From assembly GCF_030657335.1 (NCBI RefSeq), contig NZ_CP131039.1:124001-188000 (forward strand): a stretch of DNA of 64,000 nucleotides. Direction: 5' to 3'. This DNA comes from Croceibacterium aestuarii. Its GTDB lineage: Bacteria > Pseudomonadota > Alphaproteobacteria > Sphingomonadales > Sphingomonadaceae. The notes under the pieces are model-generated. The model did not search any database. It was not told the DNA's origin and saw nothing but the letters and a program-made list of their open reading frames with translations. A program made the translations under genes and the position numbers. This document shows, in pieces, positions 1 through 64,000 of this stretch; position 1 is the first letter of the stretch; each line of letters opens with the position of its first letter.

Positions 1-2
1 CC

Positions 3-677
3 CGGGCGATGGAAGGGAAGTCTCCCGGCGTAGTCCGGGCGCAGCTCGGACGGTTCGGCTTTTCCGGCCACAAGGCGACGACCAAGGTCGCCAAGTTGTC
101 GGGCGGTGAGCGGGCGCGGTTGGCGCTGGCGCTGATTACGCGCGAGGCACCGCACCTGCTCATCCTCGACGAGCCGACCAACCACCTCGACGTCGACGCT
201 CGCGAAGCGCTGGTGCAGGCGCTCAACGACTTCGAAGGGGCCGTGATCCTGATCAGCCACGATCGCCACATGGTCGAACTCACCGCCGACCGCCTTGTCC
301 TCGTCGATAATGGTACGGCCGAGGATTACGCCGGCAGTATCGAGGATTACATCGACTTCGTCCTCGGCAGGAACCAGCCGAAGGAGGGCCGCGGCCCGAA
401 ACCCAGAAAGGATCGCAAGGCGGAAGCTCGAAATCGCGAGCAGGCCCGGCAGATTCGCGGCACCATCGGCGAGACCGAGCGGGGAATCGCCCGGCTGCAG
501 GAGCAGATCTCCGCCATCGATCTTGCGCTGAGCAACAATGCCCCGGCCAATTCTCCCCTCGCTGCGCTGCCGCCGGGCGAGCTCGCGCTGCAACGGGCGG
601 AGCTGGCACGCGAACTCGAAGATTTCGAACGGCGCTGGCTCGAGGCGAGCGAGAGCCTCGAGCGGCAGACGGCCTAG
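3..677 (+). CDS. ABC-F family ATPase, C-terminal part (5' end outside window)
   Basis: The reading frame is open from the left edge, so only the second ATPase half is present. An ABC signature LSGGERARLALAL (about nt 93-130) is followed by Walker B LLILDEPTNHLD with the TNHLD variant typical of ABC-F proteins, then the switch histidine in LISHDRH. No membrane segment is visible. The C-terminal 80 residues are charged and coiled-coil-like, as in Uup/ABCF3-type proteins. ABC-F proteins act on the ribosome (translation rescue, antibiotic protection) rather than in transport. Which subfamily this is cannot be decided from the fragment. Confidence 0.9.
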   Translation, partial: RAMEGKSPGVVRAQLGRFGFSGHKATTKVAKLSGGERARLALALITREAPHLLILDEPTNHLDVDAREALVQALNDFEGAVILISHDRHMVELTADRLVLVDNGTAEDYAGSIEDYIDFVLGRNQPKEGRGPKPRKDRKAEARNREQARQIRGTIGETERGIARLQEQISAIDLALSNNAPANSPLAALPPGELALQRAELARELEDFERRWLEASESLERQTA

Positions 678-683
678 GCAGCC

Positions 684-887
684 ATGCGCACCAGGCTGAG
701 CATCTGCCGCAAGAAGGCCAGCTACCGCAGCGGACGCGAGGCTATGGAGGCCGCGAGCACGATGTCCGCTCAGTTGCGGCACTACCGCTGCGACCGGTGC
801 TGGCAATTCCACCTCACCAGCCGCACCAAGGGCAAACGGATACCGCGACCGGACGGCCACGCAGGCGAAACCGAATGGCCGCGCTGA
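684..887 (+). CDS. Small Cys-pair protein upstream of rluE
   Basis: A 67-residue basic protein. The segment LRHYRCDRCWQFHLTSRTKG (residues 30-49) carries a CxxC pair and a histidine, like half of a zinc ribbon. The N-terminal RKKASYRSGREAMEAA resembles small phage or housekeeping proteins that turn one Cys/His motif into a tiny metal-binding fold. It starts 6 bp after the ABC-F stop and its stop overlaps the rluE start by 13 bp, so the genes are probably co-translated. No function is known to me. The coding call rests on the motif and the tight packing. Confidence 0.6.
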   Translation: MRTRLSICRKKASYRSGREAMEAASTMSAQLRHYRCDRCWQFHLTSRTKGKRIPRPDGHAGETEWPR

Positions 888-1438
888 TCCTCTTCAACAA
901 GCCGTTCCGGGTGCTCGCCCAGTTCACCGACGAACGCACCGCCGCTCCGCGCCGGACGCTGGCCGAGTTCATCGACCGACCCGGCTTCTACCCGGCGGGC
1001 AGGCTCGATTACGAGAGCGAGGGCCTGCTGGTCCTGTGCGACGACGGCAAAATGCAGGCGCGGATTGCCGATCCGCGTTTCAAGCTGCCCAAGACCTACC
1101 TGGTTCAGGTCGAAGGCGAACCGGACCGGGCGAGCCTCGACCGGCTGCGCTGCGGCATCGAGCTGAAAGACGGACGGACCAGGCCGGCCGATGCCGAGAC
1201 GATTACCGATCCGTGCCTGTGGCGGCGAGACCCGCCGATACGGGTTCGCAAGACCGTTGCCGACTCATGGCTCAGGATAACCATCAGCGAAGGCCGCAAT
1301 CGCCAGGTACGCCGGATGACCGCGGCCATCGGGCATCCCACCTTGCGGCTCGTGCGCTGGTCGGTGGGCGACTGGACTCTCGACGGATTGGGCGTGGGAG
1401 AATGGCGCACCGTCGCGGCCACTCTGCCGCTACGCTGA
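875..1438 (+). CDS. rluE: 23S rRNA pseudouridine synthase RluE
   Basis: A 187-residue RsuA/RluE-type pseudouridine synthase that isomerises a uridine in 23S rRNA (U2457 in E. coli). It opens with ILFNKPFRVLAQFTDE. The catalytic motif AGRLDYESEGLLVL contains the nucleophilic Asp, and EGRNRQVRRMTAAIGHPTLRLVR is the conserved C-terminal block. It lacks the N-terminal S4 domain seen in RsuA/RluB, which fits RluE. The ATG at 875 was chosen over the in-frame ATG at 797 because family homology begins exactly there. It overlaps the preceding small gene. Confidence 0.92.
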   Translation: MAALILFNKPFRVLAQFTDERTAAPRRTLAEFIDRPGFYPAGRLDYESEGLLVLCDDGKMQARIADPRFKLPKTYLVQVEGEPDRASLDRLRCGIELKDGRTRPADAETITDPCLWRRDPPIRVRKTVADSWLRITISEGRNRQVRRMTAAIGHPTLRLVRWSVGDWTLDGLGVGEWRTVAATLPLR

Positions 1439-1444
1439 AACGGT

Positions 1445-2596
1445 TCAGTCGTCGGGTTTGAAGGCTACGCTTCCTTCTCCGAGCAGGCGCAAGAGCAACG
1501 AAGCACCCTCGGCGGAGTCGAGAAGGTCGGGGCCGACCACCATGGAATCGGCGGCGCAGAGGCCCTCCGCGAACACCGCGACCGGGCCGGAACAGTCATG
1601 GGACCGCCCATCCACGAAGAGCATCAGCGCGCCCTCGCCGCGGCGGACGAAGGCGAAGCGGCTCGCCGGATTGCGCATCAGGGGAATGCCTGCGGATACG
1701 AACGAACGCAGTTCGTCGAGTTGGAGCGGTTGCTCGGGCCGCCAATCGATCTCCTGGTTCTTCGGCGCGGTGGCGTATTCCCCGAACCAGCACGCGAAGT
1801 CGTCGCCCGAAGCCATCCGCTCGGTGACCATCTCCTGCAACCTCGCGAGTGCGTGCGCCGAAATCTCGCCGGGATTAGCCTGTAATGCCAGGTCCGCGTC
1901 GGAAAAGCGGTCGTCGTCGTCGAGTTCCGAAGCCAGGTGTTCGGCCCAGCCGGCGATCAGTTCGCTCCGCGAGGGCGCGCGGAAACCGATCGAATAGGTC
2001 ATGCAGTCGCCGCCCACGGCGATGCCGTTGTGGGCGTAGCCGGGCGGGACATAGAGAATGTCGCCCGGGTCGAGAATCCATTCGTCGGTCGGCTCGAAAT
2101 GCGCGAGCAAGCGCAAGTCGTCGTGGGGCAACAAAGGCGTGGACTGATCGCAGCGCGCGCCGATCTGCCACCGGCGCTGGCCCAATCCCTGGACCAGGAA
2201 CACATCGTAATTATCGAAATGGGCGCCGACGCCGCCCTCATCGACGGCATAGCTCACCATGACATCGTCGACGCGCCAGTTCGGAATGAATCTGAACGGC
2301 GTCAGCAGCTCGGCAACCGCGGGCACGTGGTGGTCGACCGCCTGGACGAGGAGCGTCCACCTCTGCGCAGCCAGTTTTTCGAATCTGCCAGCCGACAACG
2401 GCCCGTGTTCGAGTTGCCATCGATCCGACGCGCGCAAGACGAGGCGGGATTCGACTTCCGGCTCGCAGGCGAGGCCGGCCAGTTCATCCGGTTCGAGCGG
2501 ATTGCGCCACGCGTCCCAAGGATTGCGCATCAGCAGCGGTCGCTTCTGCCAGGTTTCGCGCAGGAACGTCCCGGTATCGAAGTTGGCGAGCAGCAT
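1445..2596 (-). CDS. JmjC/cupin ribosomal oxygenase-like protein (RoxA/YcfD family)
   Basis: A 383-residue 2-oxoglutarate/Fe(II) oxygenase of the cupin-4 family. In E. coli the homologue YcfD (RoxA) hydroxylates an arginine of ribosomal protein L16. It opens with WQKRPLLMRNPW. The iron site is read from AHFDNYDVFLVQGLGQRRWQ (HxD) and PPGYAHNG (distal His). The C-terminal third is the winged-helix-like part typical of RoxA. The reading frame extends farther upstream, but ATG 2596 overlaps the stop of the preceding gene by one base (TGATG) and matches the family start. The substrate is inferred from family only. Confidence 0.8.
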   Translation of the reverse strand: MLLANFDTGTFLRETWQKRPLLMRNPWDAWRNPLEPDELAGLACEPEVESRLVLRASDRWQLEHGPLSAGRFEKLAAQRWTLLVQAVDHHVPAVAELLTPFRFIPNWRVDDVMVSYAVDEGGVGAHFDNYDVFLVQGLGQRRWQIGARCDQSTPLLPHDDLRLLAHFEPTDEWILDPGDILYVPPGYAHNGIAVGGDCMTYSIGFRAPSRSELIAGWAEHLASELDDDDRFSDADLALQANPGEISAHALARLQEMVTERMASGDDFACWFGEYATAPKNQEIDWRPEQPLQLDELRSFVSAGIPLMRNPASRFAFVRRGEGALMLFVDGRSHDCSGPVAVFAEGLCAADSMVVGPDLLDSAEGASLLLRLLGEGSVAFKPDD

Positions 2597-2865
2597 CACC
2601 GCTCGCCGTCCTTCTCGGCCGCAGCCATCAGGTCCATGAAATCGCGCGCCGCCTCGCGGTCGGCCTGGTCCTCGAACGCAACGTCGAGGTCGGGCGCCAT
2701 TCCCATGAGGTGGAGGAACGTCCACAGGGCAAAGCGCTTGCCCGGATCCTGCTCGAGACCGAGATCGACCAGGGCGTGCTCGACGCCGGCGGACTGCACG
2801 GCAGGGCTGAGAGCCGCAAGGTCGGTGCTGCCGAAATAGCGCCTTAGCAGATCGTCGAGGTCCAT
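2596..2865 (-). CDS. Small conserved protein coupled to the cupin oxygenase
   Basis: An 89-residue acidic, soluble protein with no membrane segment or metal motif. It begins MDLDDLLRRYFGS and ends in a charged tail. The stop codon shares one base with the start of the downstream oxygenase gene, a strong sign of translational coupling. It could be a helper or substrate-recruitment factor for the oxygenase, but that is inference from neighbourhood. I do not recognise a domain. Confidence 0.6.
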   Translation of the reverse strand: MDLDDLLRRYFGSTDLAALSPAVQSAGVEHALVDLGLEQDPGKRFALWTFLHLMGMAPDLDVAFEDQADREAARDFMDLMAAAEKDGER

Positions 2866-2906
2866 CGCTCGCCACCCATAGTTCGCCGGAAAAACGGCGG
2901 GAGTAT

Positions 2907-3539
2907 TCAGGTCCTGATGTCGGCCAAAACTGCCGCGCGCAGCTCGTCGATACCCAGCTTCGTCTCCGAGCTGGTGACGTGGACCTGAGGGTATGCGGCG
3001 GGATGCTTGCGCGCTTCTGCTTCGACCTGCGCCAGCGTCGCCGCCAGCTCGCTCGCCTTGATCTTGTCGGCCTTGGTCAGCACCAGCCGGTAACCGACAG
3101 CCGATTCGTCGAGCATTTTCATCATCTCGCTATCGACCGGCTTCACGCCGTGCCGCGCGTCGATGAGGACCAGCGTGCGCTTGAGCACCGGGCGGCCGCG
3201 CAAATAGGTGCGGACCAGCTGCTTCCACTTCTCGACCACCTTCACCGGCGCCTTGGCGAAGCCGTAGCCGGGCATGTCGACCAGCCGGAACTGCGTCGGC
3301 TCGCCGACCTCGAAGAAGTTGAGCTCCTGCGTGCGCCCGGGCGTGACCGACGTGCGAGCGATCGCCCGGCGTCCGGTCAGCGCATTGAGTAGCGAAGACT
3401 TGCCGACATTCGAGCGGCCGCAGAACGCGACCTCGGGCACGTCGCCCTCGGGCAGAAACTTGAGCTGCGGCGCCGAGAGCAGGAACTCGACGCGGCCCGA
3501 GAACAGGCGGCTGGCCTCCTCCGCCAGGTCGTCAGCCAT
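2907..3539 (-). CDS. engB: Ribosome biogenesis GTPase EngB (YihA/YsxC)
   Basis: A 210-residue GTPase needed for late 50S subunit assembly. The G1 motif GRSNVGKSS is at residues 41-49, switch I TPGRTQ follows, G3 is DMPGYG and G4 is TKAD, all in canonical spacing. It lies directly downstream of yidC in the rpmH-rnpA-yidD-yidC-engB cluster, the usual order in alphaproteobacteria. The ATG at 3539 gives a normal-length protein. Nothing unusual is seen. Confidence 0.96.
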   Translation of the reverse strand: MADDLAEEASRLFSGRVEFLLSAPQLKFLPEGDVPEVAFCGRSNVGKSSLLNALTGRRAIARTSVTPGRTQELNFFEVGEPTQFRLVDMPGYGFAKAPVKVVEKWKQLVRTYLRGRPVLKRTLVLIDARHGVKPVDSEMMKMLDESAVGYRLVLTKADKIKASELAATLAQVEAEARKHPAAYPQVHVTSSETKLGIDELRAAVLADIRT

Positions 3540-3566
3540 TCCGCCTATCCCGAGCTTGGCGAAGGA

Positions 3567-5369
3567 TCACCCTTCGAGCTTCCCGCGCTCCGAGGCGCGA
3601 ACCTTGTCCGCCTGGTCCTTCTTGGCCTGCGCTTTCAATTGCGGGTGCTTCGAATAGAGGTACTGCTGCTGCGCCACCGAGAGCACGTTCGAGGTGATCC
3701 AGTAGAGCAGCAGCCCGGCCGCGAACGGCGCCATGACGAACATCATCACCCACGGCATGATCGAAAAGATCTGCTGCTGCATCGGGTCCATCGCCGCCGG
3801 ATTGAGGCGGAAGGTCAGCCACATCGTCGCGCCGAGCAGCAGCGCGAGCGGACCGATCGCCAGAAAACCGGGCACCGCGAAGTCGAGCAGGCCGAACAGG
3901 TTGAGGATATGCGCCGGATCGGGCGCCGACAGGTCCTTGATCCACAGCACGAAGGGCTGGTGGCGCATCTCGATCGACAAGAGCAGCGTCTTGTACAGCG
4001 CGAAGAACACGGGGATCTGCACGAACATCGGCAGGCAGCCGGAGAGCGGATTGATCTTCTCCTCGCGGTAGAGCTTGCTCATCTCTTCCTGGAGCTTGAC
4101 CTTGTCGTCCTTGTAGCGCTCCTGCAGCGCCTTCATCTTGGGCTGCACCGCGCGCATCTGCGCCATGCTGGCGAAGCCCTTTTGCGCCACCGGGAACATC
4201 AGCCCGCGGATGATGACGGTCAGCAGCATGATGGCCACGCCGAAATTGCCGACGAGGTGGAACAGCTCCTTGAGCAGCCAGAAGATCGGTTTCTCGAACC
4301 AGCGGAACCAGCCCCAGTCGATCGACAGCCCGAAATTGCCCACGCCCTGCTCCTCGTAGGCGTCGAGGACGTCGCTTTCCTTGGCTCCGGCGAACAACCG
4401 CGTGGTGCGGGTCGCCTGCCGGCCCGGCGCCACGGTCACGGGGTCGTAAATGACGTCGGCGCGATAGTCGGCATTGCCCAGCGCACGGAAGTCGCTCGTC
4501 GTCGCTGCGCCGTCCTGCGGGATCAGCGCGGAGAGCCAGTAGATGTCGGTAAACCCGATCCACCCGGTCTTGCCTTCGGGCGAAACTTGCCGGGCATCGT
4601 CGAGGTCGTCGTAGTCATAGCTGAAATTGACCGACCCGCCGAACTGGCCGAGCGGGCCCGACTGCACGTTCCAGGTATCACGGCTGGCGGTCTTGCTGGT
4701 GCGGTTGAGGAAGGCATAGGGCTGCGCCACCACCGGCATCGCTGCGGTGTTGACCATGGTCTGCTTGGCCGTGAGCATGTAGCGGTCGTCGACCGAGAAA
4801 ACGGTGCGGAATGTCTGCCCCTCGCCGTTGTCCCAGGTCAGCGTCACCGGCCGGCCGGGGGCCAGCGGTCCGCCCGAGGTCTGCCACTCGGTCTTTGCAT
4901 CGGGCAGCTTGATGCCGTCCCCGACCCAACCGAACTGGGCGAACTGCTGCGCCGGCGTGCCGGCCGGCGAGAACAGCCGCACGGGGCCCGAATCCTTCTC
5001 GACCGTCTGGCGATGGGTCTTGAGCGTGACGTCGTCGATGCGCGCGCCCACCGGGTTGATCGAGCCGGCGACCTCGGGTGCGTCGATCCGGACGCGGTCG
5101 GGCGTCTTGAGTTCGACCGCGAGGTCCTTCTCTTCAAGAGCGATGTCGCCGGCGGCGGTGAGCCCACCTTCGCGCGAACGGGTTCGCGAGTTGATCGCCG
5201 GTTCCTCTTCGGAGGACACGCTTGCCTTATCGCTCGGCACACGAGCGGGGGCGGAGGCGACGGCCGGCTCGTCGGGCTGCGGATAGAGCCAGTTCATGGC
5301 GAAATCCCAGCCGAACAGCAGAGCTGCGCTCAGCACGACGGCGAGGATTAGATTGCGCTGGTTGTCCAC
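3567..5369 (-). CDS. yidC: Membrane protein insertase YidC
   Basis: A 600-residue Oxa1/YidC insertase of the Gram-negative type. It begins with a membrane anchor, LILAVVLSAALLFGWDFAMNW. A large periplasmic beta-super-sandwich domain follows (about residues 60-350). The insertase core starts near FEKPIFWLLKELFHLVGNFGVAIM, with NPLSGCLPMFVQIPVFFALYK and the C-terminal hairpins. It inserts inner-membrane proteins alone or with SecYEG. It is preceded by yidD and followed 27 bp later by engB. A long open frame on the opposite strand (3639-5351) is a shadow. Confidence 0.97.
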   Translation of the reverse strand: MDNQRNLILAVVLSAALLFGWDFAMNWLYPQPDEPAVASAPARVPSDKASVSSEEEPAINSRTRSREGGLTAAGDIALEEKDLAVELKTPDRVRIDAPEVAGSINPVGARIDDVTLKTHRQTVEKDSGPVRLFSPAGTPAQQFAQFGWVGDGIKLPDAKTEWQTSGGPLAPGRPVTLTWDNGEGQTFRTVFSVDDRYMLTAKQTMVNTAAMPVVAQPYAFLNRTSKTASRDTWNVQSGPLGQFGGSVNFSYDYDDLDDARQVSPEGKTGWIGFTDIYWLSALIPQDGAATTSDFRALGNADYRADVIYDPVTVAPGRQATRTTRLFAGAKESDVLDAYEEQGVGNFGLSIDWGWFRWFEKPIFWLLKELFHLVGNFGVAIMLLTVIIRGLMFPVAQKGFASMAQMRAVQPKMKALQERYKDDKVKLQEEMSKLYREEKINPLSGCLPMFVQIPVFFALYKTLLLSIEMRHQPFVLWIKDLSAPDPAHILNLFGLLDFAVPGFLAIGPLALLLGATMWLTFRLNPAAMDPMQQQIFSIMPWVMMFVMAPFAAGLLLYWITSNVLSVAQQQYLYSKHPQLKAQAKKDQADKVRASERGKLEG

Positions 5370-5402
5370 GAAAGATCCCTAGTTACGAACTCATGCGAGG
5401 CA

Positions 5403-5612
5403 TTACGGCACCGGGTCGTGCCCATGTCCCCCCCAAGGGTGGCAGCGCAATATACGCTTGATCGCCATCCATCCACCCTTGATCGCCCCATATTTCTGCA
5501 AGGCGTCGATAGCGTACTGCGAACACGATGGTTGATATCGGCACGATGGCGGCAGGATCATGCTCGGACCGAGCTGCCAGGCCCGGGCGACGAGGATCAG
5601 AACCCGCTTCAC
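5403..5612 (-). CDS. yidD: Membrane protein insertion efficiency factor YidD
   Basis: A 69-residue YidD protein with the conserved [25 protein letters not shown] block and the terminal [12 protein letters not shown] motif. It assists YidC-dependent insertion at the inner membrane. Its ATG overlaps the rnpA stop by 4 bp (ATGA) and yidC begins 33 bp downstream, so the three genes are probably one transcript. The length and all conserved cysteines are normal. Confidence 0.95.
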
Positions 5613-5974
5613 TTCCTGCGCCTGCGGGCCGGGTCGCCCTTGCCTTCACGCGCCCGCGCGAGCGCCTGCGAAAGCTCCTCGCGCATGCGCGCGAAATCGC
5701 GTTCGACTCCGCCTTCCCGGCCAATCAATACATGGTCGGTATCGGCCAGGCCCTCGGCGGGAAGTGCACCGCGCAGCAATTCGCGAAAGCGCCGCTTCAT
5801 GCGGTTGCGCACCACCGCATTGCCGATTTTCTTGGTTACCGTCACCCCGAAGCGCTTGCCCAGCCCCTCGTTGCCGCGCGTCAGCAGCACGAACCCGGTG
5901 CGCGCATTGCGCAGCCCTCGGTTGGCGGCGAGAAAGTGCGCGCGGCGCCGTATCGTCGAGATCTCAGAGGTCAT
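5609..5974 (-). CDS. rnpA: Ribonuclease P protein component
   Basis: A 121-residue RNase P protein subunit that binds the catalytic RNA and matures tRNA 5' ends. The frame carries the RNR signature [19 protein letters not shown], preceded by [20 protein letters not shown]. The open frame runs further upstream to 6100, but that extension lies in a structured repeat and has no family similarity. The ATG at 5974 ([15 protein letters not shown]) is the family-like start. The gene is separated from rpmH by an unusually long 308-bp spacer that holds the repeat described at 6040-6264. Confidence 0.94.
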
Positions 5975-6039
5975 TCCGGGGGCCAATGTAGGAGCTGATT
6001 CGCGAGGTCGGAAGCGGCGCCCTCTTTTTGCTTCATGCC

Positions 6040-6264
6040 CGCCCATCCGGGCGGGCGTCCTCGGTGCTGTTCCCTCCGCCCCTGCGGGACTGCGGGGCAC
6101 CTGCGGGCGGCCGGTCGGCCTTGCGGCTCCCTGGTCGGGAGCCGGACTCGCACAAACCTGTCAGGTTGATCGGGTTCTTGGTCGCGGCAGCCAAAGCGCA
6201 ACCGCGCGTCCGCAGCGGGGGCGGCTTGCCGCCCGCCTAGCGAGGACGAACGCCCGGATGGGCG
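6040..6264. repeat. MITE-like element with hairpin-forming inverted ends between rpmH and rnpA
   Basis: The two ends are imperfect inverted copies. Positions 6040-6063 match the reverse complement of 6241-6264 at 22 of 24 bases. Each end also sits in its own perfect hairpin: 6037-6056 (8-bp stem, loop ATCC) and 6247-6268 (9-bp stem, loop GGAT). Inside are a 7-bp stem at 6125-6143, the near-palindrome AACCTGTCAGGTT at 6155-6167, and a GGCGGC/GCCGCC hairpin near 6220. The 101-codon open frame across it looks like a by-product of its composition. It may be a dispersed extragenic repeat or a structured RNA spacer in the rpmH-rnpA transcript. Confidence 0.7.
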
Positions 6265-6282
6265 TTCGAAAAACAAAATGAA

Positions 6283-6417
6283 TCAGGCGCTCAGCGTCTT
6301 GCGGCCGCGGGCGCGGCGGGCGCGCAGGATCTTGCGGCCGCCGACGGTGGCCTTGCGCGCGCGGAAGCCGTGGCGGCGCTTGCGCACGAGATTGCTCGGC
6401 TGGAAAGTGCGCTTCAT
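6283..6417 (-). CDS. rpmH: 50S ribosomal protein L34
   Basis: A 44-residue L34 with the full family sequence, from [19 protein letters not shown] through [13 protein letters not shown]. It is the first gene of the rpmH-rnpA-yidD-yidC cluster. The start was placed at 6417, which gives the standard length. The frame extends 18 codons upstream, but that part runs into an intrinsic terminator at 6439-6467. Confidence 0.97.
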
Positions 6418-6438
6418 GGGACGTGTCCTCGAATTCAA

Positions 6439-6467
6439 TAAAAAAATGGCCGCCCGCAAAGGCGGCC
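6439..6467 (-). terminator. Intrinsic terminator just upstream of rpmH
   Basis: Read on the minus strand, a 7-bp GC stem (6448-6454 with 6461-6467, loop of 6) is followed by a run of seven to eight T. It lies 20 bp after the stop of the exported-protein gene at 6487 and only about 22 bp before the rpmH ATG. It most simply ends the upstream gene, but its position leaves almost no room for an rpmH promoter downstream of it. Confidence 0.8.
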
Positions 6468-6486
6468 TCAATCTGTGGACGCGCGG

Positions 6487-7215
6487 TTAGTTGAGTGAGA
6501 GCCCCAAGTCAAGATAGGCGAGCTTCGGCGCTTCCCCCTCGCCGCCCTGCCCGATCCACTGCCGCATCTCCGCCCCGCTCAGCCACCGCGCCTGCTCGAA
6601 CGGCACCGAGTTGGTCATCGCATAGAACGCCCGCGCTTCGTCGGCACTCATACCCATTTCGCGGTAATAGGCGAGATACTTGGCGTTCTCCGGCGCGCTT
6701 TCGGCATAGTCGGAGGCCTGCAGACCGTCTTCGTCCTCCCAGGCGTGAACCGCGAACTCGGCCCCCTCATCGATCTCGCGCCTCGTTCCCGCGAGAAACA
6801 GTTCCACTCCGCCCGAACGCACCGAACCTCCGTCGGGGACGTGCGTCGCCAGCCCGGCGGCCCGAATCATTCGCCCGAGTTTCAGGTTCGCCCGATCGTC
6901 GAACGTCCCAGCGCACTCGATCATGTCGAGCCGGTCGAGCTGCGGAAAGTCGCGAAGCATCGCCGCAAATTGCCCCGGGCTGCGCGTATCCGTGACACCG
7001 ACCAGCGCCGCGGTCCGGTCGTCGAGCACACGAAACGGCCCGTAGGCGGCGATCGCCCCGTCCGCCGCTTCGACCGCCGGCGGCATGACGAAGCGCGTCG
7101 CGGAACCGCCGACCTCGACCCATTCCTCGACCGTGACGACCCCGCGCTGCTGCGCCTGCGCCGGAGCGGCGGCGAAAGCGGCTAGGGCCAGGACAAGGCA
7201 GGCGGACCAACGCAT
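6487..7215 (-). CDS. Exported ClpP/crotonase-fold-like protein (COG3904-like)
   Basis: A 242-residue protein with a clear signal peptide (MRWSACLVLALAAFAAAPAQAQQ). The segment GRMIRAAGLATHVPDGGSVRSGGVELFLAG followed by GAEFAVHAW resembles the COG3904 periplasmic proteins, which have a ClpP/crotonase fold. Those usually show C-x-SAC at the nucleophile loop; here it reads RSGGVELF, so activity is uncertain. It is followed by the terminator at 6439-6467. The function is not known to me, and the family link is from memory of the motif pattern. Confidence 0.7.
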   Translation of the reverse strand: MRWSACLVLALAAFAAAPAQAQQRGVVTVEEWVEVGGSATRFVMPPAVEAADGAIAAYGPFRVLDDRTAALVGVTDTRSPGQFAAMLRDFPQLDRLDMIECAGTFDDRANLKLGRMIRAAGLATHVPDGGSVRSGGVELFLAGTRREIDEGAEFAVHAWEDEDGLQASDYAESAPENAKYLAYYREMGMSADEARAFYAMTNSVPFEQARWLSGAEMRQWIGQGGEGEAPKLAYLDLGLSLN

Positions 7216-7365
7216 CGCCGAACCCTCGGCCCGCGCCGGTCACCCAGACGTAAAGACAAGCGGTTGCCGGCGGATTCACCATAGCGCCCGAAGCGGAGCG
7301 GATTTGCTTTGGTTTTTCTCGACATAGCCCCGCGCCGCGCTATCGTCGCCCCTCAGGGGGATTAC

Positions 7366-8295
7366 GTGGTCGCACTCGTATCGACTGTCGCCTATCTCGG
7401 GCTCGAGGCGCGCGCCGTCGAGGTGCAGTGCCAGGTTGCCCCGGGCCTGCCGCGCTTCAACATCGTCGGTCTGCCCGACAAGGCCGTCGGCGAGAGCCGG
7501 GAGCGGGTCCAGGCCGCGCTTGCCGCGATGGGGCTGGCGCTGCCGCCCAAGCGCATCACCATCAACCTCTCCCCCGCCGACCTGCCCAAGGAAGGCAGCC
7601 ACTACGACTTGCCGATTGCGCTCGCCCTGCTCGCGGCGATGGGGGTGACAGACGCCGAACAGCTCGGCGACTGGATCGCGGTCGGCGAACTGGCGCTCGA
7701 CGGGCGGGTGGTGGCGAGCCCCGGTGTGCTGCTCGCGGCAATTTTTGCCAGCGGAGCGGACAAGGGGTTGATCTGCCCCGCCGCGCAAGGCGCCGAGGCG
7801 CGCTGGGCCAGCGGCATCCCGGTCTGTGCCGCGCCCGATCTCGTCAGCCTGCTTAACCACCTCAAGGGCACGCAGACGCTTCCCGAGCCGCAACCCGGCG
7901 AAGCGGTCGAAGCGGAAGCGGGGCCGGACCTCAAACAGGTCAAGGGCCAGGAGATCGCCAAGCGTGCGCTCGAGATCGCCGCCGCCGGGGGCCACAACCT
8001 CCTGATGATCGGTCCCCCAGGCGCCGGCAAGTCGCTCCTCGCCGCGTGCCTTCCCGGAATCCTCCCGCCGATGACCCCGGGCGAGGCGCTCGAAGCCTCG
8101 ATGGTGCAGTCGGTCGCCGGCACGCTCGAAGGCGGGCGCATCTCGCGCCGCCGGCCCTACCGCGACCCGCACCATTCCGCCTCGATCGCTGCGCTGACCG
8201 GCGGCGGCCTCAGGGTCAAGCCGGGCGAAGTCAGCCTGGCGCACCTCGGGGTGCTGTTCCTCGACGAACTGCCCGAGTTCCACGGCATTATGTAG
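7366..8295 (+). pseudogene. comM: comM, 5' part: Mg-chelatase-like ATPase cut by a transposon
   Basis: This is the N-terminal 305 codons of ComM, the hexameric AAA+ helicase-like protein that helps integrate incoming DNA in natural transformation. The N-terminal ChlI-type domain (VALVSTVAYLGLEARAVEV) is intact and Walker A GPPGAGKS lies near residue 215. GTG 7366 is preceded by a good Shine-Dalgarno sequence (AGGGGG at 7355-7360) and matches the family start. After LPEF the frame enters the transposon and stops at 8293-8295. Joining 7366-8282 to 11991-12582 restores a continuous 502-residue frame, so the gene was intact before insertion. Confidence 0.93.
8275..8282. repeat. Target-site duplication, left copy (GAGTTCCA)
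   Basis: The 8 bp immediately outside the left inverted repeat are identical to the 8 bp outside the right one (11983-11990). Eight-base duplications are the norm for IS1595-family insertions. Removing one copy plus the element restores the comM frame exactly. Confidence 0.95.
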
Positions 8296-8306
8296 CAAAC
8301 GCACCA
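8283..8306 (+). repeat. Left terminal inverted repeat of the IS1595 element
   Basis: The 24 bp starting CGGCATTATGTAGCAAACGC are the exact reverse complement of 11959-11982. Identity ends abruptly on both inner sides. Confidence 0.95.
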
Positions 8307-8351
8307 ACACGGGGATAGATGCCATCGCCCGCAATCCCCTATGTATCGGAT

Positions 8352-8786
8352 ATGGGGACACAGCACGCAATCACCGCCCTACGCGACAAGCGGGGCGAAC
8401 TCACGGGCCAGATCGACGTGCTACAGGACCAGCTCCGGCAGGCCATGATCGACCTGGACCACGTTGACGCGACCCTACGGCTATTCGACCCGGACATTGA
8501 ATTGGACGAGATACGGCCCAAACCGCTCCCGCCACGGCATCACGCCTTCAAGGGACAGGTGACGCGCGCAATCCTCGCCATGCTGCGCTCTGAGGGCGCT
8601 ATGGACGCTAAAGCGATCACAGTGCGGCTCATGGCCGAGCGGGAACTGAATACCGCCGACAAAGCGCTGGTGAAGGCGATGCACAAGCGCGTAGGCGCTG
8701 CGCTGCGCAATGCTCGCGACCGGGCGCTGGTGGTGTCCGAGACGTCCGCTAAGGGCGGGTTGCTGGCGTGGAGCCTAGCCAAGTAG
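8352..8786 (+). CDS. Transposon passenger: conserved coiled-coil/winged-helix-like protein
   Basis: A 144-residue protein. Residues 5-45 (HAITALRDKRGELTGQIDVL onward) form a short coiled coil. The centre (FKGQVTRAILAMLRSEGAMDAKAITVRLMAE) resembles a winged-helix DNA-binding unit. Similar proteins occur widely in alphaproteobacteria, often near IS elements (recollection). ATG 8352 was preferred because the family starts at M-x-x-HAI; an in-frame ATG at 8319 would add 11 residues and lies only 12 bp inside the inverted repeat. The function is unknown; a role in regulating the element is a guess. Confidence 0.65.
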   Translation: MGTQHAITALRDKRGELTGQIDVLQDQLRQAMIDLDHVDATLRLFDPDIELDEIRPKPLPPRHHAFKGQVTRAILAMLRSEGAMDAKAITVRLMAERELNTADKALVKAMHKRVGAALRNARDRALVVSETSAKGGLLAWSLAK

Positions 8787-8858
8787 GCTGTAGATCATCG
8801 CGCCTAGGCCTAGAAGCGAGAGGGCTAGCAGGGCGGCGTATTCGAGTTTGAGGCGCAC
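8775..8858 (-). CDS. Possible 27-residue membrane peptide
   Basis: On the minus strand a GTG at 8858 opens a short frame whose product is one hydrophobic helix, roughly RLKLEYAALLALSLLGLGAM then IYSLLG. It overlaps the 3' end of the preceding plus-strand gene by 12 bp. No clear ribosome binding site is seen, and the frame is open further upstream with a TTG alternative. It resembles tiny phage/IS-borne membrane peptides, but the evidence is only composition and the clean TM profile. Confidence 0.3.
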   Translation of the reverse strand: MRLKLEYAALLALSLLGLGAMIYSLLG

Positions 8859-9104
8859 CAGTTCAATATTGCAGCTACTCGACAAATGGCATAGGGGGCC
8901 CGCCGAAAGACGTTGTGGCCGGGGATACATTCCCTATCTGGAACATGAAGTGGTCTAGACCGTTGACCGTGACACATCAACTGCTCTAGGCTTTTGTATA
9001 TACCCACCGGCGCTGCTAAACGTCATCATGTGAGATGCAGACTGGTTAAACTGAACTTAACCTGCCCCCACCTATTATCGACTGATCGAAAGGGAGTAAC
9101 CCGA
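8859..9104. other. Gene-poor interior of the transposon
   Basis: No convincing gene, tRNA or conserved RNA was found here. The sequence is lower in GC than the host. A minus-strand 60-codon frame (8825-9007) has no coding character. This stretch probably holds the promoter for the leader ORF at 9105 and the gene at 9203. Confidence 0.5.
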
Positions 9105-9131
9105 ATGCGCAAAGAAGGCTATGTAGACTGA
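9105..9131 (+). CDS. Possible 8-codon leader ORF
   Basis: An ATG at 9105 is preceded by AAAGGGAG (9089-9096) at a workable spacing and encodes MRKEGYVD, then stops. It is followed 24 bp later by a strong terminator (9155-9185) and then by the TTG start of the membrane-protein gene at 9203. The arrangement resembles a leader peptide with attenuator, but no repeated codon or alternative antiterminator stem is obvious, so this is tentative. Confidence 0.3.
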   Translation: MRKEGYVD

Positions 9132-9154
9132 GCCCACCTTCCAGATTGAATAAG

Positions 9155-9185
9155 ACGCCCCGGCCTAATAAGCTGGGGCGTTTTT
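9155..9185 (+). terminator. Intrinsic terminator inside the transposon
   Basis: ACGCCCC (9155-9161) pairs with GGGGCGT, extended by three inner pairs to about 10 bp around the loop CTAATAA, and is followed by five T. It lies just before the gene at 9203, so it either ends transcription entering the element or works as an attenuator. Confidence 0.8.
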
Positions 9186-9202
9186 GTTGAGGGGGTGGGC
9201 CG

Positions 9203-9796
9203 TTGAAAGAATTTTTAATTGCGTGGAAGGACGCAGCGCCAGCAGTTGGCGCGACTATCGCAGCCATTTCCGTAACAGTCGCATATCTAGCCTACAAAAG
9301 CACTCGGGCCGCTACTCGACGCCGGGCAACGCTCGACATGGTCATGAAGACCTTAATGGATAAGGATGTGCAAGCGGAATACCGAAAATTCCGCGATCTT
9401 ATCCGAAAGCACGAAGATCCAGATGACCCGTTCAAAATGGTCGCGCTGGCGCAGCCGGATTCAGTCGGCAATACAGATCGCAATCTGGTTCTGCAGCAGC
9501 TCAACATCTATGAGCTGATGGCGCTCGGGATACGACGACGGCTATTCGATGAGGCGATCTACAAGAGATGGTACCATAACCAATTCATGATGGATTACGA
9601 GGGCGTATCGGATTTGATTGAGGCGCTCCAAGCCAATAAGGCTTCGATCTATTGCGAAGCGAGCGGCCTGTATAGAAGCTGGCTGAAAGACGGGCACCCA
9701 GTCTCATCGCCTAATCGCGTGAAGATGGCTTGGTGGGCTTTACGAAAGCAGCATGACAAGATCGATGCTGCTCGGGACATGGCTAAAGCGCGTTAA
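9203..9796 (+). CDS. Transposon passenger: DUF4760-like membrane-anchored protein
   Basis: A 197-residue protein with one N-terminal membrane helix (residues 13-31, APAVGATIAAISVTVAYLAY) and a cytosolic helical domain. The pattern RRATLDMVMKTLMDKDVQAEYRKFRDL ... LQQLNIYELMALGIRRRLFDE ... YKRWYHNQFMMDYEG is that of DUF4760 proteins as I remember them. It starts with TTG after GAGGGGG (9189-9195). GC content is well below the host genes. Its stop overlaps the convergent transposase stop by 4 bp. The role is unknown; some DUF4760 genes occur in accessory islands. Confidence 0.65.
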   Translation: MKEFLIAWKDAAPAVGATIAAISVTVAYLAYKSTRAATRRRATLDMVMKTLMDKDVQAEYRKFRDLIRKHEDPDDPFKMVALAQPDSVGNTDRNLVLQQLNIYELMALGIRRRLFDEAIYKRWYHNQFMMDYEGVSDLIEALQANKASIYCEASGLYRSWLKDGHPVSSPNRVKMAWWALRKQHDKIDAARDMAKAR

Positions 9797-10752
9797 GCCG
9801 CCCGCTGCCAATACCCCTTCCAACCCCGGCTAACCGGCGCTTCCATCGTGGCGGCGGTCAGCGTCATAGCCTGCGAGCCGTTGTCCACGCGGCGATTGTC
9901 CTCGCGCCATGAGGCTTCCGCCGCGTAGCTGGCGAGATACGGACCGGCGATATGGTGGTGCGTTCCGGTTTCCATCCGGCGCAGGCGGCTAAAGAAGCTT
10001 TCGGCCTGATTGGTGCAGGCATAGCCGTCCGAATACGAGAGCTGGTGATTGATGCGGTGCGTGTCGAACCGGGCGTGAAGCGCATCCCAATGCGAAGCTT
10101 CGTCCGCGTGGACCGTGGACATATGATGGATGCGAGCCGCGATTACCTGCCCGCCCTTGGCCTCGTTATGGGCAACGACCGTGATGCTTTCGCCGTTGCG
10201 CTCGCGCCCGACAACGACGACCTGGCGCTTGCCGCTCTGGTTCTCGCGCAGGCGACGGTCGCGGCGATTTTCCTTGTTGTTGGCGGGCTTCACGTAACCG
10301 CCGAAATACGCGCCGTCCAACTCGACTTCGCCCTCAAGCTGCTGCGCCATATCCTCGCGCGCCATTGCCTCGCGCAGCTTGTGCGTGAGAACGAAAGCCG
10401 TCTTGTATTGGCAGTCCAGATCGCGCGAGAGTTGCAATGCCGCGATGCCCTTCGCGCCGTTCACGAAGATCGCGATGGCGGCGAGAAGATCGCAGAATGA
10501 CATTTTGCGCGAGGCAAAGATCGTGCCGCTCGTGACACTGAACTGGTGGTGGCAGGCAACGCACTTGAACTTGCGGCGGGTGGTGATGGTGTAGGCCTCC
10601 GTGCAGCCGCAACGCGGGCAGATCGCCGCGCCGTCATTTTCCGGCCAGCGCATTTCGCAGAACAGCGAATAGGCTTCGTCCTCGCTCATACGGAAAACCG
10701 TCTTGAGGGAGAGGGTGCGAGCCTTTGCGGAGAGGAGAAAGTGTTGTGCCAT
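9793..10752 (-). CDS. IS1595-family transposase (ISXO2-like DDE)
   Basis: A 319-residue transposase. An N-terminal zinc ribbon has CPRC at residues 45-48 and CVAC at 64-67. The DDE-type catalytic domain follows, with ELDG (D145), HADEAS (D216), and the IS1595-type N/E segment TNQAESFFSRLRRME. ATG 10752 was chosen because the longer frame adds 21 residues that would lie in the promoter region (TTGACA-like -35 around 10808-10803, reading leftward). The gene is intact, with no stop or frameshift, so the element could be mobile. Confidence 0.93.
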   Translation of the reverse strand: MAQHFLLSAKARTLSLKTVFRMSEDEAYSLFCEMRWPENDGAAICPRCGCTEAYTITTRRKFKCVACHHQFSVTSGTIFASRKMSFCDLLAAIAIFVNGAKGIAALQLSRDLDCQYKTAFVLTHKLREAMAREDMAQQLEGEVELDGAYFGGYVKPANNKENRRDRRLRENQSGKRQVVVVGRERNGESITVVAHNEAKGGQVIAARIHHMSTVHADEASHWDALHARFDTHRINHQLSYSDGYACTNQAESFFSRLRRMETGTHHHIAGPYLASYAAEASWREDNRRVDNGSQAMTLTAATMEAPVSRGWKGYWQRAA

Positions 10753-10779
10753 GTCATCGTTTCCAGTGCTTATGCATCG

Positions 10780-10832
10780 GAGATAATGGCAGTGCAGCAT
10801 CTTGTCAAGTGGCAATCATCATCGTATATGAT
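10780..10832. promoter_or_regulatory. Back-to-back promoters of transposase and DUF6471-like gene
   Basis: Rightward: TTGTCA (10802-10807), 17 bp, TATATG (10825-10830), before the gene at 10857. Leftward: TTGACA (10808-10803) with a weak TATCTC-like -10 near 10785-10780, before the transposase. The two -35 boxes overlap on opposite strands, so a single bound factor could affect both. An inverted repeat with CATC/GATG arms lies at about 10820-10833. Confidence 0.4.
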
Positions 10833-10856
10833 GCATTAGCACCATAGGAGGCGACA

Positions 10857-11087
10857 TTGCCAGTTCAGGACAAAGAGTGGGAAAGCAAGGTGAAGGGGAT
10901 GCTCAAGGCAGAACTAACCCGCCGAGGCATCACCTACGCGCAGCTTGTCGGGAAGCTGGCGGATATCGGAGTGCATGACACGGAGCCGAATATCCGCAAT
11001 AAGATCAGCAGGGGTAAGTTCACGGCGGTATTTTTTCTGCAATGCTTAGAGGCTATCGGAGCATCGTCTGTGCGCTTGCGGGACTGA
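10857..11087 (+). CDS. Transposon passenger: DUF6471-like small protein
   Basis: A 76-residue protein with a helix-turn-helix look: LKAELTRRGITYAQLVGKLADIGVHDTEPNIRNKISRGKFTAVFFLQCLEAIG. This is the typical DUF6471 pattern, a family I remember as a frequent neighbour of IS1595 transposases. The start is TTG, preceded by AGGAGG. It is divergent from the transposase gene and shares its promoter region. A repressor of transposition is a plausible inference, not shown. Confidence 0.75.
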   Translation: MPVQDKEWESKVKGMLKAELTRRGITYAQLVGKLADIGVHDTEPNIRNKISRGKFTAVFFLQCLEAIGASSVRLRD

Positions 11088-11905
11088 CCCTGCTAGGGAC
11101 TAGCCCAGCCCCACAGACCGGCGGTAACGGCGAACAGACAGCACGCGAGGCCAATCAACAGTCCACCACGCCAGCGGTTCTTCCGCCGCCCCAACCCGTC
11201 GATATGGTCAAGCCCTCGGAAGATGAGGGGCCATGCGGGCCAGGACGGTATCGAAGCGAAGAAGACCTTTGCGCCCAGTGGAAGGCTGCGGATTCCGCGC
11301 GAGATGCGGCTGACTATGCCTTCTGGGGCCTGATTTTGGCTGCCATCGGTACGGTGGGTCTTTTGGCCACTCTCCACTACACTCGGAAGGCTGTTCTCGC
11401 TGCGGAAGAAGCGACGAAAGACGCCGACGAAGCCCTTGCCCTCGCCCAAAGTAGCGCCGATGCTTCCCGCCAAGCCGCTGAAGCCATGCGCGAAGCCAAC
11501 GAGATCGCGCGGGCCGCTCAACGCGCTAGGCTGATTGTCTCGATTTATCACATCCACCAAGACCATGAACCGCCCTATGTAGACCTGAGGGCGACCAACA
11601 TCGGTGGTTCTCACTGTGTCGTGACGCTCGTCGCCTCCCACTGGTCCGATTCCAACGAGTGGGAGCAAAACGGCATTATGATGGGTCCTCCCCTGAGCAC
11701 TTTCGTCGCTGAGGGAAAGGCTGAGGTTATCGGCGCCCCTCGCCATGGACCCCCTAAGAATTTCCTTTACGGGATGGTGCGCTACGCGGACGGCTTGGGA
11801 GAGCACCGCTCCTTCTTCGCGTTCCATTTCTGGCGAGACAGCGGACTTGCTCGCGAGTGGCGCTGGAGTTTGGCCTATCCCAAGGGAAAGCCCAAAGACA
11901 CCTAG
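11042..11905 (+). CDS. Transposon passenger: membrane protein with coiled coil
   Basis: A 287-residue frame. Residues 1-20 are signal-like, followed by a low-complexity Pro/Gln linker, one firm TM helix (about 92-114, DYAFWGLILAAIGTVGLLAT), a heptad-rich Ala/Glu coiled coil (residues 117-160) and a C-terminal soluble beta-like domain. Similar 'TRKAVLAAEEATKDA' proteins occur in alphaproteobacterial accessory DNA. ATG 11042 overlaps the previous gene by 46 bp, so a later start is possible; ATG 11204 would lose the signal-like part. No enzymatic motif is visible. Confidence 0.6.
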   Translation: MLRGYRSIVCALAGLTLLGTSPAPQTGGNGEQTAREANQQSTTPAVLPPPQPVDMVKPSEDEGPCGPGRYRSEEDLCAQWKAADSARDAADYAFWGLILAAIGTVGLLATLHYTRKAVLAAEEATKDADEALALAQSSADASRQAAEAMREANEIARAAQRARLIVSIYHIHQDHEPPYVDLRATNIGGSHCVVTLVASHWSDSNEWEQNGIMMGPPLSTFVAEGKAEVIGAPRHGPPKNFLYGMVRYADGLGEHRSFFAFHFWRDSGLAREWRWSLAYPKGKPKDT

Positions 11906-11935
11906 CGCACCGCAAACGGTGACACCCGCAACGCA

Positions 11936-11954
11936 GAGGGCGACAAGCGCCCTC
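11936..11954. other. Hairpin next to the right transposon end
   Basis: GAGGGCG (11936-11942) pairs with CGCCCTC (11948-11954) around the loop ACAAG. No T tract follows, so it is not a classical terminator. It sits 4 bp inside the right inverted repeat and could insulate the element from transcription. Confidence 0.5.
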
Positions 11955-11958
11955 AGCA

Positions 11959-11982
11959 TGGTGCGTTTGCTACATAATGCCG
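11959..11982 (-). repeat. Right terminal inverted repeat of the IS1595 element
   Basis: Exact reverse complement of 8283-8306 over all 24 bp. It supplies an in-frame ATG (11977) to the downstream comM remnant. Confidence 0.95.
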
Positions 11983-11990
11983 GAGTTCCA
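11983..11990. repeat. Target-site duplication, right copy (GAGTTCCA)
   Basis: Identical to 8275-8282 and directly abuts the right inverted repeat. Confidence 0.95.
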
Positions 11991-12582
11991 GCGCGCGGTG
12001 CTCGATTCGCTACGCCAGCCGCTCGAGACCGGCGAGGTCAGCGTGGCGCGGGCCAACGCCCACGTGACCTACCCGGCACGGGTCCAGCTGATCGCGGCGA
12101 TGAACCCGTGCCGCTGCGGGCATCTCGGCGATGCCGCTCTGGCCTGCAGCCGCGCCCCGCGCTGCGCCGCCGACTACCAGTCCAAGGTCTCGGGCCCGCT
12201 GCTCGACCGCATCGACCTGCACGTCGAGGTCGACCCGGTCAGCGCCGCCGACCTCGCCTTGCCCCCGCCGGCCGAGGGGAGCGCCGAAGTCGCCGCGCGC
12301 GTGGCGGCGGCGCGCGCCGTCCAGACCGCGCGCAAGGACCGGACCGGCGCGCGCACCAATGCCGAACTCGACGGCGAGGCGCTGGAAACTCTCGCCACGC
12401 CCGACGAGCCCGGCCGCAAGCTGTTGATGCAGGCCGCCGAGGCGATGCGCCTGTCGGCCCGCGGCTACACCCGCATCCTGCGCGTCGCGCGCACCATCGC
12501 GGACCTGTCGGGGGCTGAAGAGGTGGGGCGCATCCACGTCGCCGAGGCGCTCAGCTACCGCCGCCAGCCGCCCCGGGCCTGA
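11983..12582 (+). pseudogene. comM: comM, 3' part: C-terminal Mg-chelatase/AAA+ remnant
   Basis: The C-terminal 199 codons of ComM: EFQRAVLDSLRQPLETGEVSVARA, MNPCRCG (the ComM Cys motif), LLDRIDLHVEV and the Mg_chelatase_C region ending LSYRRQPPRA. The frame is undamaged; it is separated from its N-terminus only by the transposon. An ATG inside the inverted repeat (11977) could start translation of a truncated product, but without Walker A this would not be a working ATPase. Loss of ComM would be expected to lower transformation efficiency. Confidence 0.92.
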
Positions 12583-12636
12583 AGCGCCCGCGGCGCGCAG
12601 GACTGAACAAATCGCGTCGCGCCTCGTTGTCAGGGC

Positions 12637-13392
12637 ATGTCCGAGCTGTTTCAGGTTCTCTTGCTCGCCCTGTTCCCCGCCGCGGGCAATTTTCTCGGCG
12701 GGCTCGTTGCAGAGTTCACTCGAACGACGCGCAAGCGGCTGTCTTTCGCCCTGCATCTCTCTGCCGGGATTCTCTTCGGCGTCATTGCCATCGAGCTGGC
12801 GCCTCGCGCTTTCGCCGGTGCGCCCCCGTTGCTGGCGGCAGGCGCGTTCTTTGCCGGCGGCGTGTTCTACATCGGCCTCGAAGCGCTGATCGACAGGCTG
12901 ACGGAGTCGGCGCGGAGCAGGTCCGCAAAGTCGGCAGCCGATGTCAGCGGCGCGTGGGTGATCTACGCCGCCGTCGTCGTGGACCTGTTCAGCGACGGCC
13001 TGCTGATCGGCACCGGCTCCGCCATCTCGCTCGGCCTCGCGCTGGTCCTGGCGATCGGCCAGGTTACCGCCGATATTCCGGAAGGGTTCGCCGCGATTGC
13101 GAACTTCAAGGACAAGGGCACGCCCCGTTCGCGCCGGCTGCTTATCGGTGCCTCGTTCGTGGTGCCGGTTCTGGCCGGGGCTCTGCTCTCCTACCTGCTC
13201 TTGCGCAACCAGGCCGAGGCGGTCCAGCTCGTCGCGCTCGCCTTCACCGCCGGCCTGCTGCTGGTTGCCGCTGCCGAGGAAATCATCGGCGAGGCTCACG
13301 CCGCGGCGCCCGACAGCAAGCGGTCCACGCTGGCCATCTCGGGCGGGTTCGTATTGTTCGCGCTCGTCGCATCCTACTTCAGCGCAGGATGA
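12637..13392 (+). CDS. ZIP family metal transporter
   Basis: A 251-residue integral membrane protein with about 7-8 helices. ZIP signatures are visible: VDLFSDGLLIGTG (TM4-like) and IPEGFAAIANFKDKG (TM5-like), where the classic His is replaced by Ser/Asp in the first motif, plus AAEEIIGEAH. ZIP proteins move zinc or other divalent metals into the cytoplasm. It stands alone between the comM remnant and tatA. The metal specificity cannot be read from sequence. Confidence 0.8.
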   Translation: MSELFQVLLLALFPAAGNFLGGLVAEFTRTTRKRLSFALHLSAGILFGVIAIELAPRAFAGAPPLLAAGAFFAGGVFYIGLEALIDRLTESARSRSAKSAADVSGAWVIYAAVVVDLFSDGLLIGTGSAISLGLALVLAIGQVTADIPEGFAAIANFKDKGTPRSRRLLIGASFVVPVLAGALLSYLLLRNQAEAVQLVALAFTAGLLLVAAAEEIIGEAHAAAPDSKRSTLAISGGFVLFALVASYFSAG

Positions 13393-13454
13393 TCGCACCG
13401 CTTTGTGCGCCGGGCGCGACCTGCTAGGCGTTGGATCGAAGGAGCATCGGAGCG

Positions 13455-13697
13455 ATGGGTTCGTTTTCAATCTGGCACTGGCTGGTCGTCGCCGTGGTGG
13501 TGATGGTGCTGTTCGGGCGCGGCAAGATCTCCGAGACGATGGGCGACTTCGGCAAGGGCCTGAGCGAGTTTCGCAAGGGGATGAAGGACGAAGACGAAGA
13601 CCGCGAGCGCAAGCTGGCCTCGCAAAATCCGGATATCGCCCCGCCCTCGAAGGTGACGCTCGACCAGCGCGAAAGCGGCGGCGCAAGAGAGGGCTGA
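13455..13697 (+). CDS. tatA: Twin-arginine translocase subunit TatA
   Basis: An 80-residue TatA/E protein. It has an N-terminal TM helix ([17 protein letters not shown]), the hinge FGRGK, and an amphipathic helix ([19 protein letters not shown]) followed by an acidic tail. It forms the pore of the Tat exporter for folded, often cofactor-bearing proteins. ATG 13455 matches the family start and has AAGGAG upstream. tatB and tatC are not next to it, so they must lie elsewhere. Confidence 0.9.
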
Positions 13698-13773
13698 GCG
13701 CGCCGCACGCGGCGTGTTAACCAAAAATCGTGCTTAACGCCGGAACCGGTCGCCCCTCAGGCGTTGTCCCTCC

Positions 13774-14145
13774 ATGGCCAGGCGTATCCTCGTCGTCGAA
13801 GACGACCTGCTCAACCGCATGTTCTATTGTGCGACGTTGGAGCAGGCCGGGTACGCCGTCACCGCGGTCGGCGACGGCGCGCTGGTGCTGCAGGAGGTCT
13901 CCCGCGTCGCGCCCGACCTCATCATCATGGACATCAACCTGCCGCATGTATCGGGTCTGGTGCTGACCGAGCGGCTCAAGTCGCAGGCCGCTTACCGCGA
14001 CCTGCCGATCCTCGCCATCACGGCCTATGTCGGACGGGCGGAGGAGGCGCGGATTCGCGAGGCCGGGGCGGCGGGTTATCTTTCCAAGCCGGTTACGATC
14101 TCCGCGCTGCTGGGGACCATCGACGAGCTGCTGCCCACCGCCTGA
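13774..14145 (+). CDS. divK: Single-domain response regulator, DivK-like
   Basis: A 123-residue receiver domain with no output domain. The acidic pocket ED and phospho-acceptor D in IIMDINLP (about residue 53), the switch Thr in AITAY and Lys in YLSKPVT are all present. DivK-type proteins relay the DivJ/PleC signal that controls CtrA in alphaproteobacterial cell cycles. TTAACC and TTAACG half-sites 51 and 35 bp upstream recall CtrA half-sites, but the spacing is not the classical one. Confidence 0.82.
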   Translation: MARRILVVEDDLLNRMFYCATLEQAGYAVTAVGDGALVLQEVSRVAPDLIIMDINLPHVSGLVLTERLKSQAAYRDLPILAITAYVGRAEEARIREAGAAGYLSKPVTISALLGTIDELLPTA

Positions 14146-14157
14146 CCCGGGCCCCGG

Positions 14158-14631
14158 CTAGCTCTCGCGCGGCGAACCGACCCGCTCGGCTTCTTCCCAA
14201 TCGAGGTCGGAATACTGCAGCGGGCGGCCGTCGTGCGCGTGCAGCCGGACCGGTTCGATCGGCAGGCGATCGCGGGCGTCGACCAGCACGGGGCTCGATG
14301 CGACCTTGGAGGTGTACTTCTCGCCCCACTGCCTTAGCGCGATGAGCGCCGGCAGGAGATCGATGGCCTTTGCCGTCAGGCGGTACTCGACCTTGCGCTT
14401 GTCATGCTCGCAAGGTTCGCGGCTGAAGATGCCATTCTCGACCAGCTTGTGGAGCCGGCCCGAAAGGATGTTGCGGGCGATGCCCAGTTCCGACTGGAAG
14501 CTGTCGAAGTGGCGGATGCCGTTGAAGCCGGCGCGCAGGATCATGAAGCTCCACCTGTCGCCGATGACCTCGAGCGCGCCGGGCAGGCCGCATTCGACGA
14601 CTTCTCTCAGGTTCTCGTGCAGGTGGCCCAT
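14158..14631 (-). CDS. HxlR-family winged-helix transcriptional regulator
   Basis: A 157-residue regulator. The HxlR domain covers residues 14-105: CGLPGALEVIGDRWSFMILRAGFNGIRHFDSFQSELGIARNILSGRLHKLVENGIF, with the typical DRWS and RL/L-LVENG motifs. A C-terminal extension of about 50 residues follows. It is divergent from the small exported protein at 14783. The spacer holds several inverted and direct repeats that could be its operator. HxlR proteins often sense reactive or aromatic compounds; the ligand is unknown here. Confidence 0.87.
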   Translation of the reverse strand: MGHLHENLREVVECGLPGALEVIGDRWSFMILRAGFNGIRHFDSFQSELGIARNILSGRLHKLVENGIFSREPCEHDKRKVEYRLTAKAIDLLPALIALRQWGEKYTSKVASSPVLVDARDRLPIEPVRLHAHDGRPLQYSDLDWEEAERVGSPRES

Positions 14632-14650
14632 CGGCGCCTTTCCATTCTCC

Positions 14651-14749
14651 GGTTAACGATTAACCCACTGCCGGGCCGTCATGCAACGGACACTGATTTT
14701 TCGGTTGCAATACGAAACTCGTAAATTTAAGTAGCGATTCGCAACTCGT
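14651..14749. promoter_or_regulatory. Repeat-rich spacer between hxlR-type gene and exported-protein gene
   Basis: GGTTAA-CGA-TTAACC (14651-14665) is a perfect inverted repeat 20 bp from the regulator start. Further right, TACGA-AAC-TCGTA (14711-14723) is an inverted repeat, and its core CGAAACTCGT recurs as CGCAACTCGT at 14740-14749, 27 bp away. HxlR dimers bind inverted repeats in divergent promoters, so these are operator candidates for both genes. Confidence 0.45.
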
Positions 14750-14782
14750 TGTAAAGCGCAACCGATGAACCCGGAGTGTCCC

Positions 14783-15082
14783 ATGTCCCCGATTCGCACG
14801 TTCGCCCTCTCCGCCCTCGCCGCGTGCACCCTGGCCGCGCCGGCGGCCGCCGCATCGGCGCCCTACTACCAGGCCCAGCTGGCCGCACCGGCCGGCGCTG
14901 CCAGGATCGTTGCCGGCGGGCTGCTTTGGAATTGCGAGGGCACCTCGTGCGTCGCTGACAAAGACAACAGCCGCCCGGTGATCGTTTGCCGCAAGCTGGC
15001 GCGGGAAACTCCGGCGGTCGTTCGCTTCAGCGCCGCCGGGGAAGACCTCGGCGCCGAAGACCTCGCCCGCTGCAACGGCTAG
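14783..15082 (+). CDS. Small exported protein, CC_3452-type
   Basis: A 99-residue secreted protein. The signal peptide runs to about residue 25 (FALSALAACTLAAPAAAASA). The mature part has LLWNCEGTSCVADKDNSRPVIVCRKLARE ... LARCNG with four conserved cysteines, the pattern of the CC_3452 family of alphaproteobacteria (recollection). ATG 14783 was chosen over 14765 because GGAG sits 6 bp before it. It is followed by a strong terminator. The function is unknown. Confidence 0.7.
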   Translation: MSPIRTFALSALAACTLAAPAAAASAPYYQAQLAAPAGAARIVAGGLLWNCEGTSCVADKDNSRPVIVCRKLARETPAVVRFSAAGEDLGAEDLARCNG

Positions 15083-15133
15083 GCCTCAACTCCACCCCCC
15101 GGGCATTCCCTCCATCCAGGAATGCCCTCCCGT

Positions 15134-15168
15134 ACCCCCGCGCTCCCAAGCAGCGCGGGGGTCTTTTT
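15134..15168 (+). terminator. Strong intrinsic terminator (probably bidirectional)
   Basis: An 11-bp perfect stem (15134-15144 with 15152-15162) around a 7-nt loop, followed by CTTTTTG. It ends the exported-protein gene and abuts the stop of the convergent HAD gene (15170). Confidence 0.88.
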
Positions 15169-15169
15169 G

Positions 15170-15784
15170 TCAGCGCAGCAGACCGCAGCGCAGCAGTTCG
15201 TCCTCGAGCCCCTCGGGCCCTTCGAACAGGTGCGCCTGCCAGCCGCGCGCGCGAGCGGCGGCGACGTTGGCCGGGTTGTCGTCGGTGAAGAACAGTGCCG
15301 CGGGCGGATGGCCGAAGCGCTGCTCGCTGATCTCGTAGATGCGCGCATCGGGCTTGGCGACCTTCTCCTCGCCCGAGACGACGATGTCTTCGAACAGTGC
15401 AAAGATCGCTTCGAGCGGACGGAATCCGGCGAAGAACTCGGCGCCGAAATTGGTCAGCCCGTAGAGCGGCACTCCCGCCGCATGGAGCCGCCGGGCCAGC
15501 GCATGGGTGCCCTCGATCGGATGCTGGATGGTCTCGTTGAAACGCCGGGCATAGGCATCGATGAGGTGCGCATGCTCGGGAAACTCGGCCTTCCGCGCGC
15601 GCACCATCTCGGCCAGCGGCGTGCCGCGGTCGCTTTGGAAGTGCCATTCCTCGCTGATGACATTGGCCAGCACGTGGTCAAGCTCGTCCGGATCGGCGAC
15701 GAGCTTCGCCATCAGGTACCGCAGGTCCCAGTCGAACAATACGCGGCCGATGTCGAACACCACCGCTGCCGGCGTTTCAGGCAT
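15170..15784 (-). CDS. HAD-family hydrolase
   Basis: A 204-residue HAD hydrolase close to the YihX/epoxide-hydrolase-N group. Motif I reads VVFDIGRVLFDWD, where the second Asp of DxD is replaced by Gly as in the DxG variants. Motif II is LTNFG, motif III the Lys in EEKVAKPDARIY, and motif IV FTDDNPANV. It is probably a sugar-phosphate or related phosphatase; the substrate cannot be read. The start is only 2 bp beyond the T-tract of the L36 terminator, and its only purine-rich ribosome binding site lies inside that hairpin. Confidence 0.82.
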   Translation of the reverse strand: MPETPAAVVFDIGRVLFDWDLRYLMAKLVADPDELDHVLANVISEEWHFQSDRGTPLAEMVRARKAEFPEHAHLIDAYARRFNETIQHPIEGTHALARRLHAAGVPLYGLTNFGAEFFAGFRPLEAIFALFEDIVVSGEEKVAKPDARIYEISEQRFGHPPAALFFTDDNPANVAAARARGWQAHLFEGPEGLEDELLRCGLLR

Positions 15785-15786
15785 GC

Positions 15787-15812
15787 AAAAGGCCCCCGAA
15801 TCGACGGGAGCC
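15787..15812 (-). terminator. Terminator of the L36 gene, adjoining the HAD start
   Basis: On the minus strand GGCTCCCG pairs with CGGGGGCC (one G-U) around TCGATT, then TTTT. It follows the L36 gene and directly precedes the HAD ATG at 15784. The 3' arm (GGGGG) is also the best Shine-Dalgarno candidate for the HAD gene. Confidence 0.65.
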
Positions 15813-15856
15813 CTGCATGTCTTCGCAGCCGCGAACGAATCGCGGCGCGGCCTGCA

Positions 15857-15982
15857 TTAACCCTGGCGCGCCTTGAAGCGGCGGTTGGTCTTGTTGATCA
15901 CGTAGACCCGGCCGCGGCGACGGATCACGCGGTTGTCCCGGTGGCGGCCCTTGAGCGACTTGAGGCTGTTGACGATCTTCAT
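15857..15982 (-). CDS. rpmJ: 50S ribosomal protein L36, zinc-free (YkgO) type
   Basis: A 41-residue L36: [20 protein letters not shown] then [21 protein letters not shown]. It lacks the four Zn-binding Cys/His residues of the type-A protein, so it is the C-minus (YkgO-like) form that many alphaproteobacteria carry as their only L36. GGAAGAA lies upstream as ribosome binding site. It is a lone gene with its own terminator at 15787-15812. Confidence 0.92.
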
Positions 15983-16156
15983 GACGATTCTTCCAAAAAG
16001 TTCGGCACCGGAGATGGCCTCCGATGCCGTAATTTCAAGCGCGGGCCACTAAGGGCGGCTGTCCGCGAAGTCAAGCACGCAGAGCCGGTTCATTGCCGGC
16101 CACGCCCCCTGTGCCAAGCCGCTGGCACCTTCACCCTTGCTGGACGTTACCCCACC

Positions 16157-16741
16157 ATGCGACGCCTCCTCCTCGCCCCCTTCGCCGCGCTCGCCCTCGC
16201 AGGATGCGCACAGACTGTCGTCTCACCCGTCTCGGTCACCCGGTTTATCGGAAACGAACCTGCCCGACTCGGCGAGGGATCCATTTCCGTGCGCGCCGCG
16301 ACGGACGGCAACAGCCTCGAATTCGCTGCCTGGAAGCAAGCGGTCGCCGCCGAACTGGCGAAACTCGGTTACCGCGTGGTCGAAAACGAAGTCAGCGCGC
16401 AGGTTGCCGAGGTCCGGGTCGAGCGCGCAAGGGACCTGCCGGAACCGCGCCGCGGACCGGTCAACGTCGGCGTCGGCGGTTCGACCGGCTCCTACGGCTC
16501 CGGGGTGGGCGTCGGTCTCGGCGTCGACCTTTCAGGCCCTCCTCCGGAAGTGACCGACAACCGCCTGCGCGTGGTCATCAAGGACAACGGCACCGGCCAG
16601 GCGCTGTGGGAAGGCCGCGCCGAATTCTCGGCCAGCGCCAACAGCGACTATGCCAGCGCGCAGGCCGCGGCGAACAAGATGGCGGCGGCGCTGTTCAAGG
16701 GGTTTCCCGGCGAATCCGGCACGACTATCGAGGTCAAATGA
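16157..16741 (+). CDS. Lipoprotein with DUF4136-like domain
   Basis: A 194-residue lipoprotein. The lipobox is LALAGC at about residue 16, after [11 protein letters not shown]. The body has [25 protein letters not shown] and a Gly/Ser-rich strand region ([20 protein letters not shown]), then [24 protein letters not shown]. The alternation resembles DUF4136 lipoproteins. It is most likely attached to the outer membrane, periplasmic side. The stop overlaps the next start (ATGA), so it is translated together with the M14 peptidase. Confidence 0.75.
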
Positions 16742-17877
16742 CCGATATCGTAATCAACGCTGCCTTCGACAGCGGCAACATCGACGTAATCTCCATCGAC
16801 GGCGCCGCCGCCACCCTGGCCATCCCGCCCGACCACCAGTCCGAGTTCCGCCAGTGGTTTCACTTCCGCGTCAGCGGCGCGGCCGGGCGCGAGCTGGTGC
16901 TGCGGATCGTCGACCTCAACACCAGCGCCTATCCGGGAGGGTGGAGCGGCTACAACTCCTGCGTCTCGGAAGACCGCGACTACTGGGGACGCGCCGATTC
17001 GAGCTTCGACAAGGGCGAGGATGGCGGCACGCTGACGATCCGCTACACGCCGGCCAGCGATATCGCCTGGTTCGCCTATTTCGCGCCCTATTCAATGGAG
17101 CGGCACCACGACCTCGTCGCCGAGGCCGCCGCTGCCGAAGGCGTGAGCTATCGCTGCCTCGGTTTCACCCTCGACGACCAGCCGCTCGACTGCCTCGAGA
17201 TGGGCGAAGGTCAAACCCAAGTCTGGCTCTACGCGCGCCAGCACCCGGGCGAATCGATGGCCGAATGGTGGATGGAAGGCGCGCTCGAAGTGCTGACCGA
17301 TCCGGCCGACCCGGTGGCCCGCGTCCTCAGGCAGAAGTGCCGCCTGCACGTCGTGCCCAACTGCAACCCGGACGGCAGCCGCCGCGGGCACCTGCGCACC
17401 AACGCGGTCGGTACCAACCTCAACCGAGAATGGCACGAACCGAGCGCGGCCAAGTCGCCCGAGGTCCTCGCCATCCGCAATGCCATGGACCAGACGGGCG
17501 TCGATTTCGCGATGGACGTCCACGGCGACGAGGCGATCGCCGCCAACTTCCTCGCCGGGTTCGAAGGAATTCCTTCGTGGAGCGAGGACCTGCAGGCGAA
17601 GTTCGACCGCTTTCGGCAGATTCTCGCTCGCCGCAGTCCCGACTTCCAGGTGGAAAAAGGCTACCCTGCGGCCAGCGTAGGGAAGGCCAACCTGTCGATG
17701 AGCACCAATCAGCTTGCGGAACGCTTCGGCGCCTGTTCGATGACGCTGGAAATGCCGTTCAAGGACAATGCCGACCTGCCCGATCCCGAACAGGGCTGGA
17801 GCCCCGAACGCTGCAAGCTTTTGGCCCGCGAATGCCTGGCGAGCCTGGTCGAGTGGCTGAACGCGGCGAGCAACTAG
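16738..17877 (+). CDS. M14-family zinc carboxypeptidase (cytosolic CCP-like)
   Basis: A 379-residue metallocarboxypeptidase. The N-terminal beta domain (residues 1-115) resembles that of cytosolic carboxypeptidases (CCP/Nna1). Zn ligands are read in [13 protein letters not shown] (HxxE), and the third His is in [33 protein letters not shown] is the substrate-binding block, and the catalytic Glu is probably in [10 protein letters not shown]. No signal peptide is seen, so it is cytoplasmic. The ATG overlaps the upstream lipoprotein stop by 4 bp. The bacterial substrate of CCP-like enzymes is unclear. Confidence 0.88.
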
Positions 17878-17915
17878 TCCTTGCAGCGTAACAATGCATC
17901 GCTACTTACAATGAT

Positions 17916-18308
17916 GTGAGCAAACCGCACCTCTTCCCGATCGCCATCGCGCCCGCCGACATCGACTTTATGGGCCATGTCAACAATGCGCGGTACCTAG
18001 CCTGGGTGCAGGACGCGGTGATCGATCACTGGAAGACGTTTGCCCCGGTCGAAGCCGTCGCCCAGCACCTGTGGGTCGCGCTCAAGCACGAGATCACCTA
18101 CCGCCGCCCGGCGTTCCTCGGCGACAGCGTCATCGCCCACGTCGTGCTCGAGAAGGTCCAGGGCGTGCGCGCCTCTTATGAGACGCTGGTCCGCCGCGGC
18201 GAGGAAATCATCGCCGAAGTGAAATCGACCTGGTGCTGCCTCGACGCCGAAACCCGCAGGCCGGTGCGCCCGGCCCGCGAGGTCATCGACCGCTTCTTCG
18301 CGCGCTAG
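17916..18308 (+). CDS. Acyl-CoA thioesterase, hotdog fold (4HBT)
   Basis: A 130-residue thioesterase of the 4-hydroxybenzoyl-CoA/YbgC group. The active-site motif ADIDFMGHVNNARYLAWVQDA carries the Asp and the HVNN turn. The HEITYRRPAFLGD block is also typical. It starts with GTG 17916, since no ATG lies before the motif. A single-copy gene with no operon partner. The substrate range is unknown. Confidence 0.87.
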   Translation: MSKPHLFPIAIAPADIDFMGHVNNARYLAWVQDAVIDHWKTFAPVEAVAQHLWVALKHEITYRRPAFLGDSVIAHVVLEKVQGVRASYETLVRRGEEIIAEVKSTWCCLDAETRRPVRPAREVIDRFFAR

Positions 18309-18314
18309 CTCGCT

Positions 18315-18704
18315 TTACTTGCGCGTCCCGGAGATCGGGATGTCGCCGAAGTCGCTCTTGGCCGTGCCGCTCAGCGCATCGCCCTCGACCTTGAGATCGT
18401 AGCTCATTTTCATTTGCTGCCCGCCCATGTCGAGCGCGCGGTCGAAGGTGACGTGGTCGCCGTCGACCACGAGGTTAGAAATCGTGCTCTTGGGCGGGTC
18501 TCCGCCCGGCCCGCCTTCCATCGGCGCGTCCTTCATGTCGAGCGTATAGGCGCCGCCCGCCTCGGCCACCGTCCAGTCGGACTTGAAGGTCCCGAAATCG
18601 GTCTTCGCCTCGACCGCCCAGGCGCCGGCTACGCCGGACCCCTCGGCCAGCGCCGGCGATGCGAATAGTGCGGCAGCGCCGGCGACCACGAAAAGCTTCC
18701 TCAT
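18315..18704 (-). CDS. Exported beta-rich protein of unknown function
   Basis: A 129-residue protein with a signal peptide (MRKLFVVAGAAALFASPALA). The mature part is short beta-strands with many Asp/Gly turns: VAGAWAVEAKTDFGTFKSDWTV ... ISGTRK. It looks like a small lipocalin- or avidin-like barrel, common as unnamed exported proteins in sphingomonads. ATG 18704 was chosen because the signal peptide starts there; the frame extends to 18761. It is convergent with the thioesterase gene. Confidence 0.65.
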   Translation of the reverse strand: MRKLFVVAGAAALFASPALAEGSGVAGAWAVEAKTDFGTFKSDWTVAEAGGAYTLDMKDAPMEGGPGGDPPKSTISNLVVDGDHVTFDRALDMGGQQMKMSYDLKVEGDALSGTAKSDFGDIPISGTRK

Positions 18705-18785
18705 GCGAACTCTCCTCTCCCTTGATGCAGGGAGATTATGCCGCGCGCAGCCGGCGCGCAATCGCCAAGCTGTCGCAGGCGATCG

Positions 18786-20054
18786 TCACTCGGCCGCCTC
18801 GGCCAGCGCGGCCGGGTCGACCTCGCGCCAGTCGGCACCCTCGGGAAAGGCGAAGCTGACCGCGCGGATCGCGGCGAAATCGATATCCTCGGCGGCGAAG
18901 GCCAGCTCGCCCGTGTCGCGGTGGCGCCGGACCGCGTCGAGCAGCAGGCGCCGTGCGCGGTAGATCACCCGGTCGCAGGTGCCGAGGTATTCCCTGGTCC
19001 GGTCGACGATCGGTCCCATCGATTCCTGCACCGCGAAATCCTCGTAGGCATTTCCGCGATTGACGATCCCGCTCCAGTGCCCCGCCTTCATCGCCGCGCG
19101 GTCCTGGTGCCATTGGTTCTCGGGACCGCCCATGTCGGCGTTGAAATGGTCGGGATTCCCGCTCCACGTCCCGAAGGCGCTCATCAGGTCGCGGGTCAGC
19201 GGGCCCTCGGTGTCGTAGAGGATGTACCACTGCGCCGTGGTGACGTCGTCGATCGGTATCGAGCAGCAGGTAACCCGGGCCCCGTGCGGCGCGGCGGGGA
19301 TGAAGCTGAAGAACGGCAGCGCCACCTCGCGCACGCGGGCATAATGCACGCCGCCAAGCTCCTGCCGGATCGCGCCCTCGCGGAAGCCGTAGGGGCGCTC
19401 ATCGAACTCGAACACCGGCGCACCGTCGCCGAGCATGTAGTCGCTTTCGTCCTTGAAGTATTCGCGGCCGTCGTCGCTACCGAGGTTGGTGGCGTGGAGG
19501 AAGGTGACATGGGCGCTGTCGAGCAGCGCTTCGAGGCCTTGCAGCCAGTTGGTGCGAATCACCCCGCGATAAGGCTGCACCTGGTCGTCGCCAAGCGCGG
19601 TGAACTCGTAGGCCGGAAAGCGCGGCGGGGTCTCCCTGGCCCCCATATAGACCCAGAGCATCCCGCCGGCCTCGTGCACAGGATGGCTGCGCACCGGCAC
19701 GCTCTCGGCGAACTTCTCGCGCTGGCCGCGCGGCTCGGTCGGCGCGTCGATGCACTTGCCTGCCGCCGAGAATTTCCAGCCGTGGAAGATGCACCTGAGG
19801 CCACCTTCCTCGTTGCGCGCAAGGCGCAGGCTCGCGCAGCGGTGCGGGCATGCTTCCTGCAGGAAGCCCGGCGTGCCGTCTGGCGAGCGAAAAGCGACGA
19901 AGTCCTCGCCGAACAGGCGCACCTTCTCTGGCGCACCGCCGGCCTCGAGCGCCGCCGAGCGGCACGCCGGGACCCAGTATTCGCGCAGCATCGCGCCCAT
20001 CGCGGTCCCCGGACCGACGCGGGTCAGCAGCTCGTTGTCAGCCTGGTTCAGCAT
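18786..20054 (-). CDS. Rieske non-heme iron oxygenase, alpha subunit
   Basis: A 422-residue ring-hydroxylating or demethylating oxygenase subunit. The Rieske [2Fe-2S] ligands are C69, H71, C88 and H91 (CPHRC ... CIFHGW). The mononuclear iron site is at LLDSAHVTFLHATN. The N-terminal LLTRVGPGTAMGAMLREYW is typical of the phthalate 4,5-dioxygenase/vanillate O-demethylase-like branch. No ferredoxin reductase gene is adjacent, so the electron partner is elsewhere. ATG 20054 is preferred over 20141 by family alignment. The substrate is unknown; methoxylated or carboxylated aromatics are typical for the branch. Confidence 0.85.
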   Translation of the reverse strand: MLNQADNELLTRVGPGTAMGAMLREYWVPACRSAALEAGGAPEKVRLFGEDFVAFRSPDGTPGFLQEACPHRCASLRLARNEEGGLRCIFHGWKFSAAGKCIDAPTEPRGQREKFAESVPVRSHPVHEAGGMLWVYMGARETPPRFPAYEFTALGDDQVQPYRGVIRTNWLQGLEALLDSAHVTFLHATNLGSDDGREYFKDESDYMLGDGAPVFEFDERPYGFREGAIRQELGGVHYARVREVALPFFSFIPAAPHGARVTCCSIPIDDVTTAQWYILYDTEGPLTRDLMSAFGTWSGNPDHFNADMGGPENQWHQDRAAMKAGHWSGIVNRGNAYEDFAVQESMGPIVDRTREYLGTCDRVIYRARRLLLDAVRRHRDTGELAFAAEDIDFAAIRAVSFAFPEGADWREVDPAALAEAAE

Positions 20055-20170
20055 CCTTCCTCTCCTCTTGCGCACGCCCACATGGTGTCCGGCCGCGTGC
20101 CTCCCCCGCCGGGGCGTCGCTCTCCCGACTCGGTTTGCCACATTGCCGCGCGCTGCTGTAGTGGGTAGCG

Positions 20171-20776
20171 ATGTCCGACTGCGGCTGCGAACCCACAGCG
20201 ACCGATACCCCGGCGCAGCGCCGCGCGCTGACCATCGCGCTCGCGCTCAACGCGGCGATGTTCGTGGTCGAGGGCGCTGGGGGCCTGCTCTTCCACTCCG
20301 CCTCGCTGCTGGCCGACGGGCTCGACATGCTGTCCGACGCGGCGGTCTATGCGCTCGCGCTCTACGCCATCGGCCGCAGCGCGCTGTTCAAGGTCAAGGC
20401 CGCGCGAGTGAGCGGGTGGGCGCTGCTGCTGATCGCCATCGCCATGCTGGCCGAGGTGACGCGCCGCGCTCTGACCGGCAGCGCACCCGAAGGGTTCGGC
20501 ATGGTCGGCGTCGCGCTAATTGCGCTGGTCGTGAACGTCGTCGTCCTTCGCCTGCTCGCCGCGCAGCGCAGCAGCGAGGTGCACATGCGCGCGGCGTGGA
20601 TCTTCACCCGCGCCGACGTGGCGGCCAACGCCGCGGTGATCGTTTCCGGACTTGCGGTCCTGGTGACCGGCATCGGCGCGTTCGATCTCGTCATCGGCGC
20701 GGCGATCGCGCTCTATGTCATGCGCGAGGCGTTCGAGATCATCGACGAAGCCAAGGAAGCGCGGGCCGAAGCTTAA
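20171..20776 (+). CDS. Cation diffusion facilitator (CDF) family transporter
   Basis: A 201-residue membrane protein with about six helices. The CDF metal sites appear as LLADGLDMLSDAAVYALAL (DxxxD, TM2) and FTRADVAANAAVIVSG (TM5). It lacks the long cytoplasmic C-terminal dimerisation domain, so it is a short CDF. The N-terminus MSDCGCEP has two cysteines that may bind metal. It exports Zn, Co or Cd by proton antiport (family knowledge). It is convergent with cdd, overlapping its stop by 4 bp. Confidence 0.85.
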   Translation: MSDCGCEPTATDTPAQRRALTIALALNAAMFVVEGAGGLLFHSASLLADGLDMLSDAAVYALALYAIGRSALFKVKAARVSGWALLLIAIAMLAEVTRRALTGSAPEGFGMVGVALIALVVNVVVLRLLAAQRSSEVHMRAAWIFTRADVAANAAVIVSGLAVLVTGIGAFDLVIGAAIALYVMREAFEIIDEAKEARAEA

Positions 20777-21183
20777 TCGAGACTCGCCGGACCGAACGCG
20801 GCGGGAAGCAGCGCGGAGAGCTTGACCGTGCGCACTTCCGAGGGCCCGACGCAGAGCACGTCGGGATCGGTTCCGCCCAGGGCGGCGAGTTCGTTGAGCA
20901 CCTGCCGGCAGCGCCCGCACGGCGTGATCGGCTCGGGTCCCGGCCCGGTCACCGCAACCGCCAGCAGCCCGCCGCGGTGCCCCTCCGCCATCGCCTTGCC
21001 GACCGCGACCGTTTCGGCGCACAGCGCCAGGCCGAAGCTGGCGTTCTCGACATTGGCCCCCGTCACCACCGACCCGTCGGCAAAGCGCAGCGCCGCGCCG
21101 ACCGGGAACTTCGAGTAGGGGGCATAGGCAGCCAGCGCCGCCCCGCGCGCAGCCTCGACCAGTTCGATATCGTCCTGCGTCAC
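20773..21183 (-). CDS. cdd: Cytidine deaminase
   Basis: A 136-residue homotetrameric-type cytidine deaminase. The catalytic ALCAET motif (Cys and Glu, about residue 55) and PCGRCRQVL (two Cys) supply the zinc site. NVENASFG binds the nucleoside. It salvages cytidine and deoxycytidine to uridine forms. The start overlaps the stop of the upstream GH25-like gene by 4 bp. Confidence 0.94.
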   Translation of the reverse strand: MTQDDIELVEAARGAALAAYAPYSKFPVGAALRFADGSVVTGANVENASFGLALCAETVAVGKAMAEGHRGGLLAVAVTGPGPEPITPCGRCRQVLNELAALGGTDPDVLCVGPSEVRTVKLSALLPAAFGPASLD

Positions 21184-21878
21184 GGCTGCAGCACCACCCA
21201 GCGCACGGGTTCGGGGCCGGCATCGCTACGATAGTGCGCATTGGCGGTCCACAGCGTCCACGGCCGCCCGGCATAGTCGGGCTGCAGGAAGTCGCGCTGC
21301 AGCCACAGGTTGCGCTCGATCTTGGCGGCGATGTGGTAGCGGTCCTCGAACTCGGGCGAGACCAGCAGCACCGCCGGCTGGCCGACATGCCCCTCGATCT
21401 GGTTGAGGAAGGTGGTCAGCTCGCTCTCGACCGCCTGCTCGCTGACCCGAACCGGGCAGTCCTCGGCGGTGCGCAGCAGGGCGATTGCCGGCGGCAGCAA
21501 CCCCGTTTCGCGCGGCACGATGGTGACGAAGTTGGCGCTCTGCCGCTCGGCGGGCTCGCACGGGTCATAGGTGTGGACCACCCCGACCGACAGGCCGCTG
21601 CCGCGCACCGCGCGCAAGTTGCGGCTGAACGCCGGGTCGCGGCCCCCGGCGCCGCTGCTCGCCTCGAGGTAGGCGAACTGCGCGCCGATCGCCTTGAAGG
21701 CATTGAAATCGACCCGTCCGTCGCGCGCGCCGACGAGCACGCCCTGCACCGGGAAGTCTCTGCGCTCGGGCCGCCAGTGCTGCGCGGTCCACCACGCCCA
21801 GCCCCCTGCGACCAGCGCGGCGAGCAGCACCAACGCGAAAATCCGCGTGCGCCAGCGAAATGCCTTCTTCCTGCCCAT
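21180..21878 (-). CDS. GH25-like protein, probably catalytically inactive
   Basis: A 232-residue membrane-anchored protein. The N-terminal TM is at residues 11-29. The GH25 pattern is recognisable (QGVLVGARDGRVDFNAFKAIGAQFAYLEASSG, then GVVHTYDP). The usual first catalytic Asp (DVS motif) is replaced by LVGA and the DxE motif cannot be found, so lysozyme activity is doubtful. It may bind rather than cut peptidoglycan. It overlaps cdd by 4 bp downstream. Confidence 0.7.
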   Translation of the reverse strand: MGRKKAFRWRTRIFALVLLAALVAGGWAWWTAQHWRPERRDFPVQGVLVGARDGRVDFNAFKAIGAQFAYLEASSGAGGRDPAFSRNLRAVRGSGLSVGVVHTYDPCEPAERQSANFVTIVPRETGLLPPAIALLRTAEDCPVRVSEQAVESELTTFLNQIEGHVGQPAVLLVSPEFEDRYHIAAKIERNLWLQRDFLQPDYAGRPWTLWTANAHYRSDAGPEPVRWVVLQP

Positions 21879-21906
21879 CGATCCCGCTCTGCGACCCCGT
21901 GCCCCG

Positions 21907-22404
21907 TCAGCCGCGAATATGCAGGACGCAGACCAGCGTGAAAAGCCTGCGCGCCGTATCGTGGTCGAGTTCGACCTTGCCCTCGAGCGCTTCGAGCAGG
22001 TGGCGCGCGCCGCGGTCGTGGATGCCGCGCCGGGCCATGTCGAGCGTCTCGAGTTCCTTCGCCGAGGTCTTGCGGAGCGCCTTGTAATAGCTGTCGCAGA
22101 TGGCGAAATATTCGCGCACCGCGCGGCGGAAGCGCGTCAGGCCCAGCCCGATCGTCCCGGCATCGCGGCCATGATGATCGCGCAGCGCGATCGCCAGCCG
22201 CCCCTCGACCACCGCAAGCCGCAGCGACCAGGGCCCTGCGTGGCCGAGATCGACGGCCCGCAGCGGGCGAAAATGGCTGTCGACCGCCAGGTCGTGCAGC
22301 GCCGCCGCGCGTTCCTGCTCGACCTCCGGCCCGCGTGCGAGCACGGTCGATTCGTCGAGCGAGATCGCCGCGATGCGGTCGCTGGAAGGGCTGGTCTCGG
22401 CCAT
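21907..22404 (-). CDS. UPF0262 family protein
   Basis: A 165-residue soluble protein that matches the alphaproteobacterial UPF0262 family as I remember it: ISLDESTVLARGPEVEQERAAALHDL, FRPLRAVD, FRRAVREYFAICDSYYKALR and the terminal VELDHDTARRLFTLVCVLHIRG. ATG 22404 gives the family length; the longer open frame upstream is antisense to dnaB. No function has been assigned. The gene lies upstream of the GH25-like gene on the same strand. Confidence 0.85.
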   Translation of the reverse strand: MAETSPSSDRIAAISLDESTVLARGPEVEQERAAALHDLAVDSHFRPLRAVDLGHAGPWSLRLAVVEGRLAIALRDHHGRDAGTIGLGLTRFRRAVREYFAICDSYYKALRKTSAKELETLDMARRGIHDRGARHLLEALEGKVELDHDTARRLFTLVCVLHIRG

Positions 22405-22445
22405 GGCGGGGCTTTCGCAGACGCAGCAAGCGGCGGCAAGCGTCT

Positions 22446-22531
22446 CCTCCCCGAAACGGGGAGGTGGCAGTCGCCGCAGGCGACCAACGTAGGGGAAACG
22501 CACCCTGCACACCGATGCCGAGGGGCCCCTC
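22446..22531. repeat. REP-like palindromic sequence between UPF0262 gene and dnaB
   Basis: Three GC-rich palindromes in a row: CCTCCCCG-AAA-CGGGGAGG (22446-22464), GTCGCC-GCA-GGCGAC (22470-22484) and GAGGGGCCCCTC (22520-22531). The 'GGGGAGGTGGCAG' segment is characteristic of dispersed repeats I remember from sphingomonad genomes. The divergent promoters must share this region. Confidence 0.65.
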
Positions 22532-22644
22532 CCCCCATTTCGTTCGGTCCGCCGCCCAGCGCCGAGGTGGATGTGCCCGCTATCCACACGCAGTTTCTCG
22601 CCCGCCCTCTTGCCGCGAATCCCGCATCGGCGCATCACGCGCGC

Positions 22645-24165
22645 ATGGCCGAAGAAGACCTCCTGATCCGCCCCGACACTCCCACCGCGCAATCGCCCGC
22701 GGGCCGCAAGCTGCCCGCCAACCTCGAGGCCGAGGCCGCCTTTCTCGGCGCCGTGCTGATCGACAACCGGCTGATGGAAGAGATGCCGGTGCCGCTGCGG
22801 CCCGAACATTTCTTCGATCCGTTGCACGGCCGCATTCTCGACCGCATCCTCGTCCTGCTCGACAAGCAGATGGTCGTCACCCCGGTGACGCTCAAACCCT
22901 ATTTCGAGGCCGACGAGGCGCTCAAGGAGCTCGGCGGCACCGGCTATCTCGCCCGGCTCACCGCCGACGGCCAGGGCCTGCTCGCCCCGCGCGAACTGGC
23001 CCAGCAGATCTACGACCTGGCGCTCTTGCGAGAGCTGGTCACGGTCGGGCGCAACCTCGTCGAAGGGGCGCTCGACACCAGCGAGGAAGTCGAGCCGATG
23101 CGGCAGATCGAGCAGGCCGAGGCGCGCCTGTTCGAGGTCGCCGAGGGCGCCGCGGGGTCGAGCGACGCGGAAAGCTTCCGCGGTGCGGCGAACAAGGCGC
23201 TGGAGATGATCGAAACCGCGATCAACTCGGGCGGCCACGTCTCGGGCAAGACCACCGGGCTCGTCTCGATCAACGACAAGTGCGGCGGGCTGCACGATTC
23301 CGATCTCATCATCCTCGCCGGGCGTCCGGGCATGGGCAAGTCGTCGCTCGCCACCAACATCGCCTTCAATTGCGCCGACCGCTACGTGCGCGACAGGCGC
23401 GACGGGATCGCCAAGAGCGTCGGCGCCCCGGTGGCGCTGTTCAGCCTCGAAATGAGCGCCGACCAGCTCGCCACCCGCATCCTCGCCGAACAGGCGGGCA
23501 TTCCGTCCGAGAAGCTGCGCATGGGCAAGATCGGCCGCGACGAGTTCCAGGACCTCTCCTACGCCAGCCAGCGCCTCGCCGACCTGCCGCTGTTCATCGA
23601 CGATACCCCGGCGCTGACCATCGGCGCGCTGCGCACCCGCGCCCGGCGCTTGAAGCGCCGCCACGACATCGGGCTGATCGTGGTCGATTACCTGCAGCTG
23701 CTGCAGGGCAGCGGCCGCGCCACCGACAACCGGGTCAACGAGATTTCCGAGATCAGCCGCGGGCTCAAGACGCTGGCCAAGGAACTGCAGGTCCCGGTCA
23801 TCGCGCTATCCCAGCTCAGCCGCGCGGTCGAACAGCGCGACGACAAGCGCCCGATGCTCTCCGACCTGCGCGAATCCGGCTCGATCGAGCAGGACGCCGA
23901 CATGGTCTGGTTCATCTTCCGCGAGGACTATTACGTCCTCTCGCGCGAACCCAAGGTCCCGCAGGGCGACGACGACATGAAGACCGCCGAGGCCCACGCC
24001 GCCTGGGCCGCCGAAATGGAACGCGTCCACGGCCTCGCCGAACTGATCGTCGCCAAACAGCGCCACGGCTCCACCGGCAAGGTGCGGCTGAGGTTCGAGC
24101 CGAAGATCACGCGGTTCACCGATCTGGCGGAGGGCGATTACGGCGGCGGCGGGGATTGGGAGTAG
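22645..24165 (+). CDS. dnaB: Replicative DNA helicase DnaB
   Basis: A 506-residue hexameric helicase. The N-terminal DnaB domain begins ANLEAEAAFLGAVLIDNRLMEE. The RecA-like C-terminal domain has Walker A GRPGMGKSSLA, the B motif LIVVDYLQLL, RELKTLAKELQVPVIALSQLSR (motif 3) and the KQRHGSTGKVRLRF arginine-finger region. ATG 22645 is used; the frame is open upstream only by shadow. No intein is present in the P-loop region. It is preceded by a REP-like cluster. Confidence 0.96.
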   Translation: MAEEDLLIRPDTPTAQSPAGRKLPANLEAEAAFLGAVLIDNRLMEEMPVPLRPEHFFDPLHGRILDRILVLLDKQMVVTPVTLKPYFEADEALKELGGTGYLARLTADGQGLLAPRELAQQIYDLALLRELVTVGRNLVEGALDTSEEVEPMRQIEQAEARLFEVAEGAAGSSDAESFRGAANKALEMIETAINSGGHVSGKTTGLVSINDKCGGLHDSDLIILAGRPGMGKSSLATNIAFNCADRYVRDRRDGIAKSVGAPVALFSLEMSADQLATRILAEQAGIPSEKLRMGKIGRDEFQDLSYASQRLADLPLFIDDTPALTIGALRTRARRLKRRHDIGLIVVDYLQLLQGSGRATDNRVNEISEISRGLKTLAKELQVPVIALSQLSRAVEQRDDKRPMLSDLRESGSIEQDADMVWFIFREDYYVLSREPKVPQGDDDMKTAEAHAAWAAEMERVHGLAELIVAKQRHGSTGKVRLRFEPKITRFTDLAEGDYGGGGDWE

Positions 24166-24247
24166 GCTGCAGGGCGGGCGGACAATGCCAGCAGCGAGGA
24201 TCCATTGACGGCCCGATTGCGGACCTACCTACACATTCCACCTCGTC

Positions 24248-24268
24248 ACCCTGAACTTGTTTCAGGGT
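24248..24268. repeat. REP-type palindrome downstream of dnaB
   Basis: ACCCTGAA-CTTGT-TTCAGGGT, flanked by GTC and CC, matches the common 'GTCACCCTGAACTTGTTTCAGGGT' class of extragenic repeats in sphingomonads (recollection). The rest of 24166-24437 holds no gene; a partner fragment TTCAGCATGACG lies at about 24343-24354. Confidence 0.7.
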
Positions 24269-24437
24269 CCAAGTATCCCCCGACCATGTCGGTGCCAGGA
24301 GGCAACGGATGCTGGAAGCGCAGCTGTGCTTGCACAAGCTGGTTCAGCATGACGGACGTGGGGGTGCCCTCTCCACACCTATTGACGCCTGCAGCCCGAT
24401 TGCGGACACCTGATCGTTCCGCTTTTCCAATCGGCCG

Positions 24438-25169
24438 CTATTGCACCTGGTCGAGGTGCAAATAGAGTTCGTTGAACCCCGACATATCCCGCAGACGCCC
24501 CCAGTCGGGGATCGCCAGGAAGCGTTTCTCGCGCACGATCAGTCTGTCATCCTCGAGTGCCTTCAGCGTTCGATTGACGTGGACCACGGTGAGGCCCGTC
24601 GCATCGGCGAGTTGCTCCTGGGTCATGGGGAATTCATAGCCTTCCGTGTCGCCCATCTCGGCGAGTTCCAGGCGCCGCGCAAACTCGCACAGGAGATGGG
24701 CTATCCGCTGTCTGGCCGGTCGCCGTCCCACGTTCATGACCCACTCGCGGTAGATCGAGGCATCGATCAGCGTGTCCACCCACAGCGCTCGCGCGATCCG
24801 CGGGTGGCCGTCGATCAGCGCGACAATCGCATCCTGTGAAATCGTGGCGACCTTCGCCCGCGTCAGTGTCTGAACGCTGTGATCGGCCGTCTTGAGCAGC
24901 GATCCCTCGAGGTCGACGAAGTCGCCCGGCACGTGAATGCTCACGATCTGCCGATCGCCGTCCGCGGTCAACTTGTGACGGAATGCGAGCCCCGAAATCA
25001 GAAGCGAGCTCTCGACCAGGGAATCGCCCTCGCGCACGAGATAGCGACCTGGTTCGGCGATCCTGGAGTGAAACGGCAGAGCCAGCAGGGCCTTGTGATC
25101 GCTCGCATCCAGCAAGCCTCTGCGGGCGAACTTGCGCGCCATCCTTTCGAGGGTGTGAGAGAGTTCCAC
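24438..25169 (-). CDS. Crp/Fnr-family transcriptional regulator (no Fe-S cluster motif)
   Basis: A 243-residue regulator. The cNMP-type effector domain (residues 30-145) includes YLVREGDSLVESSLLISGLAFRHKL and IVSIHVPGDFVDLEG. The C-terminal winged helix has MTQEQLADATGLTVVHVNRTLKALEDDRLI. The N-terminus lacks the Cys cluster of Fnr, and the glutamate/arginine cAMP site is not evident, so the signal is unknown. A phrase such as FPMTQEQLADATGLT is typical of a large alphaproteobacterial subgroup. Stand-alone gene. Confidence 0.87.
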   Translation of the reverse strand: MELSHTLERMARKFARRGLLDASDHKALLALPFHSRIAEPGRYLVREGDSLVESSLLISGLAFRHKLTADGDRQIVSIHVPGDFVDLEGSLLKTADHSVQTLTRAKVATISQDAIVALIDGHPRIARALWVDTLIDASIYREWVMNVGRRPARQRIAHLLCEFARRLELAEMGDTEGYEFPMTQEQLADATGLTVVHVNRTLKALEDDRLIVREKRFLAIPDWGRLRDMSGFNELYLHLDQVQ

Positions 25170-25414
25170 CGAAACGCTGCCTCGCTACTTGGGCGGGAGC
25201 ACGTCGAATCTCTCGGTCGCCTAAGCCCAGTTAGTGGTGCAGCGATGGAGCCACATTAACATCTTTGCCCCGTCGGCCCCCAACATATTTAAACATTTCC
25301 GCTCGCGCCGACTTTGGAAACCGAGCGGCGGGAGAATCTCGCGGCAAGCGTTTAACCTATGACGTGGCGGGGCGGAGCGATTCGGGCTTTCCTCCACAGC
25401 CGAGGAGAGGGCCA

Positions 25415-25708
25415 TTGGTCGAGTCGAACTTTGGTTTCGGACATACCTACACTCTCGTCCTGACCGACGGCGGCAGGCGCGGCGAAAGAGCTCTGGAATT
25501 TCGGGCTTCGGGAGCTGACGCCGCATTGCTCCAGGCACGGAAGGCTTGCGAGGGCCGTGAGTTCGAATTGTTCGAGAATGGGCGTTCCCTCGGTCGCCTT
25601 CGAATGGAGGACGAAGGGGGCTTTGGTCGCTCAACCCACCGAGCAGTCAGCGCGGCTATGCCGAGGTTTCGCAACCGAAGCCGAAGGCCGCAAGTGTCCG
25701 ACCATTGA
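25415..25708 (+). CDS. Small protein of unknown function
   Basis: A 97-residue protein with the core TYTLVLTDGGRRGERALEFRASGADAALLQARKACEGREFELFENGRSLGRLR. This matches a small alpha/beta protein type frequent in sphingomonads. The start is TTG 25415, with GAGGAGAGGG ending 4 bp upstream; the open frame reaches farther back but without a binding site or similarity. No catalytic motif. The C-terminal 25 residues (after GFGRS) are basic and may be poorly conserved. Confidence 0.55.
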   Translation: MVESNFGFGHTYTLVLTDGGRRGERALEFRASGADAALLQARKACEGREFELFENGRSLGRLRMEDEGGFGRSTHRAVSAAMPRFRNRSRRPQVSDH

Positions 25709-25854
25709 ACCGGGCGAAGCCGCTCGGCGTCTCGTAGCGCGGCAGCTTACCGCCCCTGTGCGGGCGGCGCGATGACGCGATTTTCGTGATCGCCGCCTGG
25801 CATCCCGCCTTTTTCCACTTTCCTACACGTCCCCACCTGTGCCTTGATCGGGGC

Positions 25855-26341
25855 ATGCCCGAATCCAACACCCGCTGGCCCGCCTATGCGCGCGTGCCGC
25901 CGTTCCTGCCCGTGCCGCTCCGCGCGCGGGCGGGCGGGTGGACGCACCAGAAGCAGGCGGCGCTGATCGGCTTTCTCGCCGAGACCGGCTGCGTGGCCGA
26001 GGCGGCGCGGCGGGTGGGGATGAGCCGGATGGGCGCCTGGCGGCTGCGCCGGCGCCCGGGCGCCGCGGGCCTCGCCCATGCCTGGGACACGGTCATGGCC
26101 TACCACGCGCAGGCGTCCGGCCACCTGCGTAACCTTTCCGCGGCGGAAGGTTACGGCCGGGGAGCTTGCCGGGTACGCCTACGAAGGCCCGATCGTGCTG
26201 CGGATGCGGGGCGGAAGGTATGTCGGCGCGGAGCGCAAACCGAATGCTACTGCCTTGATTCGCCTGGTAAATCGGCTCGAGTCCAACGCCGCGCGCTATG
26301 GCTGGAACCACGGCGCTGCGCAGCCCGGTGACGGGGCATGA
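25855..26341 (+). pseudogene. Frameshifted gene for a small helix-turn-helix-like protein
   Basis: The first part (ATG 25855, frame 1) reads GWTHQKQAALIGFLAETGCVAEAARRVGMSRMGAWRLRRRPGA, a typical HTH region found in many sphingomonad proteins. The continuation appears only in frame 2: RKVTAGELAGYAYEGPIVLRMRGGRYVGAERKPNATALIRLVNRLE, ending at 26341. The switch lies near 26140-26160 and equals a one-base insertion (or two-base loss). Either a true pseudogene or a sequencing error; both parts look well preserved. Confidence 0.6.
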
Positions 26342-26392
26342 GAGAAGTTAAAATTTTCCGCGTTTGGCGTCCGCCTGCAACGGTGCCGGAGG

Positions 26393-26554
26393 TCAGGCGC
26401 ACTCGTGCGCCGCGGCCATTTGCGCCACGAACCAGGCGCACGCGGCCGCAGCCCCCAGCACGGCGGGCTGCGGGCCGCTTGCCCGCAGGGCTGCGGCGGA
26501 CGCCAGCCGTTCGACTTCGCAGTCCGCCGGGAAACTCGGCGATGCGCCGCTCAA
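26393..26554 (-). CDS. Possible small hydrophobic-tailed protein (TTG start)
   Basis: A 53-residue frame starting at TTG 26554, which overlaps the TGA stop of the upstream small gene (ATTGA). The C-terminus is one hydrophobic segment (AVLGAAAACAWFVAQMAAA). Third-position GC is high, as in real genes of this genome. There is no similarity I can name. The coupled start and codon pattern are the only support. Confidence 0.35.
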   Translation of the reverse strand: MSGASPSFPADCEVERLASAAALRASGPQPAVLGAAAACAWFVAQMAAAHECA

Positions 26555-26709
26555 TCGACCATCGCCGCGACGAGGCGGCGCAGTTCGAGCGTGCTGAGGG
26601 TGGGGGACCGGCGTTGCTGGCACGGGTTGCTCCTGCCGGTATCGGCCTTCGCCCCGTAACGGGGGGAAAGCCGGGGGCGCGAGGTCGCGCCGTTGATCTG
26701 TGTTGCCAT
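26551..26709 (-). CDS. Possible small basic protein
   Basis: A 52-residue frame from ATG 26709. Its end, QQRRSPTLSTLELRRLVAAM, looks helical and conserved in style, and about 85% of third codon positions are G or C, matching neighbouring genes. No clear Shine-Dalgarno sequence precedes it. It lies downstream of infA on the same strand (48 bp gap), so it may ride on the infA transcript. Confidence 0.45.
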   Translation of the reverse strand: MATQINGATSRPRLSPRYGAKADTGRSNPCQQRRSPTLSTLELRRLVAAMVD

Positions 26710-26757
26710 TGTAGTTGTGCGGCGGCTAGGCGGCCGCCCTTTCATAAATGCGGCGAG

Positions 26758-27021
26758 CTAGCGGCGGAAGCCGCTCCGGCGTTTGGCCGGGCCCTGTCCG
26801 GGCGTGCGCTCGCGAAATACGATCCGGCCTTTGGTCAGATCGTAGGGAGTCATTTCCACGTGGACCCGGTCGCCGACGACCGAGCGGATACGGTAACGCC
26901 GCATCTTTCCGGCAGTGTAGGCGACGAGAGAATGCTGGTTGTCGAGCGTGACGCGAAAGCGTCCATCGGGCAGGATCTCTTCGATCTGACCTTCGAGGGT
27001 GAGCAGTTCTTCTTTCGCCAA
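26758..27021 (-). CDS. infA: Translation initiation factor IF-1
   Basis: An 87-residue IF-1 with the S1/OB-fold sequence [69 protein letters not shown]-terminal basic extension ([15 protein letters not shown], 15 residues) goes beyond the usual 72, as I remember from other sphingomonads. Essential for initiation on the 30S subunit. Confidence 0.96.
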
Positions 27022-27205
27022 GGCGCGGGGTCCTCCGGGGGGAATGTATGAAACATCGCGCGGGCTTGGGGCCCGCGCGGCGGTGCCGAAAAAGCAGCGG
27101 GAAGGAAGGAAGCGGCGGGCCGGAGCCGGCCGTCAAATTCCGTCGCAAGCGACGTCAGCTGAGGTTGAGATAGGGATTGCCGGGAAAATAGCAACCCATG
27201 CGCCG

Positions 27206-28402
27206 CTAGAGCCCGAGATTGAGCCGGCGGCTGACCGTGTAATCGACCACCGAGACGAGCGCCCAGCTGAGCCACCAGCGCAGCCGGTTGAGCGGGGTCG
27301 CCCGGCTCTTGTGCAGCGGGATGGTGATCGGGGTGGAGGCTTCGGCGAGGTGATCGATGAACTGCCGCATGCGCGCCGCCAGCGCGGCGTCCTCGATCTT
27401 CACCACGATTTCGAGGTTGATGTAGAGACTGCGCATGTCGAAATTGGCGCTGCCCGCATAGACCGCATCGTCGAGCACGATCAGCTTGGTGTGGAGCTTG
27501 CAAGGTTCGAATTCGAAGATTCGCGCCCGCGCCTTGAGCAGGGTGCCGTAGAGCAGCCGCGAGGCGCCGATCGTCGCGCCGTTATCGGATTTGGCGGCGA
27601 GCACCAGGCGCGTCTCGCCCTTGCACGCGATGCGCCGGATCCGGCGCAGCAGCATGATCGCGGGCGAGAAATAGGCCATGACCATGTCGAGCCGCTCGCC
27701 GCGGATGAGATCGCGCGTGACGCTTTTCGCCCAGGGCGAGAGCCAGCGAGTCGGGCCGCCGATCAGCAGTTGGACGGGCGAACGCCCGCCATCCCATTCG
27801 CGCACCCGGCGGCGAATGTCGCGAAAGCGGGCGTCGGGATCGCGGGTCCATTCCTCGAGCTCGTGAAACCACTCGGTTACCCGTTCGACCAGGCTGCCCT
27901 CGACGGTGAAGGCAAGGTCGTTCCAGCCGTTCTCGCGCGGCGGCGCGAAATAGTCCTCTTCGATATTGAACCCGCCCAGCATGGCGACGCGGTTGTCCGC
28001 CACGACGATCTTCTGGTGGTTGCGAATGAGAAAACGGACCGACCACTTCGGCAGGAAGCGGCAGAAGCGGCCGCCCGCCGCTTCCAGCTCGGCGAAGAAG
28101 CCGTCGGCCACCGCGGCACCGAAGCCGTCGACGATCAAAGAGACATCGACCCCGCGGCGGGCGGCAGCGACCAGTGCGTCGCGAACCCGCACCCCGGCAG
28201 CGTCGGGGCTGAAGATGTAGAACGCCATGTGCAGGCTCACTTCAGCACTATCGATCAGCGCACAGAGCCGTTCGAGCCGGTCGCGCCCGGCGGGAAAGAA
28301 CTCGAGGCGCTGGCCCTGCGCCAGGCACGCGAAGGGCGGCGGATCGACGTAGTCCCGGATGGCCGGCGACGGCGGGGCGAAAGCGCTGGCGGGACTTTGC
28401 AT
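27206..28402 (-). CDS. Phospholipase D-type phospholipid synthase (cardiolipin synthase-like)
   Basis: A 398-residue PLD-superfamily enzyme. The first HKD motif is [20 protein letters not shown] (H-x-K present) and the second [24 protein letters not shown]. There is no N-terminal TM pair, which fits the soluble or peripheral ClsB-like group. A C-terminal hydrophobic stretch ([15 protein letters not shown]) may attach it to the inner membrane. It is expected to condense phosphatidylglycerol with another phospholipid or glycerol. Divergent from rpoZ. Confidence 0.83.
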
Positions 28403-28506
28403 GGGCGGTCCATAGCACGGCGCCGCAGGGCGAAAACCTTGACTCTCGGTGCTGCGGTGCCTACTTGGCGCGCTTTCCCGCTAAACCCATTTTTCCGAGG
28501 TGCCCG

Positions 28507-28854
28507 ATGGCGCGCGTTACCGTCGAAGATTGCGTCGACAAGATCCCCAACCGTTTCGACCTGGTCCTGCTGGCCGCCCAGCGGGCGCGCGAGATTTCCG
28601 GCGGGGCGGAACTGACCATCGACCGTGACCGCGACAAGAACCCGGTCGTCGCGCTGCGCGAGATCGCCGAAGAGACCGTCAAGCCCAAGCACCTGCAGGA
28701 AAGCCTGGTCACCAACCTGCAGAAGATTCTCCCCGACGACGAGGACGAGGCTGACGAAATCGGCTCGCTCAGCCAGTCGGCCGAGGCCATGCGCCTCTCT
28801 GCCGCCGCGCCGACCCGTTCGACCTCGATCGGCGCCGACTACGACGGCAACTGA
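28507..28854 (+). CDS. rpoZ: RNA polymerase omega subunit
   Basis: A 115-residue omega subunit: [33 protein letters not shown], then [19 protein letters not shown] 28507 is the family start, although the frame opens at 28465. A C-terminal acidic tail ([14 protein letters not shown]) is usual in alphaproteobacteria. It is followed by a clean terminator. Confidence 0.96.
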
Positions 28855-28877
28855 CCGGTTCTTCCAATACCCGAACG

Positions 28878-28904
28878 AGGGCCGCCGTCGTGCGGCCCTT
28901 TTTC
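28878..28904 (+). terminator. rpoZ intrinsic terminator
   Basis: AGGGCCGC (28878-28885) pairs with GCGGCCCT (28892-28899) and is followed by four more T. It lies 24 bp after the rpoZ stop. Confidence 0.9.
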
Positions 28905-28949
28905 GTTTCGGCATTCCGCGATAAGATCGCGCCGGCAAAGGGGGTACGG

Positions 28950-30044
28950 ATGGGCGATTTCGGCGAAGCGTTGGGCACCGTGGTCGAAGGCGGCCTCTAT
29001 TCGCGTGCGGTCGAGCCGGCGCGGGGTGAGACCGGCCGGCACGGCCACACGCACGAGAGCGCCTGCCTCAACTGCGGCACCGAACTGGTCGGCCCGCACT
29101 GCCACGCCTGCGGCCAGCATGCCCACATCCACCGCACGATCGGCGCCTTCATGCACGACTTGCTGCACGGTGTGCTCCACGCCGACGGCAAGACGTTTCG
29201 CACCCTGCCGCTGCTGGCGTGGAAGCCGGGCGAACTGACCCGCCGTTACATCGAGGGCGAGCGCGCGCGCTTCGTCAGCCCGATGGCTTTGTTCCTCTTC
29301 GCGGTGTTCCTGATGTTCGCGGTCTTTCAGCTGGCCGGCATTGCCCCGCCGGCCGACCTCGGACCGCCGGTTCAGGTTGGCACGGTGGGATCTCCCGCCG
29401 AGACGGAGCAGCGCCTTGAGAAAGAGCTGGCGGAGCTCAAGGACGCTCGCAAGGAGATGGGGGACGGAAATCCAGGCTCGCGGTTCGTCGACATGCAGAT
29501 CGACCGCCTGGAAGAACAACTGAGCCGCAAGCCTGCCGACGCCGCCGAGGGCACAGTCGTCGCGCTCGAATCGGGCCACGCCACGACGAACGTCGCTACC
29601 CCCTACTCGGGGATCGCATTGATCGATCACGGCATCGACAAGTGGCGCACCAACCCGAGCCTGATGGCCTACAAGCTGCAGTCGAACAGCTACAAGTTTT
29701 CGTGGTTGTTGATTCCGCTGTCGGTCCCGTTCGTCTGGCTGCTCTTCCTCTGGCGCCGCCGTTTCGGAATCTACGACCACTCGGTCTTCGTGACCTATTC
29801 GCTCGCCTTTATGACCCTTTTCTACGTCGTATTGGTCCTGCTCAGCGGCCTGGGAATAAGCGCCGGGGCTTTGCGGACCATCGCCGTCGTGGTGCCGCCG
29901 ATTCACATCTACCGCCAGCTCAAGGGAGCCTACGGCCTGACGCGGTTTTCGGCGCTTTGGCGCACGACGGTGCTATGCGCCTTCATCTTCGTGATCCTGT
30001 TCCTGTTCATCGACGTCCTGCTGGTCCTCGGCGCGCTCGGCTAG
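28950..30044 (+). CDS. DUF3667 membrane protein with zinc ribbon
   Basis: A 364-residue protein. An N-terminal zinc ribbon CLNCGTELVGPHCHACGQ (about residues 39-56) and HRTIGAFMHDLLHGV lead into a membrane domain with helices near FVSPMALFLFAVFLMFAVF and four more in the C-terminal third. A periplasmic or cytosolic loop of about 120 charged residues separates them. This is the DUF3667 layout. Function unknown; some members are suggested to act in envelope maintenance. ATG 28950 chosen because the family starts close to the ribbon. Confidence 0.8.
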   Translation: MGDFGEALGTVVEGGLYSRAVEPARGETGRHGHTHESACLNCGTELVGPHCHACGQHAHIHRTIGAFMHDLLHGVLHADGKTFRTLPLLAWKPGELTRRYIEGERARFVSPMALFLFAVFLMFAVFQLAGIAPPADLGPPVQVGTVGSPAETEQRLEKELAELKDARKEMGDGNPGSRFVDMQIDRLEEQLSRKPADAAEGTVVALESGHATTNVATPYSGIALIDHGIDKWRTNPSLMAYKLQSNSYKFSWLLIPLSVPFVWLLFLWRRRFGIYDHSVFVTYSLAFMTLFYVVLVLLSGLGISAGALRTIAVVVPPIHIYRQLKGAYGLTRFSALWRTTVLCAFIFVILFLFIDVLLVLGALG

Positions 30045-30054
30045 GTCGATACGG

Positions 30055-30089
30055 AAAAGGGCCGCCCGGCAAGAACCGGTCGGCCCCTT
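30055..30089 (-). terminator. ftsH terminator (minus strand)
   Basis: Read leftward, GGGCCG-A-CCGG pairs with CCGG-G-CGGCCC around TTCTTG and runs into TTTTCC. It lies 27 bp past the ftsH stop and between convergent genes. Confidence 0.75.
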
Positions 30090-30115
30090 CACGGCGATCG
30101 CCTTGAAGCTGGGGA

Positions 30116-32065
<1,950 letters not shown>

Positions 32066-32172
32066 CAGGTCAGGTCCTGCCTTTCATGCTGAATGTAGGC
32101 GCACGGGGGTGAATGGCAAGTTGACGAGCGAATCTCTGTGGCGCGCAATCGCACGCCCCGCGCTGCCCGGCG

Positions 32173-33006
32173 TCAGTGCACGGCCGGCTTGGGATCCCCA
32201 CCGAAGGTCCGCTCGCCCCGGCGGGTCACGTGAATGTCACAGATCAGTCCGTCCCGCAGCGTGTAGACGACCTGCACGGGCACATCGTAAAACTCGCCCT
32301 GCTTGAGCGGCCCGACAGCGAAATCGGGTGCGTCCTCGACCGCGGTGAAGCGGCTGACGGCGTCGTACACGATCTTCTCGTCGGTGAACTCGAGATGCTC
32401 GGGGATGACCGTCTCGCGGACCCGGGCGAACATCGGCTTGTAGAAATCGACGATGCCTTGCTTGCCGACCACGTCGCCAACCGAGCTGGTCAGATGGAGG
32501 ACCACGTCGTCGGTATAGAACTGCGGAAAGCGCTCGAACTCGGCGCCCGAAAAGGCCGCGGAATAGGCCTGGAATGCGGCCCGCTGGCTCGGATGCGCGC
32601 CGAGCCGGGGCAGTTTGCTGACACCCGTTTCCGGCGGCCAGGTCATCGACTTCAGCTCGGCAATCTTGCCTTCCTCGTTCAGCGTGTAGGTGACGAAGAA
32701 CTTCACCGTCACCAGATCGCCCGGATGCAATTCGCCGAACGGGAAATCGGTCCGATGCTTGCTGGCGTGAAAGTCCATGTCGACCTCGGCGAACAGCAGG
32801 CCGTCGCGGCTCATCACCACCTGCGGCCGCATCACCTCGCGCACGCCGTCGTGCGCCCAGTTGAGGAAGGCAAGCAGCTCGCCCGCGCCTTCGCGCACGC
32901 CATTGGCGCTGACCATGCGGCAATCTTCGGCGAAGAAGCGATCGACGAGCGCGGCGTCGTCGCCGGTGTTGAACAGGTCTTCGTAGGCTTGGTAGTCGAG
33001 TTCCAT
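32173..33006 (-). CDS. SnoaL/NTF2-like two-domain protein
   Basis: A 277-residue protein made of two SnoaL-type cone folds: residues 1-135 (YQAYEDLFNTGDDAALVDRFFAEDCRMVSANGVREG) and 140-277 (FQAYSAAFSGAEFERFPQFYTDDVVLHLTSSVGDVVGKQGIVDFYKPM). ATG 33006 is in frame in a much longer open frame that continues antisense to manA and is not coding. SnoaL-like proteins act as isomerases, cyclases or small-molecule binders; the duplicated form suggests an internal dimer. No partner gene is adjacent. Confidence 0.75.
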   Translation of the reverse strand: MELDYQAYEDLFNTGDDAALVDRFFAEDCRMVSANGVREGAGELLAFLNWAHDGVREVMRPQVVMSRDGLLFAEVDMDFHASKHRTDFPFGELHPGDLVTVKFFVTYTLNEEGKIAELKSMTWPPETGVSKLPRLGAHPSQRAAFQAYSAAFSGAEFERFPQFYTDDVVLHLTSSVGDVVGKQGIVDFYKPMFARVRETVIPEHLEFTDEKIVYDAVSRFTAVEDAPDFAVGPLKQGEFYDVPVQVVYTLRDGLICDIHVTRRGERTFGGDPKPAVH

Positions 33007-33096
33007 CGCGCGGTTATGGCCGCTGCGGCGCGCGCCGAAAAGGGGCAAGGCGCAAGCGCGATTGTCGAGCGGCCCGTCGCCCGGTAGGTACCGGCC

Positions 33097-33900
33097 ATGT
33101 TGCTCGAAACCAAGACGGTCCAAAAGCCCTGGGGCCGCGTAGACCTGCCCGCCCCCTTCACCGCGCCCGATGGCGAGCGGATTGGCGAGATCTGGTTCGT
33201 GCCGCCGCCGGAGCTGCCCGGCCTGCTGGTCAAATACCTGTTCACGAGCGAAAAGCTCTCGGTGCAATGCCATCCGTCGGACGCGCAGACCGAGGCGATG
33301 GGGCTCGGCCGGCAGGGCAAGGAGGAATGCTGGCTGGTGATCGACGCCGAACCGGGTGCAAAGCTCGGCATCGGATTCGAGCGTGAGGTCGGGGCCGAGG
33401 AAATGCGCGCCGCGGCGCTGGACGGCAGCATCGAAGGCCTGCTCACCTGGCACCGCGTGCGCGCCGGCGACTTCTTCTACATCCCGGCGAACACCGTCCA
33501 CGCGATCGGCCCGGGCTGCTCGATCATCGAGGTGCAGCAGAACTCCGACATCACCTACCGCCTCTACGACTACGGCCGGGAGCGCGAGCTGCACCTCGAC
33601 GAAGGCGTGGCGGTGGCACGGGGCGAGCCCTACCCCGACAGCCTCAAGACCTTCGTCGGCCACGGTTCGGACATCGGGCTGGTCGATGGACCTCATTTCC
33701 GGCTCGACCAGCTGGCCGGCGGCCCCGACCCGGCGATCTCGGCGCGCTATCGCGGGCCTCTGCTGGTGATCCCGCGCGAAGGCGATGTCGCGGTCGAAGG
33801 CGAGGCCGTCAGCCCCGGGCAGTGCGCGCTGGCCCGCGAGATCGACGCGGTCGAATTCGCCGAAGACGGCACCTGCCTGATCGCCCAACCGATGGCGTAA
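33097..33900 (+). CDS. manA: Class I mannose-6-phosphate isomerase-like enzyme
   Basis: A 267-residue short form. The zinc site is suggested by VQCHPSDAQ (Gln, His) and the Glu in KEECWLVI, with the His in IPANTVHAIGPGCSIIEVQQNSDITYRLYDYGR. This is the class I phosphomannose isomerase pattern, connecting fructose-6-P and mannose-6-P. It is shorter than the E. coli protein (391) because the helical insert is missing, as in many alphaproteobacteria. Divergent from the SnoaL-like gene. Confidence 0.85.
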   Translation: MLLETKTVQKPWGRVDLPAPFTAPDGERIGEIWFVPPPELPGLLVKYLFTSEKLSVQCHPSDAQTEAMGLGRQGKEECWLVIDAEPGAKLGIGFEREVGAEEMRAAALDGSIEGLLTWHRVRAGDFFYIPANTVHAIGPGCSIIEVQQNSDITYRLYDYGRERELHLDEGVAVARGEPYPDSLKTFVGHGSDIGLVDGPHFRLDQLAGGPDPAISARYRGPLLVIPREGDVAVEGEAVSPGQCALAREIDAVEFAEDGTCLIAQPMA

Positions 33901-34152
33901 GCCAGTCGTTCAGGTTTTGCCGTGAATTCCTGACTCGAGTGAGTGACACAAGCGACACCCTGTCACCCTGGAATTCGGCGATTACAGCACTGATTATATT
34001 TACTATTTCCGCGAAAACGCCGGGTGACAGATTCGCGAAACCGAAAGCGCGGGCAACACCGGTGGGCATGCTGCGCGAGAAACGCGAGACCGACGATCGG
34101 AAAGAACTGTCAGGGTGATTGCAGCTTCGGCGCGTGTAGGACAGCGAAAATT

Positions 34153-34171
34153 CCTCCCCGGACTGGGGAGG
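34153..34171 (-). terminator. Hairpin after mmsB, likely terminator
   Basis: CCTCCCC-GGACT-GGGGAGG hairpin directly after the mmsB stop. Read leftward it is followed by AATTTTC, a short T-run. The remaining spacer (33901-34152) is AT-richer around 34000 and shows short repeats of GTGACA/TGTCAC, but no gene. Confidence 0.6.
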
Positions 34172-34172
34172 A

Positions 34173-35042
34173 TTACAGCGTCTCGATAATGGCCGAGAAG
34201 TCGCGGCCGCCGTTGCCGGCGGCGTCGAACGCCTCGTAGAGTTCGCGCGCGTGGGCTCCCATCTGGGCGTCGACGCCGGCGGTCTCCGCCGCTTCCATCG
34301 CCAGCCGCAGGTCCTTGAGCATCAGGCCGGTGGCGAAGCCGCCCTTGTACTCGTTGTCGGCGGGCGTGGTCGGGCCGACGCCGGGCAGCGGACAGTAGCT
34401 CGTCACCGACCACGACTGGCCCGAGGAGACCGAGGCGATGTCGTAGAAGGTCTGCGGGTCGAGCCCGAGCTTCTTGGCCATGGTGAAGGCCTCGCAGGTG
34501 CCGATCATGTGGATGCCGAGCATCATGTTGTTGCAGATCTTGGCCGCTTGCCCGGCCCCTGCGCCGCCGGCATGGATCACCGCCTTGCCCATGCCCTCGA
34601 GCACCCGCTTGGCGCGCTCGAAGCCTTCGCCGCTGCCGCCGACCATGAAGGTCAGCGTCCCGGCATTGGCCGCGGCGATCCCGCCCGAGACGGGGGCGTC
34701 GACCATCGCGTAACCGCCATCAGCGGCCAGCCGTTCGACCTCGCGCGCTGTGGCCACATCGATGGTTGAGCAGTCGATCAGGATCGCATCGGTCGGAGCA
34801 TGGCCGATCACCTCTCCGGTATAGGCGCTGAGTACAATCTGGCCGTTGGGCAGCATCGACACGACCGCATCGACGCCCTCGACAGCTTCTCTCACCGAAC
34901 CGAACGTTGCGCAGCCGTTGGCCTGCGCTGCATCGAGCGCTTCGCTGGCAAGGTCGAACGCACGCACCTCGTGCCCTTCCTTGACGAGGTTCGCGGCCAT
35001 CCCGCCGCCCATGTTGCCGAGGCCGATGAAGGCGATTTTCAT
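34173..35042 (-). CDS. mmsB: 3-hydroxyisobutyrate dehydrogenase
   Basis: A 289-residue NAD-dependent dehydrogenase of valine catabolism, oxidising 3-hydroxyisobutyrate to methylmalonate semialdehyde. The N-terminal IAFIGLGNMGGGMAANLVKEGH is the Rossmann motif and family signature. DAPVSGGIAAANAGTLTFMVGG is the substrate loop, and the catalytic Lys lies in GAGQAAKICNNMMLG. It closes the leftward mmsA-hydratase-mmsB set, with a REP cluster between it and the hydratase gene. Confidence 0.94.
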   Translation of the reverse strand: MKIAFIGLGNMGGGMAANLVKEGHEVRAFDLASEALDAAQANGCATFGSVREAVEGVDAVVSMLPNGQIVLSAYTGEVIGHAPTDAILIDCSTIDVATAREVERLAADGGYAMVDAPVSGGIAAANAGTLTFMVGGSGEGFERAKRVLEGMGKAVIHAGGAGAGQAAKICNNMMLGIHMIGTCEAFTMAKKLGLDPQTFYDIASVSSGQSWSVTSYCPLPGVGPTTPADNEYKGGFATGLMLKDLRLAMEAAETAGVDAQMGAHARELYEAFDAAGNGGRDFSAIIETL

Positions 35043-35059
35043 GCTATTCTCTCCAATGC

Positions 35060-35166
35060 CCTCTCCCCTTCAGGGGAGAGGAGGGAGCCCCGGACCTGAT
35101 CCGGGGCGGAAGGAGAGGGGAATGCCGCGCCGCCCCTCTCCCAACCCCCTCCCCTGAAGGGGAGAG
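35060..35166. repeat. REP cluster between enoyl-CoA hydratase gene and mmsB
   Basis: CCTCTCCCC-TTCA-GGGGAGAGG (35060-35081), CCCCGGA-CCTGA-TCCGGGG (35088-35106), GGAGAGGGG (35112-35120) pairing with CCCCTCTCC (35133-35141), and a CCCC-TGAA-GGGG hairpin near 35151-35162 form a nested palindromic set. The outer arms are inverted copies of each other, like a BIME. It sits inside the operon, so mRNA processing or partial termination before mmsB is possible. Confidence 0.75.
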
Positions 35167-35176
35167 GGCTAGATAT

Positions 35177-35962
35177 TTAGCGCCCCTTCCACACGCCCGG
35201 CCGCTTCTCGACGAAGGCCTTCATGCCTTCCGTCTTGTCCTCGCTCGCAGCGAGGATCTGGAAGATGCGGCGTTCGTGCAGCAGGCCCTGTTCGAGCGTC
35301 GTCTCGTAGGCGGCGTTGACCAGTTCCTTGTTGGCGATGACGGCCATCGGCGGCATCGAGGCGATGGTCTCGGCGGTCTTGAGCGCATCGTCGAGCAGGC
35401 CCGCAAGCGGCACCACGCGGGCGACGAGGCCCGAGCGCTCTGCCTCCGCGGCGTCCATCATCCGTCCGGTGAGGCACATTTCCATCGCTTTGGCCTTGCC
35501 GACCACGCGGGTCAGCCGCTGGCTGCCGCCCATCCCAGGCGCGACGCCGAGCTTGATTTCCGGCTGGCCGAACTTCGCCGTGTCTGCGGCGATGATGAAG
35601 TCGGCCATCATGGCGAGTTCGCACCCGCCGCCCAAAGCGAAACCGTTGACCGCGGCGATCCACGGCTTGCGCGTTTTCTTGACGAAATCGGCCTGCCAGC
35701 CGGAGAAGAAGTCCTCGAGGAAGAATTCCGCCGCGGGCTTGTCGGCCATTTCCTTGATGTCGGCCCCGGCGGCAAAGGCCTTCTCGCCGCTGCCGGTCAA
35801 GACGAGACAAAGCTGCGTGTCGTCGGCCTCGTAGGCGGCAAAGGCGTCGATCAGTTCGGCCAGCACCTGGCTGTTGAGCGCGTTCAGCGCCTGCGGCCGG
35901 TTGAGTGTGACGAGCGTCACACTCCCATGGGTTTCGACGAGAATCGTTTCGTAGCCTGCCAT
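35177..35962 (-). CDS. Enoyl-CoA hydratase (crotonase family)
   Basis: A 261-residue crotonase. The oxyanion motifs [14 protein letters not shown] and [14 protein letters not shown] are present, and the two catalytic Glu positions are covered ([21 protein letters not shown]). In this operon it most likely hydrates methacrylyl-CoA in valine breakdown, between mmsA and mmsB. A general beta-oxidation role remains possible, because the sequence does not separate the two. Confidence 0.92.
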
Positions 35963-35983
35963 GCTTCCTCTTTCGTCCTGGGG

Positions 35984-37480
35984 TCACCCCATAGTTGGTA
36001 TCACGAACGCGTTCGACCCGTCTCCGCCGCCGTCGGGCCAGCGCTGCGTGACCTTTTTCAGCTTGGTCCAGAACTTGAGGCCCTCGGTGCCGTACTGGTC
36101 GGTGTCGCCGAAGCCCGAGCGCTTCCAGCCGCCGAAGCTGTGATAGCTGACCGGGACCGGGATCGGCACGTTGACCCCGACCATGCCGACGTTGACCCTG
36201 TGGGTGAACTCGCGCGCGGCGTGGCCGTTGCGGGTGAAGATGGCGACGCCGTTGCCATACTGGTGCTCGCTCGGCAGGCGCAGCGCCTCCTCGAAATCCT
36301 TCGCGCGGACGATCTGCAAGACCGGGCCGAAGATCTCGTTGTGGTAGCTAGACATGTCGGGCGTGACGTGGTCGATCAGCGTCGGGCCGACGAAGAATCC
36401 GTCCTCGTGCCCCTGCAGGGTGAAGCCGCGCCCGTCGACGACGATCTCGCCGCCTTCCTTCTCGGCGGTGGCGATCCATTCTTCGATGCGCTGCTTGTGT
36501 TCGGCGGTGACGACGGGGCCGTAGTGCGCTTCGGGATCGGTCGAGACGCCGACCCGCAGGGCGTTGATCGCCGGGATGAGCTTTTCCTTGAGGCGTTCCG
36601 CCGTGTCCTCGCCCACCGGCACCACGACGGGCAGCGCCATGCAGCGCTCGCCGGCCGAACCGAAGGCCGCCCCGGCGAGGTCGTTCACCACCATGTCGAG
36701 ATCGGCGTCGGGCATGACCACGCCGTGGTTCTTGGCCCCGCCCATCGCCTGCACGCGCTTGCCGGCCTTCACCCCGCGTTCGTAGACGTAGTGGGCGATG
36801 TCGGACGAGCCGACGAAGCTGATCGCGGCGATGTCCGGATGGTCGAGGATCGCGTCGACCATTTCCTTGTCGCCGTGGACCACCTGCAGCAGTCCCTCGG
36901 GCGCGCCGGCCTCGAGGAACAGCTCGGCCAGCCGCACCGGCACGCTCGGGTCGCGCTCGGAGGGCTTGAGGATGAAGGCGTTGCCCGCGGCAATGGCCAT
37001 GCCGAACATCCACATCGGTATCATCGCCGGGAAGTTGAACGGAGTGATGCCCGCGCCGATGCCGAGCGGCTGGCGCATCGAATAGACGTCGATGCCGGGA
37101 CCGGCGCCCTGGGTGTACTCGCCCTTGAGCACCTGCGGGATGCCGCAGGCGTATTCGATCACTTCGAGCCCGCGCTGCACGTCGCCCTTGGCGTCGTCGA
37201 TGACCTTGCCGTGCTCGCTCGACAGCAGCCGGGCGAGGTCGTCCATGTTGGCCTCGATCAGTTCCTTGTACTTGAACATCACCCGGGCGCGGCGCTGCGG
37301 GTTGGTCGCCGCCCATGCGGGCTGGACCTGCTTCGCGGTCGCCACGGCCTTGTCGAGCAGCGCGGCATCGCCGAGCGCGACCTCGGCCTGCACCGCGCCG
37401 CTGTTGGGGTCGAAGACCTTGTGAGTGCGGGCCGGGGCGGAGCCGGTTCCATTGGCGATGAAGTGGTCGATCTGGCGCAT
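35984..37480 (-). CDS. mmsA: Methylmalonate-semialdehyde dehydrogenase (CoA-acylating)
   Basis: A 498-residue aldehyde dehydrogenase. It converts methylmalonate semialdehyde plus CoA and NAD to propionyl-CoA. The catalytic Cys is in AGERCMALPVVVPVG, and the MmsA-type PFNFPAMIPMWMFGMAIAAGNAFILKPSERDPS is clear. The downstream gene starts 21 bp later. It heads the valine catabolic set and lies just downstream of the frameshifted LuxR-type regulator. Confidence 0.95.
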   Translation of the reverse strand: MRQIDHFIANGTGSAPARTHKVFDPNSGAVQAEVALGDAALLDKAVATAKQVQPAWAATNPQRRARVMFKYKELIEANMDDLARLLSSEHGKVIDDAKGDVQRGLEVIEYACGIPQVLKGEYTQGAGPGIDVYSMRQPLGIGAGITPFNFPAMIPMWMFGMAIAAGNAFILKPSERDPSVPVRLAELFLEAGAPEGLLQVVHGDKEMVDAILDHPDIAAISFVGSSDIAHYVYERGVKAGKRVQAMGGAKNHGVVMPDADLDMVVNDLAGAAFGSAGERCMALPVVVPVGEDTAERLKEKLIPAINALRVGVSTDPEAHYGPVVTAEHKQRIEEWIATAEKEGGEIVVDGRGFTLQGHEDGFFVGPTLIDHVTPDMSSYHNEIFGPVLQIVRAKDFEEALRLPSEHQYGNGVAIFTRNGHAAREFTHRVNVGMVGVNVPIPVPVSYHSFGGWKRSGFGDTDQYGTEGLKFWTKLKKVTQRWPDGGGDGSNAFVIPTMG

Positions 37481-37595
37481 GGCTTGTGCGCACTCCTTTC
37501 AGGTGAAACTAATTTGCCTGCGCACTGCATGAGCGCGCTGCGCTTTGCAAGGGCCGGCTCGGTGAACGAACGCCGCGGTGCGACGTTCGGTCCCG

Positions 37596-38584
37596 TCAGG
37601 CGAGGGCGAGCACGCTGGTGAGGATGTGCCGCACGAGGTCGGCCTGCCCGCGGGCGCCGGTCTTGGCGTAGATCTTCTTCGAATAGTTGCGCGCGGTCTC
37701 GATGGTCAGGCCGTGCTCGTCGGCCGCCTCGGCAATGCTGAGCCCCTGCGTCATCGACCAGGCGAGCCGCGCCTCGCTGGGGGTGAGCTGGAACAGGTCG
37801 GCGAGCTGTTCGTGCCGGTCGGTGGAAGAGGAGCGGTCGCCGCGCAGGTAGACCGCCGCCACCGCACGCGAACCGCCCGCCAGCGCGTCGACACGGAGGG
37901 GCGAGACGAGCAGGTCGATCCAGGGATCATGGCTGAGGTTGATGGCCCGGGGGCGCTCGTCGGGGGACCCGGCAAACTTGCGGGCGAGCGCAGTCAACTC
38001 GCGGTCGACCGCGGGGCTCGCAGGGGTCAGCCGGTCGTAGCTGCCGCGCCGCAGGAGGCCGGATTGCTGCAGCACCCGCTCGGCCTGCGGATCTAGGTCG
38101 ACGATGCAGCACTTGCCGTCGATGGCGATCCATCCGAAGTTCATCCGCCGGGCCGCGTCGTCGCGCAAGACGGACCGTGCGCGCTCGCGCTCGATCGCGG
38201 CAAAAACGCGGAGCGCGACCTTGAGATGCGGCGCGAGCGCGGCGAGCAGCGAGCCGGCAGCCGCCGGCAACGCCTCCGGTCCGGCAACCACCAGCACCGC
38301 ATCGGTCCCGCCCTCCTCGGCCACCCTTATGGCGCGCAGGTCCCCCGCGATGTCCCCATCGAACTCGCTGGCGGCGTAGCTGCGATTCTCGCGCAGCGCC
38401 GGGCTGCGCCGTGACTGAGCACGATCGCGCGCTCGGCATACGGCCCATCGAGCACCAGCGCGGCGAACGGCGCCCCGCACACCGCCGCGAGCCGGGCGAG
38501 GAACGTGCGCCACATCGGCTGTTCGAAAAGCCCCTCGTGGAGCGGCACAAGAAGATCTGTCTCACCGAGGGCGGGAAAACGCAT
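37596..38584 (-). pseudogene. LuxR-family regulator, split by a frameshift
   Basis: The N-terminus (ATG 38584, [22 protein letters not shown] ... [17 protein letters not shown]) is in one frame. The rest ([21 protein letters not shown] ... to 37596) is in another. The C-terminal LuxR HTH is intact: LFQLTPSEARLAWSMTQGLSIAEAADEHGLTIETARNYSKKIYAKTGA. The change lies near 38395-38415 and equals a one-base deletion; restoring it gives 329 residues. It may be a real mutation or a sequencing error. Position suggests control of the mms genes or of cysD. Confidence 0.7.
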
Positions 38585-38599
38585 GGATTGGCTATAACC

Positions 38600-38615
38600 C
38601 CTCCCATATGGGAGG
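38600..38615. promoter_or_regulatory. Perfect 16-bp palindrome between LuxR-type gene and cysD
   Basis: CCTCCCATATGGGAGG is fully self-complementary with no loop, which fits a dimeric regulator site better than an RNA hairpin. It lies 15 bp upstream of the LuxR-type start and 35 bp upstream of the cysD start, so it could be an operator for either or both. Confidence 0.5.
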
Positions 38616-38650
38616 TCCACCCGCGACGATTGGAGATATGCCTCGTGCCC

Positions 38651-39571
38651 ATGAGCGAAACCCCGGCCCTGACCCATCTCCAGCGCCTCGAGGCCGAGGC
38701 GATCCACATCATGCGCGAAGTCGTCGCTGAGGCCGACAAGCCGGTGATGCTCTATTCGGTCGGCAAGGACAGCGCGGTCATGCTGCATCTCGCGCGCAAG
38801 GCCTTCTACCCCTCGCCGCCGCCCTTCCCGCTGCTGCATGTCGACACGACGTGGAAGTTCAAGGCGATGTACGAATTGCGCGACAAGATGGCGCGCGAGA
38901 GCGGGATGGAGCTGCTGGTCTACCAGAACGAGGAGGCGCGGGAGCGGGGGATCAACCCGTTCGATCACGGTCCGCTGCACACCGACATGTGGAAGACCGA
39001 GGGGCTCAAGCAGGCGCTGACCAAGTACGGCTTCGACGCCGCCTTCGGCGGGGCCCGGCGCGACGAGGAGAAAAGCCGCGCCAAGGAGCGCATCTTCTCC
39101 TTCCGCACCGCCAGCCACGGGTGGGACCCGAAGAACCAGCGCCCCGAGCTGTGGAATCTCTACAACGCCAGGAAAAACAAGGGCGAAGGCATTCGCGTCT
39201 TCCCGATCAGCAACTGGACCGAACTCGACATCTGGCAGTACATCATGGCCGAGGGGATCGAGATCGTGCCGCTCTATTTCGCCGACAGGCGCCCGACCTT
39301 CGTCCATGACGGGCAACTGCTGATGGCGGACGACCTGGAGCGGCTCGAAAAGGTTCTCGGCTACATGCCCGAAATCACCGAACGCTCGGTCCGCTTTCGC
39401 ACGTTGGGCTGTTTCCCGCTGACCGGCGCGGTCGAGAGCGACGCGGCGACGCTGTCCGAAGTGGTGCAGGAAACCCTGCTCACCACCACCAGCGAACGCC
39501 AGGGCCGGGTCATCGACAAGGACGCCGGCGGCGCGGGCATGGAGAAGAAGAAGCAGGAGGGGTACTTCTGA
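38651..39571 (+). CDS. cysD: Sulfate adenylyltransferase small subunit CysD
   Basis: A 306-residue ATP sulfurylase subunit of the PAPS-reductase-like fold. Signatures are [21 protein letters not shown] (PP-loop), [32 protein letters not shown] and the C-terminal CysD-typical [24 protein letters not shown]. With CysN it forms APS from sulfate and ATP. ATG 38651 chosen as family start. It is followed by a REP and cysNC. Confidence 0.96.
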
Positions 39572-39592
39572 TGGCGGCTCTTGCTGTTTGGT

Positions 39593-39657
39593 CCGTTCGT
39601 GCTGAGCTTGTCGAAGCACGATCGCGCGACGCCCTTCGACAGGCTCAGGGCGAACGG
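39593..39657. repeat. REP pair inside the cysD-cysN spacer
   Basis: Outer arms CCGTTCG (39593-39599) and CGAACGG (39651-39657) enclose two hairpins: CGTGCT...AGCACG around GAGCTTGTCGA, and CCCT...AGGG around TCGACAGGCTC. The two halves are near inverted copies. This is the widespread 'CTTCGACAGGCTCAGGGCGAACG' class (recollection). It lies within an operon. Confidence 0.75.
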
Positions 39658-39668
39658 AGGTTTGTCTA

Positions 39669-41594
39669 ATGGCCGACTCCGAAGGTCCCGATGCAATCTA
39701 CAAGACCGATGCCCTCATCGCCGAGGACATCGACGCCTATCTCGACCAGCATCAGCATAAATCGATGCTGCGCTTCATCACCTGCGGCAGCGTTGACGAC
39801 GGCAAGTCGACCCTGATCGGGCGCCTGCTGTACGATTCGAAGATGATCTTCGAGGATCAGCTGGCCGCGCTCGAGAACGACAGCAAGAAGGTCGGCACGC
39901 AGGGCCAGGAGATCGACTTCGCGCTGCTGGTGGACGGCCTCGCCGCCGAGCGTGAGCAGGGCATCACGATCGACGTCGCCTATCGGTTCTTCAACACCGA
40001 GAAGCGCAAGTTCATCGTCGCCGACTGTCCGGGTCACGAGCAATACACCCGCAACATGGTGACCGGCGCAAGTACCGCCGACCTCGCGGTGATCCTGGTC
40101 GATGCGCGCAAGGGCGTGCTCGTTCAGACCCGCCGGCACAGCTACCTGTGCCACCTGATCGGCATCCGGAACATCGTCCTGGCGGTCAACAAGATGGACC
40201 TCGTCGACTACTCGCAGGAGGTCTTCGACAGGATCGTCGCCGAATACCGCGAATTCGCCCGCGAAATCGGCATCGAGAGCTTCACCGCGCTGCCGATCTC
40301 CGGCTTCAAGGGCGACAACATCACCACGGCGCCCTCGGCCAACACGCCGTGGTACTCCGGCCCTAGCCTGGTCGACCATCTCGAGACCGTCGAGGTCCGC
40401 TCGGCGATCGACCGCGACAAGCCGTTCCGCATGCCGGTGCAGTGGGTCAACCGGCCCAACCTCGATTTCCGTGGCTTCTCGGGCCTGATCGCCACCGGCA
40501 CGATCAAGCCGGGCGACGCGGTGCGAGTACTGCCCTCGGGCAAGACCAGTACCGTCAAGTCGATCGTCACGTTCGACGGCGACCTGGACGAAGGCGTCGC
40601 CGGCCAGTCGCTGACGCTGACCTTGGCCGACGAAATCGACTGCTCGCGCGGCAACGTCATCGCGGTTGCCGACAATCCGCCGCAAGTCGCCGACCAGTTC
40701 GAGGCGACACTGGTGTGGATGGCCGACGACGCGCTGCACGTCGGGCGCAGCTACTGGCTCAAGCTGGCGACGCAGACCGTGTCGGCGACCGTGCAGGAGC
40801 CCAAGTACGAGATCGACGTCAACAGCCTCGAACACCTCGCGGCAAAGACGCTTGAACTCAACCAGATCGGCGTGGCCGAAGTGCTGACCGACCGGCCTCT
40901 GGTGTTCGAGCCTTACGCGGAAAACCGCGCGCTCGGCGGGTTCATCCTGATCGACAAGATCACCAACGCCACCGTCGGCGCGGGGATGCTCAACTTCAGC
41001 CTGCGGCGCAGCCAGAACGTCCACTGGCAGCCGACCGACGTGACCCGTGAAAGCCATGCTGCGCTGAAGAACCAGACGCCGCGCGTGCTGTGGTTCACGG
41101 GCCTCTCCGGCTCGGGCAAGTCGACCATCGCCAACGAGGTCGAGAAGAAGCTGGCGCTGATGAACCGCCACACGTTCCTGCTCGACGGCGACAATGTGCG
41201 CCACGGCCTCAACAGGGACCTCGGCTTCACCGAAGCCGACCGGATCGAGAACATCCGCCGCATCGGCGAGGTGGCCAAGCTGATGGCCGATGCCGGGCTG
41301 ATCGTGCTGACCGCCTTCATCAGCCCGTTCCGCGCGGAACGGCAGATGGTGCGCGACATGCTGCCCGAGGGCGAATTCGTCGAGATCTTCGTCGACACTC
41401 CGCTCGAAGTTGCCGAGGCGCGCGACGTGAAGGGCCTGTACAAGAAGGCCCGCGCCGGCGAGCTCAAGAACTTCACAGGGATCGACAGTCCCTACGAGGC
41501 CCCCGAAAGCCCCGATATCGTGGTCAACACCGTCGAGATGAGCGTGGAAGAGGCTGCGCAGCATATCGTCGACCAGCTGCTGCCGCTGAAGTAG
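39669..41594 (+). CDS. cysNC: Bifunctional CysN-CysC: ATP sulfurylase GTPase subunit and APS kinase
   Basis: A 641-residue fusion. Residues 30-450 are CysN: G1 [19 protein letters not shown]3 DCPGHEQY, G4 NKMD, plus two beta-barrel domains. Residues 465-641 are CysC: P-loop [15 protein letters not shown], then [21 protein letters not shown]. It makes PAPS in two steps: APS formation with CysD, then phosphorylation. The fusion is common in proteobacteria. It is followed 11 bp later by cysQ. Confidence 0.96.
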
Positions 41595-41604
41595 GGGAAG
41601 CCGG

Positions 41605-42336
41605 ATGACCGACGCCGAACTCGCCGCACACCTGACGGAAACCGCCGGGCGCATTCTCATCGAGGTGCGGCAAAGCCGAGTGTTCGGCGGGCGGGCGCTG
41701 GGCAAGGCGGGGGACCAGGTGGCCAACCAGTTCCTGGTGCGCGCGCTGGCCGCGCAGCGCCCGGACGACGGCCTGCTGTCGGAAGAAAGCAAGGACACCG
41801 ACGAGCGGCTCGGCAAGGAGCGAGTGTGGATCGTCGACCCGGTCGACGGCACCCGCGAGTACGGCGAGGAGCGGACCGACTGGGCCGTGCACGTGGCGCT
41901 GGCCGTCAATGGCGCGCCGATGGTCGGCGCGGTGGCCCTGCCCGGCCTCGGCGAGGTGCTGCGCAGCGATGCGCCCGTCTCGCTGCCTCAGGCGTCGCAC
42001 AAGCTGCGCATGGTCGTAAGCCGCACGCGACCCGCCGCCGAAGCGGTTGCGGTCGCGGAAATGCTCGGCGCCGAACTTGTGCCGATGGGCAGCGCCGGAG
42101 CAAAGGCGATGGCGGTGATCCGCGGCGAAGCCGACATCTACCTGCATTCGGGCGGACAATACGAATGGGACAGCTGCGCGCCGGTGGCGGTGGCGCTGGC
42201 GCACGGGCTTCACGCCAGCCGCATGGACGGCAGTGCGCTGGTCTACAACCAACGCGACACCTACATGCCCGACCTCCTCATCTGCCGCGAGGAGCACGCG
42301 GCGCCGGTCTTCGAGGCGCTCGCCGCGCTGGGCTGA
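41605..42336 (+). CDS. cysQ: 3'(2'),5'-bisphosphate nucleotidase CysQ
   Basis: A 243-residue inositol-monophosphatase-fold enzyme that hydrolyses PAP, the by-product of sulfate assimilation. Metal motifs are LLSEESKD (Glu) and WIVDPVDGTREY (DPxDGT), with WDSCAPVAVALAHG at the C-terminal metal site. It is coupled to cysNC. The operon is therefore cysD-cysNC-cysQ. Confidence 0.92.
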   Translation: MTDAELAAHLTETAGRILIEVRQSRVFGGRALGKAGDQVANQFLVRALAAQRPDDGLLSEESKDTDERLGKERVWIVDPVDGTREYGEERTDWAVHVALAVNGAPMVGAVALPGLGEVLRSDAPVSLPQASHKLRMVVSRTRPAAEAVAVAEMLGAELVPMGSAGAKAMAVIRGEADIYLHSGGQYEWDSCAPVAVALAHGLHASRMDGSALVYNQRDTYMPDLLICREEHAAPVFEALAALG

Positions 42337-42385
42337 AGCCCGCTTGGCCCTATGCGTCCCCTGCAGGTGTTGGTAGAGAGCCGAA

Positions 42386-43084
42386 ATGTCTTCATGCGAT
42401 ACCTGCGTGGTCCGCAATCGGGCGATCTGCTCGGTGCTCGATTCCGAGGAAGTCGAGGCGCTCAACGGCATCGGCCGGCGGCGCAATCTCGAGGCGGGTG
42501 AATCCCTGATCTGGGAAGGCGAGGAATCGGTCCTTGTCGCCAATGTCATCGAAGGTCTGCTCAAGCTCTCGACCGGAACCGAGGACGGACGCGAACAGAT
42601 CGTCGGCGTCGCCTATCCCTCGGACTTCATCGGCCGCCCGTTCGGTGCGCGTACGAGTCACTCCGTCACCGCACTGACCGACGCCCGCGTCTGCCTGTTC
42701 GCGCGCAAGGACTTCGACCGCTTCGCGGGCGAGCATCCCGCACTCGAGCAGAAGCTGCTGCGGCGGACGCTGGCCGAACTCGACCGGACGCGCGACTGGA
42801 TGCTGTTGCTCGCGCGCAAGAGCGCCGAGGAAAAAGTTGCGACCTTCCTGCTCGACATGTCGTCGCGACTGGTCGAGCCCGGGTGCGAGGCGCCCGGCGA
42901 CCGACCGCTCGACCGTTTCGACTTGCCGTTCTCGCGCCAGCAGGTCGGCGATATTCTGGGGCTGACGATCGAGACCGTCAGCCGTCAGATGACCAGGCTG
43001 AAGCGCGACGGCGTGATCGGGCTGCCCAATCGCCGGGCAGTCGAGATACTCGACCGCCCGGCGCTCGAAGCCATTGCCGGCTGA
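42386..43084 (+). CDS. fnrL: Fnr-type oxygen-sensing regulator (FnrL-like)
   Basis: A 232-residue Crp/Fnr protein. Cysteines at 4, 7 and 15 (CDTCVVRNRAIC) plus C103 in ARVCLFARK are placed like the [4Fe-4S] ligands of Fnr. The C-terminal HTH is FSRQQVGDILGLTIETVSRQMTRLKRDG with the E-SR recognition helix of Fnr. Loss of oxygen should give the DNA-binding dimer recognising TTGAC-N4-GTCAA-like sites. Such sites occur upstream of ccoN, 0.9 kb away, so it likely controls the cco cluster. Confidence 0.9.
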   Translation: MSSCDTCVVRNRAICSVLDSEEVEALNGIGRRRNLEAGESLIWEGEESVLVANVIEGLLKLSTGTEDGREQIVGVAYPSDFIGRPFGARTSHSVTALTDARVCLFARKDFDRFAGEHPALEQKLLRRTLAELDRTRDWMLLLARKSAEEKVATFLLDMSSRLVEPGCEAPGDRPLDRFDLPFSRQQVGDILGLTIETVSRQMTRLKRDGVIGLPNRRAVEILDRPALEAIAG

Positions 43085-43771
43085 TCAGAAGCGGAAGCCC
43101 ACTCCCGCGCTGAGAACCCAGGGATCGAGCTGGTGCTTGGTCTGGATCACCTTGGTGCCGCCGGCGTACCAGCGGGCCGTCGTGCCGACGAAGTAGCGCT
43201 TGGCGTCGAGGCTGACGACCATTCCCTTGGCGTTCACCGGCACATCGAGTCCGGCCTGAAGCGCAAAGCCCAATTCGTCGGACATGGTGGTCTTGTCCGC
43301 GCCAGCGGCCTTGGCGAAGGCGCCCGGATTGGCGTCGATCCACAAGAAGTAGGTCGGGCCCGCGCCGATGTACGGCGACACGCCGCCGGGGTTCAGGTGA
43401 TACTTGAGCGTGAAGGTCGCCGGAATCAGCTTGGCGTTGGATACCAGTTCGGAGCCTGCCGCCAACCCGGTGGTGGCATCGACATCATGCTGCGTCACGC
43501 AGCAGATCGTCTCGAGCGAGACCGCGGGCGAAAAGAAGTACTCGATCGCCACGGTCGGGACGTAATTGTCGTTGGCCTTGGTCTGGGTGCCGGCGGGCAG
43601 TCCGACAAGATCGAGATCGACCTTGTCGATCTTGCCGTCGGGCAGCACGGCCGAGCCAAGAACCTTGACCTGCCAGGAGCCCGCATCCTGGGCGCTGGCC
43701 GGGGAAGCGAACCCCGTGAACGCGACCAGTGCCGCAGCGGCGGCGTAGGAGCGCAGTGCCAACTTCTTCAT
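43085..43771 (-). CDS. ompW: OmpW-family outer membrane protein
   Basis: A 228-residue eight-stranded barrel with signal peptide (MKKLALRSYAAAAALVAFTGFASPASA). OmpW features include SWQVKVLGSAVLPDG, VPTVAIEYFFSPAVSLETICCV, LIPATFTLKYHLNPGGVSPYIGAGPTYF and the terminal Phe-Arg-Phe. OmpW proteins let small hydrophobic molecules pass and are Fnr-regulated in E. coli. ATG 43771 chosen for the signal peptide. Divergent from ccoN with two Fnr-like boxes between. Confidence 0.92.
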   Translation of the reverse strand: MKKLALRSYAAAAALVAFTGFASPASAQDAGSWQVKVLGSAVLPDGKIDKVDLDLVGLPAGTQTKANDNYVPTVAIEYFFSPAVSLETICCVTQHDVDATTGLAAGSELVSNAKLIPATFTLKYHLNPGGVSPYIGAGPTYFLWIDANPGAFAKAAGADKTTMSDELGFALQAGLDVPVNAKGMVVSLDAKRYFVGTTARWYAGGTKVIQTKHQLDPWVLSAGVGFRF

Positions 43772-43862
43772 TCGTAATCTCCGCGCCCCGCAGCGGCCGC
43801 CCGATGCGGCCCAGGGTATTTGCGAGGCCGGCGGGAGATGGCGGGGGAAATCGCGAAACGCT

Positions 43863-43876
43863 TTGACTCGGCGCAA
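43863..43876. promoter_or_regulatory. Degenerate Fnr-like box, ompW side
   Basis: TTGAC-TCGG-CGCAA, 8 of 10 arm bases of the consensus TTGAC-N4-GTCAA. It lies about 92 bp from the ompW start. The 15-mer around it (TTTGACTCGGCGCAA) recurs at the hemN start with one change. Confidence 0.45.
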
Positions 43877-43915
43877 ATATTTCGCACGAAAATTTCGCGC
43901 TTGCGCAACGAATAT

Positions 43916-43929
43916 TTGACCCACGTCAA
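43916..43929. promoter_or_regulatory. Fnr box upstream of ccoN
   Basis: TTGAC-CCAC-GTCAA is a perfect palindromic Fnr/FixK-type site, 52 bp before the ccoN start. This is a normal position for a class II activator site. The gene for a likely Fnr protein lies 0.9 kb away. Confidence 0.85.
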
Positions 43930-43981
43930 GGTTTAGAACGCGCAGTCGGCGTGATAGGCGTCAGCGTACAGGAGGTACCGA

Positions 43982-45637
43982 ATGGAACGAGTCGTCACTC
44001 GCGCCGGCATATGGTTCGCCATCATGCTGCTGGCGCTGCTGGCCGCGGCACTGGCGGCGGATTCCGGCTTTGCCGCGCACATGATCATCGTCTGCCTGGC
44101 GGCGGCTGTGTGCCTCTGGTTCACCGTCTCGCAGGCGGATTACGAGGCAATCGCGCGCGGCGTGCTGCGAATGCCGGCGGATCCATCGAAATACGACGAC
44201 GATCCGGTCCGGTGGGGCGTGATCGCGACCGTCTTCTGGGCCGTGGTGGGCATGCTCGTCGGGCTGGTGATTGCATTGCAGCTCGCCTTCCCGCTGCTCA
44301 ACATGGAGCCGTGGTTCAACTTCGGCCGCTTGCGCCCGCTGCACACCTCCGGAGTGATCTTCGCCTTCGGGGGCAACATTCTTATCGCCTCCTCGTACTA
44401 CGTCGTCCAGCGCACCAGCCGTGCGCGCCTTGCCTTCCCCGGCCTCGCGCGCTTCGTGTTCTGGGGCTACCAGATGTTCATCGTTCTGGCGGCCAGCGGT
44501 TATGTCCTGGGGATCACCCAGAGCCGCGAATACGCCGAGCCCGAATGGTACGTCGATCTGTGGCTGACCGTCGTCTGGGTGGCTTACCTGATCGTCTTCG
44601 TCGGGACCTTGGTGAAGCGCACCGAGCCGCACATCTATGTCGCGAACTGGTTCTACCTGTCGTTCATCCTGACCATTGCGATGCTGCACATCGTCAACAA
44701 CCTGGCAGTGCCGGTGCACCTGTTCGGCTCGCACTCCTATTCCGCCTTCGCCGGCGTGCAGGATGCGCTCACCCAGTGGTGGTACGGACATAACGCGGTG
44801 GCGTTCTTCCTCACCGTGCCGTTCCTGGCGATGATGTACTACTTCGTGCCCAAGCAGGCGGAGCGGCCGATCTACAGCTATCGCCTGTCGATCCTGCACT
44901 TCTGGAGCCTGATCTTCCTCTACATCTGGGCCGGACCGCACCACCTGCTCTACACCGCGCTGCCCGACTGGGCGCAGACCTTGGGCATGGTGTTCTCGAT
45001 CATGCTGTGGATGCCCAGCTGGGGCGGCATGATCAACGGCCTGATGACGCTCAACGGCGCGTGGGACAAAATCCGCACCGACCCCATCATCCGCATGATG
45101 GTGATGGCGCTGGCGTTCTACGGCATGGCGACCTTCGAGGGGCCGATGCTGTCGATCAAGGCGGTCAATTCGCTGTCGCACTATACCGACTGGACCATCG
45201 GCCACGTCCATGCCGGGGCGCTGGGCTGGAACGGGATGATCTCGTTCGCGGCTGTCTATTACATGGCGCCGCGGTTGTGGAAGCGCGAGCGGCTCTATTC
45301 GCTGCGCTGGGTCAACTGGCACTTCTGGCTCGCCACGATCGGCATCGTCTTCTACGCCGCGAGCATGTGGGTGGCCGGCGTCACCCAGGGCCTGATGTGG
45401 CGCGAATACGGCGCCGACGGCTACCTGGTGAACAGTTTCGCCGACACCGTCGCCGCACTGCACCCGATGTACCTGCTGCGCGCCTTCGGCGGCACCCTGT
45501 ACCTCGCCGGCGTGATCCTCATGGTCGCGAACGTGTGGCTGACCGTCGTCGGCCGCCTGCGGAGCGAAGCACCGCTGCGCGACGCGGCTTACGACCCCGA
45601 AGCCGACCGGCCCATCGTTGCCCAGCCGGCCGAGTAG
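43982..45637 (+). CDS. ccoN: cbb3-type cytochrome c oxidase subunit I (CcoN)
   Basis: A 551-residue catalytic subunit with about 14 helices. Heme and CuB histidines are recognisable at [59 protein letters not shown] and [14 protein letters not shown]. It reduces oxygen with high affinity under microaerobic conditions. AGGAGGT (43971-43977) precedes the ATG. First gene of ccoNOQP. Confidence 0.97.
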
Positions 45638-45646
45638 GAACCAGCA

Positions 45647-46393
45647 ATGAGCATTACCGAGCAACACAAGAAACTCGAGCGCAATGTCACCTATCTGGGC
45701 GTCGGCGCGTTCATCGCGGTGGCGATCGGCGGCGCGGTGGAAATCGCCCCGCTGTTCTGGATCGACAACACGATCGAGAAGGTCGAGGGCATGCGGCCCT
45801 ATACGCCGCTGGAGCAGGCCGGGCGCGATATCTACGTGCGCGAAGGCTGCTACGTCTGCCACAGCCAGATGATCCGTCCGTTCCGCGACGAGGTCGAACG
45901 CTATGGCCACTACAGCCTCGCTGCCGAGAGCATGTACGATCACCCGTTCCAGTGGGGCTCCAAGCGCACCGGGCCCGACCTGGCGCGCGTGGGCGGGCGC
46001 TATTCCGACAGCTGGCACGTCGAGCACCTGAAGAACCCGCGCTCGGTGGTGCCGGAAAGCGTGATGCCGACCTACAACTTCCTGTCCCAGACCGACCTCG
46101 ACACGAGCGATGCCGCCGCCAAGCTGACGGCGCTGCGCCGGGTCGGCGTTCCCTACACCGGCGAGGACGTGCTGAACGCCGTGCTCGACATGAAGGCGCA
46201 AGCCGACCCTAACGCGGACTCCGGCGATCTCGAGAAGCGCTATCCCAAAGTGCAGGTGCGCGATTTCGACGGCGATCCGAACCGTCTGACCGAAATGGAT
46301 GCGCTGGTCGCCTACCTTCAGGTCCTCGGCACGATGGTCGACGTGAACAGCGCCGCGGCGCAGGAGGAATTGGCGCAGGAGAAGGGCCGGTGA
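45647..46393 (+). CDS. ccoO: cbb3 oxidase monoheme cytochrome c subunit (CcoO)
   Basis: A 248-residue cytochrome c with an N-terminal anchor (residues 15-37). The single heme site CYVCH is at residues 68-72, and axial Met ligands are in reach ([12 protein letters not shown]). It passes electrons from CcoP to CcoN. Starts 9 bp after ccoN. Confidence 0.96.
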
Positions 46394-46563
46394 GCGCGCA
46401 TTCGACATACGACTTCCTGCGCCACATGGCCGACAGTTGGGGCCTGCTGGTGATGACGGCCGTGTTTCTCGGCTTTGCCGCCTGGCCTTTCCGCCCCGGC
46501 GCGCGCGACCAGAACCGCGACGCCGCAAACCTGATTTTCAAGGACGACAGCGATGGCGAATAA
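46390..46563 (+). CDS. ccoQ: cbb3 oxidase small subunit (CcoQ)
   Basis: A 57-residue protein, too short for routine ORF lists. GTG 46390 overlaps the ccoO stop by 4 bp. [20 protein letters not shown] is followed by a second part of the single TM helix and [20 protein letters not shown], the usual CcoQ end. It stabilises the oxidase. Its stop overlaps the ccoP start by 11 bp. Confidence 0.88.
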
Positions 46564-47458
46564 GCGCATCGACGAACCGACCGGCACCGAAACCGTCGGC
46601 CACGAGTGGGACGGCATCGAGGAACTCGACACGCCGATGCCGCGCTGGTGGTTGTGGACCTTCTACATCACCATCGCCTGGGCCGCGGTCTACGTCGTGC
46701 TCTATCCCGCCTGGCCGCTGATTTCGCACGGAACCCAGGGCGTGCTCGGCTGGACCAGCCGCGGGCAACTGGCCAAGGAAATGTCCGCGGCCGATGCCGC
46801 GCGCCAATCGCTGCGCGAACAGATTGCGGCGATCGACGTCGAAAAGCTCGCCGCAAGCCCGGACCTGATGAGCCAGGCCGTTGCCGGCGGCGCTGCGGCG
46901 TTCAAGGTCAACTGCGTGCAGTGCCACGGTTCGGGTGCGGCCGGCAGCGCGGGCTATCCCAACCTCAACGACGACGATTGGCTGTGGGGCGGAAGCTTGC
47001 CGGCGATCCACCAGACGATCCTGCACGGCATCCGCCAGCCGGGTGACGACCAGACCCGCACGAGCCAGATGCCCGCCTTCGGCGACATCCTCGAGCCGAG
47101 GCAGATTTCCGACGTCGCCGGCTACGTCATGAGCTTGAGCGGCAAGGGGCCCGCGAATGCTGCCGGGGCCCAGATTTTCGCAGACAATTGCGCCGTATGC
47201 CATGGCGCCGACGGCAAGGGGCTGCGCCAGTTCGGCGCGCCCAATCTCGCCGATGCGATCTGGCTTTATGGCGGGACCAAGCAGGACGTGATGCGGCAGG
47301 TTCGCGCGCCGCGCCACGGCGTTATGCCGGCATGGCAGGGACGGCTCGATCCGGTCACCATCAAGATGCTGGCCGCTTACGTGCATTCGCTGGGGGGCGG
47401 GGAAGACTTTACACAGGTCACCGAAACTCCGGTGGAACAGTCCAATGAGCAACCCTGA
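46553..47458 (+). CDS. ccoP: cbb3 oxidase diheme cytochrome c subunit (CcoP)
   Basis: A 301-residue subunit. An N-terminal TM helix (WWLWTFYITIAWAAVYVVLYP, about residues 32-52) is followed by two cytochrome c domains with heme sites CVQCH (121-125) and CAVCH (about 211). It accepts electrons from soluble cytochrome c. Overlaps ccoQ upstream and ccoG downstream (14 bp). Confidence 0.96.
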   Translation: MANKRIDEPTGTETVGHEWDGIEELDTPMPRWWLWTFYITIAWAAVYVVLYPAWPLISHGTQGVLGWTSRGQLAKEMSAADAARQSLREQIAAIDVEKLAASPDLMSQAVAGGAAAFKVNCVQCHGSGAAGSAGYPNLNDDDWLWGGSLPAIHQTILHGIRQPGDDQTRTSQMPAFGDILEPRQISDVAGYVMSLSGKGPANAAGAQIFADNCAVCHGADGKGLRQFGAPNLADAIWLYGGTKQDVMRQVRAPRHGVMPAWQGRLDPVTIKMLAAYVHSLGGGEDFTQVTETPVEQSNEQP

Positions 47459-49001
47459 CGAACCCAAAATCGAAGAGGGCGTAGTCAAGACCACGCAGCC
47501 GGTAAGCAGCGCCGTCGCCGATGCGGTGGCAGGGGCGAGGCGGCACGAGCCGCACGAACCCGCGCGCCAGCATCTCCCCGAAAAGCTCTACGAGCCACGC
47601 AGAGCGGTCCACAACAAGCGCATCGACGGGCCGTTCCGCCGCTTCAAGTGGCTGGTGATGTTCGTCACTCTGGCGATCTATTACGGAACGCCGTGGATTC
47701 GCTGGGACCGCGGCCCCTATGCGCCCGACCAGGCAGTGCTGGTCGATCTCGCTCACCGCCGGTTCTACATGTTCGGCATCGAGATCTGGCCGCAGGAATT
47801 CTATTTCGTCGCCGGTCTGCTGATCATGGCCGGTATCGGCCTGTTCCTGATCACCAGCGCGGTGGGCCGGGCCTGGTGCGGCTATTCGTGCCCGCAGACC
47901 GTATGGACCGACGTGTTCCAGCACGTCGACCGTTTCATCGACGGCGACCGCAATGCGCGGATGCGGCTCGACGCCGCGCCGTGGACCTGGAGCAAGGCCC
48001 TGCGCCGCGCCTTCAAGTGGACGATCTACCTGGCGATCGGCTTCTGGACCGGGGGCGCGTGGATCATGTACTTCGCCGACGCGCCGACCCTGGTCCACGA
48101 TTTCTGGCGCGGAGAGGCGGCGCCGGTGGCCTACATCACCGTCGCGGTGCTCACATTGACGACGGTCACGCTCGGCGGCTTCATGCGCGAGCAGGTGTGC
48201 ATCTACATGTGTCCGTGGCCGCGCATCCAGAGCGCGATGATGGACGAGAAGTCCCTCACGGTGACCTACAAGGACTGGCGCGGCGAGCCGCGCGGCAGCC
48301 TGAAAAAAGCCCGGAAGGATCCCGAGCATTACGGCGATTGCGTCGATTGTCTGCAGTGCGTCGCCGTCTGTCCCACCGGGATCGACATCCGCGAAGGGCC
48401 GCAGATCGGCTGCATCACCTGCGCGCTGTGCATCGACGCATGCGACCGGACCATGGCCGAGGTGGGGCGCCCGCGCGGGCTGATCGACTATGCCACGCTG
48501 GAGGACTGCAAGCGCGAGGCGGCCGGCGAGGCCCCGCGCCCGGTGTGGAAGACGCTGCTGCACCCGCGCACGCTGATCTATCTCGGCATCTGGTCGGCGC
48601 TCGGCCTGGCCATGCTCTTCGCCCTCGGCACGCGCAGCCGAATCGACATCTCGGCCGCCCCCGACCGCAATCCGCCCTTCATGCTCTTGAGCGACGGCAG
48701 CGTGCGCAATTCGTTCACCGTCAAACTGCGCAACATGAGCACCGCACCGCGCCGGATGAAAGTGACGCTCGACGGTCTGCCCGGAGCGGTCATGTGGACG
48801 AGCACGACGAGCCGCGAGGCCGCCGCGCGGAGCATCGAGACGACGGTACCCGCCGACGCGACGGCGCCGCTGCGCCTGTACATCGCCGCCCCCAAAGGGA
48901 CCGGCGAGCAGCCATTCTCGTTCCACCTCGTGACGCTCGACAAGCAGGCTGAGCGGGACACGGCAAAGGTGACGTTCAGCGGACCGGGAGCGGGCGGATG
49001 A
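47445..49001 (+). CDS. ccoG: cbb3 oxidase accessory protein CcoG (FixG/RdxA)
   Basis: A 518-residue membrane ferredoxin. Several TM helices and two [4Fe-4S] clusters: CVDCLQCVAVCPTGI and CITCALCIDACD. The C-terminal Ig-like domain (NPPFMLLSDGSVRNSFTVKLRN) is periplasmic. CcoG has been described as a Cu(II) reductase helping CuB assembly. The membrane motif WCGYSCPQTVWTDVF is conserved. Confidence 0.95.
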   Translation: MSNPDEPKIEEGVVKTTQPVSSAVADAVAGARRHEPHEPARQHLPEKLYEPRRAVHNKRIDGPFRRFKWLVMFVTLAIYYGTPWIRWDRGPYAPDQAVLVDLAHRRFYMFGIEIWPQEFYFVAGLLIMAGIGLFLITSAVGRAWCGYSCPQTVWTDVFQHVDRFIDGDRNARMRLDAAPWTWSKALRRAFKWTIYLAIGFWTGGAWIMYFADAPTLVHDFWRGEAAPVAYITVAVLTLTTVTLGGFMREQVCIYMCPWPRIQSAMMDEKSLTVTYKDWRGEPRGSLKKARKDPEHYGDCVDCLQCVAVCPTGIDIREGPQIGCITCALCIDACDRTMAEVGRPRGLIDYATLEDCKREAAGEAPRPVWKTLLHPRTLIYLGIWSALGLAMLFALGTRSRIDISAAPDRNPPFMLLSDGSVRNSFTVKLRNMSTAPRRMKVTLDGLPGAVMWTSTTSREAAARSIETTVPADATAPLRLYIAAPKGTGEQPFSFHLVTLDKQAERDTAKVTFSGPGAGG

Positions 49002-49444
49002 GGAGCAAGACGTTCACCGGCTGGCATATGACCGGAATTCTCGTCGCCTTCTTTGGCGTGGTGATCATCGTCAACCTCACCATGGCGAGCTACGCCGTTT
49101 CGACCTTCGGCGGCGTGGTGGTGGAAAATTCTTACGTCGCGAGCCAGGAATTCAACGATTGGCTCGACGAAGCGAAGGACGAGCGAGCCCTGGGCTGGTC
49201 GGCCAGCGTCGCCCGCGACGGTGCGGGTCACGTCACCGTCGTCCTCGCCGGCGCACCGGATAGTGTGGCGCTGAGCGCCGAAGCGCGCCACCCGCTCGGC
49301 CGGTTGCCGGATTTGGCGCTGACGTTCTCCGCGCTCGGAGGCGGCCGCTACATTTCCCATGAAGTCCTGCCCGCCGGGCGCTGGACGATCCGCCTCGCGG
49401 CAAGCGACGGCAATCGCAAGTGGCGGTCCGAGGAGCGGCTGTAA
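48998..49444 (+). CDS. ccoH: FixH family protein CcoH
   Basis: A 148-residue protein with one N-terminal helix (GWHMTGILVAFFGVVIIVNLTMA) and a periplasmic FixH domain (SYVASQEFNDWLDEAKDERALGW). It is needed for stable assembly of the cbb3 complex. Overlaps ccoG by 4 bp (ATGA) and shares one base with ccoI (TAATG). Confidence 0.93.
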   Translation: MRSKTFTGWHMTGILVAFFGVVIIVNLTMASYAVSTFGGVVVENSYVASQEFNDWLDEAKDERALGWSASVARDGAGHVTVVLAGAPDSVALSAEARHPLGRLPDLALTFSALGGGRYISHEVLPAGRWTIRLAASDGNRKWRSEERL

Positions 49445-51561
49445 TGGCCACCCGGGCAGTCGTTCCCGCGGACCTCGAGCAGACCCAACTTGCGGTACCG
49501 GGAATGCACTGCGCCGGGTGCATGGGCAAAGTCGAACGCGGATTGCTCGAGCTGCCGGGCATCGTCAGCGCGAGGGTCAATCTCACGGCGCGGACCGTGA
49601 ACGTCGCCCACGACAAGTCGGTCGGCGATCGGGATCTGGTCGCCGCGCTCGAAGCCATCGGGTTCGAATCGAAGCCCCGCCGCGATCTTTCCACGCAGCG
49701 CGTTTCCGCGGCCCGGCCGCTTCTCGCCCCGCTGGCGGTGGCGGCCTTCGCGGCGATGAACGTCATGCTGCTGTCGGTCAGCGTGTGGTCCGGAGCGCAG
49801 GGCGCGACCCGGGACATGTTCCACTGGATCAGTGCCGCGATTGCAATTCCGGCGGTGAGCTATGCGGGGCGGCCGTTCTTCGCCTCGGCCTGGAAGGCGC
49901 TGCGCCGCGGGACCACCAACATGGATGTGCCGATCTCGATCGGCGTCGTGCTGGCGACGGCACTCAGCTTCTACGAGGTGATCGAGGGCGGCGGTCATGC
50001 CTGGTTCGATGGCGCGCTGATGCTGCTCACCTTCCTGCTCGCGGGCCGGGTTCTCGATGCGATGATGCGCGACCGCGCGCGCGCCGGGGTCGATGCGCTA
50101 CTCGGCCAGGCAGCGCGCGGCGCCATGGTCGTGGGTCCGGGCGGAGCGCTCGAGTGGCGTGACGCCGATGCGCTGGCGGCGGGGATGACCATGCGCGTCG
50201 CGGCCGGCGAGCGGCTCGCCGCCGACGGAACGATCGTCAGCGGCGCGAGCCGCTTCGACCAGTCGCTGCTGACCGGCGAGAGCGCACCAGTCCCGGCCTA
50301 TCCGGGGGATCCCGTTCTCGCCGGCACGCTCAATCTCGATGCCCCGGTGGACGTGACGGTCACCAGCGCAGGGGGCGATACCACACTGGCCGAAATCGCG
50401 CGGCTGATGGATGCGAGCACGCAGGACCGGAGCAAATACGTGCGCATCGCCGACCGTGCGGCGCGGCTCTATGCTCCGGCGGTTCATACCCTCGCCGCGG
50501 TCACCGCGCTTGGCTGGCTGCTCGCCGGAGCGGGCCTGTACAAGGCTCTCGTCATCGGCGTCGCCGTGCTCATCATCACCTGCCCCTGCGCGCTCGGCCT
50601 CGCCGTGCCGGTGGCGCAGGTCGTCGCCAGCGGGGCGATGATGCGTATGGGGATCATGGTCAAGGACGGCTCGGCGCTCGAGCGCCTGGCGCAAGCGGAT
50701 CGCGCGCTGTTCGACAAGACGGGGACTCTGACAATGGGCGAGGCACTGCCCGATCCGGCGGCGCTCGATGCGCTGCCGGCGGATGCATCCTCCATCGCTC
50801 TGGCGCTCGCCTCGCACAGCCGCCACCCCCTGTCGCGTGCGCTCGCCAAAGCGCTGGCCGCCCGGGGTTGCCGCGCCGCCGCGCTCGGCAATGTGCGCGA
50901 GGATCCCGGTGCTGGTGTTTTCGCGATCTGGCGAGGAGAAGAAGTTGCGCTGCGCCGTCCCGAGGCCGCCGAAGGAACTGCCGTGGCGCTGGAGATCGCC
51001 GGCCAGCCAACCCGCCTGATAGGCTATGCGGACCGTCTGCGCCCCGACGCGGCGGCAGCGCTCGCGCGGCTTGCGGCGATGGGGATGGAAAGTTCGATCG
51101 TCTCGGGCGACAACGCCGCAGCGGTGCAGGAAGTAGCTCGCGCCACCGGCCTCACCGCTCAGTCCGCCGCCACGCCGGCCGAGAAGCAGCACCTCATCGC
51201 CCGGCTCAAGGCGGGTGGCAGAAACGTCCTGATGGTCGGCGACGGGCTCAACGATGGACCGGCGCTGGCCGCGGCGAACGTCTCCATGGCACCGGGCGCG
51301 GCGAGCGAGGTCGGTCTCCAGGCCGCCGATCTCGTGTTCATGCAGGACACCCTGCTCAGCGTGCCGCGGGCTATCGCCGCGGCGCGGGCGACGATGCGCG
51401 TCGTCAGGCAGAACTTCGCGCTCGCGGCGGCGTACAACGTGGTAGCGGTGCCGCTGGCAATGGCCGGGCTCGTCACCCCGCTGCTCGCGGCGGTGGCCAT
51501 GTCGCTCAGTTCGCTGATCGTGGTGGGCAACTCGCTGCGACTGGTGCGAGCCGCAAAATGA
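49444..51561 (+). CDS. ccoI: Copper-transporting P1B-type ATPase CcoI (FixI)
   Basis: A 705-residue copper exporter that supplies the periplasmic side of oxidase assembly. An N-terminal HMA domain carries GMHCAGC. CPC in TM6 (ITCPCALGLAVP) selects Cu(I). The phosphorylation site is FDKTGTLT and the hinge MVGDGLNDGPAL. ATG 49444 overlaps the ccoH stop by one base; the open frame extends eight residues further. Confidence 0.95.
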   Translation: MATRAVVPADLEQTQLAVPGMHCAGCMGKVERGLLELPGIVSARVNLTARTVNVAHDKSVGDRDLVAALEAIGFESKPRRDLSTQRVSAARPLLAPLAVAAFAAMNVMLLSVSVWSGAQGATRDMFHWISAAIAIPAVSYAGRPFFASAWKALRRGTTNMDVPISIGVVLATALSFYEVIEGGGHAWFDGALMLLTFLLAGRVLDAMMRDRARAGVDALLGQAARGAMVVGPGGALEWRDADALAAGMTMRVAAGERLAADGTIVSGASRFDQSLLTGESAPVPAYPGDPVLAGTLNLDAPVDVTVTSAGGDTTLAEIARLMDASTQDRSKYVRIADRAARLYAPAVHTLAAVTALGWLLAGAGLYKALVIGVAVLIITCPCALGLAVPVAQVVASGAMMRMGIMVKDGSALERLAQADRALFDKTGTLTMGEALPDPAALDALPADASSIALALASHSRHPLSRALAKALAARGCRAAALGNVREDPGAGVFAIWRGEEVALRRPEAAEGTAVALEIAGQPTRLIGYADRLRPDAAAALARLAAMGMESSIVSGDNAAAVQEVARATGLTAQSAATPAEKQHLIARLKAGGRNVLMVGDGLNDGPALAAANVSMAPGAASEVGLQAADLVFMQDTLLSVPRAIAAARATMRVVRQNFALAAAYNVVAVPLAMAGLVTPLLAAVAMSLSSLIVVGNSLRLVRAAK

Positions 51562-51710
51562 CCATCCTCGCGTTCCTCATTCCCGTCGCGCTCGGGCTCG
51601 GGCTGCTCGGGCTCGCGGCCTTCTTCTGGGCCCTCAGGAGCGGCCAGTTCGACGACCCCGACGGCGCCGCGGCGCGCATCCTGCTCGACGACGAGGACGA
51701 CGACGCGTGA
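51558..51710 (+). CDS. ccoS: cbb3 oxidase maturation protein CcoS
   Basis: A 50-residue protein: one TM helix (ILAFLIPVALGLGLLGLAAF) then FWALRSGQFDDPDGAAARILLDDEDDDA, the clear CcoS pattern (W-x-x-x-x-x-GQFDD). Required for heme/Cu insertion in cbb3 oxidase. Overlaps ccoI (4 bp) and the next gene (4 bp). Too short for routine ORF lists. Confidence 0.93.
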   Translation: MTILAFLIPVALGLGLLGLAAFFWALRSGQFDDPDGAAARILLDDEDDDA

Positions 51711-51934
51711 GCGAAGCGCTGACCGTAATGTTCGCGACGCTGGCGATGGTTCCGGCCATGGTCGGGACGATCGAAGCCGGCGGGCACACTTTCAATCTCG
51801 CGCTCTGCAATGGCGGTTCGCTGACAATTCAGATCCCGGCGCAGCAAGCGCCGCCGCCGGGGACCCAGCCGTGCTGCGTCGAGAAGGGATGCCGGAGCGG
51901 CGCAAAACGAAAGCGGTTTGACTCCGCGCAATGA
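51707..51934 (+). CDS. Small exported Cys-rich protein in the cco operon
   Basis: A 75-residue frame starting with GTG 51707, inside the ccoS stop. The N-terminus (ALTVMFATLAMVPAMVGTIEAG) looks like a signal peptide. The mature part has ALCNGGSLTIQIPAQQ and a CC-x(3)-GC motif followed by basic residues (CCVEKGCRSGAKRKR). The gene is overlapped on both sides by cco/hem genes, so it is truly part of the operon. A metal-binding role, e.g. copper, is inference from the cysteines and the neighbours. Confidence 0.65.
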   Translation: MSEALTVMFATLAMVPAMVGTIEAGGHTFNLALCNGGSLTIQIPAQQAPPPGTQPCCVEKGCRSGAKRKRFDSAQ

Positions 51935-53280
51935 AATCGCCCCCCGGCGGTGCGAATTACGCTGGCATGTGGCCCTATCACCCCGACCTGCTGGCGACTC
52001 CCGTCCCGCGCTACACAAGCTTTCCGACCGCCGCCGAGTTCGCGGCCGACGTCGGCCCAGTCGATTTTATCGAAGCCGTCTCGACCGCGACCGGGGACGT
52101 CTCGCTCTACGTCCACATCCCGTTCTGCGAGAAGATTTGCTGGTACTGCGGCTGCAATACCGCCGCGGCGAACAAGGCGCAGCGGCTGACGAGCTATCTC
52201 GAGGCGCTGCACCGCGAGATCGAGTTGATCGCCGCGCACCTGCCGGCCAGCACGCGGATCCGCCGTGTCGCCTTCGGCGGCGGGAGCCCCAATGCCATAT
52301 CGCCAGTGGACATGGTCCGGCTGTTCGAAGCTCTGGTCATCAACTTGCCACTGCACGATCCGCTGGTCTCGATCGAACTCGACCCGCGCACGCTGAGCGA
52401 CGCCTGGGGCGATGTGCTGCGCGGCATCGGCGCGACGCATGCCAGCCTCGGCGTGCAGACCTTCGCTCCGCACCTGCAGGAAGCCGTCGGCCGCGTGCAG
52501 CCGCTGTGCATGATCGACTCTGGCGTGCGCCTGCTTCGCGACGCCGGGATCGCTTCGTTGAACTTCGACCTGATGTACGGCTTGCCGGGACAGTCGATGG
52601 ACGATCTCGCCGCGACGCTGGCGCTGGCCTCGGACTATGGCGCGGACCGTATCGCGCTGTTCGGCTATGCCCACGTGCCGCATATGCTCCCGCGCCAGCG
52701 GCGGATCGACGCGAGCGCGCTTCCCGACCAGCACGCGCGCTTCCGCATGGCGTCAGCCGGATACCAGCAATTGCTCGCGGGAGGCTATCAGGCGGTCGGC
52801 TTCGACCACTTCGCTCTGCCCGGCGATCCGCTGGCGCAGGCGGCGACCCGCGGCACGCTCAAGCGCAACTTCCAGGGTTTTACCGACGACCAGGCGCCGG
52901 TTCTGATCGGCCTGGGCGCCTCGGCAATCAGCAGTTTTCCGACGCTGCTGGCGCAGAACGAGAAGAATTCCGGCCGCTACAGGATGAAGCTCTCGCAGGA
53001 TCAGCTCACCACCGCGCTCGGCAAGCGCCGCAGCGTCGAGGATCGGCGCCGCGGCGCGATCATCGAGGAATTGCTGTGCCGCGGCCGCGCGCGGGTCGAT
53101 CCCGCGACGGCGGCCAGCGTCCACGAGCGGCTTCGTCCCTATCTCGAGCCGGGCCTGTGCCGGTTCGACAACGGTTCTCTTGTCATTGCCGGCCACGCCC
53201 TGCCCTATGCCCGCTCGATCGCCGCAGCGTTCGACCCCTATCGGCAGGATTCCGCCCGCCGGTTCAGCTCGGCGGTCTGA
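51931..53280 (+). CDS. hemN: Oxygen-independent coproporphyrinogen III oxidase
   Basis: A 449-residue radical-SAM enzyme. The [4Fe-4S]/SAM motif is in VHIPFCEKICWYCGCN (CxxxCxxC plus the extra Cys of HemN). GGGSPNA and the HemN C-terminal domain RDRAIIEELLCRG-like segment are present. It makes protoporphyrinogen IX without oxygen, which fits co-expression with the cbb3 oxidase. ATG 51931 overlaps the upstream stop (ATGA); ATG 51967 is an alternative start. Confidence 0.95.
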   Translation: MKSPPGGANYAGMWPYHPDLLATPVPRYTSFPTAAEFAADVGPVDFIEAVSTATGDVSLYVHIPFCEKICWYCGCNTAAANKAQRLTSYLEALHREIELIAAHLPASTRIRRVAFGGGSPNAISPVDMVRLFEALVINLPLHDPLVSIELDPRTLSDAWGDVLRGIGATHASLGVQTFAPHLQEAVGRVQPLCMIDSGVRLLRDAGIASLNFDLMYGLPGQSMDDLAATLALASDYGADRIALFGYAHVPHMLPRQRRIDASALPDQHARFRMASAGYQQLLAGGYQAVGFDHFALPGDPLAQAATRGTLKRNFQGFTDDQAPVLIGLGASAISSFPTLLAQNEKNSGRYRMKLSQDQLTTALGKRRSVEDRRRGAIIEELLCRGRARVDPATAASVHERLRPYLEPGLCRFDNGSLVIAGHALPYARSIAAAFDPYRQDSARRFSSAV

Positions 53281-53314
53281 CGGAACCGGCGCCGCGCCAT
53301 CGCATTGAGGGAGT

Positions 53315-53581
53315 ATGTCGCTCGCCTCGATCGATATCCTCTTCGCCGTTTGCGCGATCGCCAGCCTGCTGGCGGGCGTGTGGCTGCTCCTGCATCTGCC
53401 TTCCGTCGTCGCTCTGTTTGCGCGCAATCGCGCAATCGCCCCTTCCGGCCGGCCGCACGCATCGCGCGCGATGACGTGGTTCATGCTGGCGCTGTTCAAT
53501 CTGGGCTGGATCGCCTGCGTGCTGATCTGGATCTGGATCATCGGCGGCGACGCCAACCAGGCGATCGACGCGCGGCCCTGA
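53315..53581 (+). CDS. Small two-helix membrane protein
   Basis: An 88-residue protein with two TM helices (about 6-30 and 54-76: SIDILFAVCAIASLLAGVWLLL and MTWFMLALFNLGWIACVLIW) and a basic loop between. No cysteine/histidine ligand pattern. It lies 34 bp after hemN on the same strand and may be the last gene of the block. Function unknown. Confidence 0.6.
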   Translation: MSLASIDILFAVCAIASLLAGVWLLLHLPSVVALFARNRAIAPSGRPHASRAMTWFMLALFNLGWIACVLIWIWIIGGDANQAIDARP

Positions 53582-53630
53582 GCCCGGGGGCGGTCCCCGC
53601 CGAAATCTCGACGCTCCTCGGCCGCGAGGA

Positions 53631-54482
53631 TCAGGCGTGCACGACCGCCCTGTTCTCGAGCAGCACCGTGGCCGCTGCGGTGTTGGAAATCGGCACGTGA
53701 TAGTTGCTCGCGAGCTCGTGGACCGACCCGCGCAGTGCTCCGCGAGCGGCAATCCAGTTGAGGATCTCGACCCCTTGGCTGCCGGCCAGTTCGACGATGT
53801 CGAGCGTGTCGTGCTGCAGCAGCGCCTCGGGATCGGGCGCCAGGTTGCGCAGGCAGAACTTGTCGTAATCGGTGTTGATGTGTCCCGCACGGCCGCCTTC
53901 GAGCTGGTGCGACAGGCCGCCGGTGCCGAAGATCACGATCTTCTCGTCCGCGGCCCAGCTTTCGAGCGCGCGGCCGACTGCCTTGCCGAGCTCGAAGCAA
54001 CGCTTCGGGCTGGGCAGCGGGTGCTGGACGGTGTTGATCGCGATAGGTACCAGCTTGACCGGAAAATCGCCCTCGGGCCAGGCGAGTTCGAACGGCACCG
54101 CGACGGCATGGTCGACCGTCATCGTCTGGCAGGTGACCGGATCGAATTCGTCGTTCACGATCGATTCGATGATGTGCCACGAGAGCTCCGGATAGCCGGG
54201 CATCGGCCGGTCGAAGGCGATGCCCCACCCCTCGTCCTCGTGGCGGTACTCGGGCGCCGCGCCAACCGCGAAGGTGGGCATCTTGTCGAGGAAGAAATTG
54301 AGCCCGTGGTCGTTGTAGAACACCACTGCGACATCGGGCTTCTCGCGGCGCAGGAAGGCGTGGACGGGTTCGAAGCCATCGAAAAACGGCTTCCAGTACG
54401 GATCGCTCTGCAGCCCCTTGGCGATGGCGCCACCGATGCCGGGGACGTGGCTGGTGAAGATGCCGCCGACGACTTCGCTCAT
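53631..54482 (-). CDS. ligB: Class III extradiol dioxygenase beta subunit (LigB-type)
   Basis: A 283-residue catalytic subunit of the protocatechuate 4,5-dioxygenase family. Conserved: GGIFTSHVPGIGGA (His), NDHGLNFF (Asp-His, the iron and general base region), and IFGTGGLSHQLEG (His). The extended frame upstream is a shadow of ligA. It pairs with the alpha subunit encoded immediately upstream, overlapping by 4 bp. The substrate could be protocatechuate, gallate or a methylated relative. Confidence 0.88.
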   Translation of the reverse strand: MSEVVGGIFTSHVPGIGGAIAKGLQSDPYWKPFFDGFEPVHAFLRREKPDVAVVFYNDHGLNFFLDKMPTFAVGAAPEYRHEDEGWGIAFDRPMPGYPELSWHIIESIVNDEFDPVTCQTMTVDHAVAVPFELAWPEGDFPVKLVPIAINTVQHPLPSPKRCFELGKAVGRALESWAADEKIVIFGTGGLSHQLEGGRAGHINTDYDKFCLRNLAPDPEALLQHDTLDIVELAGSQGVEILNWIAARGALRGSVHELASNYHVPISNTAAATVLLENRAVVHA

Positions 54483-54889
54483 AGCGCCAACTCCTGCGCA
54501 TTGACGCGCCGCTCGGTCACCGCATGGCCCATCAGCGCGGCCTTGAAATCGTCGAGCGCCATTCCGGTCTGCAGCGCCCCGAGGTCCTGGACGTTGAGGC
54601 CGAAGATACCCGCCAGCTTGGCGAGGTAATAGACGTTGCCGCCCGCTGCGATCATCGCCGGCACGTCGCGCTCGCGCACGGCCCGCTTTTGCGTTTCGGT
54701 GAGATGGAAGCGGTCCATGTAGCCATCCTCGTCGGCGACGAAGGCATCGCGGTTGGCCTGCGTGTTGAAGGAAAAGCACATGGCGTTGAGGGCATAGCCG
54801 GCCTGCGCACTGGCACCGTCGAAAACCGGGGTGCCCGGAATGACCCGCTTTCCAGTGGCGTCCGACTGGGCAAAGGCAAGCATCGTCAT
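54479..54889 (-). CDS. ligA: Class III extradiol dioxygenase alpha subunit (LigA-type)
   Basis: A 136-residue small subunit. LigA features: GYALNAMCFSFNTQANRDAFVADEDGYMDRFHLTE and ALMGHAVTERRV near the end. The alpha subunit closes the active site of LigB. Fnr-like boxes lie 52-100 bp upstream. The two genes form an operon transcribed away from the membrane-protein pair at 55076. Confidence 0.85.
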   Translation of the reverse strand: MTMLAFAQSDATGKRVIPGTPVFDGASAQAGYALNAMCFSFNTQANRDAFVADEDGYMDRFHLTETQKRAVRERDVPAMIAAGGNVYYLAKLAGIFGLNVQDLGALQTGMALDDFKAALMGHAVTERRVNAQELAL

Positions 54890-54940
54890 CTCCCTCGCTA
54901 ATTGATGCTCGCCAAATGCGCCCGGCCGGCCCGGACATCA

Positions 54941-54989
54941 TTGTCCGAGGTCAAAAACCGTCATCCCGGCGCCAATTGACGCCGGTCAA
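54941..54989. promoter_or_regulatory. Fnr-type boxes between ligAB and the DUF6644-like pair
   Basis: TTGAC-GCCG-GTCAA (54976-54989) is a perfect palindrome of the same class as the ccoN box. TTGTC-CGAG-GTCAA (54941-54954) differs from the consensus by one arm base. The perfect box is centred about 93 bp from both the ligA and the 55076 start; the other is about 58 bp from ligA. Confidence 0.65.
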
Positions 54990-55075
54990 AGTCAACAAGC
55001 GGGATTTGCGCCAAGCCTCCGGGGTCGAGGGCAGCGGGAGAATTCCGCCCCTTTTCGCCTCAGGAGGGGAAGACG

Positions 55076-55612
55076 ATGGGAGAGTGGTTGTTCGAACTGA
55101 CCGAAAGGCTGCGCGACACGCAGCTGGTCGAATTTTCGTTGTGGGTGACCGACTGGCCGCTCGCGATCTGGCTGCAGAGCCACTTCCTGGCTATCCCGGG
55201 ATTCCAGACGCTGCATATCCTGGCCATCGCCGTGCTGTTTTCCAGCGTGCTGATGCTCAACATGCGCATCTGGGGCTTCACCGGCAAGGACCAGGATCTC
55301 GACGCGGTTTATCGCCGCTACGTGCCGTGGAGCTGGTGGGCTGCGGCCTTCCTGATTGCCAGCGGGATCATCCTCCTGATCAGCGAGCCGGTGCGCAACA
55401 TGGTCAACGCGATCTTCTGGATGAAGATGACGATGCTCGTCGTCGCGATCGCTGCCAGCCTGGCGTTCCAGCGCGCGGTGCGGGTGCAGATGCGCGCCGG
55501 AGCGGCCAGCCTCGAGGCATCCGGCGCGCTCAAGGTCGGCGCAGTTGTCCTGACCTTGCTGTGGTGTGCGGTCATCATGGGTGGGCGCTGGATCGCCTAC
55601 GCGCCGGTTTAG
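55076..55612 (+). CDS. Four-helix membrane protein (DUF6644-like), first of a pair
   Basis: A 178-residue membrane protein with about four helices. The first 40 residues are soluble/amphipathic (LTERLRDTQLVEFSLWVTDWPL). AIWLQSHFLAIPGFQTLHILAIAVLFSSVLMLNMRIWGF has two His on adjacent helix faces, as seen in heme-b-binding membrane proteins. RYVPWSWWAAAFLIASGIILLISEP and further helices follow. It looks like DUF6644 (recollection). Its sister follows 13 bp later. The two possibly form one quinone- or heme-related unit; that is inference. Confidence 0.65.
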   Translation: MGEWLFELTERLRDTQLVEFSLWVTDWPLAIWLQSHFLAIPGFQTLHILAIAVLFSSVLMLNMRIWGFTGKDQDLDAVYRRYVPWSWWAAAFLIASGIILLISEPVRNMVNAIFWMKMTMLVVAIAASLAFQRAVRVQMRAGAASLEASGALKVGAVVLTLLWCAVIMGGRWIAYAPV

Positions 55613-55625
55613 GGGGTACACGAAC

Positions 55626-56135
55626 ATGACAAATCCAACCGTCTGGGAAAATATCCAGAACACGTCGCTCGGTGCGGGCATCGCCGGATCGGAATGGTGG
55701 TTTCCGACCATCGAGACGGTCCACGTCATCGCGCTCGTCACCGTTGTCGGGGTGATCGCGGTGATGGACCTGCGGCTGCTCGGCCTGACTTCGCGCGGTC
55801 GATCGGTCGTGGCAATGGAGCGCGACACCGTGCCGCTGGTCTGGGGCGCCTTCGCGGTCGCACTGTTCACCGGTTCGCTGCTGTTCGTCAGCAAGGCGGC
55901 GACCTATATGGCCAATCCCTTCTTCCTGTGGAAGATGGGGCTGATGGTGCTGGCCGGCATCAACATGGTGATCTTCCACCGGGTGATTTCCAAGGGTGTC
56001 GACGAATGGGGCCAGCCGGGCCACGCGATTCCCACTGCGGCCAAGGTTTCCGGCGTGCTCTCGCTGGTGCTGTGGATGCTCATTCCCCTGTGCGGCCGTA
56101 TCGTCGGCTTCACGCTGGGCGTCTATTACAGCTAG
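55626..56135 (+). CDS. Four-helix membrane protein (DUF6644-like), second of a pair
   Basis: A 169-residue paralogue of the previous gene: same order of helices, with GSEWWFPTIETVHVIALVTVVGVIAVMDLRLLGLTSRG matching the HFLAIPGFQTLHILAI ... MRIWGF part. FLWKMGLMVLAGINMVIFHRV holds an additional His. ATG 55626 chosen because the membrane part starts shortly after; the open frame reaches back to 55566 inside the previous gene. Function unknown. Co-transcribed with its neighbour. Confidence 0.65.
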   Translation: MTNPTVWENIQNTSLGAGIAGSEWWFPTIETVHVIALVTVVGVIAVMDLRLLGLTSRGRSVVAMERDTVPLVWGAFAVALFTGSLLFVSKAATYMANPFFLWKMGLMVLAGINMVIFHRVISKGVDEWGQPGHAIPTAAKVSGVLSLVLWMLIPLCGRIVGFTLGVYYS

Positions 56136-56280
56136 CGAGCAGGCGCCTGCTGCATGGCGCTGTCGGCCCCCCGCCGGCAGCGCGTCGTGGCGTTGGCAGG
56201 CGCTGTTTCGAACCCCCGCTTAGTGAGACCGCACACGGCGGCGTCGACCATGTGGCGCCTCCACGCACTCCCCGCAGAAA

Positions 56281-56324
56281 AAATTCTTGAGTCGCGGAAT
56301 TAATATTCCTAGTGTCAGGAATAT
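56281..56324. promoter_or_regulatory. Tandem TetR-type operator upstream of TonB receptor gene
   Basis: A perfect inverted repeat ATATTCCT-(6)-AGGAATAT spans 56303-56324. Directly upstream, a weaker copy AAATTCTT-(6)-CGGAATTA spans 56281-56302, so two 22-bp units lie head to tail. The same pattern occurs between the TetR gene and the MBL gene (62589-62610). Confidence 0.75.
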
Positions 56325-56347
56325 AAGGTTGCTTGGGAGAGGCATAC

Positions 56348-58813
56348 ATGTCCGCGAAATTTCTGTTCGGCGCGTCGCTCGGCGCGCTCTGCGCCTTTGC
56401 CGGTTGCACGCCTGCGCTGGCTCAGGATACGCCCCCGTCCGCCGAAGAGCAGGCAAGCGCCGACCAGGCCGGCATCGCCGATATCGTGGTTACCGCGCAG
56501 CGGGTCGAAGAAAACAGCCAGCGGGTACCCGTGGCGATCGACGTGATCGCCCCCGCCGAGCTGGTTCAGCAGAACGTGATCCGCGCCGAAGATCTCTCGC
56601 GCGTCACACCCTCGCTCTCCGCTTCGGGCGGCGGCGGTCCGACCACGGTGTTCTTCGTTCGCGGCGTGGGCAACGCCACGGTCAACGGATATTCGGATCC
56701 GGCGATCGCGTTCAATTACGACGGCGTCTACATCGGCCGTCCGACGTCCACCTCGGGCGTGTTCTACGATCTCGAGCGGGTCGAGGTGCTCAAGGGGCCG
56801 CAGGGAACGCTCTACGGCCGCAACGCTACAGCGGGCGCGATCAACGTCATTCCCAACCGACCGAAACTCGGCGAGACCTCGGGCAACTTCATGCTCGGCT
56901 ATGGCAACTACGACTGGCTCACCGGCCAGGCCGCGATCAATGTGCCGGTCGGACGCGATGTCGCAGTGCGGGCAGCGGCGAGCGTCTCGCGTCACGACGC
57001 GTTCCAGAGCGACGGCACCGGCAACCAGCGGGAATACGCGGGGCGCTTGCAGATATACGGCGAACCGACGGCCCAGCTGGATCTACGTCTCGCCTTCGAC
57101 TTTTCGCACCAGGGCGGCGCAGGAAGCAGCGGGTTTTACCTGGGCGCGGTGGACCCTACGTTCGGACCGACGGGATTTGCAGGCTATCAGTTCACGCCGT
57201 CGGGCTTCTCCGATCAGCAGGGGCTGCTCGACCCGGCCTCGAACGCCTACCTTGCGTCGCGCTTCATTGCGCAGGCCGGCCGCGCCGGCGCCGTGGTCGA
57301 CGGCGTGCCGTACAACCACAACAACTACTGGGGCGTCACCGCTGAACTCAACTACCAGACCGACGCAGGGACGTTGACGATCCAACCCGCCTATCGCGAG
57401 TCGCGGATCGATTACGCATTCAACGGGGTGTTCCGGCAGGGCGTCACCAAGGAGAAGGACACGCAGAGCAGCGTCGAAGCACGCTGGGCCGGCGACTTCG
57501 GCACGTCGGTCGACTACCTGCTGGGTGCGATCTACTTCGACGAGAGTATCAACGCGACCGCGCGCTACAACCAGCAGACGCTGTCCCCCTATCAGGACTT
57601 CTCGACGGGGACCGAGAGCTGGGCCGGCTTCGGCAAAGTCACATTTCACCCGACCGAAGCGCTTAGCCTAACCGCCGCGGGACGTTACACGTCGGACCGC
57701 AAGACCTTCGACGGAACCTCGAACGTCTACATCCTGTTCTGCGGCAATCCCGAACCGCCGCAGGATTTCTGCCCGACCCTGCCGTTCATTCCGCTCGCTT
57801 CGACCGAAGCCGAACTGCGCTCGTTCTACGCTTCGCAGGGCGTTCCGATCACGCCGGTCCCGCTTTTCGTGCTTCCGCCATTTGCCGGCGGCTCGCAGAC
57901 CGCGCCCTTCGTACTGCTTGCGCCGATCGCGATCGATTCCGGCCTCAAGAACGACAAGTTCACCTATCGGCTCGCCGCGCAGTACGATTTTTCGCCGCGT
58001 AACATGATCTATGCGAGTTACGAGACGGGCTACCACGCTGGCGGTTTCTCGTTCGCTCGCGGTGTCGAAACCTACGAACCGGAAACCATCAGGGCCTACA
58101 CGATCGGTTCGAAGAACCGCTTCCTCGACAACAGACTGCAGCTCAACGTCGAGGCGTTCCTGTGGAAGTACAAGAACCAGCAGTTCAGCCAGTTCGGCTA
58201 CGATCTCGGCAATCCGCCCTCGACCGTCTTCCTGACGCGCAACATCGGCGACAGCACGATCAAGGGCTTCGATGTCGACGTGGAGTTCCTGGCGACCGAG
58301 AACACGCTGATCTCGGCCAACGTCCAGCGCCTCGACACCAAGTACGACAGTTTCACCTATTTCGCCCCGAACCAGGGTCTGCCGCCCAACACGACCTGCC
58401 CCTTCTCCCCGACCACCCAGACGACCCCGGGGGGCACGATCGCCGTCTTCGAGATCGATTGTTCCGGCAACCCGGCGTTCAACTCGCCGAAGTGGTCCTT
58501 CAACCTCAGCGGCCAGCAGACCGTGCCGATCGGAAACGATTACAAGGCGGTGCTGGTGGCGGGCACGCGCTATCGCTCGTCGAGCTACTCGTCGGCCGAC
58601 TATCTGCCCTACCTGCAGGCCCAGGCGACTTACGTCAGCTATGCTTCGGTGACCTTCGGGCGCGAGGACGACAGCCTGTACCTCACGCTCTACGTCAACA
58701 ATATCGAGGATAACCGGCGGCTCGTCGGCGGAACCACGAATGCGGCGGGACTGATCGCAGCGTCGGCAGAGCAGCCGCGAACCTATGGTATACGGCTCGG
58801 CGGCAACTTCTGA
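56348..58813 (+). CDS. TonB-dependent outer membrane receptor
   Basis: An 821-residue receptor. Signal peptide to about residue 26 (LCAFAGCTPALAQ). Plug domain: IADIVVTAQRVEENSQRVPVAIDVIAPAELV, FFVRGVGNATVNGYSDPAIAFNYDGVYIGRP, VLKGPQGTLYGRNATAGAINVI. The C-terminal barrel ends in a Phe after RTYGIRLGGNF. It is a sphingomonad-type receptor for organic substrates rather than a classic siderophore receptor (judged from context). ATG 56348 is preceded by GGGAGAGG. A TetR operator lies 24 bp upstream. Confidence 0.92.
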   Translation: MSAKFLFGASLGALCAFAGCTPALAQDTPPSAEEQASADQAGIADIVVTAQRVEENSQRVPVAIDVIAPAELVQQNVIRAEDLSRVTPSLSASGGGGPTTVFFVRGVGNATVNGYSDPAIAFNYDGVYIGRPTSTSGVFYDLERVEVLKGPQGTLYGRNATAGAINVIPNRPKLGETSGNFMLGYGNYDWLTGQAAINVPVGRDVAVRAAASVSRHDAFQSDGTGNQREYAGRLQIYGEPTAQLDLRLAFDFSHQGGAGSSGFYLGAVDPTFGPTGFAGYQFTPSGFSDQQGLLDPASNAYLASRFIAQAGRAGAVVDGVPYNHNNYWGVTAELNYQTDAGTLTIQPAYRESRIDYAFNGVFRQGVTKEKDTQSSVEARWAGDFGTSVDYLLGAIYFDESINATARYNQQTLSPYQDFSTGTESWAGFGKVTFHPTEALSLTAAGRYTSDRKTFDGTSNVYILFCGNPEPPQDFCPTLPFIPLASTEAELRSFYASQGVPITPVPLFVLPPFAGGSQTAPFVLLAPIAIDSGLKNDKFTYRLAAQYDFSPRNMIYASYETGYHAGGFSFARGVETYEPETIRAYTIGSKNRFLDNRLQLNVEAFLWKYKNQQFSQFGYDLGNPPSTVFLTRNIGDSTIKGFDVDVEFLATENTLISANVQRLDTKYDSFTYFAPNQGLPPNTTCPFSPTTQTTPGGTIAVFEIDCSGNPAFNSPKWSFNLSGQQTVPIGNDYKAVLVAGTRYRSSSYSSADYLPYLQAQATYVSYASVTFGREDDSLYLTLYVNNIEDNRRLVGGTTNAAGLIAASAEQPRTYGIRLGGNF

Positions 58814-58841
58814 GCCGCGAATCGCCCGATGGAGTGAACAA

Positions 58842-59750
58842 ATGCCCGTTAGTGTGACCGACCTTCAATATGTCTCGCTCGCCGTGCCGGACCTGGCCGC
58901 GGAACGGGAATTCTTCGGCGAGAAGTGGGGGCTGATCGAGGTCGCGGAAGAAGACCGCAAGGTCTACTTCGCAGCCGAGGGAAGAGCGCATCCCTACGTC
59001 ATCGTTCTGCGCGAGGATGCCGAGCGCAAGACCGACCTGGTCGGGTTCTCGGCGGGTTCGCGCGACGAGGTTCTGGCAATCTTCGAGCAGGTGAAGGCGG
59101 CCGGCGCAAAAATTATTTCCGAGCCGGGCCCGGCGCGCGGCCCGGCGGGCGGCTTTGCCTTCCGCTTCTTCGATCCCGACGGGCGAGCCATGGAAGTCGT
59201 TTGCGAGAGCACCCCGCGCAGCTTCCGCCAGCTCGAACGCGGCGAGGCTATTCCGGTCGGCATCAGCCATGTCGTCTTCCACTCGCCCAACCACACCGCC
59301 CTGGCGGAATTCTTCGAGCAGGCGCTCGGCTTCCGTCTGTCCGACTGGATCGGCAACTTCATGGTCTTCCTGCGCTGCAACGCGGCGCATCACCGCGTCG
59401 CCATCCTTCCCGGGCCGCCGGCGCTCAATCACATCGCTTTCGACGTAAGCTCGGTCGACGAACTGATGCGCGGGCTCGCCCGCATGCACGAAAACGGCAT
59501 CAAGCTGAGCTGGGGGCCCGGGCGCCACACGGCGGGAAACAACACCTTCAGCTACTTCATCACGCCCAACGGCAACGCGGTCGAATACACCTCGGACCTC
59601 GAGGAAGTGGACGAGGAAACCTGGCAGCCGCAGACTTACGAGCCGGGCCCGCAGACGATCGATCAGTGGGGCACCGGGCGGATCATCACCGGCAATGTCC
59701 CCCATGCCGAGATGACGCCCGATAAGGGCCTATGGCAGGTTCCCGCCTGA
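58842..59750 (+). CDS. VOC-family extradiol dioxygenase-like protein
   Basis: A 302-residue protein with two VOC domains: residues 5-125 (LQYVSLAVPDLAAEREFFGEKWGL) and 140-265 (GISHVVFHSPNHTALAEFFEQALGF). Metal ligands are suggested as His in GISHVVFH, His in LNHIAFDV and Glu in NAVEYTSD. This is the type I extradiol dioxygenase (BphC/catechol 2,3-dioxygenase) architecture. It likely cleaves the catecholic product in this cluster. The ATG at 58842 is used; the frame is open farther upstream. Confidence 0.82.
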   Translation: MPVSVTDLQYVSLAVPDLAAEREFFGEKWGLIEVAEEDRKVYFAAEGRAHPYVIVLREDAERKTDLVGFSAGSRDEVLAIFEQVKAAGAKIISEPGPARGPAGGFAFRFFDPDGRAMEVVCESTPRSFRQLERGEAIPVGISHVVFHSPNHTALAEFFEQALGFRLSDWIGNFMVFLRCNAAHHRVAILPGPPALNHIAFDVSSVDELMRGLARMHENGIKLSWGPGRHTAGNNTFSYFITPNGNAVEYTSDLEEVDEETWQPQTYEPGPQTIDQWGTGRIITGNVPHAEMTPDKGLWQVPA

Positions 59751-59775
59751 CCGTGGCCAAGCGAAAGGACGGGGT

Positions 59776-60894
59776 ATGATCGGCAAGGCACTTGTCGTCG
59801 GCGGCGGAGTGGGCGGCATGAGCGCTGCACTCGCCATGACGCGCCGCGGCGTTGCCGTCGAACTGGTCGACGCCGACCCCGACTGGCGCGCCTACGGGGC
59901 AGGCATCAGCGTCACGGGGCTGTCGCTGCGCGCGTTCGACGATCTCGGCATCCTCGACGAGGTCCGCGACCGCGGATTCGTCGGCGGGGGTATTCGCCTG
60001 CGCTCGCCCGATGGCGGCGTGATCATGGAATCCCCGCCGATTCCCGCCGACGCGCCGCCGGTCGACCGCAGCGGCGGGATCATGCGCCCGGCACTTCACG
60101 ACATCATGTCGCACCGCGTTCGCGCCGAGGGCGTGCGCGTGACGCTGGGGGCGAAGATCTCGAGCTTCGAACAGGGCGGCGACGGGGTCACCGTCGAGTT
60201 CCCCGACGGCCGCCGCGAGACATACGACCTCGTCGTCGGTGCCGACGGCATCTTCTCGCAAATGCGGCAGGCGATCTTTCCCGATACGCCCAAGCCGCAA
60301 TTCACCGGCCAGGGATGCTGGCGCATCGTCGCCGACCGACCGGCCGAGGTCGATCGCGCCGAAATGTTTCTCGGCGGGCCGGTCAAGCTCGGTTTCAATC
60401 CGATTTCAGACGACAAGATGTACGCCTTCATCCTCGAACACGTGCCCGACAATCCGTGGTTCGAACCCGGCGAGCAACTCGATCACGTGGCACAGTTGCT
60501 GGCGCCGTTCGGCGGCTATGTCTCGCAAGTGCGAGCCAATCTCGGAGAGGATTCGCTCGTCAACTACCGCCCGCTCGAGTGGCTGCTGCTACCCGCGCCG
60601 TGGCATAGCGGCCGGGTCGTGCTGATCGGCGACGCCGTCCACGCCACGACGCCGCACATGGCCTCGGGCGCGGGGATGGCAGTCGAAGACGGTCTGGTGC
60701 TGGCTGAAGAACTCGAGCGCGACGCCAGTGTCGAAGGGGCCCTGGCTGCCTTCACCCAGCGCCGGTTCGAGCGCGCGCGGACGGTGGTCGAAAATTCGGT
60801 CCGCATCGGCGAGATCGAAATGTCGGGCGGCAATCAAATGGATGCGAACGCAATGCTCGGCGGCACGATGCAGAAGCTGCACGAGCCCTATTGA
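59776..60894 (+). CDS. FAD-dependent aromatic monooxygenase
   Basis: A 372-residue class A flavoprotein monooxygenase. FAD motifs: ALVVGGGVGGMSAALAMTRRGVAVELVDAD (GxGxxG), LVVGADGIFSQMR (DG) and GDAVHATTPHMASGAGMAVEDGLVLAEEL (GD). These enzymes hydroxylate phenols or hydroxybenzoates with NAD(P)H. Located between the VOC dioxygenase and an FAH-type hydrolase. Substrate not determinable. Begins 25 bp after the upstream gene. Confidence 0.87.
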   Translation: MIGKALVVGGGVGGMSAALAMTRRGVAVELVDADPDWRAYGAGISVTGLSLRAFDDLGILDEVRDRGFVGGGIRLRSPDGGVIMESPPIPADAPPVDRSGGIMRPALHDIMSHRVRAEGVRVTLGAKISSFEQGGDGVTVEFPDGRRETYDLVVGADGIFSQMRQAIFPDTPKPQFTGQGCWRIVADRPAEVDRAEMFLGGPVKLGFNPISDDKMYAFILEHVPDNPWFEPGEQLDHVAQLLAPFGGYVSQVRANLGEDSLVNYRPLEWLLLPAPWHSGRVVLIGDAVHATTPHMASGAGMAVEDGLVLAEELERDASVEGALAAFTQRRFERARTVVENSVRIGEIEMSGGNQMDANAMLGGTMQKLHEPY

Positions 60895-60905
60895 GAGGCA
60901 GCGAA

Positions 60906-61868
60906 ATGACCTACGGACTGGCCACGGTTTCGCTCGACGGAGCGACGCGCACGGTGCTCGTGCGCGGCGAGCGCTTCGTGCCCCTTCGCCATTGGGGCGA
61001 GGATCGGCCGATCGCCGAACTGCTGCGGGACTGGGATGCGGTGGTGGGACGACTCGGCGAATGGGCGGCTGACGAGGCTGCGTTTGCATCGGCCCACGAC
61101 CTCGCCTCCGCGCAGGCCGAGATGCCCTACCGGCCGGGCCAGGTCTTCTGCACCGGCGCCAATTACAAGAAGCATGTGGTTGGCCTGATCATGGGCGATC
61201 CCTCGATGCGGACGCAGGAGCAGGAGGAGGTCGATCCGGCCGAGCTCAGGGCGCGGGTCGAGAAGATGATGGACGAGCGCGCCAAGGCGCCCCCCTTCGT
61301 CTTCCTGAAGCTACCGGCCTGCGCGATCGGTCCGCGCGACGACGTGGTGCTGCCCTTCGATGTCGAAAAGCCCGACTGGGAGCTCGAACTCGGCGTCGTC
61401 ATCGGTCGGCGCGCCCACCGGGTGAGCGAGGCCGAGGCGATGAATTTCGTCGCCGGATACGCTGTCGTAAACGACGTTACCGCGCGCGAACTCATCTTCC
61501 GCCGCGATGGATCGGCAATCGGCGCCGATTGGCTCTCCGGCAAGAGCTTCCCGACTTTCCTCCCGTTCGGGCCGATGGTGGTGCCGAAGGAGTGCATCGT
61601 CGATCCCTACGACCTGTCGATGAAGCTATCGGTCAACGGCAAAGTCTATCAGGACGAGACGACGGCCGACATGATGATCTCGATCGAGCGCCAGATCGCT
61701 TATCTCTCGAGCCGCGTCGTGCTCGAGCCCGGCGACCTGATCTGCACCGGTTCGCCTTACGGCAACGGCTCGGCGTTCGGGGTCTTCCTCAAGCCCGGCG
61801 ACGTGATGGAGGCGACGATTGCGGGGCTCGGCACGCAGCGCAATACTTGCGTCGCGGAAGCCGTCTAG
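60906..61868 (+). CDS. Fumarylacetoacetate hydrolase (FAH) superfamily hydrolase
   Basis: A 320-residue FAH-fold enzyme. Core motifs: VFCTGANYKKHVVGL, PFDVEKPDWELELGVVIGRRAHRVSEAEAMNFVAGYAVVNDVTARELIFRRDG and LICTGSPYGNGS. Metal-binding Glu/Asp residues lie in ELELGVVIG. Substrates in this superfamily are acylpyruvates or 2-hydroxy-dienoates from ring cleavage. The start at 60906 lies 11 bp after the monooxygenase; an overlapping in-frame ATG is at 60891. Confidence 0.86.
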   Translation: MTYGLATVSLDGATRTVLVRGERFVPLRHWGEDRPIAELLRDWDAVVGRLGEWAADEAAFASAHDLASAQAEMPYRPGQVFCTGANYKKHVVGLIMGDPSMRTQEQEEVDPAELRARVEKMMDERAKAPPFVFLKLPACAIGPRDDVVLPFDVEKPDWELELGVVIGRRAHRVSEAEAMNFVAGYAVVNDVTARELIFRRDGSAIGADWLSGKSFPTFLPFGPMVVPKECIVDPYDLSMKLSVNGKVYQDETTADMMISIERQIAYLSSRVVLEPGDLICTGSPYGNGSAFGVFLKPGDVMEATIAGLGTQRNTCVAEAV

Positions 61869-62533
61869 CGCTTGCGCAGTCCGTCGGTAATCAGCCGGAC
61901 CACGAAATCCTCGTAGCGCTTGCCCAGCTCCTCGATATCCGCGTCGGGAGGGACGAGAAGCTCGATGAGCGGCGCTCCGGACACGAAGAAATCGCTGATG
62001 CCGACCACCGCCAAATACATGAACAGCGGGTCGAAATCGCGCAATTGCCCCTCGGCGTCGCTGTCCAGAATGCGCCGATAGTTGGCCACGGGCTGGCGGT
62101 TCCACTCGCGCATCTTGTCGCGCACTTCGGGCACTGTGGAGGAGTCGAGCTCCTCGATCATCAGCCGCTGCATGTGCTTGGCCGAGCGGGTGAAGCGGAA
62201 CGTCCCGCGGATCATGTGTTCGAGAAGCTGGAGAGGATCGCCCGGGGGAAGCGGCCGGTTGCCTTCGTCGCCGATCGTCTTGGCGACTTCGAAAAGGAGG
62301 TTTTCGCGATTGCCGAAGTAGTAGCGCACCAAGGCGGGATCGGCATTCGCGCGGCGGGCGATGGCGGTGCTCGTCACCTGGGACGGCGGCAATTCCTGCA
62401 AAAGCTCACGCGCAGCCTCGATAAGCGCGTCGCGGCCGACGCCGCTCTCGGACGCCGTCGGCCGCCCCTTGCCGCGCGATGCGGTCTTCCGTCCGCTTTT
62501 TGGTACCCCCACTGGCTTTCCGCCCTTTGTCAT
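61865..62533 (-). CDS. TetR-family transcriptional regulator
   Basis: A 222-residue regulator. HTH at residues 45-65 (LPPSQVTSTAIARRANADPALVRYYFGNRENLLFEV); a basic 25-residue N-terminal tail precedes it. The C-terminal domain is a typical TetR ligand-binding bundle. Divergent from the MBL gene with an operator-like repeat in between. Matches the operator pair at the TonB receptor gene, so it may be a local repressor for this catabolic set. Inducer unknown. Confidence 0.9.
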   Translation of the reverse strand: MTKGGKPVGVPKSGRKTASRGKGRPTASESGVGRDALIEAARELLQELPPSQVTSTAIARRANADPALVRYYFGNRENLLFEVAKTIGDEGNRPLPPGDPLQLLEHMIRGTFRFTRSAKHMQRLMIEELDSSTVPEVRDKMREWNRQPVANYRRILDSDAEGQLRDFDPLFMYLAVVGISDFFVSGAPLIELLVPPDADIEELGKRYEDFVVRLITDGLRKR

Positions 62534-62588
62534 TCGCCGAGAGTGCTACGCGGTGCGCATAACATCGACAAGAATGTCGTCGGCAAAA

Positions 62589-62610
62589 ATATTCTTGTGG
62601 CTAGGAATAA
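62589..62610. promoter_or_regulatory. TetR operator-like repeat between tetR and the MBL gene
   Basis: ATATTCTT-(6)-AGGAATAA: the same arms and spacing as the perfect repeat at 56303-56324, with two mismatches. It lies 56 bp from the tetR start and 37 bp from the MBL start. A second inverted repeat CGACA-AGAA-TGTCG sits at 62566-62579. Confidence 0.7.
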
Positions 62611-62646
62611 AGTCGATAGGGTCGTGACGAGAGGAGAGACGCAACC

Positions 62647-63630
62647 ATGGCAAATTGGCCATTCCGGCAGGGTGTGCATGAACTTGCCGACGGCATTTAC
62701 GGATATATCCAGCCCGACGGGACCTGGGGCTGGTCGAACGCCGGGCTGGTGACGTCCGAGGGCGAGACGCTGCTGATCGACACCTTGATGAGCGTCCCGC
62801 TGACCCGCGCCATGCTCGCGGACTTCGCACGGGTCCCGGGGGGCGCGTCGATCGACATGGTGATGAACACCCATGCCAACCCCGACCATTTCTTCGGCAA
62901 CGGAGTGGTCGAAGGCGCCGAGATCATTTCCACCGCCAAGACGCGCGCGGAAATGGAGGGGTTCAATCCCCAGGCGCTGGCCAATCTTTCGGCGAACTGG
63001 GAAAGCATGGGCGAAGCGGGAGAATTCCTGTTCGAAACCATGGGCCGCTATTTCGACTTCAGCGGCGTCGACGAGCTCGCCCTGCCCACCCGCACATTCG
63101 ACGCGACAATGACGCTGCAGGTCGGCGAGAAAACCGTCGAACTGACAGACCTCGGTCCCGCCCATACCGAATCCGACACGATCGCCTGGGTGAAGGAAGA
63201 CCGCACGGTCTTTACCGGCGATCTGCTTTTCAACGAAGGTCATCCGATCGTCTGGGCCGGACCGTTCGACAACTGGATTGCCGCCTGCGAGCACATCATT
63301 GCGCTCGGACCCGAGGTGGTAGTGCCGGGACATGGACCGATCTGCGATGTCGAGGGGGTGCGCACCATGAAGGGCTATTTCGAGCATCTGCGCAGCGAAG
63401 CGCGCGGCCGCTTCGAGGCAGGCATGGACTGGCGCGCGGCAGCGCGGGACATTCCGATCAAGGAATATGCGCACTGGACCGATCCGGAGCGCGTCGTCGC
63501 CAACGTCTATTCGCTCTACAAGCAGTGGGATCCCGGTCTCGACCACGCCCCGCCGCCGGTGCTGTTCGCCGAGATGAACCGCTACCGCAAGGAACACCAC
63601 GAGAAGCACGGATGCGGGCATGCCCATTGA
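62647..63630 (+). CDS. Metallo-beta-lactamase-fold hydrolase with His-rich C-terminus
   Basis: A 327-residue MBL-fold protein. The first metal motif is NTHANPDHFFGNG: HxNxDH instead of HxHxDH. The second His is in GPAHTESDT, then TGDLLF (Asp) and VVPGHGPICD (His). The end KEHHEKHGCGHAH is rich in metal-binding residues. Context suggests action on a thioester, lactone or other catabolic intermediate. The gene overlaps the next one by 11 bp. ATG 62647 has GAGGAGAG 11 bp before it. Confidence 0.85.
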   Translation: MANWPFRQGVHELADGIYGYIQPDGTWGWSNAGLVTSEGETLLIDTLMSVPLTRAMLADFARVPGGASIDMVMNTHANPDHFFGNGVVEGAEIISTAKTRAEMEGFNPQALANLSANWESMGEAGEFLFETMGRYFDFSGVDELALPTRTFDATMTLQVGEKTVELTDLGPAHTESDTIAWVKEDRTVFTGDLLFNEGHPIVWAGPFDNWIAACEHIIALGPEVVVPGHGPICDVEGVRTMKGYFEHLRSEARGRFEAGMDWRAAARDIPIKEYAHWTDPERVVANVYSLYKQWDPGLDHAPPPVLFAEMNRYRKEHHEKHGCGHAH

Positions 63631-64000
63631 TCTGAACGCCACCCACGACCCCAAGAGACGAAGCTGGGTGGAGAGCGCCAACGCTGCCGATACCGACTTC
63701 CCGATCCAGAACCTGCCATTCGGCGTGTTCGACGACGGACGGGGGCCCCGCGGCGGCGTAGCGCTGGGCGACAGCATCATCGACCTCAAGGCCCTGCTCG
63801 ATACCGGAGAGATCGCCGGTGCGGCGGCCGAGGCGGCGGCAGGCGATACCCTGCTGCCCTTGTTCGCATGTTCGCGCAGCGAAGTTTCGGCCTTGCGCGC
63901 GCGGTTATCGGATCTCTACCGCGCCGACGGCGCCAGCGATCGAACCCATGCGCATGACGCGCTCGTTCCGATGCAGAACGCGCGTCTCTTGCTGCCGGCC
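63620..64000 (+). CDS. Fumarylacetoacetase, N-terminal part (runs off window)
   Basis: The first 127 residues: SWVESANAADTDFPIQNLPFGVFDDGRGPRGGVALGDSIIDLKALLDTG is the typical N-terminal domain of FAH proper (PIQNLPFGVF), unlike the FAH-like hydrolase at 60906, which lacks it. It would hydrolyse fumarylacetoacetate or a close homologue, the last step in homogentisate degradation. The start lies inside the MBL gene, a sign of coupling. A partner homogentisate dioxygenase, if any, is outside. Confidence 0.85.
   Translation, partial: MPIDLNATHDPKRRSWVESANAADTDFPIQNLPFGVFDDGRGPRGGVALGDSIIDLKALLDTGEIAGAAAEAAAGDTLLPLFACSRSEVSALRARLSDLYRADGASDRTHAHDALVPMQNARLLLPA

Follow-up and report, generated by a model that had tools for sequence, protein, structure and literature searches.

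A conserved palindrome as the candidate operator of a local TetR-family repressor of a TonB receptor and aromatic catabolism gene cluster in Croceibacterium aestuarii

The palindrome ATATTCYT-N6-AGGAATAW is, with a probability of roughly 0.9, the operator of a local, autoregulated TetR repressor that would co-control TonB-dependent uptake and the neighboring catabolic units of a gene cluster in Croceibacterium aestuarii. Its sites are confined to this cluster and are conserved together with the adjoining tetR gene; thus, the genes for uptake and for breakdown are very probably co-induced via TetR. Binding by TetR, repression rather than activation, the existence of an inducer and the transcript starts are what we infer from the sequence.

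Genes and sites of the cluster

The window referred to below is the whole stretch of 64,000 nucleotides that was analyzed. Coordinates are those of the window, except for those marked C1, which are genome coordinates, and those marked L, which belong to individual loci.

56281..56302, + strand: candidate operator O1 of the TonB promoter, AAATTCTTGAGTCGCGGAATTA (pattern match, weight matrix, tandem in orthologous clusters)
56287-56292, + strand: -35-like TTGAGT inside O1
56303..56324, + strand: candidate operator O2 of the TonB promoter, ATATTCCTAGTGTCAGGAATAT, with perfect arms (pattern match, weight matrix)
56310-56315, + strand: -10-like TAGTGT inside O2, 17 bp past TTGAGT
56348..58813, + strand: TonB-dependent receptor with Plug and TonB barrel domains (Pfam), which opens operon 1
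58842..59750, + strand: VOC two-domain extradiol-type dioxygenase (nearest solved structure 3b59; homologous to BphC)
59776..60894, + strand: FAD-dependent aromatic monooxygenase of the PRK06847 subfamily
60906..61868, + strand: fumarylacetoacetate-hydrolase-family protein FAH1, last gene of operon 1, converging on tetR
61865..62533, - strand: predicted TetR-family repressor (Pfam TetR_N and TetR_C_29, AlphaFold2 model, orthologues)
62589..62610, + strand: candidate operator in the tetR/MBL divergon, ATATTCTTGTGGCTAGGAATAA (pattern match, conserved in the divergons of relatives)
62595-62600, + strand: -35-like TTGTGG of the MBL promoter, inside the divergon operator
62617..62622, + strand: putative -10 TAGGGT of the MBL operon, 16 bp past TTGTGG (conserved columns)
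62647..63630, + strand: MBL-fold metallohydrolase, which opens operon 2
63620..64000, + strand, running off the window: two-domain fumarylacetoacetase-like FAH2
Past FAH2, outside the window: ACMSD-like amidohydrolase, MFS transporter and the two features below
C1:191456-191477, 3.5 kb outside the window: fourth candidate operator, before the gene of a 106-aa exported protein
L014:5520-5840 (C1:191519-191839): the 106-aa exported protein, which closes the cluster

As assigned from gene spacing and strand, operon 1 consists of the TonB receptor, VOC, FAD monooxygenase and FAH1 genes, with gaps of 11-28 bp, and operon 2, which is divergent from tetR, of the MBL, FAH2, amidohydrolase and MFS genes, while the small exported protein forms a third unit. 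This protein has no match in NCBIfam. Homologues are found in L030, L075, L080, L081, L096, and L098, and an operator repeatedly precedes them.

Confinement of the palindrome to the cluster

The initial annotation described a perfect copy and a weaker tandem copy before the TonB gene, as well as a further copy in the tetR-MBL divergon, and all of these were recovered. The exact copy at 56303-56324 matches on both strands and is abutted by the weaker copy at 56281-56302, which has 3 mismatches, and a second exact copy lies at 62589-62610 (+). The pattern had also been placed at both ends of the catabolic set, a description that has to be corrected, since 62589-62610 lies between two operons and not at an end, and a third promoter carries a site at C1:191456. 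The 64-kb window holds no further match at 3 or fewer mismatches, and its 5 strand-matches compare with 0.07 expected from shuffled sequence. A weight matrix built from the sites of relatives only, with the window's own sites left out, gave the three sites 30.6, 30.1, and 23.2 bits, whereas nothing else in the 64 kb scored above 6.8.

Patterns were then run against the complete genome of 3,347,658 bp (G000, a single contig). Frequent occurrence elsewhere had been named as an observation against the regulon, and no such site was found outside the cluster. The exact pattern occurs only as the 56303 and 62589 copies. The family consensus WWATTCY-N8-RGAATWW, which is the palindrome reduced to the columns conserved in relatives, is present at 4 places in 3.35 Mb (C1:180281, C1:180303, C1:186589, and C1:191456, the last extending to C1:191477), all of them within the 11.2 kb cluster, and its reversed control pattern gave 0 matches. 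The looser W-ATTC-N10-GAAT-W retrieved 7 places, that is, the four cluster sites and 3 others. When the 3-mismatch matches to the initial pattern from the rest of the genome were scored, none exceeded 15.1 bits, versus 23-31 for the four cluster sites, and they were taken as background.

A regulon of uptake, dioxygenase, monooxygenase, FAH, MBL, and fumarylacetoacetase genes, as first proposed, is supported by this genome-wide confinement, by phylogenetic footprinting and by co-occurrence with TetR (see below). The candidate regulon is in fact larger than that proposal, as it also includes the amidohydrolase, the MFS transporter, and the small exported protein. Two neighbors immediately upstream of the TonB gene were considered and rejected as members, namely LigAB-like dioxygenase subunits (53631-54889) and a DUF6644 membrane-protein pair (55076-56135): their promoters have no site and they lie outside the conserved block. 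Homologues of DUF6644 adjoin the amidohydrolase in one relative, G200 (L075:11723-12766).

Conservation in relatives

Orthologous clusters are present in about 15 other sphingomonad genomes from at least 7 genera of the family. Across the syntenic clusters, the TonB receptors are 52-81% and the tetR products 46-83% identical. All tetR-MBL divergons examined have a site (about 17 syntenic loci, including two close-duplicate pairs), as do the upstream regions of all complete TonB genes examined in the syntenic clusters; the relatives share descent, and such counts are not independent events. The tandem pair of the TonB promoter occurs in 10 orthologous clusters, with a pitch of 22 bp in 9 and of 24 bp in 1. 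Three relatives from one other genus, G080, G206, and G450, retain neither the tandem spacing nor the -35 within the operator. The cluster of G200 is split across two contigs (L074 and L075), with operators kept on each part, and one of its sites reaches the start codon of the small exported-protein gene. In G073, where this gene and the cluster are on separate contigs, the gene still begins with a perfect operator (L096).

Other arrangements were also observed among these genomes. G003 carries an extra operator before an operon that ends in a small exported-protein gene (L098:4565-5656) and whose Rieske-type oxygenase is putative, read from sequence; this may represent growth of the regulon in a sister species. 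In several relatives (L025, L027, L074, L076, L085, and L088), though not in the window, the TonB and VOC genes have a further operator between them, which would be consistent with operator turnover inside the operon. In L074 of G200, remnants of the MBL start and of the amidohydrolase end adjoin tetR, and an intact MBL-FAH2-amidohydrolase set is on L075, which looks like duplication of the cluster followed by partial loss. Finally, a partly homologous cluster lies on a plasmid of the lichen isolate Polymorphobacter megasporae, and a full homologous cluster on a Novosphingobium plasmid.

The regulator

The product of tetR has the two domains of its family, a helix-turn-helix domain and an all-helical ligand domain, as it matches PF00440 with 33.8 bits (cut-off 24) and PF17938 with 42.8 bits (cut-off 26.2), and its AlphaFold2 model (pLDDT 82) is helical almost throughout. 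A palindrome in the regulator's own divergent promoter, also a mark of the family, is found at 62589-62610 and is kept in all orthologous divergons. The closest fold to the model is 2qtq (Saro_1072), which is alike in overall structure and helix-turn-helix but only about 22% identical in the structural alignment, and which is itself described only as a predicted regulator. Matches to curated regulators such as BetI are far below the cut-off. The recognition helix comprises residues 67-73 (ALVRYYF). Among the 7 TetR_N hits in the genome, the helix DPALVRYYF is present in this TetR only, and nothing similar was found in the others.

Presence of the motif was compared with presence of this regulator in 30 genomes. 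The relaxed palindrome occurs in 13 of the 14 TetR-positive genomes versus 3 of the 16 TetR-negative ones (Fisher p = 6e-5), with 34 versus 4 sites in total, a comparison that is partly one of cluster present versus cluster absent. All 4 stray sites of the TetR-negative genomes are inside predicted reading frames. No good site was found beside the amidohydrolase homologues of TetR-negative genomes (L078, L082-L084), nor within 20 kb of a TetR paralogue, L029, with a changed helix (HLTLFKYYF).

It might be proposed that a regulator encoded at another locus recognizes the palindrome and that the adjoining TetR controls something else, given that the length of a motif does not by itself name a protein family and that TetR and site are paired from sequence. 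This is improbable, though, because the motif tracks the tetR gene across genomes, every tetR divergon has a site, and the recognition helices of the genome's other TetR_N proteins differ. Likewise, no site lies outside the cluster, as is expected of a regulator that is dedicated and local. The adjoining TetR is thus the preferred candidate for binding the palindrome.

Operators and promoter-like hexamers

In the 14 divergons that were aligned, a TAGGGT-like block is conserved at operator positions 29-34, 16 bp past the TTGnnn hexamer of the MBL promoters. Read towards the downstream gene, 12 of 14 MBL operators and 9 of 10 first TonB operators have TTG at positions 7-9; in these 14 and 10 sites, it was never seen in the mirrored arm. 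In the TonB promoters, a TAGnnT lies inside the second operator, 17 bp past the -35-like TTG hexamer, and the column of its last T is not accounted for by the palindrome. The Y of the pattern as first written, that is, the departure from CT to TT, is best explained by a -35 element lying within the operator. As the TTG in O1 and the TAGnnT in O2 are 17 bp apart, TetR probably occludes the promoter hexamers directly. At the third promoter, there is a possible half-degenerate tandem partner of the site, AAATTCTTGCAGACGCAGGGGT (L014:5435). Although its TTG and spacing are like those of the TonB tandem, it scores -19 bits by weight matrix, and we do not count it among the operators.

The oriented TTG in most sites and the TAGnnT at 17 bp in the second TonB copy might also be taken to mean that the repeat is only a conserved -35/-10 promoter, with no operator. 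Nevertheless, this is very unlikely and was rejected on the TTG-less palindromes of relatives: the divergon sites of G080 and G206 and the sites upstream of VOC all keep the palindrome while TTG is absent. In particular, the retention of the MBL palindrome in the more distant G080 and G206 argues that it is an operator and not merely a promoter. In the alignment of the relatives' sites, moreover, the core columns ATTC/GAAT have 1.8-2.0 bits in both arms, including the arm that has no promoter role (flanking columns mostly have 0-0.5), and the G200 site reaches a start codon. As for chance similarity between AT-rich palindromes, the rest of the genome does contain 3-mismatch matches at the background rate, but this explanation can be dismissed on the excess over shuffled sequence, the weight-matrix scores, and the location of the genome's four relaxed sites in one 11 kb stretch, and was already refuted by conservation across genomes.

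Proposed regulation and comparison with known systems

On the operator reading, regulation could proceed as follows. Without inducer, TetR dimers would cover the hexamers of three promoters, one for each transcription unit. At the promoter of the TonB-VOC-FAD monooxygenase-FAH1 operon, two dimers would sit side by side, one on the -35 and the other on the -10, while a single dimer would cover the -35 of the MBL-FAH2-amidohydrolase-MFS operon; the small exported-protein unit would be covered as well. The dimer in the divergon would also be beside tetR, leading to autoregulation. An aromatic substrate or early intermediate entering via the TonB receptor would then bind TetR, and all units would be released together. 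We lean, by a modest measure, towards a more specific proposal, in which the 22-bp tandem pitch fits a dimer exactly to each hexamer, so that operator and core promoter are fused and co-evolve in about 10 species, within a regulon for an undescribed aromatic pathway (perhaps for a plant or lichen polyphenol) that includes an unclassified small exported protein.

The principle is known from DdvR of Sphingobium sp. SYK-6, a local repressor of a TonB receptor and adjoining catabolic genes (ddvT-ligXa) that is relieved by the substrate, DDVA (PMC6874591). Both cases concern a sphingomonad in which a TonB receptor for an aromatic compound, here a predicted one, and neighboring catabolic genes are under a local repressor, here a proposed one, and the cluster described here likewise has the same operator at the receptor gene and at catabolic promoters. 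However, DdvR is a MarR-type regulator associated with DDVA, LigXa, LigZ, and LigY, whereas the present regulator belongs to the TetR family and accompanies other enzymes, so that it would be DdvR-like in function only. Candidate tandem operators are present here, and none are reported for DdvR in the available text of that study (PMC6874591). A related role was reported for PheR of Sphingobium sp. SHPJ-2, which represses an aromatic operon until relieved by the substrate and for which transcriptomics showed effects on TonB/TBDR genes (PMC13273656). It shares with the present case the link between an aromatic operon repressor and TonB genes, but it is of the IclR family and recognizes a GCAACG motif.

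A literature search on the pathway found no paper describing the gene set of the cluster. Catabolism by the fde naringenin and isoflavone clusters proceeds through a FAD monooxygenase and then a ring-cleavage dioxygenase of the glyoxalase (VOC) fold (PMC11069340). The FAD monooxygenase and VOC pair found here is similar by enzyme type alone and recalls flavonoid A-ring degradation, which is a lead only.

Implications

The TetR cluster is very probably a new instance of local co-repression of uptake and catabolism, ordinary as regulatory biology, and provides a sharply defined, testable candidate regulon for an uncharacterized sphingomonad catabolic cluster. The specificity of the operator (4 places in 3.35 Mb) allows further members to be found, and it already picks out the third promoter with its small exported protein and the Rieske-type oxygenase operon of a relative. 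The TetR/operator pair is also a candidate biosensor, and its inducer would reveal the substrate of the pathway.
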